The notes beneath the pieces are model-generated. The model ran no database searches. It was given only the letters and a program-made list of their open reading frames with translations, and had not been told where the DNA came from. The position numbers and the translations under genes are program-made. DNA of 39,230 nt from contig JAPPNO010000015.1 in assembly GCA_028873845.1 (NCBI GenBank), forward strand, positions 1 to 39,230, written 5' to 3'. Every line of letters begins with the position of its first letter. Within the stretch, counting starts at the first letter, position 1. Source of the stretch: Gemmatimonadota bacterium. GTDB taxonomy: Bacteria > Gemmatimonadota > Gemmatimonadetes > Longimicrobiales > Gaopeijiaceae. Positions 1 to 39,230 of this stretch are shown here, piece after piece.

Positions 1-30
1 GACGGTGACGGTGATGTTGTGTCTGGCCAT
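1..30 (-). CDS. coxS: CoxS-like [2Fe-2S] small subunit of a Mo hydroxylase, N-terminal fragment
   Basis: Only the first ten codons (MARHNITVTV) lie in the window; the gene runs off the left edge. A short basic start followed by alternating Ile/Thr/Val is how small iron-sulfur subunits of the CO dehydrogenase/xanthine dehydrogenase family begin. The ATG lies 4 bp after the coxM stop, with a GAGGG ribosome-binding sequence overlapping the end of coxM, so the two are surely one transcript. The identification rests mainly on order: M-S-L is the usual arrangement, so the catalytic molybdopterin subunit is expected further left. The iron-sulfur cysteines are not in view. Confidence 0.7.
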   Translation of the reverse strand, partial: MARHNITVTV

Positions 31-34
31 GTCC

Positions 35-994
35 CTACCCTCCCGCCGGCGTGTGGGCGGAGGCGCGCGAGAGCGCTTTGCGGATGGCCCGTCCGGTGAG
101 CACGCGGGCCATGTTTCTCTTGTATTCGACCGAACCGCGGCGGTCGGCGACGGGATCGGTGGCGTCGGCGGCGGCCTGGGAGGCGGCCGCGATGACGTCG
201 TCGGCGTCGGGGGCGCGGGTGATCGCGTCGCGGACGCGGCGGAAGGCGCCCCGCAGGCCGCCCGGGTCCATGAGCGTCGCGCCGGTCAGCACCTCCTCGG
301 CGCCCGAGGCCCGGATGGGCGCCATGCCGAGGTTGGTGAGGCCGACACCGGCCTGGCTGACCTTGCCGTTCCCGTCGAGGGTGAGCTGCACGGCCACCCC
401 CGCGACCGCGTAGTCGCCGACCTTGCGTTCGAGCTTGAGGTAGGCGCCGCCGCTGTGGGAACCATCACCCCCACCGGGCGCCGGAATGCGAATTTCGGTC
501 AGGATCTCGCCGGGCTCGAGCGCGGTCATGAACAACCCGTGGAAGAAGTCGTCCACCCCAATGCTGCGCTCGCCGTCCGGCCCGGTCGCGACCATCTGCG
601 CCCTCAGCGCGATCATCGTCGCCGGATGATCATTGGCCGGATCCCCATGCGCCACATTCCCGCAGATCGTGGCGCGGTTCCGCACCAGCGGGTCGGCGAT
701 GACCTTGGCCGTATCGAGCAGGATCGGGTGTTCGGCCACCACCGCGCTCTCCTCCAACGCCGTCTCGGTCACCAGCGCCCCAATCCGCAGATGACCGCCC
801 TCCTCGGAGATCGAATCCAGCCCGGGCACCCGCCCGATGTCCACGATGTTCGCCGGCGTCGCCAGCCGCAGCTTGAGCATCGGCAGCAGGCTCTGCCCGC
901 CCGACATGACCTTGGCGTCGTCGAGCTCGCCCAGAAGCGAAAGCGCCTCCTCCAGGCTGCCGGGTGCGTGATAGTCGAATGGTGGGGGAATCAT
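35..994 (-). CDS. coxM: CoxM-like FAD-binding medium subunit of a Mo hydroxylase
   Basis: At 319 aa this has the normal length of the medium subunit, which passes electrons from the [2Fe-2S] subunit to FAD. The N-terminal half has the vanillyl-alcohol-oxidase-type FAD fold with the pyrophosphate-binding stretch SGGQSLLPMLKLRL (about residues 31-44). A second FAD contact, ATICGNVAHGDPANDHPA, follows near residue 110; the usual TIGG is TICG here. The C-terminal third matches the CO dehydrogenase flavoprotein C-terminal domain. The ATG is supported by a strong AAGGAGGT at 1001-1008, six bases upstream. The gene is followed at 4 bp by coxS and preceded by a 126-bp gap holding a palindromic operator-like site. 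The substrate cannot be told from this subunit: CO, purines, nicotinate-like heterocycles and aldehydes all remain possible. Confidence 0.92.
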   Translation of the reverse strand: MIPPPFDYHAPGSLEEALSLLGELDDAKVMSGGQSLLPMLKLRLATPANIVDIGRVPGLDSISEEGGHLRIGALVTETALEESAVVAEHPILLDTAKVIADPLVRNRATICGNVAHGDPANDHPATMIALRAQMVATGPDGERSIGVDDFFHGLFMTALEPGEILTEIRIPAPGGGDGSHSGGAYLKLERKVGDYAVAGVAVQLTLDGNGKVSQAGVGLTNLGMAPIRASGAEEVLTGATLMDPGGLRGAFRRVRDAITRAPDADDVIAAASQAAADATDPVADRRGSVEYKRNMARVLTGRAIRKALSRASAHTPAGG

Positions 995-1072
995 CGGCTG
1001 ACCTCCTTGGGTGGTGCGGTCTGGCAGCGCGCGCCCGCAGCCGCGCCGGACGCCGCGCTCAAGTGCTTGATG

Positions 1073-1100
1073 TGTAAAGCGGAGATTACATTTTGTAATC
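1073..1100. promoter_or_regulatory. Operator-like inverted repeats upstream of coxM
   Basis: An AT-rich island in GC-rich surroundings. Positions 1084-1100 read GATTACA-TTT-TGTAATC, a perfect inverted repeat. Overlapping it, TGTAA (1073-1077) and TTACA (1086-1090) form a second inverted pair with an 8-base spacer. On the minus strand ATGTCA-16-TGTAAT could serve as a weak -35/-10, so a bound regulator would cover the promoter of coxM-coxS. The same TGTAA-N8-TTACA arrangement occurs at 14138-14155. The regulator's identity is unknown. Confidence 0.6.
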
Positions 1101-1120
1101 CATGATTGACATTTTCACGT

Positions 1121-1567
1121 TCACGAAGCCAGTTCCTTCTCCACAACCTCCGTAAACTGCTTGAACATCTTCTTGCTCACATGCTGCATCATCCCCCGCC
1201 CGAGCTGGGCCAAAATCCCCGTCACCGCCACACTCGCCTCCACCGTTACCTCCGTCTCCCCCGGCCCCAGCTCCACCACCCTGCTCGTCATCCGCATGTC
1301 CGCATTCCCCATCCCCGCCTTCCCCTGCCCCCTCGCCCGCACCGATGCCGACCGGTTCTCCTCGTCCAGATCGAACTCCACCGTCCCGTCATACGCCGCC
1401 GACACCGGCCCCACGCTCACCCCCATCCCCCCCTTGTACGTGTTCTCGTCCACCTTCTCCGTGATCTTCGCGCCGGGCAGCGCCGCCGCAACCCGTTCCG
1501 GATCAATCAGAAACGCCCAGACCTCGTCGGCCGGGGCGTTGACGGTGAACTTCTCCTCGATCTTCAC
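1121..1567 (-). CDS. coxG: CoxG family protein (SRPBCC fold)
   Basis: This 148-aa protein matches the CO dehydrogenase subunit G family. It opens with MKIEEKFTVNAPADEVWAFL, the typical first strand and helix of the SRPBCC/START-like fold, followed by DPERVAAALPGAK and a glycine-rich centre. CoxG proteins are thought to help recruit or assemble the Mo hydroxylase at the membrane; the family has more recently been linked to quinone delivery. It is not a catalytic subunit. Its start overlaps the end of coxE by 4 bp (ATGA), showing translational coupling. A 126-bp gap with a possible promoter separates it from coxM. The C-terminal hydrophobic anchor seen in some CoxG proteins is absent. Confidence 0.88.
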   Translation of the reverse strand: MKIEEKFTVNAPADEVWAFLIDPERVAAALPGAKITEKVDENTYKGGMGVSVGPVSAAYDGTVEFDLDEENRSASVRARGQGKAGMGNADMRMTSRVVELGPGETEVTVEASVAVTGILAQLGRGMMQHVSKKMFKQFTEVVEKELAS

Positions 1568-2754
1568 GAGCGGTGCAGCATGGGAAGAAGGGCCTCCAGA
1601 GACTCCAGGTTGTGAGCCGGGACAAGGTCGTCGATGTGCGGCAGCGCGGCCCTCATGCCTCTGGCCTCGGGGCGGTACCGCGGATCGCCCATCAGCGGGT
1701 TCAGCCAGATGACGCGCCGGGCGCGCCGCCGGATCAGCAGCAGCGCCTCCTCCAGAGCACCAGTGTCGCCCCGGTCGAGGCCGTCGCTGAAGATCAGGAC
1801 CGATGTATCACCCGCAACCACCTGGCGCAAGTAATCATCGGCGAATTCGCGCAGGCACTCGCCGATCCTCGTCCCCCCCGACCAGTCCTCGACATTCCGG
1901 GCAAATCGGCGCAGCGTCGCGGCCACGTTCCCGGCGGTGATCCACGGAGTCAGCCGGGTGAGTGACGTGTTGAACGCGAAAACCTCGGTCCTCGGCGCGA
2001 CATGCCCCAGCGAGAGGACGAAAGTCAACAGAAAGCGCGTATAGGGGTCCATCGACCCACTGGTGTCGCACAGCACCACCAGATGGGGGCGTTCCACCGC
2101 CCGTTCGCGCCGCGCCAGATCCACCAGTTCCCCCCCCTGCGCCAACGAGCGCCGGAAGCTCCGCCGGATGTCGATCACCCGTCCCCGCGCCGACGCCACC
2201 AGCCGCCGGCTCCGGCGCGTCGCGATCCGTCTAACCGCTTGCGACAGAAGCCGCTCCATCTCGGCCAGCTCCTCCTCGGTGCACAACTCGAAGGACCTGC
2301 GGCGGAGCACCGCGCGCGGACTGTAGCCGGGGCGCCCACCGCCGGATTCAGCCGCCTGCTCAACCCCCGCCGACCGCTCCCGCTCCAGTCTGCGGGCCAA
2401 CGATTCTAGTGGGTTGCGATCACCGGGCCAGGTTCGGGGTGCCTGACGCGGGCCGCTCGGCCGCCGGCGTCGCTCCGGGGGCTTCCCCAGCCGCCAGCAC
2501 CGCTCGAAGACCGCGTCGAAGACACCCCACGCCCGCCGCTCGATCTTCAGGCTGGCCCTCAGTCCCAGCCGCACCTCCTCGCGGTCTCCGATGTCGACGT
2601 GCCCGAGCGCCACCGTGCCATCGATTTCGTCGCCGGGGGTGACGGGCACACCGGCTCCCCGCAGCTCGCCCGCGAAACGGACAAGATGGACGACCAGATC
2701 GCCATCGCCCCCTTGCGGGGCGGTAGTCCCGTGTATTAGCTCGTTGGGGATCAT
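1564..2754 (-). CDS. coxE: CoxE-like VWA domain protein
   Basis: A 396-aa protein of the CoxE family of von Willebrand factor A proteins. The N-terminal 90 residues hold the LVRFAGELRGAGVPV segment typical of the family. A basic, low-complexity linker (about 90-190) precedes the VWA domain. The metal-ion-dependent adhesion site is intact: DTSGSM, then SGGTRIG, then SDGLDRGD. CoxE works with the MoxR-type AAA ATPase CoxD in maturing the Mo hydroxylase active site (inserting sulfur and copper in CO dehydrogenase). Here the likely CoxD partner is not adjacent but at 9585-10472, so the pair is split. The start is the first ATG, leaving 66 bp to the divergent spondin gene. Confidence 0.88.
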   Translation of the reverse strand: MIPNELIHGTTAPQGGDGDLVVHLVRFAGELRGAGVPVTPGDEIDGTVALGHVDIGDREEVRLGLRASLKIERRAWGVFDAVFERCWRLGKPPERRRRPSGPRQAPRTWPGDRNPLESLARRLERERSAGVEQAAESGGGRPGYSPRAVLRRRSFELCTEEELAEMERLLSQAVRRIATRRSRRLVASARGRVIDIRRSFRRSLAQGGELVDLARRERAVERPHLVVLCDTSGSMDPYTRFLLTFVLSLGHVAPRTEVFAFNTSLTRLTPWITAGNVAATLRRFARNVEDWSGGTRIGECLREFADDYLRQVVAGDTSVLIFSDGLDRGDTGALEEALLLIRRRARRVIWLNPLMGDPRYRPEARGMRAALPHIDDLVPAHNLESLEALLPMLHRS

Positions 2755-2820
2755 GTTACCTTATCGTGGCTTCGATTGAGCGTCGCTCACCAACGGCAAC
2801 CCGGAAAGGATGGAAGCATC

Positions 2821-4734
2821 ATGCATCACGGCACATCGGTAAGATACTCCCCACGGAGACGTCCTGGAGTGGGGCGCTTCCTGTCGCTGACGGGAATCGT
2901 ACTTATCGGCGCGCTCACCACCGCGTGCGATGAGGATCCGACGCCGCCCGTCGAGGGTTCCGTCAGCGGCACGGTGACGCTCGAGGGAGCGGCGCTCAGC
3001 GGCGTCAACGTCACGCTCTCCGGCACCGTCGGTGACATGTCCGCGACGACGGGCGGGGACGGCGGCTACAGCTTCTCCAACGTGATCGAGGGATCGTACA
3101 CGGTCACGATCAGCGGCTTTCCGTCGGACACCGAGTTCGACGCGACGGCTTCGGTCAGCATCACCCCGGGTTCGCGGAACGCGACGGCGGACTTCGCCGG
3201 AACGTACATCCGCACGGCCAGCGTCTCGGGCTCGGTCATGGTCGAAGGCATGGGACTCGCCGGCATCATGGTGGCTCTGACCGGGACGGAATCCCAGACC
3301 GCGACGACCGGTGACGACGGGGCCTTCTCGTTCAGCAACCTGCGGATGGGCGAGTACACGGTGGAGATGTCGGGGTGGGATCCGGACCGATACGTCTTCG
3401 AGAACACCTCGGAATCGTTCTCCGTCAGCGTCGGCGAGCAGAAGATGGTCGATTTCATGGGGACCCGGAGGGAGTACACCTTCCAGGTGGCGATCGAGAA
3501 CATCTCGGTCCCCTACCCCTACTCCGCCAGCGGGTTGTTCGCGGTTCCGGTCGGCGCCATGGAACCCGGGCCCCTTCTGCCGGGCAACGCCTACGCCTTC
3601 GAGTTCGAGGCCGGGCCGGGGAACTACCTGTCCTTCGCCACGATGATGGTGCATTCGAACGACCTGTTCTACGCACCCGGCCCTGGGGGCATCCCCCTCT
3701 GGAACGGCCACGAGCAGATCACCGGCGACATCACCGACCAGATCATGCTGTGGGACGCCGGCACCGAAATGAACGAGGAGCCCGGAGAGGGGCCTAACCA
3801 GCCGTTGCAGGGCGGGCCCGATTCCGGGGAGGCCGATCCGAACCCATTGGTGCGGCTGGCCGACGACGAATGGGAGACGCTGCCGGCCGTGGACTCCGTG
3901 ATCCGGGTCACGCTCGAATCCACCGGACCCACGACCTTCCGGGTCACCATCGAGAACATCAGCCTCGATCATACGCTGATCACGGTCAGGGGCCTGTGTC
4001 TGGAAGTGCCGCTCGCCCCGGGTGTCTTCGTCGTGCACCACGGTCCCAATCCGCTCTTCGCGCCCGGCGCGCCCATCAGCGCCCACCCCGTCGGCGCCCA
4101 CGGACTGGAGGCCCTGGCCGAGGACGGCAACATCACCATGCTGGCGGGCGCCGTCCAGATGGGCACCGGGCTGTTCAACCTGATCGCGCCGGGGATCTAC
4201 GCCTCCCACGCCGACCCGGGTCTGCTGTTCCACCCGGGAACGACCGCGAGCCCCGGCGTCGAGGCCATGGCCGAAGACGGCAACCCGGCGATTCTGGGCG
4301 CCGAGGTGCTGCTGACCGGGGGATTCCGGAGCGCCGGAGCTTTCGCGATTCCGATCGGAGAGATGATGCCGGGGCCGCTCTTCCCCGGTGGGGCGTACGG
4401 ATTCGAAGTGACCGCCGTCCACGGCGAATACCTGTCCTTCGTCTCCATGCTGGTCCAGACCAACGACCTCTTCTTCGCTCCGCCGCCGGAGGGCATCTCG
4501 CTCTTCCCGGACGGCCAGCCGCTGCAGGGCGACGTGACGAGCATGGTCATGCTCTGGGACGCGGGCACCGAGGTGAATGAGAAGCCGGGCGTCGGCCTGT
4601 TCCAGGCCCCCCGTCAGCTGGCACCCAATACGGGAATGGACGAGATGGGGATGGTCCGGCTGCTCGATGACGAAATGTTCACCTACCCCGAGACGGGCCA
4701 GGTGATCAGGGTGACGGTCAGGCTGAAGGGCTGA
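2821..4734 (+). CDS. Exported lipoprotein with carboxypeptidase-regulatory-like and spondin domains
   Basis: The start is taken at ATG 2821 because AAAGGA lies at 2805-2810 and the product (637 aa) then begins with a basic region, a hydrophobic stretch and LTTAC, a plausible lipobox. An in-frame TTG at 2776 lacks these advantages. After the anchor come two repeats of a carboxypeptidase regulatory-like beta-sandwich (about residues 35-115 and 120-200), each with a GxYSFSNV/GAFSFSNL core. At least two spondin_N-type domains follow, marked by FxVxIENIS, PGPLxPGxAYxFE, YLSFxxMxxxTNDLF and MLWDAGTE. Spondin domains bind metal and matrix components in eukaryotes; bacterial versions are uncharacterised, so a surface binding role is only a guess. 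It is transcribed alone, divergently from coxE, and ends at a strong terminator. Confidence 0.85.
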   Translation: MHHGTSVRYSPRRRPGVGRFLSLTGIVLIGALTTACDEDPTPPVEGSVSGTVTLEGAALSGVNVTLSGTVGDMSATTGGDGGYSFSNVIEGSYTVTISGFPSDTEFDATASVSITPGSRNATADFAGTYIRTASVSGSVMVEGMGLAGIMVALTGTESQTATTGDDGAFSFSNLRMGEYTVEMSGWDPDRYVFENTSESFSVSVGEQKMVDFMGTRREYTFQVAIENISVPYPYSASGLFAVPVGAMEPGPLLPGNAYAFEFEAGPGNYLSFATMMVHSNDLFYAPGPGGIPLWNGHEQITGDITDQIMLWDAGTEMNEEPGEGPNQPLQGGPDSGEADPNPLVRLADDEWETLPAVDSVIRVTLESTGPTTFRVTIENISLDHTLITVRGLCLEVPLAPGVFVVHHGPNPLFAPGAPISAHPVGAHGLEALAEDGNITMLAGAVQMGTGLFNLIAPGIYASHADPGLLFHPGTTASPGVEAMAEDGNPAILGAEVLLTGGFRSAGAFAIPIGEMMPGPLFPGGAYGFEVTAVHGEYLSFVSMLVQTNDLFFAPPPEGISLFPDGQPLQGDVTSMVMLWDAGTEVNEKPGVGLFQAPRQLAPNTGMDEMGMVRLLDDEMFTYPETGQVIRVTVRLKG

Positions 4735-4759
4735 CTCCGTCCCCGACCGAGAAGGCGGG

Positions 4760-4803
4760 AAGCCCGGCGGCGCTGAAGGCTGGCGTCGCCGGGCTTTCCC
4801 TTT
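4760..4803 (+). terminator. Rho-independent terminator after the spondin gene
   Basis: Stem AAGCCCGGCGGCG (4760-4772) pairs with CGTCGCCGGGCTT (4784-4796) with one G-T wobble. The loop is 11 bases and the stem is followed by TTTCCCTTTGTT. It starts 25 bp after the spondin stop codon. Confidence 0.85.
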
Positions 4804-5644
4804 GTTCCTTAACCACAAGGACGCGATCCGCCATGTAGTCGGCAATCTGGATCGGATCGAGATCACCGCGCCGGACCTGTGCAATATCCACGCTCTGCTG
4901 GCACACGAGCTGATCACCGACCCGACCCTGCTGGGCGGCCTGCGCCAAATGCCCGTGGCGATCGGCAGGTCCACCTACACCCCACCGGACGACCCCTTGA
5001 GCATCGGGGACGAGTTCGACACCCTCGTCCACACGGCCGGCCGGATCGAAGACCCCTTCGAACAGTCGTTCTTCCTGCTCGTTCACATTCCGTACCTGCA
5101 ACCGTTCGCCGACGTGAACAAGCGCACTTCGCGAATCGCGTCCATCATCCCGCTCCTGAAAGCCGATCTGGCCCCGATGTCCTTTCTGGCCATCGACGAC
5201 GCCGACTACATCCGGGGACTGCTGGGCGTCTACGAAATGAACGACGTTTCGCTCCTGCGGGAGGCGTTTGTCAACGGCTATGTCGCGTCGGCGGAACGAT
5301 ACCGGTACCTCAGGCCGGAGATCATCGACCCAGCAAAGGGCGGACTCGAATACCGCCGCTTCACCCGGTCGGCGGTCCGGCGCTGTGTCCTGGTTTGGCG
5401 AGCGTTCCGACCCGAGTCGATCCGCCGCCTGATGGACGAAGCCGACATCCCGACCGAAGACCGCGACTCGCTGGCCGACCACATCAGGCGCTGCTTCTGC
5501 GGGCTTACGGAGTCCAACGCGGTGTGCTACGGGTTGCGGCCCGAAGCGTTGGCGGGGCTGGAGCTAAATCCTCCAGAGGAGCATCGCCGCCCACACGGTC
5601 GCGGCCAGCGCGCCACCGTAGCACGGCACCTTGAGCAGCCCTGA
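4802..5644 (+). CDS. Fic-family protein, N-terminally truncated (probable remnant)
   Basis: The readable protein (280 aa from TTG 4802) matches the middle and C-terminal parts of the Fic-domain family whose core reads YLQPFxDVNKRTSR. That core is at residues 99-111. Relative to the standard HPFxxGNGRxxR, Gln replaces the catalytic His and VNK replaces GNG. From memory this divergence is normal in this subfamily, so AMP transfer may never have been its job. Full-length relatives carry roughly 100 more residues before the FLNHKDAI segment. Here that region is replaced by the terminator of the spondin gene, with no ribosome-binding site and only a TTG. Homology fades around residue 255 and the frame then runs about 75 bp into frdD. 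Most likely a decaying fragment left by a rearrangement. Confidence 0.6.
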   Translation: MFLNHKDAIRHVVGNLDRIEITAPDLCNIHALLAHELITDPTLLGGLRQMPVAIGRSTYTPPDDPLSIGDEFDTLVHTAGRIEDPFEQSFFLLVHIPYLQPFADVNKRTSRIASIIPLLKADLAPMSFLAIDDADYIRGLLGVYEMNDVSLLREAFVNGYVASAERYRYLRPEIIDPAKGGLEYRRFTRSAVRRCVLVWRAFRPESIRRLMDEADIPTEDRDSLADHIRRCFCGLTESNAVCYGLRPEALAGLELNPPEEHRRPHGRGQRATVARHLEQP

Positions 5645-5917
5645 AAAGCGCCTCAGCCCCAGATCCATCAGCGTGTGACGGATGCGGTGTCCGCAGTGGA
5701 CGAAGGAGAGCGCGAGCACGCCGAGCAGCGCCAGCTTGACCGGCCACCACCCCACCGCCGCCGCGAACCGCGCCGTCCTTTCGGCGGCCACCGCCGCGTC
5801 ACCGCCGGCGGGCAGCAGAAACCCCGTCACCAGCACGAAGGCCGGCACGAAGAGCGCCGCCATCACGCCCCCGGCCGAAAACAGGGCCCACCAGAAGGCT
5901 TCGTCGGAACGCTTCAT
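5564..5917 (-). CDS. frdD: Fumarate reductase membrane anchor subunit D
   Basis: A 117-aa hydrophobic protein starting MKRSDEAFWWALFSAGG, very close to the conserved N-terminus of enterobacterial FrdD (KRSDEPVFWGLFGAGG). Three membrane helices can be seen at about residues 15-38, 55-76 and 95-115. Together with FrdC it anchors the catalytic FrdA-FrdB dimer at the inner face of the cytoplasmic membrane and forms the menaquinol site. Its ATG overlaps the frdC stop (ATGA). It ends in the sequence LLWRI, overlapping the tail of the convergent Fic frame. Confidence 0.92.
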   Translation of the reverse strand: MKRSDEAFWWALFSAGGVMAALFVPAFVLVTGFLLPAGGDAAVAAERTARFAAAVGWWPVKLALLGVLALSFVHCGHRIRHTLMDLGLRRFSGLLKVPCYGGALAATVWAAMLLWRI

Positions 5918-6300
5918 CGGAGCACCCACCAGACGATCACGGCCGTCACCGTGAGCCACGGCCCGTACCCCATGACCACCGCGGCCAGCGGCGCGGGCAG
6001 CTTCTTCTCGCCCAGGTACATCGGCATCGCCTGCGGCACGGCGCCGAACCAGGTGATCGAGTGCCACACGGCCGCGATCAGCGCGACCACGTGCGCCAGC
6101 ATCCAGCCCGGCCCGCTCAGGGCGTTCAGCCACTCGGCGAAGGCGGCCTCGCCCCCCCCGAGCCTGCCGAGCGTGACGAGGAGCACGATCAGGTAGCCCG
6201 CCACGAAGAAGCTGGTGAGCTCGCGCACCATGAAGCGGATGTAGCCGGGGCGCTCGAGGAACCAGGCCCAGCCGTGGGGGCGGTGGTACCGGCCGCTCAC
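5914..6300 (-). CDS. frdC: Fumarate reductase membrane anchor subunit C
   Basis: 128 aa from a GTG start that overlaps the frdB stop (GTGA at 6297-6300). RYHRPHGWAWFLERPGYIRFMVRELTS corresponds, in short stretches, to the Y-x-RP...FYRFYMLRE start of FrdC. Three helices follow, and the second contains AAVWHSITWF, equivalent to the LHTKTWF histidine region near the quinone site in E. coli. A separate FrdC and FrdD, rather than one fused cytochrome b subunit, places the complex with the four-subunit, haem-free E. coli-type enzymes, although haem content should be checked experimentally. Confidence 0.92.
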   Translation of the reverse strand: MSGRYHRPHGWAWFLERPGYIRFMVRELTSFFVAGYLIVLLVTLGRLGGGEAAFAEWLNALSGPGWMLAHVVALIAAVWHSITWFGAVPQAMPMYLGEKKLPAPLAAVVMGYGPWLTVTAVIVWWVLR

Positions 6301-7052
6301 ACCCCGGCCCCCTTCGGCGCGACGAACCGCTTGAAGAACTCCTGCGCCCCCACCGCCTTCGCCTGCTGGATCGCCCCCGCCGGGTCCACATGCTTGGGAC
6401 ACACCACCGTGCACTCGCCCACGAAGGTGCAGCCCCAGATCGCCTCGCCCACCAGCATGACATCGAGCCGCTCGGCCTGGCCCTGGTCGCGCGAGTCCTT
6501 GTTGTAGCGGTGGCCGAGCGCGAGCGCGGCGGGGCCCAGGAACTCGTCCTCGTGGCCCGCCACCGGACAGGCCGCGTAGCAGAGCATGCAGTTGATGCAC
6601 ATCGAGTACTGCTTGTACTGCGCCAACTCGGCGGGGGACTGCAGGTACTCGCCGCCGGACGTGTCGTTCACGTCGCCGCGGATGATGTACGGCTTGACCG
6701 CCTCCAGCTTGTCCATGAAGCCGTCCAGCGAGACCACCAGGTCCCTCTCGACGGGGAAGTTGACGAGCGGCTCGACCTTGATCGGACGCGGGTAGTAGTC
6801 CTTGAGGAAGACCGCGCAGGTGAGCTTCGGGTCGCCGTTGACCATCATGCCGCAGCTTCCGCACACGCCCATGCGGCAGCTCCAGCGGTGCGTGAGCGAC
6901 CCGTCGACGTGGTCCTTGATCCAGTTGAGCGCGTCGAGAACCACCCAGTCCTCGTCGTAGGGGACCTCGTAGGCCTGGAAGCGCGGCTCGGAGTCGGTCT
7001 CCGGGTGGTACCGGAAGACTTCGAGGGTCATGGTGAGTTCGGTGGACATCAT
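6297..7052 (-). CDS. frdB: Fumarate reductase iron-sulfur subunit B
   Basis: 251 aa, the usual length. It carries three cluster motifs in order. [10 protein letters not shown] with a later C (residues about 60-80) binds [2Fe-2S], [12 protein letters not shown] binds [4Fe-4S], and [17 protein letters not shown] binds [3Fe-4S]. It carries electrons between quinol in FrdCD and the flavin in FrdA. The start is one of two adjacent ATGs (7052 or 7049) overlapping the frdA stop; the first is given. The frame stays open upstream inside frdA but has no family similarity there. Confidence 0.95.
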
Positions 7053-8854
7053 CGATCCTCGCCCTTGAGTCCCGATCCGGCGCCGTAGGTGCGGGCGCCG
7101 GGTGGCCACTTGGTGATGGTCACGGGCTTGTATTCGATTCGCGGCGGCGATCCGTCCGGCTGGTGGTAGGCCATGGAGTGGGCGAGGAAATCGTCGTCGT
7201 TGCGCTCGGTGTGGTCGAGGCGCTGGTGGGAACCGCGCGACTCGGTGCGCTCGATGGCCGAATGCGCCATTGACTCGGCCACGTCGATGAGGGACCCCAG
7301 TTCGAGGGCCGCGGTGAGTTCGGTGTTGAAGCTGTTGGTGTGATCGTCGAGGGTGACGTTGCGGTAGCGTTCGCGCAGGTCGGCGACGGTTTCGCAGGCG
7401 GACTGGAGCGAGTCCGCGTTGCGGTAGATGCCGGCGCCGCCCTCCATGGCGTCGTGCAGCTCGGTGCGGAGCGTGACGATGCGTTCGCCTTGCTTGCGCG
7501 AGGTGTCGAACCAGGCGCGGCGGATGCGGGCGCCCTCGTCCTCGGCCTGGGCCTCGAGTTCGGACACGTCGTAGTCGGGGTTGTCCATGGCGAAACGGGC
7601 CGCGTGCCTGCCGGCCTGGGCGCCGAAGACCAGCAGCTCGGTGAGCGAGTTCGACCCGAGCCGGTTGGCGCCGTTGATCGAGACGCAGGCGCATTCACCG
7701 GCGGCGTAGAGCCCGGGCACACTGGTGGCCGAGTTGCTGTCGACGTCGATGCCGCCCATGACGTAGTGGACGACGGGGCGGACGGGGATGGGCTTGTAGA
7801 CCGGGTCGATCCCGGCGTAGTTGCGGGACAGTTCGCGCACGAAGGGGATCTTCTTGTCGATCTTGGCCTCGCCGAGGTGGCGCAGGTCGAGATGGACGAC
7901 GTGCCCGTCCTTCGTCTCTATTGTGCGGCCCGCCCACTTCTCCTTGATGAAGCACTGGCTGAGCCGGTCGCGGGGGCCCAGCTCCATGGCGCGCTTCTGC
8001 GGGTGGCGCGGATCGTTCACGTCGAGGGCCTCGCCCAGCTCATAGTCCTGCAGGTACCGGTACCCGTCCTTGTTGACCAGGATGCCGCCCTCGCCGCGCG
8101 AGGCCTCGGTGATGAGGATGCCGGTGCCGGGGAGCCCGGTCGGGTGGTACTGGATGAACTCCATGTCCTTGAGCGCGACGCCCGCCCGATACGCCATTGC
8201 CATCCCGTCCCCCGTCTTGATCGACCCGTTGGTCGTGAAGGGGAAGACGCGCCCGGCACCGCCCGTGCAGATGATCACCGCCTTGCCCAGAATCGCCCTC
8301 ACGCTCCCGGTGCGGAGCTCGATCGCCGCGCACCCTCGGCAGCGCCCGTTGCCGTCGATGAGGAGCCGCGTGGCGAAGTGCTCGTCGTAGCGGACGATGT
8401 TGCCGTACTTGAGCGTGGTCTGGAAGAGCGAGTGCAGCATGTGGAAGCCGGTCTTGTCGGCCGCGAACCAGGTGCGCTCGATCTTCATCCCGCCGAAGGG
8501 ACGGACCGCCACGGACCCGTCGGGCTCGCGGCTCCACGGACAGCCCCAGTGCTCCAGTTGGATCATCTCGGTCGGGGCCTCGTGGACGAAGTACTCGACC
8601 GCGTCCTGATCGGCGAGCCAGTCGGCCCCGCTGATGGTGTCGTAGATATGATCTTCCAGGCTGTCGTTCGGCTTGATCTTCGCCGCGGCGCCTCCCTCGG
8701 CGGTCACCGTGTGGCTGCGCATGGGGTAGACCTTCGACACGCAGGCCACGGAGAAGTCGGGGTTCTCCTCTGCGATCGCGATCGAGGCGCGAAGCCCCGC
8801 CCCGCCGCCGCCGATGATGATCACGTCGTGTTCGTGGGTGGTTGCGTGAGCCAT
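7049..8854 (-). CDS. frdA: Fumarate reductase flavoprotein subunit A
   Basis: 601 aa, equal to typical FrdA. The N-terminus [16 protein letters not shown] is the ADP-binding Rossmann motif. SHTVTAEGG contains the histidine (about residue 48) that binds FAD covalently through its 8-alpha carbon. [10 protein letters not shown] and [26 protein letters not shown], read as two blocks, form the capping and FAD regions. It reduces fumarate to succinate, or the reverse, facing the cytoplasm. It heads a four-gene operon A-B-C-D in which every junction overlaps. Presence of this type suggests menaquinone-linked anaerobic respiration or use as the only complex II; no sdh genes are in the window. Confidence 0.95.
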
Positions 8855-8980
8855 CGTGGCGGGGTCGTCTCGTGGGTGGCGGGTTGGGTGGACCGGTTGG
8901 GGGCGGGTGGGTGAGATCAGACCCGCTCGGACAAGAGCCGAAACAGCTTAGCGCGGGAGGGGGCGGGGATCAAGGTGATT

Positions 8981-9367
8981 CTACCAGAGCACGTCCGCCG
9001 CGTAGGCTCTCATCCTGCGGTCGCGGCTGACGAGCGTCATTCCCTCCGTGATGGCCTGGGCGACGAGTATGCGGTCGAAGGGATCGCGATGATGCCACGG
9101 GAAGGTTGCGACTTCGTGGCAGTGTTCCGGTTCCAGCGACAGCCATCGAGCGTGAAGCCTCTTCCTGCCCGAATCGATGAGGTCACGCCAGTCGGCGCTC
9201 AGTTCGAGGCGCCCAAGACTCATCTTGATCGCGATTTCCCAGAGGCTGACGATGCTGAACGAGACCTGATTCCCGGGTTCGGCAAGGGCCTTCCGCGCGC
9301 GGCTGCCCAGCCTGTCCGGAGCTCCGATCGCCCAGAGCAGTGTGCGGGTGTCGGCGAGGAGCTTCAC
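8981..9367 (-). CDS. vapC: VapC-type PIN-domain toxin (ribonuclease)
   Basis: 128 aa. It has the PIN-domain plan of type II toxins of the Sll0205/VapC group: MKLLADTRTLLWAIG with Asp6, SLWEIAIK with Glu44, HHRDPFDRILVAQA with Asp95 and Asp98, and LVSRDRRMR with Asp116. These acidic residues hold Mg2+ for RNA cleavage, and all are present, so it looks active. The start is a GTG directly after a TGA (TGAGTG). The frame before that TGA has only about 29 codons from its nearest start and no recognisable antitoxin. Usually a 70-90 aa Phd or AbrB antitoxin sits there, so this toxin appears orphaned or controlled from elsewhere. Confidence 0.85.
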   Translation of the reverse strand: MKLLADTRTLLWAIGAPDRLGSRARKALAEPGNQVSFSIVSLWEIAIKMSLGRLELSADWRDLIDSGRKRLHARWLSLEPEHCHEVATFPWHHRDPFDRILVAQAITEGMTLVSRDRRMRAYAADVLW

Positions 9368-9457
9368 TCAGTCGTACCCCGAGAAGCGGTAGTGGGATGG
9401 CTCGCCCACCCGTCGCCGCGGCAAAACCAGGGACGCGAGCATGTCGGATTGGGACAC
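9368..9457 (-). pseudogene. Short frame ending at vapC, possible antitoxin 3' remnant inside repeats
   Basis: A 29-codon frame (GTG 9457, or ATG 9442) ends in GEPSHYRFSGYD with its TGA touching the vapC GTG. The adjacency is what one expects of the 3' end of a vapB-type gene. The first half of the frame is translated 61-bp repeat. The last 12 codons, outside the repeat, may be all that is left of the antitoxin. I do not recognise the peptide, so it may also be chance. Confidence 0.3.
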
Positions 9458-9578
9458 AGGCCCGATCAGCCCGCCGCCGCGGCAAAACCAGGGACGCGAG
9501 CATGTCGGATTGGGACACAGGCCCGATCAGCCCGCCGCCGCGGCAAAACCAGGGACGCGAGCATGTCGGATTGGGACA
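9410..9578. repeat. 61-bp tandem repeat, about 2.75 copies
   Basis: Units start at 9410, 9471 and 9532. Each begins CCGCCGCCGCGGCAAAACC and continues through CATGTCGGATTGGGACA. Copies 1 and 2 are full length and nearly identical (one difference, CCGTCG for CCGCCG). Copy 3 stops matching after about 47 bases, just before the end of the coxD-type gene. The period is exactly 61, not a multiple of three, so it is not a protein repeat. It fills the place where the vapC antitoxin should be. Confidence 0.9.
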
Positions 9579-9584
9579 GCCTGG

Positions 9585-10472
9585 CTAGTCCCCCGCCCCC
9601 CCCGCCACCTCCACCAGCCTCCCCACCTTCCCCTCATCCAACTGCACCATGTCATGCCGGTCCTTCACCAGGCACCCCAGGGTCTCGTGCGCCGTCTCCA
9701 CGTCCAGACGATCCCTGTGCAGCGTGATCAGCGCGCGCGCCCAGTCCAGCGTTTCGGCGACCCCGGGCGGCTTCATCAGCCGGCGCCCCCGCAGCTCCTG
9801 CACGAACCGCGTGATCTCGGCGGCGAGGCGCTCCGCGATTCCCGGCACCTTCGCGCGGATGATCTCGATCTCCTTCTCGAAGGGCGGATGCTCGATGTAC
9901 AGGTAGAGGCAGCGCCGCCTGAGCGCGTCGCCGATCTCGCGGGTTCGGTTCGAGGTCAGGATGACCAGCGGACGGTGCGCGGCGCGAATCGTTCCCAGCT
10001 CCGGGATGGTAACCTGAAAGTCCGACAGCACTTCCAGCAGAAACGCTTCGAAGCCTTCGTCCGCGCGGTCGATCTCGTCGATGAGGAGGACCGGCGATCG
10101 GTCCGGCACCGTGATGGCGCGCAGCAGCGGGCGTTCGAGCAGGTAGCGGCGGCTGAAAATGAGGTCCTCAAGGTCGTCGTGGCGCCCCTCCTCTGCCGCG
10201 ATCCGCAGCCTCAGCAGCTGCTTCTGGTAGTTCCACTCGTACAGGGCGGTGTTCACGTCGAGCCCCTCGTAGCACTGCAGCCGAATCAGCTCGGTCCCCA
10301 TCACTCCGGCCATGACCTTCGCGATTTCGGTCTTCCCGACACCGGCGTCCCCCTCGACCAGGAGCGGTTTCTCCATTGCGCGGGCCAGGTGCACGGCAGT
10401 GACGATCGACGGCTCGGCCACGTAGTCGAACTCGCGCATGGCAGCCTGAAGGCGGGCGATTTCGGGTCTCAT
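9585..10472 (-). CDS. coxD: MoxR-family AAA+ ATPase, CoxD-like
   Basis: 295 aa from ATG 10472. Walker A is GDAGVGKTE (about residues 40-48), Walker B is VLLIDEIDRAD, and sensor 1 is LTSNRTREIGDALRRR. The family is the MoxR AAA+ group, whose CoxD members, with the VWA protein CoxE, insert sulfur and copper into the Mo centre of CO dehydrogenase or mature related enzymes. The position after xdhC and mocA fits that role. The partner CoxE is coded at 1564-2754. A 95-bp gap separates it from xdhC. Upstream in the same frame the reading stays open but is only the xdhC shadow. Confidence 0.88.
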   Translation of the reverse strand: MRPEIARLQAAMREFDYVAEPSIVTAVHLARAMEKPLLVEGDAGVGKTEIAKVMAGVMGTELIRLQCYEGLDVNTALYEWNYQKQLLRLRIAAEEGRHDDLEDLIFSRRYLLERPLLRAITVPDRSPVLLIDEIDRADEGFEAFLLEVLSDFQVTIPELGTIRAAHRPLVILTSNRTREIGDALRRRCLYLYIEHPPFEKEIEIIRAKVPGIAERLAAEITRFVQELRGRRLMKPPGVAETLDWARALITLHRDRLDVETAHETLGCLVKDRHDMVQLDEGKVGRLVEVAGGAGD

Positions 10473-10567
10473 GGCCGGACGATCACGCCCGTGGCCCGCC
10501 GACGGAATCTCCCCGGAGCGACTGCGCCGCCGCGTCCGCCCCGGCCCACCTCGCCGACTCGTCCACG

Positions 10568-11581
10568 CTACACATACGCCGCCGGATCCGCCTCGAAGCG
10601 TGCGCGGCACCCCGGGCAGCAGAAGTGCACGGTCCGGCCCTTGTAGGTGGATGAGGGCCGCGACCCATCGGCGGGGACGGTCATGCCGCAGACCGGGTCG
10701 GTGGCGGTCGCAGTTGAGCCTGCGGGAGTTGCCGAGTCCTCTGCGGTGGCCTCCGCGGCCGCGGCCCCCTCCCCCGCCCCCGCCCCAGCCCGCGCCAGCG
10801 CCACGATCTCCGCCAGAATGCTGATCGCCACCTCTTCCGGCCGCACGGCCCCGATGTCGAGCCCGGCCGGACCGCGCACCTTCTCGATACGGCTGCCGCA
10901 AACGCCCCGGGCGGCCAGATACTCGCGCACCTGGCCCATGCGTTTCGGGGAAACGACTACGCCGAGGTAGTCCGCGCGTGCGGCCAGAAGCTGCTCGACG
11001 GCGTCTTCGTCGCCCCGTCCCATGGTGGCCACGACGGCGTACAGCGCGGCGCCCCGGGGGCGCGACGCGTACCCGGAGGCGAACTGCCCGTCGAGGGTCG
11101 CGACGCGTTCTCCGGCGGGGCCCTCTCCCTCCTCCGTCGCTGCGGCCTCCTCGGACCCACCCGCGACCGCGACCCGATAGCCCATTGCTTCGCCCATACG
11201 CTCGACGGCCCGCGCGATCGGCGAGTCCCCGACCACCACCAGACGGGGAGCCGGATACACCGGATTGATATGCACTTCGACCTTCCCTTCGCTGCCACAG
11301 GACATCGGTACGGAGATCACGTCCCCGCGCGGTTCCATCGACCCGCCGAATGCGAGCAGACGCGGCTGCCGCTCCGCGAGCGACGCAATGGCGTGGCGGG
11401 TCACCTCGGGCAGGGTGCAACTGCCCCCGATCCAGCCGTGCACCGTCCCGTCGGCCGTGATCACCGCCGTGTTGCCGGACGCGGCCGAGCTGGGACGCTC
11501 ACGCCGGACGACGGTCGCGATCGCGTAGGGCGTCTCCTCGTCCAGCAGGCGCGAGGCGAGGCGGAGCAGGTCGCTATCCAT
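10568..11581 (-). CDS. xdhC: XdhC/CoxI-family Mo-cofactor maturation protein fused to a YHS domain
   Basis: 337 aa. Residues 1-110 are the XdhC N-terminal domain (GWIGGSCTLPEV, PMSCGSEGKVEVHI). Residues 130-270 are the Rossmann-type XdhC C-terminal domain, with RLVVVGDSPIARA and later KVRGPAGLDIGA. After an Ala/Gly-rich linker of about 30 residues comes a C-terminal YHS-type domain: DPVCGMTV, then YKGRTVHFCCPGCRARF. XdhC binds molybdenum cofactor and passes it, sulfurated, to the apoenzyme. YHS cysteines usually bind metal such as copper, so the fusion could add a metal-handling step. The start overlaps the mocA stop by 8 bp, so the two are translationally coupled. Confidence 0.9.
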   Translation of the reverse strand: MDSDLLRLASRLLDEETPYAIATVVRRERPSSAASGNTAVITADGTVHGWIGGSCTLPEVTRHAIASLAERQPRLLAFGGSMEPRGDVISVPMSCGSEGKVEVHINPVYPAPRLVVVGDSPIARAVERMGEAMGYRVAVAGGSEEAAATEEGEGPAGERVATLDGQFASGYASRPRGAALYAVVATMGRGDEDAVEQLLAARADYLGVVVSPKRMGQVREYLAARGVCGSRIEKVRGPAGLDIGAVRPEEVAISILAEIVALARAGAGAGEGAAAAEATAEDSATPAGSTATATDPVCGMTVPADGSRPSSTYKGRTVHFCCPGCRARFEADPAAYV

Positions 11582-12239
11582 GGTTCGCGAGCGTCCCGCG
11601 GATCCACTCGTAGTCGGCGGGGCGGTCCAGGTCCCGGGCGGCTTCGGCGGGCCACTCGACTTCGGCTGCTTCATGGCGGTGGCGCCGTAAGAGCTGACGG
11701 CCACACCGGGCGTCCATGTGCCTGAGTTCGCCGAAGAGCCGGCGGTCGTAGAGGATGGGCGGAGCGTTGACCCCGGCGCCGTAACGGGATGCCACGAGAG
11801 GGGCCCCGGACTCGCGGTAGCGCTCAACCAGCGCGCACAACATGGACGAAGTGACGAGCGGCATGTCGGCCAGCATCACGATGGCGGCCGCGCAGGCGGT
11901 TGGCTCCACCGCCCCGATCCCCGCCGCCACCGACGTGTGCGTTCCCTGCGCGTGCGCACCATTGAAGACGCTCCGGCACCGCAAGCCGTGCAATTCGCCC
12001 TCCACCGCCTCACGCGCATGCCCGGTCACCACGATCACCGAATCCAGCCCGGCTTCGATCGCCGTGCGGGCCGCACGACGCACCACCGTCTCGCCGTTCA
12101 ACTCCAGCAGCAGCTTGTTGCGCCCCATGCGCTTCGACGCACCCGCCGCGAGGACCACGGCCGCGATGCGGCGGGTGGCATTCGCAACCGGCCGGCCTGG
12201 CGTCTCGGCCACCTCCGGCTGTCCCGCACCGTTCCTCAC
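11574..12239 (-). CDS. mocA: MocA-like molybdenum cofactor nucleotidyltransferase
   Basis: 221 aa. It has the nucleotidyltransferase signature VVLAAGASKRMGRNK, the GTHTSVAAGI loop and the metal-binding LADMPLV. MocA converts molybdopterin-Mo to its cytosine dinucleotide form, the cofactor of CO-dehydrogenase-type enzymes. This fits the neighbouring xdhC and cox genes. Start chosen at GTG 12239, which overlaps the stop of the upstream gene (GTGA) and has a G-rich ribosome-binding sequence. The conserved domain begins about 23 residues later, so a later GTG is possible. The residues after the ADMP motif (NAPPILYDRRLF) match the family's substrate-binding part. Confidence 0.88.
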   Translation of the reverse strand: MRNGAGQPEVAETPGRPVANATRRIAAVVLAAGASKRMGRNKLLLELNGETVVRRAARTAIEAGLDSVIVVTGHAREAVEGELHGLRCRSVFNGAHAQGTHTSVAAGIGAVEPTACAAAIVMLADMPLVTSSMLCALVERYRESGAPLVASRYGAGVNAPPILYDRRLFGELRHMDARCGRQLLRRHRHEAAEVEWPAEAARDLDRPADYEWIRGTLANHG

Positions 12240-13183
12240 CCCCCTGCCCCGCCCAGCCCCGGGGGCGACGCGCTCTCCACCCACGCCGACCACCACAGCG
12301 ACGCCAGCATGCGCGCCCCCGCGGCCAGCCGCTCCGCGGCGAACTCACGGGCCGCGGGATCCGCCGGTGTCTCCGGATCGAATCCCACATCCCGGTCCAA
12401 CCGGTACAGGGTCTCCACCTCGGCGTGCGATTCGAGGATGTGGCGGCGGACGGCCTCCCGGACTCCGCCGGCCACCGACGCCGGCTCTCCCACAGGCATG
12501 TGGCGGGCCAGGTCGGCGTCCGTCAGGTGCGCCTCCACGAAGTAGCGCTCGAAGCGCGAGTGAAACCCGTCGTCGCGGGTGTATCCTTCGGGGTTCGGCG
12601 TGTCCTCGTCCCAGCCGTTGAAGTGGATCGTGGTGTGGTGGGGCTGGGAGGCGTCGGTCACGTAGTGGCCCAGGATGCCGGCGTCGTTGATTATCCGCTC
12701 CTCGATCCACTGACGCCGCTCGGGGTCCGTCTCGGCGGACCACATCCGCCATCCGTTTACCGTGCGCTGGTACAGTTCCATGATGCGGTACGGGAGGAAG
12801 CCGGCGTCACGCTCGGGCCGCTCCAGGCCCGCCTCGTAAAGCAACCTCAAATAGGAGAACCGGTCGGGCGCGTCAAGGGCGCCTTCGGGCACATTCTCCA
12901 GGTCGATGTAGTGATCGTACTGGAAGGCCTGGTCCATCTCGCGGCGCGCGCGCACGCGCCAACGGTCCGGTTCCGGGTTGAGGTAGACCAGCTGGGAACT
13001 CGCCGCGCGAAAGAAGGCGGGCACCTCGCCGGGCAGGGTGGCGGCGGCGGCCCGTGCAGCCATTTGATGGCCCTCGTAGCCCCATGGCGGCCTGGACCCG
13101 GGGTCGCCGGGAGCCGACCAACCGGTGAGAAGCAACGCCAGGAAGCACGCCATCCCAAGCGCCGTCATCCGCATCGACGTCAT
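12236..13183 (-). CDS. Secreted S1/P1-nuclease / zinc phospholipase C-fold protein
   Basis: 315 aa with a signal peptide (MRMTALGMACFLALLLTGW). The mature part begins near PPWGYEGHQMAARAA. In the S1/P1 family the N-terminal Trp of the mature protein and the following His bind zinc, and both are here. GHYVTDASQPHHTTIHF supplies the His/Asp zinc ligands, and HSRFERYFVE and HILESHAEV resemble the rest of the site. It should act outside the cytoplasm as a phosphodiesterase on nucleic acids or lipids; the substrate is not clear. It overlaps both neighbours by 4 bp (ATGA with the SDR gene, GTGA with mocA), an odd companion for cofactor-maturation genes. Confidence 0.8.
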   Translation of the reverse strand: MTSMRMTALGMACFLALLLTGWSAPGDPGSRPPWGYEGHQMAARAAAATLPGEVPAFFRAASSQLVYLNPEPDRWRVRARREMDQAFQYDHYIDLENVPEGALDAPDRFSYLRLLYEAGLERPERDAGFLPYRIMELYQRTVNGWRMWSAETDPERRQWIEERIINDAGILGHYVTDASQPHHTTIHFNGWDEDTPNPEGYTRDDGFHSRFERYFVEAHLTDADLARHMPVGEPASVAGGVREAVRRHILESHAEVETLYRLDRDVGFDPETPADPAAREFAAERLAAGARMLASLWWSAWVESASPPGLGGAGG

Positions 13184-13959
13184 CGGGCCACCTCCTCTCG
13201 CGCCATCACGAACGGCGACCTCTGCACCGTCGGCATGACCAGCATGTTCAGCACGTTCACCCGCGGTCGCGTGTTCAGCACATAGTACACGGCGTCGGCA
13301 ATGTCTTCAGGCATGAGCGAATCCACTCCTTCGTAGACGGTCCGGGCGCGGTCCTCGTCGCCCCTGAAGCGGACCAGCGAAAACTCCGTCTCGACGAGTC
13401 CGGGATCCACCGAGGACATGCGCACCCTCGTCCCCACCAGGTCCAGGTTCGCGGCATCGGTCAGGGCCCGCACGGCGTACTTCGTCGCGCAGTAGACGTT
13501 GCCCTTCGGGTAGACCATGTGCCCCGCGATGCTCCCGATGTTCACCACATGCCCACTGTCGCGGGCGATCATCCCGGGCAGGATCGCGCGGGTCACGTTG
13601 AGGAGGCCCTTGATGTTCGTGTCGATCATGTCGTCCCAGTCCTCGTGGCTCCCGTCGTGGAGGTCGTCGAGGCCGCGCGACAGTCCCGCGTTGTTGAGCA
13701 GGATGTCGATCGTCATGCCCTGGTCGTCGAGCCGGTCCGCGAACCTGGTCACGCCATCGCGGTTCCTCACGTCGACGGTGTGTGTCAGGACGTCGACGCC
13801 GGTCGCCGCGAGCTCGCCGGCAAGCGCCTTCAGCCTGTCGCTCCGCCGCGCGATGAGCACGAGGTGGACGCCCGCTTCGGCCAGCGTCCGCGCACACGCC
13901 TCGCCGATTCCGGCCGTGGCGCCGGTGACGATTGCGGTCTTGCCTCGGATTCGGTTCAT
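13180..13959 (-). CDS. Short-chain dehydrogenase/reductase (YdfG-like)
   Basis: 259 aa from ATG 13959. The NADP-binding motif is TGATAGIG (about residues 12-19), followed by NNAG, a catalytic Ser in NIGSIAG and YCATK with Tyr and Lys. The overall pattern, including LVGTRVRMSSVDPGLVETEF, is that of the YdfG group, which oxidises L-serine or L-allo-threonine or reduces malonic semialdehyde. The exact substrate is not fixed by sequence. An upstream in-frame start at 14019 would add 20 residues without similarity. It heads a co-transcribed series with the nuclease-like gene, mocA, xdhC and probably coxD. Confidence 0.88.
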   Translation of the reverse strand: MNRIRGKTAIVTGATAGIGEACARTLAEAGVHLVLIARRSDRLKALAGELAATGVDVLTHTVDVRNRDGVTRFADRLDDQGMTIDILLNNAGLSRGLDDLHDGSHEDWDDMIDTNIKGLLNVTRAILPGMIARDSGHVVNIGSIAGHMVYPKGNVYCATKYAVRALTDAANLDLVGTRVRMSSVDPGLVETEFSLVRFRGDEDRARTVYEGVDSLMPEDIADAVYYVLNTRPRVNVLNMLVMPTVQRSPFVMAREEVAR

Positions 13960-14464
13960 GTGAGCGGTGGGAGTTCGTTCTTCCGGGACGTGCCATAGTG
14001 GGCCGGGCGGCATCGACACCTGCCGGGGGTGCGGTGCGGGATGCGTGGCGGGCCGCCGAGCAGGCCCATTCTAACCGGACGGAAATGAGGCCAGCAAGGC
14101 CGGAAGCAGGGAGAATCGATGACCGCTGGCCTACAAATGTAAGCTGCGGATTACATAATGTCATGTAAAGTTTACACAATTCACTGCTTGAGAGCAACGG
14201 GCGGCACGTTCAGGCAGCAGTGGGAGTTCATCGGAGCACTGGCCCTCGAAGCGCGCCAGCGGCATCCGCGGAGATCTCCCGGCCCCGCGCTCCAGGGGCT
14301 TCCCGCTTGGACCCCGGATCCGGGTTCCGCCGGTTGGACCGGAGTTTCCGCTTCCCAAATCCCACGGGGTCGTACAGAATAGATGCCTCGCCAACGCACC
14401 TTGCGGGCAATTCAGGCATCCCGCATCCCGTCCCCCGCCGACCAAATCGCCCAGGAGCCCACCG
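13960..14464. other. Non-coding divergent regulatory region
   Basis: 505 bp between the SDR gene (minus) and the cupin gene (plus). I find no convincing gene in either direction. Short open frames here have no recognisable similarity. The AT-rich island at 14132-14176 holds the operator-like repeats described separately. The remainder is ordinary GC-rich leader sequence for both operons. Confidence 0.7.
14132..14176. promoter_or_regulatory. Nested inverted repeats between the SDR/mocA operon and the cupin operon
   Basis: Three overlapping dyads lie in a 45-bp AT-rich island. TACA-AA-TGTA is at 14132-14141. TGTAA-N8-TTACA is at 14138-14155, the same geometry as at 1073-1090. TGTAAA-G-TTTACA at 14164-14176 is a perfect 13-bp palindrome. 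TTACAT (14151-14156) also pairs with ATGTAA (14163-14168). On the minus strand TTGTGT-16-TATGTA could be a promoter inside the repeats, giving a leader of about 180 nt to the SDR gene. Confidence 0.6.
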
Positions 14465-14857
14465 TTGAGCAACGCCAAGGTCACCCACTACCGCGTCGAG
14501 GACCAGCCGGTCGAAGAGCTGAACCCGCTGATTTCGCGCAGCCTGATCACCGGCGAGCGGGCGATGCTCGCGCACGTGTACCTGAAGAAGGGCGCGGTCG
14601 TGCCGATGCACTCGCACGACAACGAGCAGATCACCTACGTCCTCGAAGGGGCGCTCAAGTTCCGGATCGGCGATGGGGGGCCGGAGGACCTGATCGTCCG
14701 GGCGGGCGAGGTGCTGCACCTGCCCAGCAACGTACCCCACGAGGCCGAGGCGCTCGAGGACACCGTAGACGTGGACGTGTTCACGCCGCCCCGGCAGGAC
14801 TGGCTGGACGGAACGGATTCGTACCTGCGGGGCGGTGACGCCGGGGCGGAGGAATAG
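14465..14857 (+). CDS. Single-domain cupin protein
   Basis: 130 aa. The start is TTG 14465, supported by AGGAG at 14453-14457 seven bases upstream; no ATG is better placed. The cupin barrel shows PMHSHDNEQITYVLEG with two His and a Glu/Gln metal-binding set, then GEVLHLPSNVPHEAEAL with the final His. It ends with QDWLDGTDSYLR, a tail seen in many small cupins encoded near catabolic genes. The reaction is unknown. It sits 5 bp before the aminotransferase and shares its transcript. Single cupins of this type may be isomerases, sugar or amino-acid binding proteins, or small dioxygenases. Confidence 0.8.
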   Translation: MSNAKVTHYRVEDQPVEELNPLISRSLITGERAMLAHVYLKKGAVVPMHSHDNEQITYVLEGALKFRIGDGGPEDLIVRAGEVLHLPSNVPHEAEALEDTVDVDVFTPPRQDWLDGTDSYLRGGDAGAEE

Positions 14858-14862
14858 CGGGA

Positions 14863-15789
14863 ATGGCCGGCAAACTGGCGAGCAGCCCCTGGATCTGGAA
14901 GGACGGCGAGTTCATCCGCTGGGAGGACGCGAACGTCCACATCCTGAGCCTGGCGGTGCAGTTCGCGGCCTCGGTCTTCGAGGGCGTGCGCTGCTACGAG
15001 ACGCCGAGGGGACCGGCGGTCTTCCGGCTGCACGACCACCTGCGGCGCCTGATGACGTCGAGCCGCACCTACCGGATGCAGCCGGACCACACGATCGACG
15101 AGCTGGTGGACGCGACGCTGGCGACGATCCGCAGGAACGAACTCACCTCGTGCTACATCCGGCCGATGGTGCTCCGTGGATACGGGTCCGCGAGCATGCA
15201 TCCGGAGCACAGCCCGATCGAGACGTACATCCCGGTGTGGCCGTGGGGCGCGTACCTGGGTGAAGAGGCGCTCGCACAGGGCGTGGACGTGTGCGTGTCG
15301 TCGTGGAACCGGCCGCGCCCGAACACGATCCCGAGCGGCGCCAAGTCGTCGGGGAACTACATGCTGTCGACGCTGATGGTCACGGAGGCGTCCAGGCACG
15401 GATACGCGGAGGCGATTGGACTGGGGCCGGGAGGACTGGTCAGCGAGGGGAGCGGGCAGAACCTCTTCCTGGTCGTGGACGGCGAGGTGGTCACGCCGAT
15501 TCTGGACGGGACCTCGCTGTCGGGGATCACGCGTCACACCGTGCTCAAGATCGCGGAGGAGCTGGGCTACACCTTGCGGGAACAACTGGTCTCGCGCGAA
15601 ATGCTCTATGGCGCCGACGAGATGTTCTTCACCGGAACCGCTTCGGAGGTCACTCCGATCCGGTCGGTCGACGCGCTCAAGGTGGGAGAGGGGCGGCGGG
15701 GGCCGGTGACAGGGGCGATTCAGCGGCGGTATCTGGAGCTGGCGAAGGGGGAGGGGCCGGATCCGTGGGGGTGGGTCACGTATTTGTAG
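14863..15789 (+). CDS. ilvE: Branched-chain amino acid aminotransferase (class IV PLP)
   Basis: 308 aa. It transfers the amino group between glutamate and the keto acids of Leu, Ile and Val using pyridoxal phosphate. IPSGAKSSGNYM carries the PLP lysine (Lys161). SEGSGQNLFLV, SLSGITRHTVL and FFTGTASEVTPI are the conserved PLP-phosphate and substrate loops of group I IlvE. GGAGGA-like sequence at 14848-14853 precedes the ATG by nine bases. The preceding cupin gene ends 5 bp upstream, so the two form an operon facing the nested palindromes. IlvE and D-amino-acid transaminases are related; the motif set favours IlvE. Confidence 0.93.
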   Translation: MAGKLASSPWIWKDGEFIRWEDANVHILSLAVQFAASVFEGVRCYETPRGPAVFRLHDHLRRLMTSSRTYRMQPDHTIDELVDATLATIRRNELTSCYIRPMVLRGYGSASMHPEHSPIETYIPVWPWGAYLGEEALAQGVDVCVSSWNRPRPNTIPSGAKSSGNYMLSTLMVTEASRHGYAEAIGLGPGGLVSEGSGQNLFLVVDGEVVTPILDGTSLSGITRHTVLKIAEELGYTLREQLVSREMLYGADEMFFTGTASEVTPIRSVDALKVGEGRRGPVTGAIQRRYLELAKGEGPDPWGWVTYL

Positions 15790-15794
15790 GGGGC

Positions 15795-17183
15795 CTACCC
15801 CACCCCATCCAGCGCCAGCACCGCCCCGAGCAGCACGTTCGCCCCGCGCGTGATGTCCTCCGGCGCGGTGTATTCCCGCGGTGAGTGACTGATCCCATCC
15901 CGGCTCGGGACGAAGATCATCCCGACGGGACCCAGTTCGGCCATGCTCTGAGCGTCGTGTCCGGCGCCGGACGGCATGCGCAGATGGGAATACCCGAGCT
16001 CGGCCGCCGACGCCTCGATGATGTCGCGGAAGCGCGGGTCGGTGGGCGCGGCGAGGCTCTCGTAGAAGCGGTCGAGTTCGATGGTGACTTCGCGGTCCGC
16101 CCCGATCGCGCGGGCGCGGCCCTCGATCTCGGCGAAGACGCGCCCGATCCTGTCCATCTCCAGGTCGCGGATTTCAAGCGTGGCGCGCACTTCGCCCGGG
16201 ACGACGTTGGGCGCGCCCGGCACGGCCTCGATCCGGCCGACGGTGGCGACCTGACGCCCGTCCATGCCGGTGGCGACATCGTTCACGGCGCGGATGAAGT
16301 CGGCGGCGGCGACGAGGGCGTCGCGGCGCTGGTTCATGGGGGTCGTCCCGGCGTGATTCTGGGCGCCGCGCACGGTCACGTTCCGGCGACGGATGCCCAC
16401 GATGCCCTCGACCACGCCGATCTGGATGCCGGCCGCTTCCAGTATGGCCCCCTGCTCGATGTGCAGTTCGAGGAAGCCGGCCATGGAGCCGGGTTCGCGC
16501 TGTGCCTCCTCCAGCCGCGCGGGATCGCCGCCGAGACGGGTGATGCCGTCCCGTATGGTGAAGCCCGACGCGGTCACGATGTCGAGTTCGTGCGGTTCGA
16601 CGCGGCCGACGAGCGCGCGGCTGCCGGTCTTGCCGCCTTCCTCGTTCTGGAAGATGACGACCTCGAGGGGGTGGCGGAGTTCGATGCGATGGTGGTGCAG
16701 GGTGAGGGCGATTTCGAGGGCCGCCGCGACGCCCACATGTCCGTCGTAGCTGCCACCGCCGGGGACGGTGTCCATGTGGGAGCCGATGATGATCGGGAGG
16801 GCATCCGCGTCGGTGCCGGGGCGGCGGCCGATCAGGTTGCCCGCGAGGTCGACCGCGACTTCGAGGCCGGCCTGGCGCATCGCCTGGGTGGCGTAGCGGC
16901 GACCCGCGATGTCCTCGCTGCTGTAGGCGAGGCGGGTCGTGCCGCCGTCGTCGGTGCCGCCGAACTGGCGGAAGACCCGGAGGATGGCATTGAGGCGCTG
17001 GCCGTCGACGCGGGGGGGTTGGGGGTGGCGGGGCGCGCCGTCGGGGGTGGGACGCGAGCCGTCATGGGCAGGCAATCCAGCGGCTAGCCGGGCCGGAAGT
17101 GCGGCCGCGAGGGCCGCCGCAACCTTGAGGAAGCCCCGTCGTGGATGATTGCGGCCGGAATCGAGTAGCGCATCGAGGGTCAT
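15795..17183 (-). CDS. Tat-exported M20-family amidohydrolase (carbamoylase/allantoate amidohydrolase type)
   Basis: 462 aa from ATG 17183. The N-terminus has a twin-arginine signal, HPRRGFLKVAAALAAALPARLAAG written as two blocks: RRGFLK and a following Ala-rich hydrophobic stretch. The body matches Zn-dependent N-carbamoyl-amino-acid hydrolases and allantoate amidohydrolases. GSHMDTVPGGGSYDG gives the His and bridging Asp, NEEGG the catalytic Glu pair, LHIEQG and GAGHDAQSM the remaining ligands. The dimerisation domain lies around 230-350. Most relatives are cytoplasmic, so export is notable. The exact amide substrate is unknown. It is convergent with ilvE (5 bp apart) and divergent from the methyltransferase. 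Confidence 0.88.
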   Translation of the reverse strand: MTLDALLDSGRNHPRRGFLKVAAALAAALPARLAAGLPAHDGSRPTPDGAPRHPQPPRVDGQRLNAILRVFRQFGGTDDGGTTRLAYSSEDIAGRRYATQAMRQAGLEVAVDLAGNLIGRRPGTDADALPIIIGSHMDTVPGGGSYDGHVGVAAALEIALTLHHHRIELRHPLEVVIFQNEEGGKTGSRALVGRVEPHELDIVTASGFTIRDGITRLGGDPARLEEAQREPGSMAGFLELHIEQGAILEAAGIQIGVVEGIVGIRRRNVTVRGAQNHAGTTPMNQRRDALVAAADFIRAVNDVATGMDGRQVATVGRIEAVPGAPNVVPGEVRATLEIRDLEMDRIGRVFAEIEGRARAIGADREVTIELDRFYESLAAPTDPRFRDIIEASAAELGYSHLRMPSGAGHDAQSMAELGPVGMIFVPSRDGISHSPREYTAPEDITRGANVLLGAVLALDGVG

Positions 17184-17325
17184 TCGCCGTATCCTGGCGG
17201 TCGTGAAGGCATGGGGCCGGGTGCGGACCATCGGCGGCCGCGCGGAGGACATGCCGCCCGCGTGATCGCAAGAGCCCCCGGGCCGTTCCCACCTGCACCC
17301 TCCAGAATAAGGCAAAACGACACCA

Positions 17326-18033
17326 TTGCACGAGGATATCTTCGACTTCGACGGCAACTACGGGGAGCGATACGAGGTGCTTGCCCGCCGCGTGATCCCC
17401 GGATACCGGACGCTGTTTCCGATGTTCACGGCGCTCATCGAGCCGGAGCTTCCGCGGCGCGGCCGAGTGCTGGTGGTGGGTGCTGGGACCGGTATCGAAA
17501 TCGTGCACCTGAAGCGGGCGCGGCCGGATCTGCGTGTGCATGGGGTCGATCCGTCGGAACATATGCTCCAGCTTGCCGAACGGCGGGTCGCCGAGGCGGG
17601 CGTGGGTGACGGCGTGACGCTTCAGTTGGGCTATGCGGCCGACGTGCCCATTGACCCGCCCTTCGATGCCGCAACAATGGTCAACGTCCTCCATTTCGTC
17701 CCCGACGACGGGGGGAAGGCCGCGCTGCTGGCGGATGTCGCGCAGCGGTTGCGGCCCCGCGGCGTTTTCGTCTTCTTCGACCTGCACGGCGGCGACACTC
17801 CGGAGGAGCACGATCGGTACCTCTCGGCGTGGCGGCGCTACTGGAAGATTCGTGACATGAGCCCCGACGAGATGCGCGACTTCAACGACCGGATCCGCGA
17901 GGGGATTCACTTTTCGCCGGCGTCGCGGAGCATCGAAATGGCACTTGCGGCGGGGTTTGCGGAGCCGGAGCGGTTCTACAGGAGCTTGCTCTATGGAGGG
18001 TGGACGTTTCGGCGGAGGGGAGGGGGCGGATGA
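17326..18033 (+). CDS. Class I SAM-dependent methyltransferase
   Basis: 235 aa starting at TTG 17326; an AAGG lies about 15 bases upstream, so the start is tentative. Motif I is VLVVGAGTGIEIVHL (about residues 48-62), the acidic motif II region is VHGVDPSEHML, and MVNVLHFVPDD and LRPRGVFVFFDLHG are motifs III and IV. This is the fold of small-molecule methyltransferases of the UbiE/Methyltransf_25 type. The acceptor cannot be predicted. Its last codons overlap the start of the propeller lipoprotein gene (ATGATGA), so the two are made together. Confidence 0.82.
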   Translation: MHEDIFDFDGNYGERYEVLARRVIPGYRTLFPMFTALIEPELPRRGRVLVVGAGTGIEIVHLKRARPDLRVHGVDPSEHMLQLAERRVAEAGVGDGVTLQLGYAADVPIDPPFDAATMVNVLHFVPDDGGKAALLADVAQRLRPRGVFVFFDLHGGDTPEEHDRYLSAWRRYWKIRDMSPDEMRDFNDRIREGIHFSPASRSIEMALAAGFAEPERFYRSLLYGGWTFRRRGGGG

Positions 18034-19268
18034 TGAGTGGGTTCGGCAAGGGTATGGGCTGGTTCGCGCTGGCGCTTGCGCTGAACGGCTGCGCCGACAC
18101 TGGCGGGGATCCCTCATCCGGTGCGGGCGGCGTTTGGGATCTCGATCCCGAGAGCAGGTGGCAGCTGACCGAGAGCTTGAGGATCGGGGACATGCTTGGT
18201 GAGAGGCCGGCTGCATTCGGGGAGGTTCGATGCCTCGCGGTCGACCCGATGGACAGGATCTGGGTCGTGGACGAACTGGCGGAGGAAATGAGGGTCTTCG
18301 GGGCTGACGGCTCCTTTGTGCGTACCGTGGGGAGGAGGGGGGAGGGGCCGGGGGAATTCAGGCGGATCGCGGACGTGTTTCCGGGACCGGAACAGGAGAT
18401 CTGGGTCGAGGACCAGGTCGGCAGGCGGTATGAGATCTTCGACACCGCGGGAATCAGGATCGGCGGCTATCCGACTGCGCTGGCCAACGTGGGCAACGCG
18501 CGACGAAGCTGGACGCGGCAGGGCTTGCTGGTGGTCCGTGATCCAATGGCTCGAACCGTCAGATTCTTCGAGCGCGTGGAAGGGGAGCTGAGGGACACCG
18601 GGCGCGAGGCCGCACCGCCGAACAGGGACAGTTTGGCGCAGCCCGTCGAAACCCCGGCGTCACTCAGATTCGAGTCCGCCGGACCCATCGCGGGATCCAC
18701 CGGTGGACGGATCCCGTTTACACCCCGGGTACGCGGCTTTTTCGGCTCCGACCTCGACCGCTGGGAAGCTCTCCAGATCGCCACGGATCGCTACGAGATC
18801 CGGCGGAGAAGTCTGGAAACCGGGGATATCCTTCTGGCGATCACCCATCGGTACGAGCCCGCCGCGATTCCGGATTCCGTGCGGAAGGCCGCGGCGGACT
18901 CGGTCGTTGACCGCTATACGCAAGGTGGCAGCAAGCTGGTCACCGACTTCGACTGGACGATGGTCCCGCAATACTACCCCGCGTTCGAGGGCTTCCTTGT
19001 GTCGGTCGGCGGCGATGTGTGGGTTCGACGCACGGTTGCCGGGGGTCTCATCGGGTTCGATGTCTTCGCGCCGGACGGCCGGTTTCTGGGCCAGCCGACG
19101 GTGTCCGTGGATCTGGGCAGGATGAGGGTACAGGTGATCACGGAGAACAGCCTTTACGCCATCGACACCGACGATCTCGGGGTGGAGTACGTGGTTCGAT
19201 TCGGGATCGCGGGGGTCGGCGAAGGTCGCGTGGCCGCACGTTTCATGTCGGGTTGCGATTCCTTCTGA
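18030..19268 (+). CDS. 6-bladed beta-propeller lipoprotein
   Basis: About 412 aa. It starts at ATG 18030 or 18033, overlapping the methyltransferase stop, with GGAGGGG just upstream. A signal sequence ending in LALNGC gives a clear lipobox. The rest is a propeller of the NHL-like 6-bladed type, with VRCLAVDPMDRIWVVD, FGADGSFVRTVGRRGEGPGEF and similar blades. The GEGPGEF loop is shared with the second propeller protein at 31649-32881. Such lipoproteins are abundant in some Gemmatimonadota and Bacteroidota; their ligands are unknown. It probably sits on the periplasmic side of a membrane. Confidence 0.82.
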   Translation: MMSGFGKGMGWFALALALNGCADTGGDPSSGAGGVWDLDPESRWQLTESLRIGDMLGERPAAFGEVRCLAVDPMDRIWVVDELAEEMRVFGADGSFVRTVGRRGEGPGEFRRIADVFPGPEQEIWVEDQVGRRYEIFDTAGIRIGGYPTALANVGNARRSWTRQGLLVVRDPMARTVRFFERVEGELRDTGREAAPPNRDSLAQPVETPASLRFESAGPIAGSTGGRIPFTPRVRGFFGSDLDRWEALQIATDRYEIRRRSLETGDILLAITHRYEPAAIPDSVRKAAADSVVDRYTQGGSKLVTDFDWTMVPQYYPAFEGFLVSVGGDVWVRRTVAGGLIGFDVFAPDGRFLGQPTVSVDLGRMRVQVITENSLYAIDTDDLGVEYVVRFGIAGVGEGRVAARFMSGCDSF

Positions 19269-19279
19269 CGGGCTGCCCC

Positions 19280-21610
19280 CTACCCTTCCGGCCCCGTAAT
19301 CCTGTACTCGCTGGGCGGCTCCACCCCCAGCAGGTGCTCGACGAAGTAGTCCCACGTCCTGCGCACCGCATACGGCTCGTTCGAGTACCCGTGATTGCGG
19401 TTCGGCAGCACGAACATGTCGAAGTCCTTGTTGTGCGCGATGAGCTCGTCGATGACGCGGATCGTCATGTTGGGGTGCACGTTGTCGTCGAGCGTGCCGT
19501 AGTGGAGCAGCAGCTTGCCCTTCAGGTTCGCGGCCAGGTCCTGGTTGGCCTGGTTGGCATAGTTGTCGGTGCCGTCGGGGTTCTCGACCAGCTGGCCCTG
19601 GTACTTTTCGGCCCAGGTGTAGAAGTAGCCGCGGTTGTCGTGGTTGCCGGCCCCCGACACGGCAACCTTGAAGAAGTCGGGGTAGCGGAGGATCGCGTCG
19701 GTGGACGAGAAGCCGCCTCCCGAGTGGCCGAAGATGCCGACGCGGCCGAGGTCCATTTGCGGATGGCGTCCGGCCAGCTCCTTGAGCGCCGAGATGTGAT
19801 CGGGCAGCCCGTTGTCGCCCATGTTGCCGTAGTAGGCGTCGTGGAAGGCCTTGGAGCGGAACGGCGAGCCGAAGGCGTCGACCTGGAAGACGATGAAGCC
19901 GAGTTCGGCGAGCGCACGGCCATTGCCCCGCCCGGAGGTCGAGAAATCGTACAGGGTGACGCCGCCGATCTGGGGGCCGGGGTAGATGTAGTCGACCACC
20001 GGATAGGTGGCTTCGGGGTCGAAGTTGGAGGGGAACCAGAGGAGGCCGTAGACGTTGGTCACGCCGTCGCGGCCCTTGGCCTCGAAGGGGACGGGGGGGA
20101 CCCAGCCGGCTTCCTGGAGGCGGGAGATGTCGGAGGTCTCGACGGTCTGGACCGCCCGGCCGTTCTGGTCGCGGACGACGGCGACAGGGGCCGTCGTGGG
20201 GGTGGAGTACTGGTCGACGAAGTAGCGGCCGGAGGGGGAGGGCGTGATCTGGTGGACGGCGTCCTCGGGGGTGAGAAGGCGGGGTTCTCCGCCGTCGAGG
20301 GCCGTCCGGTAGAGGTGGACGTGGTAGGGGTGGCGGCCCTCTTCGCGGCCGACTCCGGTGAAGTAGACAGCCCGGTTCGTCGCGTCGACATGCATGACGT
20401 CGAGGACCAGCCACGGACCGGAGGTGACGCGGTTCTTGAGGTTCCCTTCGCCGTCGTAGAGGTAGAGGTGGCCGAAGCCGTCCCGTTCGGACCACCACAG
20501 GAACTCGGAGCCGTCGCCGATCACGCGCCATGCCGGCTGGTAGGACATGAACTGGTTGAGTTCGAGGTAGGTGGGGCCGGTTTCCTCCAGCAGCTGGGTC
20601 GCGGCCCCAGTGGCGGCGTCGACACGGAAGAGCCGGTAGGTCTTGAAGTCGCGGGCGCGGTGGGTGTAGAAGACCTGGCTGCCGTCGGCGGTCCACTGCA
20701 CGGCGGCGTAGGTCGTGTCGCCGCGGGTGTAGTCGCCCGGGTTGGGGTCGACGTCGGCGCGGACACCGGAGCGGCTCTCCACGTCGAAGATCCACAGCTC
20801 GCTCGTGGGGAAGATCGAGTCGCCGGGGAGCGGGTAGGCCCATGAGTGAAGTATTGGGCGGCCGTCGGCGGCTTCGAGGAGGTGGAAGCGGCCCACCTCG
20901 CGTTCGTCGTAGCGGTGCGTGGCGATGCGGCGCGAATCGGGCGACCACTGGAGCATGGGAGAGCGCTTGCGCCCCTCGCGGCGCACGGTGATCTCCGAGC
21001 AGCAGCCCTCGGGGATCGCGCCGTAGCCGTAGTCCTCCTCGCCGTCGTGGCTGAGCTGGACCTCCTCGCCGCTCTCGGCGTCGCGCACCCAGAGGTTCTC
21101 GTCACGCGTGAAGGCGACCCAGCGGCCGTCGGGGGAGGGGCGATCCGCAATGGAGGGTGCGGGGTCGGCCGTGGGGCCGGAGCAGGTGTAGGCGGTGATA
21201 TCGCAGTGCCATCCGACCGTGTCGGCCAGGTGGAACCGGATGGCGCGGCCGCCGTCGGCGAACTCGAAGGTGCTGAAGGGGAGCTTGTTGCCCTCGTAGG
21301 CGGTGTCGGCGGCCAGGGAGAGGGCGGCCGCGAGGCGGGCGTGGTCGAAGGCGAGGGCGCGCGAGGGGGCCGCCGGGTCGACGACGATGAATTCGTGACC
21401 GGACTCGGTGCGGCTGCGGAACCAGAAGCGGTCGCCGTCGAAGAACTCGGGGGTGACTTCGTTGCCCGCTACCAGCTTGGCCGCGTGCCAGGGCAGGAAC
21501 TGTTCGGCGCGGGCGTAGTCGCGTTCGGTGACCTGCTGGGCGGCGGCCGGGGGGGCGGGGGACAGGAAGAGGGCGGCGGCGAAGAACGAAGCGATCCATC
21601 CCGGACGCAT
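19280..21610 (-). CDS. Exported S9-family (dipeptidyl peptidase IV-like) serine peptidase
   Basis: 776 aa from ATG 21610, which opens a good signal peptide (MRPGWIASFFAAALFLS...AAAQ). An in-frame ATG at 21727 has a GAGGA at suitable distance and would add 39 residues in front, so the start is unsettled. Residues about 50-480 form the DPP-IV N-terminal beta-propeller. The C-terminal alpha/beta hydrolase has the nucleophile in FGHSGGGFSS, the Asp in YGTLDDNVHP and the His in NRNHGYSNEPY, a complete triad. It should cleave dipeptides, often after Pro or Ala, from peptides in the periplasm. It follows the TolB-like gene on the same strand. Confidence 0.9.
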   Translation of the reverse strand: MRPGWIASFFAAALFLSPAPPAAAQQVTERDYARAEQFLPWHAAKLVAGNEVTPEFFDGDRFWFRSRTESGHEFIVVDPAAPSRALAFDHARLAAALSLAADTAYEGNKLPFSTFEFADGGRAIRFHLADTVGWHCDITAYTCSGPTADPAPSIADRPSPDGRWVAFTRDENLWVRDAESGEEVQLSHDGEEDYGYGAIPEGCCSEITVRREGRKRSPMLQWSPDSRRIATHRYDEREVGRFHLLEAADGRPILHSWAYPLPGDSIFPTSELWIFDVESRSGVRADVDPNPGDYTRGDTTYAAVQWTADGSQVFYTHRARDFKTYRLFRVDAATGAATQLLEETGPTYLELNQFMSYQPAWRVIGDGSEFLWWSERDGFGHLYLYDGEGNLKNRVTSGPWLVLDVMHVDATNRAVYFTGVGREEGRHPYHVHLYRTALDGGEPRLLTPEDAVHQITPSPSGRYFVDQYSTPTTAPVAVVRDQNGRAVQTVETSDISRLQEAGWVPPVPFEAKGRDGVTNVYGLLWFPSNFDPEATYPVVDYIYPGPQIGGVTLYDFSTSGRGNGRALAELGFIVFQVDAFGSPFRSKAFHDAYYGNMGDNGLPDHISALKELAGRHPQMDLGRVGIFGHSGGGFSSTDAILRYPDFFKVAVSGAGNHDNRGYFYTWAEKYQGQLVENPDGTDNYANQANQDLAANLKGKLLLHYGTLDDNVHPNMTIRVIDELIAHNKDFDMFVLPNRNHGYSNEPYAVRRTWDYFVEHLLGVEPPSEYRITGPEG

Positions 21611-21783
21611 CGCGGCTGCGATGCCGGAGGGATTCCTGCCGCGGGCCCCCGGAGCGAGTGACAGCGGAGCAGTGATCTGGGGAGGTCCGGTCAGTTTCCA
21701 CTGAGGTGGGCGAAGGAAGGGCGCCATGGGGTCCTCGGGGTCGTGGGTGTCGGGCCTGTCGGGGCGGCCGGGCATCGTGGAAT

Positions 21784-22710
21784 CTACTTGATCCGAATGA
21801 CGTAAATCTCCCGGTGTTCTATGGGGCGGTCGCCGTTGGAGTCGAAAGCGATCCTGGTCCCGTCCGGGGACCACGCGGGGTGCTGGTCGTGCCCACTGTG
21901 GTTCGTCACCTGCTCCACTCCGCTTCCGTCCGCGTTCATCACATGGACTTTGGCGTTGCCGTCGTGGCTGTTGGATGAGAAAGCGATTCTGGTCCCGTCC
22001 GGGGACCACGCGGGGTGCCCAAGCCACCCCTCCCAGAGGTTCGTGTTCGCCAGGGGCTCAACGTCGCTTCCGTCCGCGTCCATCACATAAATCTCGGCGT
22101 GGCCGTCGTCGTGGCGGAAGTTGAAAGCGATCCTGGTCCCGTCCGGGGACCAAGCGGGGTGCATAAGAAACGCTTCGCTGAAGTTCGTCAGGCGCTCAAC
22201 ATCGCTTCCGTCCGCGTCCATCACATAGATCTCGGAAGTGTACTTCCCATCGATGACGTCGGCGCGGTGGAAAGCGATCCTGGTCCCGTCCGGGGACCAC
22301 GCAGGGCTGTTGCTGCCCTCGTCGTGGTGCGTCAGGCGCTCAACGTCGCTTCCGTCCGCGTCCATCACGTAGATCTCATGGTAGCGGTCCCCAGCGAGTC
22401 CGCTGATTGCGAAAGCGATCCTGGTCCCGTCCGGGGACCACGCGGGCGACGCAGCCGACCCGCGGCCGAAGTTCGTCAGGCGCTCAACGTCGCTTCCGTC
22501 CGCGTCCATCACATAGATCGAACTATGGTAGTGGCGGTGGGACCTGAAAACGATCCTGGTCCCGTCCGGGGACCACACGGGCTCCTCCCCCCCGAGTTTC
22601 GTCAGCTGCGCGAAAGCCGAGTCGGGCGGTTCCACCGGGCTTTCGCAGGCGGCGGCCGGCAAGACCACAACCGCGGCGAAGAGGCTTGCTGAGGAGGGAA
22701 ACCGGGTCAT
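21784..22710 (-). CDS. TolB-like beta-propeller lipoprotein (PD40 repeats)
   Basis: 308 aa from ATG 22710. The signal sequence MTRFPSSASLFAAVVVLPAA ends in AAC, a plausible lipidation cysteine. Six repeats follow, each with PAWSPDGTRIAF and most with EIYVMDADGSDVERLT, the WD40-like PD40 blade found in TolB and in tricorn-like proteins. The repeats are unusually alike. Six blades make a closed propeller without the TolB N-terminal domain, so it is not TolB itself. It precedes the peptidase gene and may be co-transcribed. No catalytic residues are evident; a binding role is inferred. Confidence 0.85.
   Translation of the reverse strand: MTRFPSSASLFAAVVVLPAAACESPVEPPDSAFAQLTKLGGEEPVWSPDGTRIVFRSHRHYHSSIYVMDADGSDVERLTNFGRGSAASPAWSPDGTRIAFAISGLAGDRYHEIYVMDADGSDVERLTHHDEGSNSPAWSPDGTRIAFHRADVIDGKYTSEIYVMDADGSDVERLTNFSEAFLMHPAWSPDGTRIAFNFRHDDGHAEIYVMDADGSDVEPLANTNLWEGWLGHPAWSPDGTRIAFSSNSHDGNAKVHVMNADGSGVEQVTNHSGHDQHPAWSPDGTRIAFDSNGDRPIEHREIYVIRIK
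21787..22605. repeat. Six near-identical coding repeats of the PD40 blades
   Basis: The phrase ATCCTGGTCCCGTCCGGGGA recurs almost unchanged at spacings of about 120-145 bp inside the TolB-like gene, with GTCCGCGTCCATCACATA between. The DNA identity is higher than needed to keep the protein motif, which suggests recent repeat expansion or gene conversion. Confidence 0.85.
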
Positions 22711-22837
22711 GGATCGGATGGGTGGGTACAGTGCTTTTCTGAGAGGCGGCCCGGATTCAGCGGGATTGCAGACCCGCCTATTGAGCGCCTGACGGGAATC
22801 TTGCCGGTCCTGCCCCGGCACGCAACCAGGAGTCCTG

Positions 22838-23017
22838 GAAGCGCCGTTCGCCACCGGGAGCGAGGCCGCCGAGTCGCCCGGAAGCCAGTGCCGCATTCGC
22901 GAAGGTCCGCCCGTAGCCGCGGGCGAAGGTCATCACGACAAGGTCCGTTGAGAAGGTCACCACCTGGCAGGGGACGTGCAGGACCGGTCCCTGGGTGAGG
23001 AAGGGGGTTGGGCGGGC
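22838..23017 (-). pseudogene. soxG 3' fragment (degenerate duplicate)
   Basis: A 60-residue stretch from ARPTPFLTQGPVL to PGGERRF matches the C-terminal 60 residues of the intact soxG at 25133-25762 with about 48 of 60 identical by my count. The first 145 or so residues of SoxG are missing. The reading frame continues on both sides into unrelated sequence and has no proper start. It lies in the same orientation as soxG, about 2.3 kb away, next to the left direct repeat. Confidence 0.85.
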
Positions 23018-23118
23018 CGATGTGGGGTGGAATTCTGGCTCCGCGCGGGGGGTCTCGGCCAGACCGGGACGAGGGGTCGGGTGGATCCGTACCGGCACCG
23101 CAACCGCCGGATTCTCCA

Positions 23119-23207
23119 CCGATTTTATTTGATCGGAAACCTGAAGAAAGCTCTCGAAATCCCGTAAATCATTGATTCACAACGATTTATTTATTTGACG
23201 GTTATTT
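23119..23207. repeat. Direct repeat, left copy, flanking the AlbA_2 gene
   Basis: 89 bp, about 89% identical without gaps to 24835-24923. It is AT-rich, unlike its surroundings, starts CCGATTTTATTTGATCGGAA and ends TTGACGGTTATTT. Inside, AAATCATTG and CAACGATTT form an imperfect 9-bp stem around ATTCA. The rest of the 23018-23326 gap has no recognisable gene. Confidence 0.9.
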
Positions 23208-23326
23208 CCATTTTGCGATGTTCCGGGGCGGCCGACACCCGTTCCAAGTGGCCGACCGAGTCCGTCCCTCGCTAGAATGTGTCCATCCTTGACGACTCGG
23301 ATTCCCCTTGACGAACGGACCGCCCG

Positions 23327-24799
23327 GTGACGCCTCCTCGCTCATCCCGCTACCTCGTCGACCTGGTCCGTCGGCTCAGCTCCCTCCCCCACGAGACGGA
23401 GTGGGTGGAGTTCAAGGAGAACTACCGGAATCCGGAGCAGGTCGGCGAGTACGTCTCGGCCCTCGCCAACTCGGCCGCCCTGCACGGCGAGTCACGCGGC
23501 TACGTCCTGTGGGGGGTGAGGAACAGCACCCACGAACTGGTGGGGACGGATTTCGTTCCGGCTGCCGCAAAGAAGGGGAACGAACTCATCGAGCCCTGGC
23601 TAGCGCGGCTTCTCGAGCCGCAGGTCGATTTCCAGTTTCATCAAGTCGATGTGGACGGATCGCGGGTGGTCCTGCTAGAGGTCGGACGAGCTACGCGCCA
23701 GCCGGTGGCCTTCAAGGGTGTCGAGTTCATCCGCATCGGCAGCTCGACTCGAAAGCTGCGGGGCCACCCGCCCAAGCAACAGCAGCTCTGGCGTGTCTTC
23801 CTGGCTGCACCCTTCGAAGACGGCATCGCGGCCGAGCATCTCTCCGGCCGGGACGTCCTGCAGGCATTGGACTACCCGTCGTACTTCCAACTGCTTGAGG
23901 TGCCGGCGGCGGATGGACGGAGTGCCATCCTGGAGGCTTTGGCACACGAGCAGCTCATCCTGCGGAACCAGGCCGGCGGCTATGACGTCACCAACCTGGG
24001 CGCCATTCTCTTCGCCCGTCGTCTGGCGGACTTCCCCGGCCTCAGGCGGAAGGCCGTGCGTCTGATCCGCTATCGGGGCTCCGGGCGCATGGACGCGGAG
24101 CGCGAGCAGGAAGGCGGCAAGGGCTACGCGAGCGGCTTCCACGGCCTGGTGAGCCATGTCCGCGCCTGGACTCCGTCCAACGAGGTGCTGGGCCCCGCGT
24201 TCCGTCGCGAGATACCGATGTTCCCGCCGGCTGCGATCCGCGAACTCGTCGCCAACGCGCTGATCCACCAGGACTTCGCGACGACCGGCGCGGGGCCGAT
24301 GATCGAGATATTTGACCGTCGCCTGGAGATCAGCAATCCCGGCGAGCCGCTGATCGACACCAAGCGCTTTCTGGACTCGCAGCCCCTTTCCCGGAACGAC
24401 AGGCTGGCGAACCTCATGCGCCGTCTGAAGATCTGCGAAGAGCGGGGCACCGGGATCGACAAGGTGGTTGACGCGGTGGAGACCTTCGCCCTTCCGGCAC
24501 CCGTGTTCGAGAGGCCTCCGGGATTCACCCGGGCCTTGCTGTTCGCCCACAAGCCCTTCCGCGAAATGGACCGAGGCGAGCGGCTCCACGCCTGCTACAT
24601 GCACGCCTGCCTGCGTCACGTGACCCAGAAGCCCATGACGAACTCATCGCTGCGGACGCGCTTCGGGATCGCGGACAGGAACGCCTCGACGGCATCGCGC
24701 GTCCTCGCCGACGCCGTGGACGAGGGGTTGATCGTGATCGCGGATCCGGCGGCGGGCCCGCGAGCGCGGCGCTACCTGCCGTTCTGGGCCAAGGCGTGA
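23327..24799 (+). CDS. AlbA_2 (Schlafen-type) / HATPase_c_4 putative regulator
   Basis: 490 aa from GTG 23327. The N-terminal region has the AlbA_2/Schlafen pattern: ETEWVEFKENYRNPEQVGEYVSA as ETEWVEFKEN plus following helix, then GYVLWGVRN and the central VAFKGVEFIRIGSSTRKL. The C-terminal half matches the ATP-binding domain of RecG-like 'divergent AAA_4' regulators: AIRELVANALIHQDF, then LEISNPGEPL and RLKICEERGTGIDKV, a GHKL-type site. A winged-helix tail ends it. These proteins are called transcriptional regulators or RNA-binding proteins, and several occur in defence islands; the function of this one is unknown. It is bounded by 89-bp direct repeats as a one-gene cassette. Confidence 0.82.
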   Translation: MTPPRSSRYLVDLVRRLSSLPHETEWVEFKENYRNPEQVGEYVSALANSAALHGESRGYVLWGVRNSTHELVGTDFVPAAAKKGNELIEPWLARLLEPQVDFQFHQVDVDGSRVVLLEVGRATRQPVAFKGVEFIRIGSSTRKLRGHPPKQQQLWRVFLAAPFEDGIAAEHLSGRDVLQALDYPSYFQLLEVPAADGRSAILEALAHEQLILRNQAGGYDVTNLGAILFARRLADFPGLRRKAVRLIRYRGSGRMDAEREQEGGKGYASGFHGLVSHVRAWTPSNEVLGPAFRREIPMFPPAAIRELVANALIHQDFATTGAGPMIEIFDRRLEISNPGEPLIDTKRFLDSQPLSRNDRLANLMRRLKICEERGTGIDKVVDAVETFALPAPVFERPPGFTRALLFAHKPFREMDRGERLHACYMHACLRHVTQKPMTNSSLRTRFGIADRNASTASRVLADAVDEGLIVIADPAAGPRARRYLPFWAKA

Positions 24800-24834
24800 T
24801 CCGGGGCCCGCGCCACCCTCGTCGCCGTTCGGTG

Positions 24835-24923
24835 CCGATTTTATTTGATCGGAAACCTGAAGAAAATCCTTGAAATCTCGTAAGTCGTTGATTCACAACG
24901 ATTTGTTTTCTTGACGGTTATTT
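24835..24923. repeat. Direct repeat, right copy, flanking the AlbA_2 gene
   Basis: 89 bp matching 23119-23207 with ten substitutions by my count. It is followed by another TTATTTGATCGGAAA (24918-24932), the opening of the repeat unit, which implies a tandem period of 77 bp at this end. The internal stem here is AAGTCGTTG / CAACGATTT around ATTCA. The gap 24800-25132 holds this repeat and two hairpins and no recognisable gene. Confidence 0.9.
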
Positions 24924-25009
24924 GATCGGAAAGGGGTTTCGAGGGGGCGGACCGTCGGTCTGTGGGGCCCGCTGGATCCGTTGGGACGGCGAGAGACGGG
25001 AGAGCTACC

Positions 25010-25045
25010 TGGTCACTGACCAAGTTGAAGCATGAGCAGTGACCA
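25010..25045. other. Inverted repeat downstream of soxG
   Basis: TGGTCACTG (25010-25018) and CAGTGACCA (25037-25045) are a perfect 9-bp dyad around an 18-base loop. TGACCAAGT also repeats directly inside it. No U-rich tract follows in either direction, so it may be a processing or protein-binding site rather than a terminator. Confidence 0.5.
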
Positions 25046-25074
25046 AGTCGGTCCGGCGACGGCCACGCCCTCTG

Positions 25075-25094
25075 CGACGGGTTCGTTCCCGTCG
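25075..25094 (-). terminator. Hairpin after soxG, possible terminator
   Basis: CGACGGG-TTCGTT-CCCGTCG is a perfect 7-bp stem with a 6-base loop, 38 bp beyond the soxG stop in the direction of transcription. It lacks a T-run, so it is only a probable end of the sox operon. Confidence 0.45.
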
Positions 25095-25132
25095 AGCATC
25101 CTCATCCTCTGTGCCGCGCCGGGGGCGGGAGA

Positions 25133-25762
25133 TCAGAGAGCGGCCATCGCCTCGACGAAGCGCCGCTCGCCCCCGGGGTTCAGGCCGACCGGTCCGCCGG
25201 ACGTCAGGGCCGCGTCGGCGAAGGTCCGCCCGTAGCCGCGAGCCAGGGTCATCACCACCAGGTGCGCCGCGAAGGTGACGATCTGACAGGGCACGCGCAG
25301 GACCGGTCCCTGGGTGAGGAAGGGGGTGGGGCGGGCCGGATCGAAGAGGTCGAGGGCAGTGACCTGTTCCAGGACATGTGGGACTCCGGGACCGGCGAAG
25401 GCCAGCATGCAATGTCCGTCGGTGGTTTCGGTGCAGCCGGAGACCTGCGGCGTCGGAGGTGGTGGCTCTTCCCCCAGGTGCCAGATCGCGACCTGGGTTC
25501 GGTTCATGCGGTTGATGACGAGCGGTCCGTGAATACCGACCTGGCCGTACTCTTCGGGCACGGGCAGGTCCATGGGCGTTTGGGCTGCGAGATGCCGGTC
25601 CTGGAAGTCCCAGCGCCGCCGGTGGCTCAGATCGACGAGCCACGGACCCGGGTGGTCATCCTCGTCTTCGTAGCGCAGGACCACGGTCCATCCGTCGCGC
25701 AGTTCGGTCTCGGCGGGCGCGCCGTCGAAGGGGGCGGGGGAACGGCGGAAGGGAAGTCTCAC
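25133..25762 (-). CDS. soxG: Sarcosine oxidase gamma-type subunit
   Basis: 209 aa from GTG 25762, overlapping the soxA stop (GTGA). The C-terminal part VVMTLARGYGRTFADAAL corresponds to the conserved FxRSYG-type motif of SoxG. In heterotetrameric sarcosine oxidase the gamma subunit packs against alpha near the folate domain and has no cofactor of its own. It ends the operon soxB-soxD-soxA-soxG, the canonical order. A partial copy lies at 22838-23017. N-methylglutamate dehydrogenase subunit D is homologous and cannot be excluded. Confidence 0.85.
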   Translation of the reverse strand: MRLPFRRSPAPFDGAPAETELRDGWTVVLRYEDEDDHPGPWLVDLSHRRRWDFQDRHLAAQTPMDLPVPEEYGQVGIHGPLVINRMNRTQVAIWHLGEEPPPPTPQVSGCTETTDGHCMLAFAGPGVPHVLEQVTALDLFDPARPTPFLTQGPVLRVPCQIVTFAAHLVVMTLARGYGRTFADAALTSGGPVGLNPGGERRFVEAMAAL

Positions 25763-28700
25763 GAGCGCAGCTTCGTTCCCTCGGGGTCGTAGAAGGGCGG
25801 TGGGACGACCGTGGCAGTGCAGGACTCCGGGCGGCCGGGCAGTTCCTCCTGGCGGATGAGGAGCCTGCCGCCGTGCACGGCCACCCCCTCATGCACCAGC
25901 GCCATCCCATACTGCCACCCCAGCACGTCGCTGCGGCGCGTCGTACACACGTAGCCCGCGATCTCGCCGTCGCCGGCCATCCCGCCGACGCCACGCTCAG
26001 CGCGGCCGACCACCACCGCCCCATCGCGGAGAGACCCCGACCTCTCGTCCACCCGGAACCCCACCAGCTTCATGCGGCCCGGCTGGTTCTCACAGGCCCG
26101 CAGCGCCGGCGCCCCGACCTTCTTCGACACCGTGTCCTCGCGGTCCCACAGCCAACCCATCCCGATGTCCGTCAGCGTCACTCGCGCCTCCGACTCCGCC
26201 CCGATGATCACGTGCCCCTTCTCGGCGCGCAGACAGTACTGCGCCTCCAGCCCAAAGGGTTGAATCCCGAAGTCGGCACCCGCCTCGACCAGCAGAGCCC
26301 ATACGTACCGGCAATAGCTGGATGGGACATGCAGCTCAAAGGAGAGCTCGCCGACAAACCCCAGCCGCAGGCACCGGGCCCCCACACCGTCCCCGACGGT
26401 GATGTGTCGGCATCCCAGATACGGAAACGCCTCGTTCGAAACGTCGTCGGTCGTGACCCGCTCCAGCACCCTCCGCGCGTTTGGCCCGGCGACGTTCACC
26501 GAGCCCAGCACGTCGGTGAGGTTCACCAGGTTGTAGTCCCAGCCGTCGTGGCGGGTGTGATAGCGGAACCACTCCACCGTCGAGCCGGCGCGGCCGGAAC
26601 TGGTCGTGAAGTAGTAGTCGTGGTCGCCTTCGCCTACGACCAGGCCATCGTCCACGAGCTGCCCCATGTCGTTGCACATCGCCGAGTACTTGCAACGTCC
26701 GGGGCGGGCCTCCCGCATGTCGGAGACATAGACCCGCTGCAGCGCCTTCAGCGCGTCGGGACCGTGGATGCGGAACTTGCCGAGCGGCGAGCTGTCCAGG
26801 ATCCCCACATTGCGGCGCACGTTGAGGATCTCGTCCCGGCAGCTGTGGTCCTCGCTGAAGTAGCGGGCGCGCTCCCACTCTCCGGCGCGGCGAAACACGG
26901 CCCCCCACCCCGCCAGCTCCCCATGCAGCGGCGTGCGCTTGTGCACGTCGTGGCCCGGCCCCGCCAGGGTGGCCAGGCTGGGAGGGACCAGGGGGGGCCG
27001 CACCGTGGTCGGCGTCGCGGTCTCGACCGGGTCGCCCCTCAGGTCGGCCATGATCATCGCCAGGTTCTGTCCGGTGACCCGGTACTGGCCCGGCCCGAGG
27101 CCGAATCCGCCAAAGCGCTTGGCGAGTTCCGGCACGTCGAAGCCCTGCGCTGCCGATTCGACGACATTCTTGTAGGTGCCGTCCTCGTCGAGGTCCACGA
27201 AGGCCTTGGCGCCGCGCCCGAGGGCGGGCCCGTGGCGGATGTCGCACCCGGAGACTGGGCCGGGAAGGCCGTCGGCGGCGGAACCGGCGTCGCGCCGGAC
27301 GGCGGAGGCTGCGTCGACCGCCGTCGTCGCGGCTCCGCCACGGCAAGACACGGCCGCGCGATGCCCCGCAAGCCTCCCCGATGCTTCGATCGATCGCGGG
27401 TCGCGGAGGCCCGTCATGCTCCCGGCCACGAAGACGCCCTCCGGCAGTTCCTCCGGCTGGTAGCTGTGGGTGTCCGCGCAGTAGGCGAGCTTGGCCTTGA
27501 CCGTGGCGAGGACTCCGATACGAGGCTGCATCCCCCCGTTCGCGACGAGCAGGTCGCACCGGAAACGACGCGATCCGCCGCCGCGCAGCGGGCGCAGTTC
27601 GCATGCCTTCACCCTCCTGCGGCCCATCGCCCGGGACGCCGCCCATCCGGACAGCACGGGAATGTCCCGCTCCGCGAGGGACGCGACCAACCCGGGATCC
27701 TGCCGCCCGGCTTCGCGTGCGTCAGCCACCCCCCGCACCTCGACACCCAGATCCGCCAGGTCCACCGCCGCCTCCAGACTCATGTCGTCGCCGACGCTGA
27801 AGACCGCCGCCCCTCCCGGCCGCACCGCGTACATGCGCGCCAGACGCCACGCCGTCCCCGCCTGCATCACGCCGGGCCGGTCGTTGTGATTGAAGACGAG
27901 CGGCCGGTCCATGCACCCCGAAGCGACGACGACCGTCCCGGCGCGACACTCCCAGTGGCACTCCCGGAAGGGATCATCCCTGGCGCCGATTGTGAAACCG
28001 GTCACAAGGTTGTCGCCCCACACTCCCGTCACCGGCGAGCTTGTGAAAACTCTCACATTCCCTGTCGCTCGCACGCGGGCCGCCAGCGCCCCGGCCCTGT
28101 GGTGCAGCGGTTCGCCCTCGAAGTCGCGCACCCGCCATGCCAGGTGTCCCCCCAGCCAGGGCCGCCGCTCGAACAGGCAGACCCTGAGCCCGCTCTCCGC
28201 CGCCGCCAGCGCCGCCGACATGCCCGCCGCTCCGCCACCGACGACCGCCACCTCCGCGTTCAGATGCCGCTCCGCGCGCACGCCGTCGCGGTGGTAGTTC
28301 CGCCGGGGATCCAGCACTCCGGTCCCCGCCATGCGTCTCAGCCCGTTCTGGAAGAGCGGCCAGAGCCGGTACGGGCGGTGAAAGAGCCGGTAGTAGAACC
28401 CGGCCGGCATCAGGCGGTCGAAACGGTCGATGAAGGCGAAACGATCGGTTCGCGGGTCGCCCCGCACGTTCTGGGCCGCAACCGACATCCCGGCCCTCAG
28501 CGCGGTCGTTTCGGCGCATTCGTTCGGCACCCCGTCGATGGCCATGAAGGTGTTCGACGACTCACCGTCCATGCTGTAGAGGCCGCGGGGGCGATGGTAT
28601 TTCAGGCTGCGGCTGAAGACCCGGACGCCGGCTGCGTAGAGCGCCGACGCCACCGTGTCGCCGGCGAATCCGGTCATGGGCCGGCCGAGGAAGGTGAAGG

Positions 28701-28779
28701 CCAGCGGCCGCGAGAAGTCGACCCGGCAGGTGGGTCCCGGGGGCAGGCGACCCTCCGGCAGGCGGCCCGCGTCAGCCAC
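25759..28779 (-). CDS. soxA: Sarcosine oxidase alpha-type subunit
   Basis: 1006 aa from GTG 28779, overlapping soxD. Domains in order are an N-terminal ferredoxin-like fold without cluster cysteines (about 30-105), an FAD/NAD-dependent oxidoreductase part with VVGGGAAGMSAALAAAESG (179-197) and a second dinucleotide fold around AVFSVGDDMSLEAAVDLADL, then an aminomethyltransferase (GcvT-like) part from about residue 640. The last binds tetrahydrofolate, allowing formaldehyde from N-demethylation to leave as methylene-THF. Length and domain order match heterotetrameric sarcosine oxidase alpha. The related MgdC of N-methylglutamate dehydrogenase has the same plan, so the true substrate (sarcosine, N-methylglutamate or another methylated amine) is open. 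Confidence 0.92.
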   Translation of the reverse strand: MADAGRLPEGRLPPGPTCRVDFSRPLAFTFLGRPMTGFAGDTVASALYAAGVRVFSRSLKYHRPRGLYSMDGESSNTFMAIDGVPNECAETTALRAGMSVAAQNVRGDPRTDRFAFIDRFDRLMPAGFYYRLFHRPYRLWPLFQNGLRRMAGTGVLDPRRNYHRDGVRAERHLNAEVAVVGGGAAGMSAALAAAESGLRVCLFERRPWLGGHLAWRVRDFEGEPLHHRAGALAARVRATGNVRVFTSSPVTGVWGDNLVTGFTIGARDDPFRECHWECRAGTVVVASGCMDRPLVFNHNDRPGVMQAGTAWRLARMYAVRPGGAAVFSVGDDMSLEAAVDLADLGVEVRGVADAREAGRQDPGLVASLAERDIPVLSGWAASRAMGRRRVKACELRPLRGGGSRRFRCDLLVANGGMQPRIGVLATVKAKLAYCADTHSYQPEELPEGVFVAGSMTGLRDPRSIEASGRLAGHRAAVSCRGGAATTAVDAASAVRRDAGSAADGLPGPVSGCDIRHGPALGRGAKAFVDLDEDGTYKNVVESAAQGFDVPELAKRFGGFGLGPGQYRVTGQNLAMIMADLRGDPVETATPTTVRPPLVPPSLATLAGPGHDVHKRTPLHGELAGWGAVFRRAGEWERARYFSEDHSCRDEILNVRRNVGILDSSPLGKFRIHGPDALKALQRVYVSDMREARPGRCKYSAMCNDMGQLVDDGLVVGEGDHDYYFTTSSGRAGSTVEWFRYHTRHDGWDYNLVNLTDVLGSVNVAGPNARRVLERVTTDDVSNEAFPYLGCRHITVGDGVGARCLRLGFVGELSFELHVPSSYCRYVWALLVEAGADFGIQPFGLEAQYCLRAEKGHVIIGAESEARVTLTDIGMGWLWDREDTVSKKVGAPALRACENQPGRMKLVGFRVDERSGSLRDGAVVVGRAERGVGGMAGDGEIAGYVCTTRRSDVLGWQYGMALVHEGVAVHGGRLLIRQEELPGRPESCTATVVPPPFYDPEGTKLRS

Positions 28780-29077
28780 CCCCGCCCCCCTCCACCTCCC
28801 GGTTCGTCATGGGGTCCCTCGTCGTCGTGAACCACACCCCGCACCCCTGCCCGTGATACCACCATTCCTCCTGCAACGGTTCCCGAACGTCCGCCCTCGA
28901 TGCACCCTCCTCCCGGGTCTCGCATCCACCCGGAATCAGCCGGAACTGCACCCACCGAAAGTGCTCCTCCGCGCTCAGGCCCTCCTGCGCCGGCCGAGGC
29001 CCGCGCTCCTGCCCTCCGAAGGTGAACTCGTACACGTCGCGCTTCCCGCACACCGGACAGGTCAGCCGGAAGGTCAT
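28772..29077 (-). CDS. soxD: Sarcosine oxidase delta-type subunit (zinc-binding)
   Basis: 101 aa, the usual size. Near the N-terminus LTCPVCGKRDVYEFTFGG has the paired cysteines and WWYHGQGCGVWF has the later His and Cys that complete the zinc site of SoxD. RWVQFRLIP and the ending TTTRDP are also typical. It is a small structural subunit of the heterotetramer. GGGAGGG precedes the ATG, 13 bp after soxB, and its end overlaps soxA by 8 bp. Confidence 0.92.
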   Translation of the reverse strand: MTFRLTCPVCGKRDVYEFTFGGQERGPRPAQEGLSAEEHFRWVQFRLIPGGCETREEGASRADVREPLQEEWWYHGQGCGVWFTTTRDPMTNREVEGGGGG

Positions 29078-29090
29078 CGTCGCCCTCCCA

Positions 29091-30332
29091 TCAGTCCCAA
29101 TGCCCGTATTTCATCACCGCCGGCGTCTCCCCCGAGTACCGATTCTCCAGAAAACGTTTCAGCTGAAACGCCTTCAGCATCTCCGGCCGCTCGCCCGTCG
29201 CCATGTACTCCGCCATGTACTTCCCCGCCACCGGCCCCGACTTGAACCCGAAGTACCCCCATCCGGCATCCAGGTAGAGCCCATCCCACCCCAGATTCCC
29301 CTCCATGATCGGCGCCATGTCCGGCGTCATGTCGGCGAGCCCTGCCCAGATGCGCATGAACCGCACTCCGCGCAGCGCAGGCATCAGCTCGACGAGCGCC
29401 TCGGCCTGGTGCTTCAGGTAGTAGGCGGTCGCGTCGGTCGTGTAGTTGACCTGCGGGTCCATGTGCGCGCCGGTCGCGATCTCCCCCTTGAGCGTCTGGT
29501 TGGCGTAGACGTGGTAGGCGGTCGAGCTGAAGACGTGGTGCAGGAAGGGCTTGAGGGGATGGGTGACCATCGCCTGGATCGTGAGGGGGTGGATGGGGAG
29601 TTCGATCCCCAGTATGGCGGCGATCGCCGTGCTGTATCCGCCGGCCATGATCCCGAGACGGTTGCAGCCGATGTCGCCGAGGCTGGTGCGGACCCCGGTC
29701 ACGCGGCCGGCGTCCGTCTTGATTCCGCGCACGTCGCACCCCTGGTGAATGTGCACCCCGCGCGCCGCCGCCCCCTTCGCCAGCCCCCACACCACCGCGT
29801 CGTGCCGCACGATGCCCCCCGGCGGGTGGTACAGCCCGGCCTGAATCGGAAACCGCGGACGGTCGGAGATGTCGAGCCCGGGGATCACCTCCGCGCACTG
29901 TTGCGGGTCGAGAAGCTCGGAATGCACTCCCATGAAGTTGTGCGTGCTGGCCGCCATCCTGAACGCGCCCGTCGAGGCCTCGCTGTGCCCCAGCAAGAGA
30001 CTCCCGCAGTTGAAGAACATGAGGTTGAAGTCCAGCTCGTCGGTGAGGACGCGCCACAGCTTCAGCCCCTCGTCGTAGAGGCGCACGTTCTCGGCGGTGC
30101 GCTGGTTCGCGCGCACGATCGCGGTGTTGCGCCCGGATCCGCCGAAGCCGATGTAGTGGGATTCGAGCACCGCCACGTCGCGGATGCCGTGGTTGCGCGC
30201 CAGGTAGTACGCGGTCGCGAGGCCGTGGACGCCGCCGCCGATGATGACGGTGTCGTAGCGGCGCTTGAGGGGGGAGGGGCGCCAGAGGCGGCGGAGCTTG
30301 AGCCAGTTCACTGCCGCTGAAGCCAGCGCCAC
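29091..30332 (-). CDS. soxB: Sarcosine oxidase beta-type subunit
   Basis: 413 aa from GTG 30332, 4 bp after the previous stop. YDTVIIGGGVHGLATAYYLA (about 26-45) is the FAD-binding Rossmann motif. ESHYIGFGGSGRNTAIVRANQ is the conserved second block of SoxB. It carries the demethylating flavin site in sarcosine oxidase, with FAD and, in known enzymes, a covalent FMN held at the alpha-beta interface. The C-terminal block AGLADMTPDMAPIME and GWGYFGFKSGPVAGKYMAEY is also characteristic. The homologous MgdA of N-methylglutamate dehydrogenase remains an alternative. Confidence 0.92.
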   Translation of the reverse strand: MALASAAVNWLKLRRLWRPSPLKRRYDTVIIGGGVHGLATAYYLARNHGIRDVAVLESHYIGFGGSGRNTAIVRANQRTAENVRLYDEGLKLWRVLTDELDFNLMFFNCGSLLLGHSEASTGAFRMAASTHNFMGVHSELLDPQQCAEVIPGLDISDRPRFPIQAGLYHPPGGIVRHDAVVWGLAKGAAARGVHIHQGCDVRGIKTDAGRVTGVRTSLGDIGCNRLGIMAGGYSTAIAAILGIELPIHPLTIQAMVTHPLKPFLHHVFSSTAYHVYANQTLKGEIATGAHMDPQVNYTTDATAYYLKHQAEALVELMPALRGVRFMRIWAGLADMTPDMAPIMEGNLGWDGLYLDAGWGYFGFKSGPVAGKYMAEYMATGERPEMLKAFQLKRFLENRYSGETPAVMKYGHWD

Positions 30333-30336
30333 CCCG

Positions 30337-31644
30337 TCATCCGATCACCGAATACGACGAATCCGGATTCAGCGGCCGCCGCCGGCTGAAGAACCCGATG
30401 TCACACGTCCTTCGCGTGTACATGAGCGGTATCGTGAGCGGCTCGGCGTCGTGGTCGTGCCCTCCTTCGACCTTCTCGATCAGCTCCGCCATCAGCTTGC
30501 CCGCCACCGGCGCGTTCTTGAACTGGTTCCCCGACGTCCCCACGGCCATGTAGAAGCCCGGCAGATCGGACTGGTCGTAGATCGGGATCCAGTCGTCGGA
30601 CACGTCGTACAAGTCCACCAGCCCGCCCGTCTGACCGGGAATCCCGAGACCCTTCACCCGCTGCGCCTCGCGCATCACCTGGGTCTCCCACTGGTGGGTG
30701 AAGTTCGTGTTGTAGTCGTCGGGGTCGTCGACCCACTCCAGCACGTCGCAGGGCGGGTCCTCGGAGCCGATCAGGATGTGATTGCCAGTGGTGGGGCGGG
30801 AGTAGCAGCCGATGTCGCCGTCCGAGATGAGCGGGGCGATCTGGTGGTAGTCCATGTCGGCGGGGGCCGGAACGTAGCAGACCTCCTGCTTGAGGGGACG
30901 GGTGGTGATGTTCATCCCGTCGAGCACGCCGGCCATCCCGTTGATGATGGCGGAGTGCGGTCCGCCCACATTGACGACGACCGGGGAGCGCAGGGTGGAG
31001 CCGTCGGCCAGCCGCACCCCGGCCGCCCGTCCCCCCTCCTTCAGGATCTCCACCACCTCGGTGTTGAACCGGAACTCGCCCCCATGGGCCTCGCACGCCC
31101 GCTGCACGTTGTGACAGGCCAGAGTAGGGTCGTCGATGTAGCCGGATTCGGGGATGTAGACGGCGCCGCGGACGTGCCCGCCGGTGGGCTCTCCGAAGCG
31201 GTCGTTGTTCAGGGTGACGGGTGGACCGTAGCAACGGGTGTCGAGCCACGGGAAACGGGTGGCGACCTCGTCGATCGTGAGGTCCTCGTAGGCGACATGA
31301 AGCTCGTCGAGGGCCGCCATCACGTTCACGAGGTCGTGGTTACGGTCGTTCTTGAAAACCAGGCAGCCGGTGTTCACGTACTTCGCCAGCCCCATCTCGT
31401 CGGGCACGCCCAGGTAGCGACCCCAGTCGAGCCAGTGGAAGTAGCTCTCGCGGGCCATCGCGCAGCCGTCGGGGGTGGAGTAGTGCAGCCGGATGATCGC
31501 GCAGGTGTTGCACGTCGAGCCGGACCCGGCGGCAGGCCGCTTGTCGACGTTGAGGGTCCGGTAGCCGCGCCTGGCGAGTTCGAAGCCGGTGCAGACGCCG
31601 ATCACGCCGGCGCCGATGATGATTGCGTCGTAGTGGTTGTTCAT
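30337..31644 (-). CDS. FAD-dependent amine oxidoreductase (DAO family)
   Basis: 435 aa. IIIGAGVIGVCTGFELARRG near the start is the FAD Rossmann motif, STCNTCAIIRLHYS is the second flavin block, and FYMAVGTSGNQFKNAPVAGK is the C-terminal FAD-binding strand of the DAO superfamily. It resembles SoxB and dimethylglycine/sarcosine dehydrogenases but is a separate, divergent member. It lies between the propeller lipoprotein gene and soxB with 4-bp gaps on both sides. A role in oxidising another methylated amine upstream of the Sox enzyme is plausible from context; the acceptor and substrate are unknown. Confidence 0.87.
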   Translation of the reverse strand: MNNHYDAIIIGAGVIGVCTGFELARRGYRTLNVDKRPAAGSGSTCNTCAIIRLHYSTPDGCAMARESYFHWLDWGRYLGVPDEMGLAKYVNTGCLVFKNDRNHDLVNVMAALDELHVAYEDLTIDEVATRFPWLDTRCYGPPVTLNNDRFGEPTGGHVRGAVYIPESGYIDDPTLACHNVQRACEAHGGEFRFNTEVVEILKEGGRAAGVRLADGSTLRSPVVVNVGGPHSAIINGMAGVLDGMNITTRPLKQEVCYVPAPADMDYHQIAPLISDGDIGCYSRPTTGNHILIGSEDPPCDVLEWVDDPDDYNTNFTHQWETQVMREAQRVKGLGIPGQTGGLVDLYDVSDDWIPIYDQSDLPGFYMAVGTSGNQFKNAPVAGKLMAELIEKVEGGHDHDAEPLTIPLMYTRRTCDIGFFSRRRPLNPDSSYSVIG

Positions 31645-31648
31645 TGGT

Positions 31649-32881
31649 TCAGGATGAGCGCACCAACCTCAACCCCGCAACGTAATTCACTTCCATCTCG
31701 TCACGCCGCACCCCCCAGACGTGGGTGGCGTTGGCGTCAAGCGGGCTGAACCGTTCAGGCAGGACGACGCTCCGGATCGGCCCTTCGTCCTGCCCCTTTC
31801 GCACCGAATACCACATGCCCGGGTTGTCGTGTCCGGCCGGCTGGAACCAGATCTCGTTGTTCGACATCAGGCGAATCTCGCGGGCCGCCGGCCAGTGATC
31901 CGGAATCGTGAACGCGTCGCGAATCGTGCGTCTGAACAGCAGCGGCACCCGGGCGTCGTCCGCATCCTCGCCGAAGAACGGCGCGTGATCATCCACCGCT
32001 TTCTCGATGTGGTCGTCCGTGACCGCGATGGGCGGCAACTGGACCTGGCGAGTCCACAGGGTATCGCCCGCGGTCGAGATCTCGATGAGTTCCAGCACGC
32101 CCGGTTGCGTCCTCAGCGGACGGCTGATCACCACACTCCCGTTCCAGGGATCCATCTGATAGTGATCGGGCGGGATCCACGGCTGGCTGACCCTGATTTC
32201 ACCGTATTCCGGGTGCTGGACCGACGCAAACACATCCTGGAAGCCCAGCTGGCCCAGCGTGTCCAGCCCCCACTCACCACCGTCCCGTGAGGCACGAAGC
32301 ACCGCGATGGCCGGGGCATCCCCCTCCGGGATGGCGCCGTCCATGGCCCACCCGGGCAGGCCGAGTGCCCCAACGCTGCCATCGTCGAACATCGCCATCA
32401 CCTGGAACATCGTGAAGACCCGGCGCATCGTGGCCGGATCCATCCCGGACTTCAACGGGCCGACTCCGGGCGGGAAGCCATCCGTTCTCACGACTTCGCC
32501 GTCGAGGGTGAACGTGGTGTATCGCGTGTTGTCCCCAACCTGGAATCGGTCGCCGAAGAGGATGAGGGGACCTGGATCCGCGAATTCCCCCGGGCCTTCG
32601 CCCCGGCCGCCCACCCGTCCGACCAGGGAGCCATCGGGAGTCCACATGGTCATCTCCGTACTCTGGGCGTCAAGCACGTAGACCCTGGATCCGTCGGCGG
32701 CGGGGCGCACGTCGCGGATCCGGCCGAAGAGCGCGTCGCCCTCCATCTGGTCGCCGAATTCGTATTCCGGCGCGGCGATCCAGTTCTCGATGGGGTTGAC
32801 GGTGATGACGGTGGTGTCGTCGGCGCAGGCGGCGAGGGCGCAGGCGATGAGCGTGAGGAGTACGGAGTCGTGCTTCGGCAT
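31649..32881 (-). CDS. 6-bladed beta-propeller lipoprotein heading the sox operon
   Basis: 410 aa from ATG 32881, with GAAGAG upstream and a signal sequence ending LIACALAAC, a good lipobox. The blades include VRPAADGSRVYVLDAQ and TPDGSLVGRVGGRGEGPGEFADPG, the last matching the loop of the propeller at 18030-19268. The two proteins are paralogues of low overall similarity. This gene ends 4 bp before the FAD oxidoreductase gene, so it is first in a six-gene operon. A substrate-sensing or binding role outside the cytoplasm is inference from position. Confidence 0.82.
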   Translation of the reverse strand: MPKHDSVLLTLIACALAACADDTTVITVNPIENWIAAPEYEFGDQMEGDALFGRIRDVRPAADGSRVYVLDAQSTEMTMWTPDGSLVGRVGGRGEGPGEFADPGPLILFGDRFQVGDNTRYTTFTLDGEVVRTDGFPPGVGPLKSGMDPATMRRVFTMFQVMAMFDDGSVGALGLPGWAMDGAIPEGDAPAIAVLRASRDGGEWGLDTLGQLGFQDVFASVQHPEYGEIRVSQPWIPPDHYQMDPWNGSVVISRPLRTQPGVLELIEISTAGDTLWTRQVQLPPIAVTDDHIEKAVDDHAPFFGEDADDARVPLLFRRTIRDAFTIPDHWPAAREIRLMSNNEIWFQPAGHDNPGMWYSVRKGQDEGPIRSVVLPERFSPLDANATHVWGVRRDEMEVNYVAGLRLVRSS

Positions 32882-32945
32882 GGTGATCTCTTCTGCGTGC
32901 GGGACCGCGGGTATCGGGAGACACCCGCCGGTCGTCAAAACTATT

Positions 32946-33071
32946 GTGTTAGTACACTCGGCCGGGATGGCCGGTTCCGCACGGCTCTGGAGCGGATGGC
33001 GGGGAAGCTCCTACGGCGGGTCGGGTTCCAATCGATTGTCGGTCGCTGCCGATTGTCAATCGACATGATAA
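32946..33071. promoter_or_regulatory. Inverted repeats in the leader of the propeller/sox operon
   Basis: Two dyads lie in the 204-bp gap before the propeller gene. GTGT-TAGT-ACAC is at 32946-32957. TTGTCA-N7-TGATAA is at 33053-33071 within TGCCGATTGTCAAT (33047-33060). The latter 14-mer recurs exactly at 38344-38357. Read on the minus strand it is ATTGACAATCGGCA, which contains a perfect -35 hexamer TTGACA, but no good -10 follows at standard spacing. Confidence 0.45.
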
Positions 33072-33085
33072 TCGGCCATCGCTTC

Positions 33086-34114
33086 TCAGGAACGTCCCCG
33101 GCGGCTCCGCACGTTCCGTGCCTTCCACCGCAGCAGCGGCTGCGCCCGGATGCGACCCGCAAGTCCCTCGTCCCCGGTCAGGATCGAACCGTCGACTATT
33201 CCTCGATCGAGCAGCAAATCGAGAAAGGTGACCTCGCGTTCTCTCAATGGAAGAACGGCCGATAGCAGGTTCCGGCAGTCGTCGACCAGTCTCCTGCCGT
33301 ACTCCGCCACTCCGACCCCCGCGGCCGGGCGGCGCCGGAGCGCCGGCAGCAACTGACCGGCCAGTTCCCGCACCTCGAACTCCACATCTTCGATCGACAC
33401 AGTCCGCCAGTCCCTCCGGGCCGCCGCCCCCTGGACGACGAAGGCGATCCTCAGCAGCTCCGGGTCCAGAAGCCCGCGACAGGAATCATGACTGACGGCC
33501 TCACCCGGAGCGTCGAAACGTGCCCCTGGAATGCCCAGGGACAGCGCCAGGCGACTGTCATACAGGTCCCTCGCCCGGTTGCGTGACAGGAGCGCGCAGA
33601 GCTTCCCCGCCACCAGTTCGTGAAAGTCGACGACCGGAATGCGGCGGACTCCCCAGCTCCCCAGGCGGCAGGAGTCCATGGTCCCGATGGGCCACAGCGG
33701 CACGCGGTACATGTAGTTGACATCCACCTCGAGCGTTCCGCTGCGCCCCGACGGATCCTGGTAGCGAAGCCGCCATTTTCCTCCGGCATGCCCCTCCGGC
33801 GCTCTCCGGACCGACAGGTTCTCCCTGCTGAAAACGGCAGTCAGCGCCCTTTCCACCCCGGGACGTTCCTCGAGCATCCCGTCGCGGCTGTCGGCACCCA
33901 CGTAGTTCAGGTCAATGTCCACCGACAGCCTGGGCACATCGAAGACGAACAGGTTGAGGGCCGTCCCGCCCTTGAGGGCCAGTCTACCCTTCAGGAAGGG
34001 GTGATCCCTGACGCCCCGGAGCACGGACATCAGGCGAACGACCCTGGCCAGCACGTCAACTCTGAAGCCGGTGGCTTCGGCCTCGGCCCGGAGCTTTTCG
34101 ATGGAGACGCTCAC
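33086..34114 (-). CDS. abiEii: AbiEii/AbiGii-family nucleotidyltransferase toxin
   Basis: 342 aa from GTG 34114, overlapping the abiEi stop (GTGA). The nucleotidyltransferase core is complete: LKGGTALNLF, RLSVDIDLNYVG with the metal-binding Asp pair, LEVDVNYM with the third Asp, and VAGKLCALLSRNRARDLYD with the conserved Lys and Asp of AbiEii. In AbiE systems this protein is the growth-stopping toxin, which in studied relatives adds nucleotides to tRNA, and it gives abortive infection against phage. A longer in-frame start would run back into abiEi with no similarity. Confidence 0.9.
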   Translation of the reverse strand: MSVSIEKLRAEAEATGFRVDVLARVVRLMSVLRGVRDHPFLKGRLALKGGTALNLFVFDVPRLSVDIDLNYVGADSRDGMLEERPGVERALTAVFSRENLSVRRAPEGHAGGKWRLRYQDPSGRSGTLEVDVNYMYRVPLWPIGTMDSCRLGSWGVRRIPVVDFHELVAGKLCALLSRNRARDLYDSRLALSLGIPGARFDAPGEAVSHDSCRGLLDPELLRIAFVVQGAAARRDWRTVSIEDVEFEVRELAGQLLPALRRRPAAGVGVAEYGRRLVDDCRNLLSAVLPLREREVTFLDLLLDRGIVDGSILTGDEGLAGRIRAQPLLRWKARNVRSRRGRS

Positions 34115-34917
34115 ATGCTCCCTTCCCAGGATTTCTCGGCCAGTTCTTCGGGGACCACCAGATTCCAGGCCGGTAACAGGCGTCCGGTGCCGCGGGCGCC
34201 GCGGTCCATGTAGTGAGGCTGGGCTGGGCGACGGTCCCGGAGCTGCTGAAGATCGCAACCGTCGATCATCAGGGCGTCACGGTGCTGCTCGAGGAAGAAT
34301 CCCACCTTTGCGCAGGTCGTGGCGTTGCCGAGCAGGAGCGTGTATGCCACCACCGACTCGACATTGAAGAACTCAACCGATTCCAGCGACCGCCAGATTT
34401 CCTCCCAGCCACCCCCGAGGAACGGGCGGTGCATGACATCGACGAGTGTGCGCTCCAGGCTCGTCACCTTCAGCGCGACTCCGGACTGTTCCGATTCCAG
34501 CACGCCGAAGTGTTCCTGTCCGGCTCGCCGCAGCGACTCGGGGAACCTGGTGCCGCGGTAGGTCTGGGCGCGGAACTCGAGCGTCTTCAAGGGCCGGGCC
34601 GCGGAGTAGATGAGGTGTTGCCACACGGAGTACGCGCGGCCGTGGTACTCGAGTGCCGTGTGGTGTGACAGGACCGCGTCGCCCGTAAGTCTGGAAGCGA
34701 TGAGGAAGGGGTCGACCGGATACGAATCCCGGTCGGATCCCGGGGGGATGACGGCGTACAGTCCGCGGCGGATTCGCAGGACGCGACCGGTCCCGGTGTA
34801 GTAGGCCAGGAGACTCTCTTTCGTCCTCGGGCGCAACTCACCCCGGGAGGCCAGATGGGCGGTCAGTTCCGCTCCTGTGAAGACCGGGTGGCGGCGCAGG
34901 AAAGTTCGGTGGGACAC
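34111..34917 (-). CDS. abiEi: AbiEi-family antitoxin and transcriptional repressor
   Basis: 268 aa. The N-terminal winged-helix region (HPVFTGAELTAHLAS, then GRVLRIRRGLYAVIPPG) and the following DPFLIASRLTGDAVLSHHTALEYHG block are diagnostic of the AbiEi family. The C-terminal domain (ALKVTSLERTLVDVMHRP) counteracts the toxin in type IV systems. Known AbiEi proteins bind inverted repeats in their own promoter and repress the operon; matching repeats are seen at 34941-34970. It is the first gene of the two-gene operon with abiEii. Confidence 0.9.
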   Translation of the reverse strand: MSHRTFLRRHPVFTGAELTAHLASRGELRPRTKESLLAYYTGTGRVLRIRRGLYAVIPPGSDRDSYPVDPFLIASRLTGDAVLSHHTALEYHGRAYSVWQHLIYSAARPLKTLEFRAQTYRGTRFPESLRRAGQEHFGVLESEQSGVALKVTSLERTLVDVMHRPFLGGGWEEIWRSLESVEFFNVESVVAYTLLLGNATTCAKVGFFLEQHRDALMIDGCDLQQLRDRRPAQPHYMDRGARGTGRLLPAWNLVVPEELAEKSWEGSM

Positions 34918-34940
34918 GACAGTCGATACTTGAGATTATT

Positions 34941-34970
34941 GGTTAATAACCATTTTATTATATGGGTTAT
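34941..34970 (-). promoter_or_regulatory. abiE promoter with operator repeats
   Basis: GGTTA-A-TAACC at 34941-34951 is a perfect palindrome, and a further GGTTAT half-site at 34965-34970 is inverted relative to ATAACC at 34946-34951. Between them, on the minus strand, lies a perfect TATAAT (34957-34962), about 40 bp before the abiEi start, with TGGATA as a possible -35. Repressor bound to the repeats would cover the -10 element, as established for AbiEi autorepression. Confidence 0.7.
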
Positions 34971-35099
34971 AGCTGACTATATCCAGCATTTCGGTGTAAC
35001 GTTGCGGTCCACGTCTTGTCCCGACCGGACTCGGCCACCATGCTGAACCTCCCCCCGATCCCCTACCACTCCCCCCCACCGATCAGGAGCCGCGCGACC

Positions 35100-37118
35100 A
35101 TGACCACGCACCTACCGCCTGCGCAAACCGAAGTCTCCCGGGCCAACCCCACCCCGCCACGCACGGACCCGTGCATCGTCAGGCACCCCACCCCCGCCAC
35201 GGTCCTGGCGATGTCCGCCGTCACCGCCCTCGCAACCACCACTCTGCCAACCACCCCCCTCACCGCCCAACCCCCCGAAGTCATCGTCGGCCCCAACCTC
35301 CGCGTCGCCCCCGGCGGCTACAACGAGCCCTGGATCGCGGCCAGCCCCGACAACCCCGACTTCCTGATCGCGGTCACCCAGACCGGCGGGTGGAGCTTCC
35401 CGGGCGCGGTCTCCGCGTCCCTCGCCGCACGCACCAACGCCGCCTTCCTGACCCGCGACGGCGGCGTCTCGTGGGAACCCGTCAACCTGCCCGGCACCGA
35501 GTCCGGCGCCTTCGACCCCATGGTGGTCCCGGGGCCCGACGGCAGGATGTGGATCCTGTACACCTACGTGGGCGCGAACACGCTGGGCGGCCTGACCGCG
35601 GAGGCGGCCGCGCGCATGCTGGGCACGATCAAGGTCTGGTCCACCGACGACGAGGGCGCGACCTGGGTGGGACCCGCCGAACTCCGCAGTCCCGTCCCCC
35701 CCGACCACCCCCGCATCGCCGCCGACTGGAGCGACGGTCCGCGCCGCGGCCGCCTCTACGTGGTCTGGAACGACGTGCGCGACTCGTTCATCCGGGGCGA
35801 CTTTCAGCTCTTCATGCACACCCTCGATGACGGCGGCGAGACGGTGAGCGAGCCGAAGCTCCTTTCCACCATCCCGGACGGCAAGCTCGTCGCCACGGAG
35901 CCGGTCGTCCTCTCCGACGGCACCCTTCTCGTCACCTTCTACCAGTACTTCTTCCCGCTGACCGACCCGCAGAACGCCGAGATGCCCTTCTTCACCATGC
36001 GATCCGACGATGGCGGCGAGACCTTCACCGAACCCGAGGTCGCCTTCCGGATCGGGCATCACTCGTGGCCGTATGCGCAGGGCGAGATGTCGAGTGCGTT
36101 CACGTTGCCGATCGTGATCTGGGACCGGAGCGGGGGGACGCACGGGGACAACATCTACGTCGTCTGGGACCAGGTCAGCGGGGGGACTTCGGACATCTGG
36201 CTGCGGCGGTCAACGGACGGGGGGCGGCGGTGGTCCGATCCGCTGCGGGTCAACGACAACGAACCGCCAGCGGCCGGCGACCCGCTGGACGACCGCATGA
36301 TTCCGGTGGTCGAGGTCAACCGGGACGGGGTGGTGGGCGTGGCGTGGTATGATCGCCGCCGGGACGACACGCGCCGCTGCTGGGAGCTGTTCTTCGCGTC
36401 GTCGTCCGACGGCGGGGAGACTTTCAGTGCGAACGTGCCCGTGGCGACCGCGCCGTCCTGCCCGCCGCCCACCCACGCCCCCGTCGTGCGCGTCCACAAC
36501 CTCGCGACCGATCCGGACATCGAGGACGTGCCCGCCGACGAGCTCGCGAAGATGGACCTGATCCAGCGCATGACCGCGCAGATGGCGCAGCAGGGACGGG
36601 AGGCCCGGGAGCGCTACTTCGGCGACCTGGACCACGCCACCCTCGAGGTCACCTTCGACAACGCGCGGGGCAATCAGCCGGGCCACTATCTGGGACTGGC
36701 CGCGGACGCCGACGGGATCTTTCATCCCCTCTGGATCAGTCGGCGGAACGCGGTTGACGAGCTGTTCACGACTACGGTGGAGGTAGCGGATGGCGCGCCC
36801 GAGGCTCCGGCGGGCGAAGAAACGGACATCACCGCGCACCTGCTGGTCGTGACGGGGCCGGTGGTCTACGACGCGGCCGGTGGCAAGGCCACGCTTGACG
36901 TGCAGCTTCGGAACGTCTCCGGCGGCGTGGTCCACGGACCCGTGCGGCTGCGGGCCGTGGGGGATGAGCGCCGGGAATGGTCCTTCACGGGGAAGATGGG
37001 ATCGCATGACCGGCTCGCGCCGGGAGGGCTGAGCGAGCCGGTGAAGGTCGAGATCGAGGCGGGGAGCGGGGTGGACGGGCGGTTGGACTTCCGGATCTTC
37101 GGGCGGGTTACCAGGTGA
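35100..37118 (+). CDS. Exported sialidase-fold (BNR/Asp-box) protein
   Basis: 672 aa from ATG 35100, chosen because AGGAG lies at 35085-35089. Earlier starts at 35016 (TTG) and 35040 (ATG) lack one. A hydrophobic stretch around residues 35-60 ending LTAQ serves as an atypical, long signal sequence. The body carries several Asp-box motifs: TRDGGVSWEP, STDDEGATW, RSDDGGETF, RSTDGGRRWSDP and SSSDGGETF, which mark a 6-bladed sialidase-type propeller. No arginine triad could be confirmed, so enzymatic sialidase activity is not claimed. A C-terminal beta-sandwich-like part follows from about residue 580. It is divergent from abiE and overlaps the ATPase gene tail by 11 bp. Confidence 0.82.
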   Translation: MTTHLPPAQTEVSRANPTPPRTDPCIVRHPTPATVLAMSAVTALATTTLPTTPLTAQPPEVIVGPNLRVAPGGYNEPWIAASPDNPDFLIAVTQTGGWSFPGAVSASLAARTNAAFLTRDGGVSWEPVNLPGTESGAFDPMVVPGPDGRMWILYTYVGANTLGGLTAEAAARMLGTIKVWSTDDEGATWVGPAELRSPVPPDHPRIAADWSDGPRRGRLYVVWNDVRDSFIRGDFQLFMHTLDDGGETVSEPKLLSTIPDGKLVATEPVVLSDGTLLVTFYQYFFPLTDPQNAEMPFFTMRSDDGGETFTEPEVAFRIGHHSWPYAQGEMSSAFTLPIVIWDRSGGTHGDNIYVVWDQVSGGTSDIWLRRSTDGGRRWSDPLRVNDNEPPAAGDPLDDRMIPVVEVNRDGVVGVAWYDRRRDDTRRCWELFFASSSDGGETFSANVPVATAPSCPPPTHAPVVRVHNLATDPDIEDVPADELAKMDLIQRMTAQMAQQGREARERYFGDLDHATLEVTFDNARGNQPGHYLGLAADADGIFHPLWISRRNAVDELFTTTVEVADGAPEAPAGEETDITAHLLVVTGPVVYDAAGGKATLDVQLRNVSGGVVHGPVRLRAVGDERREWSFTGKMGSHDRLAPGGLSEPVKVEIEAGSGVDGRLDFRIFGRVTR

Positions 37119-38280
37119 GTTCCAGGAGGCGGTTCCATGGGACTACCTCCGTCCCGCTTCGCGATTGCCGGAGGTCGCCCCCGTAGACGAGGCGTCGCTC
37201 CACGGTGTATCCCGCGTCCCCGAGTTCACGGCCCAGCCTCCGCATCCCTCCGAAGAAGCGCGGCGTGATCGTGCCTCCCGACTTGGCCTCGGCAAGGATC
37301 AGTCCCGGACCACGGTCCGCCACCAGGTCGACCTCGGTACCAGCCGCACGATAGTGGTGCAGACGAGGCTCCTCACCCCGGTGCGTCACGACCTTGAAGA
37401 CCTCTGAAGCCACCCAGCTCTCGAAGATCCGGCCTCGCAGGGGATGGTGCCGCAATTCCCCGGGGGACCGGATTCCGAGCAGGTGACACACCAGACCCGA
37501 GTCCAGAAAGTGCAGCTTCGGAGCCTTGATCTGGCGCTTGCGCACGTTGCTCCGGTAGGCGGGCATGCGAAAACACAGAAAGCTCGCCTCCAGAACGGAG
37601 AGCCACGCACGAATCGTGTTGTGGCGCACGCCGACATCGCCTGCGAGGGCGGACAGGCTGACTTCCGACGCGGTTCGGCCCGCCGCCAGCCGAACGAACG
37701 AAGAGAACGCCTCCAGATCCGTCACGTTGCGTAGTGAGCGGACGTCACGCTCGACGTAGGTCGTGAAGTAGTCCCTCAACCACACGTCGGCGGGGATTCG
37801 GCGATCGTGGATTCGTGGATAGGCGCCCGTCCACAAGGCATCCAGCAGGGTCGGCGACGGTCCCCCGAAGCGGGACAGCTCGTCGAGGCCCGGCGGCAGC
37901 AGGTAGAGCACGCCGACGCGGCCGGCGAGCGACTGGCTCACCGCCTCGCTCAGCCCGAAGTGCTGCGAACCCGTCAGGACGAAACGGCCCGGCGCGGGAT
38001 CCTCGTCGACCACCTCCTGGAGGTAGGAGGTCAGGTCCGGCGCCCGCTGCACCTCGTCGATCACGGCGCCATCGCTGTACTCGCGCAAGAAGCCGCGGGG
38101 GTCTTCACGGGCGTAGGCGCGAACGTCCATACCCTCGAGCGAAACGTACGGCCGCTCGGGAAGGACGGTGCGGCAAAGCGTGGTCTTGCCCGACTGGCGG
38201 GGGCCGTTGACGGTGACGACCGGGTAGTGGCGCATTCGCTCCAGCAGCGGAGTGGCCAGGTTGCGGTCGATGAGGGGCAT
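37108..38280 (-). CDS. AAA_14 ATPase with DUF4143 domain
   Basis: 390 aa. Walker A is NGPRQSGKTTL (about residues 25-35), Walker B is GAVIDEVQRAP, and VLTGSQHFGL is the sensor 1 strand. The DUF4143 part has WLRDYFTTYVERDVRSL, then a winged-helix-like ALAGDVGVRHNTIRAWLSVLEASF region in two blocks. The C-terminal end has GTEVDLVADRGPGLILAEAKSG, whose D and EAK resemble a PD-(D/E)XK nuclease core. Such proteins are widespread, often single genes linked to mobile or stress loci, with no settled function. It is preceded by the 14-bp element at 38344-38357. Confidence 0.88.
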   Translation of the reverse strand: MPLIDRNLATPLLERMRHYPVVTVNGPRQSGKTTLCRTVLPERPYVSLEGMDVRAYAREDPRGFLREYSDGAVIDEVQRAPDLTSYLQEVVDEDPAPGRFVLTGSQHFGLSEAVSQSLAGRVGVLYLLPPGLDELSRFGGPSPTLLDALWTGAYPRIHDRRIPADVWLRDYFTTYVERDVRSLRNVTDLEAFSSFVRLAAGRTASEVSLSALAGDVGVRHNTIRAWLSVLEASFLCFRMPAYRSNVRKRQIKAPKLHFLDSGLVCHLLGIRSPGELRHHPLRGRIFESWVASEVFKVVTHRGEEPRLHHYRAAGTEVDLVADRGPGLILAEAKSGGTITPRFFGGMRRLGRELGDAGYTVERRLVYGGDLRQSRSGTEVVPWNRLLELTW

Positions 38281-38343
38281 GGGTCGGGTGATCCCGGCAG
38301 GGGCGTGGCAGGCTGGGGCGGGGGCAAAGGATGGTAAAAAACT

Positions 38344-38368
38344 TGCCGATTGTCAATTGGAATGACAA
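38344..38368. promoter_or_regulatory. Inverted repeat and possible -35 upstream of the ATPase gene
   Basis: TTGTCA-N7-TGACAA at 38350-38368 is a perfect dyad. It overlaps TGCCGATTGTCAAT (38344-38357), identical to 33047-33060. On the minus strand TTGACA (38351-38356) could be a -35, about 70 bp ahead of the ATPase start. Confidence 0.45.
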
Positions 38369-38400
38369 ATAGCAATTCTGGCGCGGCAGGAGCCGGCCCG

Positions 38401-39230
38401 TCACCAGCCCGCAGACAGCCGCAGAAGGCCGCCGTCGAACGGCGCCCGCCCGAAGTGGTCCAGGTCCCAGCCTGCCCCGGCCGTCACCTCGAAGCCCGAC
38501 CGGAGCCGGTGGCCCGCTTCCGTGATCAGTCGATGATTCCGCGCGGTGAGCCAGGGCGCCAGGAAGCCCGCATCGCGGTCCAGAAGGGTGTAGGCCAGAC
38601 GGGCCGTCCATCCCGCCTCCGGGTACCGGACGAGGGCTGCCCGGGCGAAGACCTCACGATCACGGTGCTCGCGGGGAGCGCCCGTTGCCGGCGTACGCCA
38701 TTCGGGTCGCCGCACCCGCACCACCTCCGTCTCGACCGCCCACGCCGGGTTCAGGCGGGTCCGTGCGCGGGCGCCCAGGGTCACCGTCTGCTCGCGCAGC
38801 GTGAAGCCGAGCGGGCTCGCGGACGCCCGCCGCTCGGTGTCCGCCCTCGCCCAGGTGCCGTGCAGCGCCATCGTCACGCGCTCGAGCGGTGTGACCTGGA
38901 GGAGTGCTCCCAGGAACGCGACCCGTTCGAACTGGGTGAACGGATCCCGGCCGGTTGCCGGAAAGGTCACCCGTACCTCGCTTCTTCGGCTCGATCCCGC
39001 GTGCAGCTCCGCTCGCCAGCGTGACGCCGCGGCCCTCAGGGTCGTGCGGGCGGCGAGGGGAACCCCTGCGTAGTCGTAGTGGGCGTCGACGTCGTCCGCC
39101 CTCACTCCCAGGCCCTGGAAGATCACTTCGTTGAAGGTGTCGAGCGCCGCGAGGCGCACCTCCAGCGCCCAGCTACGGTCTTCCCCGTCTCTCCAGGAGC
39201 GTGCCAGCGCGACCTCCACGTCTGCGGACG
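38401..39230 (-). CDS. Probable outer-membrane beta-barrel protein, C-terminal part
   Basis: The frame is open to the right edge, giving 276 residues of a longer protein. The sequence is a run of amphipathic strands with alternating polar and hydrophobic residues separated by short turns, such as VTMALHGTWARAD, QTVTLGARARTRL and WTARLAYTLLDRD. It ends in LLRLSAGW with a terminal aromatic residue, the typical signal for barrel insertion. I do not recognise a specific family. The start lies outside the window. Confidence 0.65.
   Translation of the reverse strand, partial: SADVEVALARSWRDGEDRSWALEVRLAALDTFNEVIFQGLGVRADDVDAHYDYAGVPLAARTTLRAAASRWRAELHAGSSRRSEVRVTFPATGRDPFTQFERVAFLGALLQVTPLERVTMALHGTWARADTERRASASPLGFTLREQTVTLGARARTRLNPAWAVETEVVRVRRPEWRTPATGAPREHRDREVFARAALVRYPEAGWTARLAYTLLDRDAGFLAPWLTARNHRLITEAGHRLRSGFEVTAGAGWDLDHFGRAPFDGGLLRLSAGW

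Follow-up and report, generated by a model that had tools for sequence, protein, structure and literature searches.

We describe a probable two-part mobile module in which the gene of a Schlafen-like DNA-binding ATPase is coupled to a phased cis element of its own; the module would act as a switch and be moved passively. The module was recognised in the window, the 39,230-nt stretch of DNA of a Gemmatimonadota bacterium that we analysed (contig JAPPNO010000015.1), and then in relatives of the gene from many phyla. The pairing of a Schlafen-like gene with a phased 3′ iteron element appears to be undescribed: a search of open-access papers found no published description of such an element.

A repeat search of the window found exactly two gap-free copies of an 89-nt direct repeat (23119-23207 and 24835-24923), which are 89% identical and have a GC content of 34-36% compared to 68% for the window. 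They enclose a single gene (23327-24799, forward strand, GTG start) encoding 490 aa. A third, partial repeat, the 15-nt TTATTTGATCGGAAA at 24918-24932, lies 77 bp past its counterpart in the right copy. The first-pass annotation of this DNA had described two AT-rich, gap-free repeats of about 89% identity around one gene and the start of a further unit after the right copy with a 77-bp period, and both descriptions are borne out. It had missed the iterons, an outer duplication of soxG sequence and the matching arrangement in the sister species G007. The features of the locus are as follows.

22838-23019, reverse strand: outer direct repeat, left copy, a soxG-like 3′-end fragment (about aa 140-205), from the repeat search
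23119-23207, forward strand: left (5′) element copy, with iterons TTGAT at 23129 and TTGAC at 23195
23327-24799, forward strand: SLFN_AlbA_2/HATPase_c_4/winged-helix gene, from Pfam, AlphaFold2 and Foldseek
24835-24932, forward strand: right (3′) element, with iterons TTGAT at 24845, TTGAC at 24911 and TTGAT at 24922
24882-24904, forward strand: core dyad of the right element, AAGTCGTTG-ATTCA-CAACGATTT, from the sequence and from covariation over 28 copies
24911-24926, forward strand: iteron pair TTGACGGTTATTTGAT, the sole TTGAYNNNTATTTGAY match in the 4.05-Mb genome
25157-25338, reverse strand: outer direct repeat, right copy, within the full-length soxG-like gene (25133-25762), from the repeat search

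The iterons of the right element are spaced by 66 and 11 bp. Those of the left copy, which lacks the third iteron, are 66 bp apart (6 x 11), and its dyad, AAATCATTG-ATTCA-CAACGATTT, occupies the corresponding place 1716 bp upstream of the right-element dyad. The outer duplication spans 182 bp at 82% identity and corresponds to the 3′ end of the soxG-like gene, which is complete on the right side. G007 has the identical arrangement, outer soxG duplication included, and its protein is 99% identical. A search of the window's own genome (4.05 Mb, 137 contigs) returned the two copies at E values of 1.2e-40 and 4.3e-27 and a next match at 1.09, and thus no further copy of the 89-bp repeat. Just right of the right element (25002-25053), we also noted TGGTCACTG and CAGTGACCAAG motifs in an inverted, operator-like arrangement.

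The protein is a member of the DIP2311-type SLFN_AlbA_2 + HATPase_c_4 + wHTH family. Pfam matches SLFN_AlbA_2 (4e-20, 73 bits, cut-off 25.3) and HATPase_c_4 (1e-19, 70.7 bits, cut-off 26), and the domain order is an N-terminal SLFN_AlbA_2 domain (residues ~23-144), a GHKL-type ATPase module (HATPase_c_4, 321-402) and a C-terminal winged helix. In the AlphaFold2 model (pLDDT 90), the winged helix consists of helices 439-446 and 450-465, the latter being the recognition helix, and strands 469-471 and 483-485. Foldseek matched DIP2311 (3lmm, E 6.8e-21) and the N-domains of SLFN11/13/14, together with weak matches of the winged helix to MarR-type wHTH domains. Domain order and fold are the same as in the DIP2311-type (PDB 3lmm) "ATP-binding protein / putative transcriptional regulator", a family for which we found no described downstream iteron element. 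No model for the window protein was found in PADLOC or NCBIfam, and no recombinase or transposase fold was recognised in it by Pfam or Foldseek. Among 49 proteins, the Schlafen acidic residues E23 and E28 are invariant. At the third acidic position, placed by the spacing in SLFN11, 37 proteins have D, 11 have N (the window protein among them) and one has G.

The right repeat copy is the gene's 3′ element, which is conserved downstream of orthologues of the gene in bacteria, archaea, plasmids and phages. We sampled orthologues from many phyla (39-61% identity) and found that most carry, 3′ of the stop codon, an element laid out as 11-bp-period iterons, a core and iterons again; elements of this class lie behind the AlbA_2 gene family in more than ten phyla. 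Most orthologues have a single element, on the 3′ side, and in more distant subfamilies it is absent or the iterons are upstream. In the window, two clusters of 11-bp iterons (TTGAY-NNNTATTTGAY) surround the core. The pair TTGAY-N6-TTGAY is present within 400 bp downstream of 31 of 53 distant orthologues and upstream of one of the 53, with about 0.2 expected; the background elsewhere within those loci is 0.0038 per 400 bp. Other loci have variant iterons (TATGTGATGG, ATGTAACGGG, TTGCTTGCACG), and the two clusters usually share one variant. While cores differ widely among phyla, the iterons and the gene are conserved. Because the iteron pair TTGAYNNNTATTTGAY has one match in the whole genome, the protein has no scattered regulon of that exact form, and the idea of a regulon of scattered sites was dropped.

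Some relatives depart from this layout. In L162 and L163 (Bacillales, Bacilli), which are distant, iterons of 11-12 bp overlap the promoter, and codon-phased repeats of similar sequence (VGDK) lie within the gene. In L105 and L117, one AlbA_2 gene is followed by two successive elements, which looks like the loss of a second gene.

Two clusters were measurable in 56 of 76 loci, at distances of 44, 54-55, 66-68, 75-78, 85-89, 97-100 and 107 bp. For 41 of 49 non-redundant loci, the distance is within 1 bp of a multiple of 11 (Rayleigh p ~5e-15 at a period of 11.0, R 0.82), and none of 5000 random sets was phased as strongly. The phasing persists in the unfiltered distances and is absent from control pairs inside genes or further downstream. 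Since the distances are whole multiples of about 11 bp, both clusters come to lie on one face of the helix despite differing core lengths. This result favours a protein-DNA complex and disfavours an RNA.

The iteron sequence also varies together with the recognition helix. Columns 453 and 454, both in this helix, are in the top three of all 490 columns for splitting TTGAY from TGTNA loci. Tyrosine at 453 is found in all 8 TGTNA loci and in none of the 33 TTGAY loci, and the rule that Y453 goes with TGTNA and other residues with TTGAY has no exception where both could be scored. At 454, proline accompanies TGTAA (4 of 4 loci, plus L140 by eye) and S or T accompanies TGTGA or TGTCA (4 of 4). On a tree built without the helix region, iteron class and Y453 each change four times, always together, and TGTAA and P454 three times each. 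Covariation of recognition helix and repeat is a trait of operators, here with few independent switches: an independent-pairs test had 2 well-supported pairs, a number with which p 0.05 is unreachable, and column 381 also separates the iteron classes fully, so that shared ancestry supplies part of the signal. Among 15 later loci with the canonical helix (no Y453), 13 have TTGAY pairs and none is contrary. A Desulfosarcina plasmid with the helix residues YS has the iteron TGTGAY, as predicted, and the loci newly taken from plasmids and viral contigs agree with the pairing.

On the strength of the 11-bp phasing, the helix-iteron covariation and the single occurrence of the iteron pair in the genome, we consider it most probable that the repeats serve the protein as binding elements of its own. 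The first-pass annotation had offered, as an alternative, that they are sites through which the protein controls its own gene. The binding-site part of that proposal is strongly supported by these three lines of evidence. With the conserved site 3′ of the gene, autoregulation of the usual promoter type is not implied.

Next, we looked at where the repeat occurs in Gemmatimonadota. A sequence model built from twelve copies detected 31 strong copies in all. Genomes with such copies numbered 11 of 23 in the genus, 17 of 121 in the family and 20 of 395 in the phylum sample; by our count, about 22 of the 31 copies stand next to an AlbA_2 gene or to what remains of its 3′ end. Among related Gemmatimonadota, the unit repeat-AlbA_2-repeat occupies about ten different loci, in intact or decayed form. 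For example, it lies between a DPPIV peptidase gene and soxG (window, G007, G006, G002 and G017), next to an ADP-ribosylglycohydrolase gene in G005, next to a truncated fic gene in G003, between an epimerase and an AAA_14 gene in G068, and next to an amidohydrolase gene in G184 and G181. Two element copies surround the gene in G000, G007, G006, G068, G184, L106 and L165. G184, which belongs to another family, has an 80% identical protein between its two copies, and in G017 the gene is deleted between both repeats with just its last codons left. Solo copies also occur at unrelated loci.

The presence of the unit or its decayed form at about ten different loci means that it has moved, and judged by these genome comparisons it is mobile in evolutionary terms. 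To this extent the "undescribed mobile cassette" of the first-pass annotation stands. What the comparisons do not support is a recombination system that has the repeats as its ends: the 3′ copy is alone in most phyla, a recombinase is not encoded, and homologous or illegitimate recombination could account for the moves. Orthologues that always occur without the repeats, which the annotation had named as evidence against a cassette, are not what we found.

Two further arrangements were seen among these copies. In L082 (G005:C276, 1-2246), a Dam-type methylase gene and an HNH-type gene replace the middle of AlbA_2 between two elements, and the 5′ leader and 3′ end of AlbA_2 are retained. At different loci in G003:C215, G007:C120 and G021 (L020, L084, L083), the element is followed by a common stretch of about 40 bp, AACGACATCTCCG-TTTACATAATGTC-GTTGACA, which in G003 leads straight into a fic gene seemingly without its N-terminus.

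In two unrelated settings, homology between loci begins at the edge of the element. G068 (element-AlbA_2-element-AAA_14) and G064, G061 and G065 (a single element before AAA_14) differ in their left contents, and homology begins exactly at the left edge of the element and runs rightwards. Likewise, homology (88-96% identity) between a Providencia plasmid (AlbA_2-element-hsdR) and plasmids of Citrobacter and Vibrio (other genes-element-hsdR) sets in exactly at the AlbA_2 stop codon and extends rightwards. For an E. coli operon that lacks the element, the junction is at the hsdR start codon.

Flanking direct repeats lie within 900 bp at 12 of 56 orthologue loci compared to 2 of 197 control positions. 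These repeats are in part copies of the element and in part the 3′ end of a host gene, namely soxG, malQ, asparaginase or a radical-SAM activase (the last three named from translations, asparaginase also from the Pfam match of a homologous gene at another locus). The duplicated host sequences span 100-180 bp at several loci, and their copies differ by 8-24%. A doubling of host sequence around the insert, as with the 3′ end of soxG and in the 12 of 56 against 2 of 197 positions, is the trait of insertion with a long target duplication. Relatives have an intact soxG locus. Collections of E. coli, plasmid and phage sequences were examined for a base-exact empty allele of the module, and no clean empty site was found: in E. 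coli, the copy is carried by a P4-like satellite whose left side varies, and the Providencia restriction operon has the edge breakpoint with no clean empty site. A comparison of the Providencia plasmid (L171, 3694-8707) with L206 delimits an insertion of about 5 kb that carries AlbA_2, the element, hsdR and a SprT gene. It sits in the terminator hairpin behind traN, with the ends TTATTAGAGCGTGTT and AACACGCTCTAATAA; in many related plasmids, this site is empty.

The description of the enclosed gene as a possible defence or regulatory gene fits its genomic context. Orthologues immediately precede hsdR in several type I restriction operons and lie between M and S on an Aliarcobacter plasmid, before a phospholipase-D-type anti-phage gene in Desulfosarcina and beside a retron in the E. 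coli P4-like satellite. Others are present in phages, and one on a Cereibacter plasmid is annotated MloB. There are also stand-alone copies, that of the window among them, for which the downstream gene is convergent or unrelated; the element is therefore not simply the promoter of the next gene. In Comamonas (L126), AlbA_2 and the element are found between two Hsp70-related genes in what resembles one operon.

The sequences compared show a conserved element that is phased, covaries with the helix and is unique in the genome, as well as the multiple loci and the edge breakpoints; from these we infer binding, a complex, a switch function and a way of moving. The C-terminal winged helix would read the 11-bp iterons, and the protein would assemble on the two iteron clusters, on the same DNA face and 4 to 10 helical turns apart, to form one nucleoprotein complex directly behind its own gene. 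In this lineage, the module has a second copy of the element in front of the gene and has been inserted at about ten loci. The complex is most likely a switch or roadblock for transcription through or next to the element, and in type I restriction operons it would be located just before hsdR. A switch or roadblock is favoured by the winged helix, by the place before hsdR and by the element being kept there after the gene has been replaced; this function is less certain than binding on two clusters. The module most likely moves passively, through homologous and illegitimate recombination in which the elements provide the homology. We favour this reading, a switch bound to DNA and carried about by ordinary recombination, over a new recombination system.

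Breakpoints exactly at the element edge could also reflect active recombination there, with the element as a recombination or attachment site worked by the AlbA_2 protein itself, or with its help by another enzyme. We regard this as unlikely, although several observations would fit: the gene lies between two element copies in several lineages, solo elements occur at unrelated loci, homology ends at the element edge in both settings, protein and element coevolve, and duplicated 3′ ends of host genes (soxG, malQ, asparaginase, radical-SAM activase) flank the gene. Against it, the one 3′ element of most orthologues provides no second end, no recombinase fold is recognised, the 8 to 24% difference between duplicated flanks is unlike a fresh target duplication, and 11 of 49 proteins, that of the window included, have N in place of D as the third Schlafen catalytic acid. 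It is similarly doubtful that the phased element and the ATPase make up a self-sufficient mobile unit that swaps defence genes before restriction nucleases and elsewhere. The two ends and the transposase or recombinase of a transposon or insertion sequence were not found, the 3′ element being alone in most orthologues, and we found no evidence for a transposon or integron. Very unlikely is an integron- or dif-like cassette, in which the dyad AAGTCRTTG-N5-CAACGACTT would be the core site of a trans-acting tyrosine recombinase and various genes would travel. The polarity of gene then site, the occurrence of sites both solo and paired, and several defence-type genes directly 5′ of the site would suit it. 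Nevertheless, the attC consensus (RYYYAAC/GTTRRRY) is absent by eye in the aligned copies, the core is unconserved across phyla, unlike the iterons and the gene, and with about 22 of 31 Gemmatimonadota copies next to AlbA_2 or its relic the cargo is essentially one gene. No integrase was found among the neighbouring genes examined in the window. A multi-cargo integron-like cassette had been our first reading, from the defence genes 5′ of the repeat, and was dropped once most copies turned out to lie beside AlbA_2 or a remnant of its 3′ end.

The repeats could also be passive. As a terminator or non-coding RNA of the gene, the element would have the hairpin as its conserved feature, a reading that we consider very unlikely. 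In its favour, the imperfect stem AAATCRTTG-ATTCA-CAACGATTT reported for each repeat by the first-pass annotation is real, and this dyad covaries across 28 related copies (16 cells changed on both sides versus 5.7 when shuffled and at most 9 when slid); in this lineage a T-rich stretch follows the dyad, and the element is 3′ of the gene. The hairpin reading is nonetheless unsupported by RNAalifold, which does not choose the hairpin, and by Rfam, where no family matches the element. In addition, the phased 11-bp iterons and the recognition-helix covariation indicate DNA binding, and the core sequences diverge strongly among phyla. The 23-bp dyad had no exact match in viral contigs. Finally, two short or MITE-like repeats might have trapped one gene by chance. 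Solo copies at unrelated loci agree with this, but trapping by chance cannot explain why elements of one class lie behind one gene family in more than ten phyla, which already refutes the strict form and makes the composite scarcely credible.

The DNA-bound switch can be compared with several known systems. Accessory ORFs of type I restriction loci, such as MloB, have the position of several orthologues, between hsd genes and mostly before hsdR, whereas the window copy stands alone; to our knowledge, the description of these ORFs does not cover the 3′ element or its phasing. The operators of restriction controller proteins likewise combine a winged-helix or HTH protein with adjacent cognate short repeats and a nuclease gene downstream. 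The sites of the module differ in being 3′ of the regulator gene, in forming two clusters at whole helical turns and in occurring also in unrelated contexts. Integron cassettes and direct-repeat-ended transposons share the order of gene then site and a gene between direct repeats, but the module is without integrase, transposase or attC consensus and usually has a single element. Insertion with a long target duplication has been described for restriction-modification genes (PMC3031569, PMC3874152). The module gene is likewise surrounded by host direct duplications of 100-180 bp; their copies, however, differ by 8-24% and are mostly 3′ ends of genes, and the inner 89-bp repeats are the module's own element and not target sequence.

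If this reading holds, a large family of "ATP-binding proteins" gains a predicted DNA target that can be read from any genome as the element behind the gene. Residues 453-454 would provide a recognition-helix code that predicts the iteron, making the function of a Schlafen-like bacterial protein directly testable. Accessory ORFs of type I restriction loci might be explained as a portable module just before the nuclease gene, and the element could serve as a marker of module movement among chromosomes, plasmids and phages. The recombination-site reading, if true, would mean a single-gene mobile element of a new kind.

The window holds two other repeats, a tandem array with a 144-bp period inside a PD40 beta-propeller gene (21844-22519) and a near-perfect tandem repeat of a 61-bp unit (x 2.8, 99% identity) at 9409-9578.
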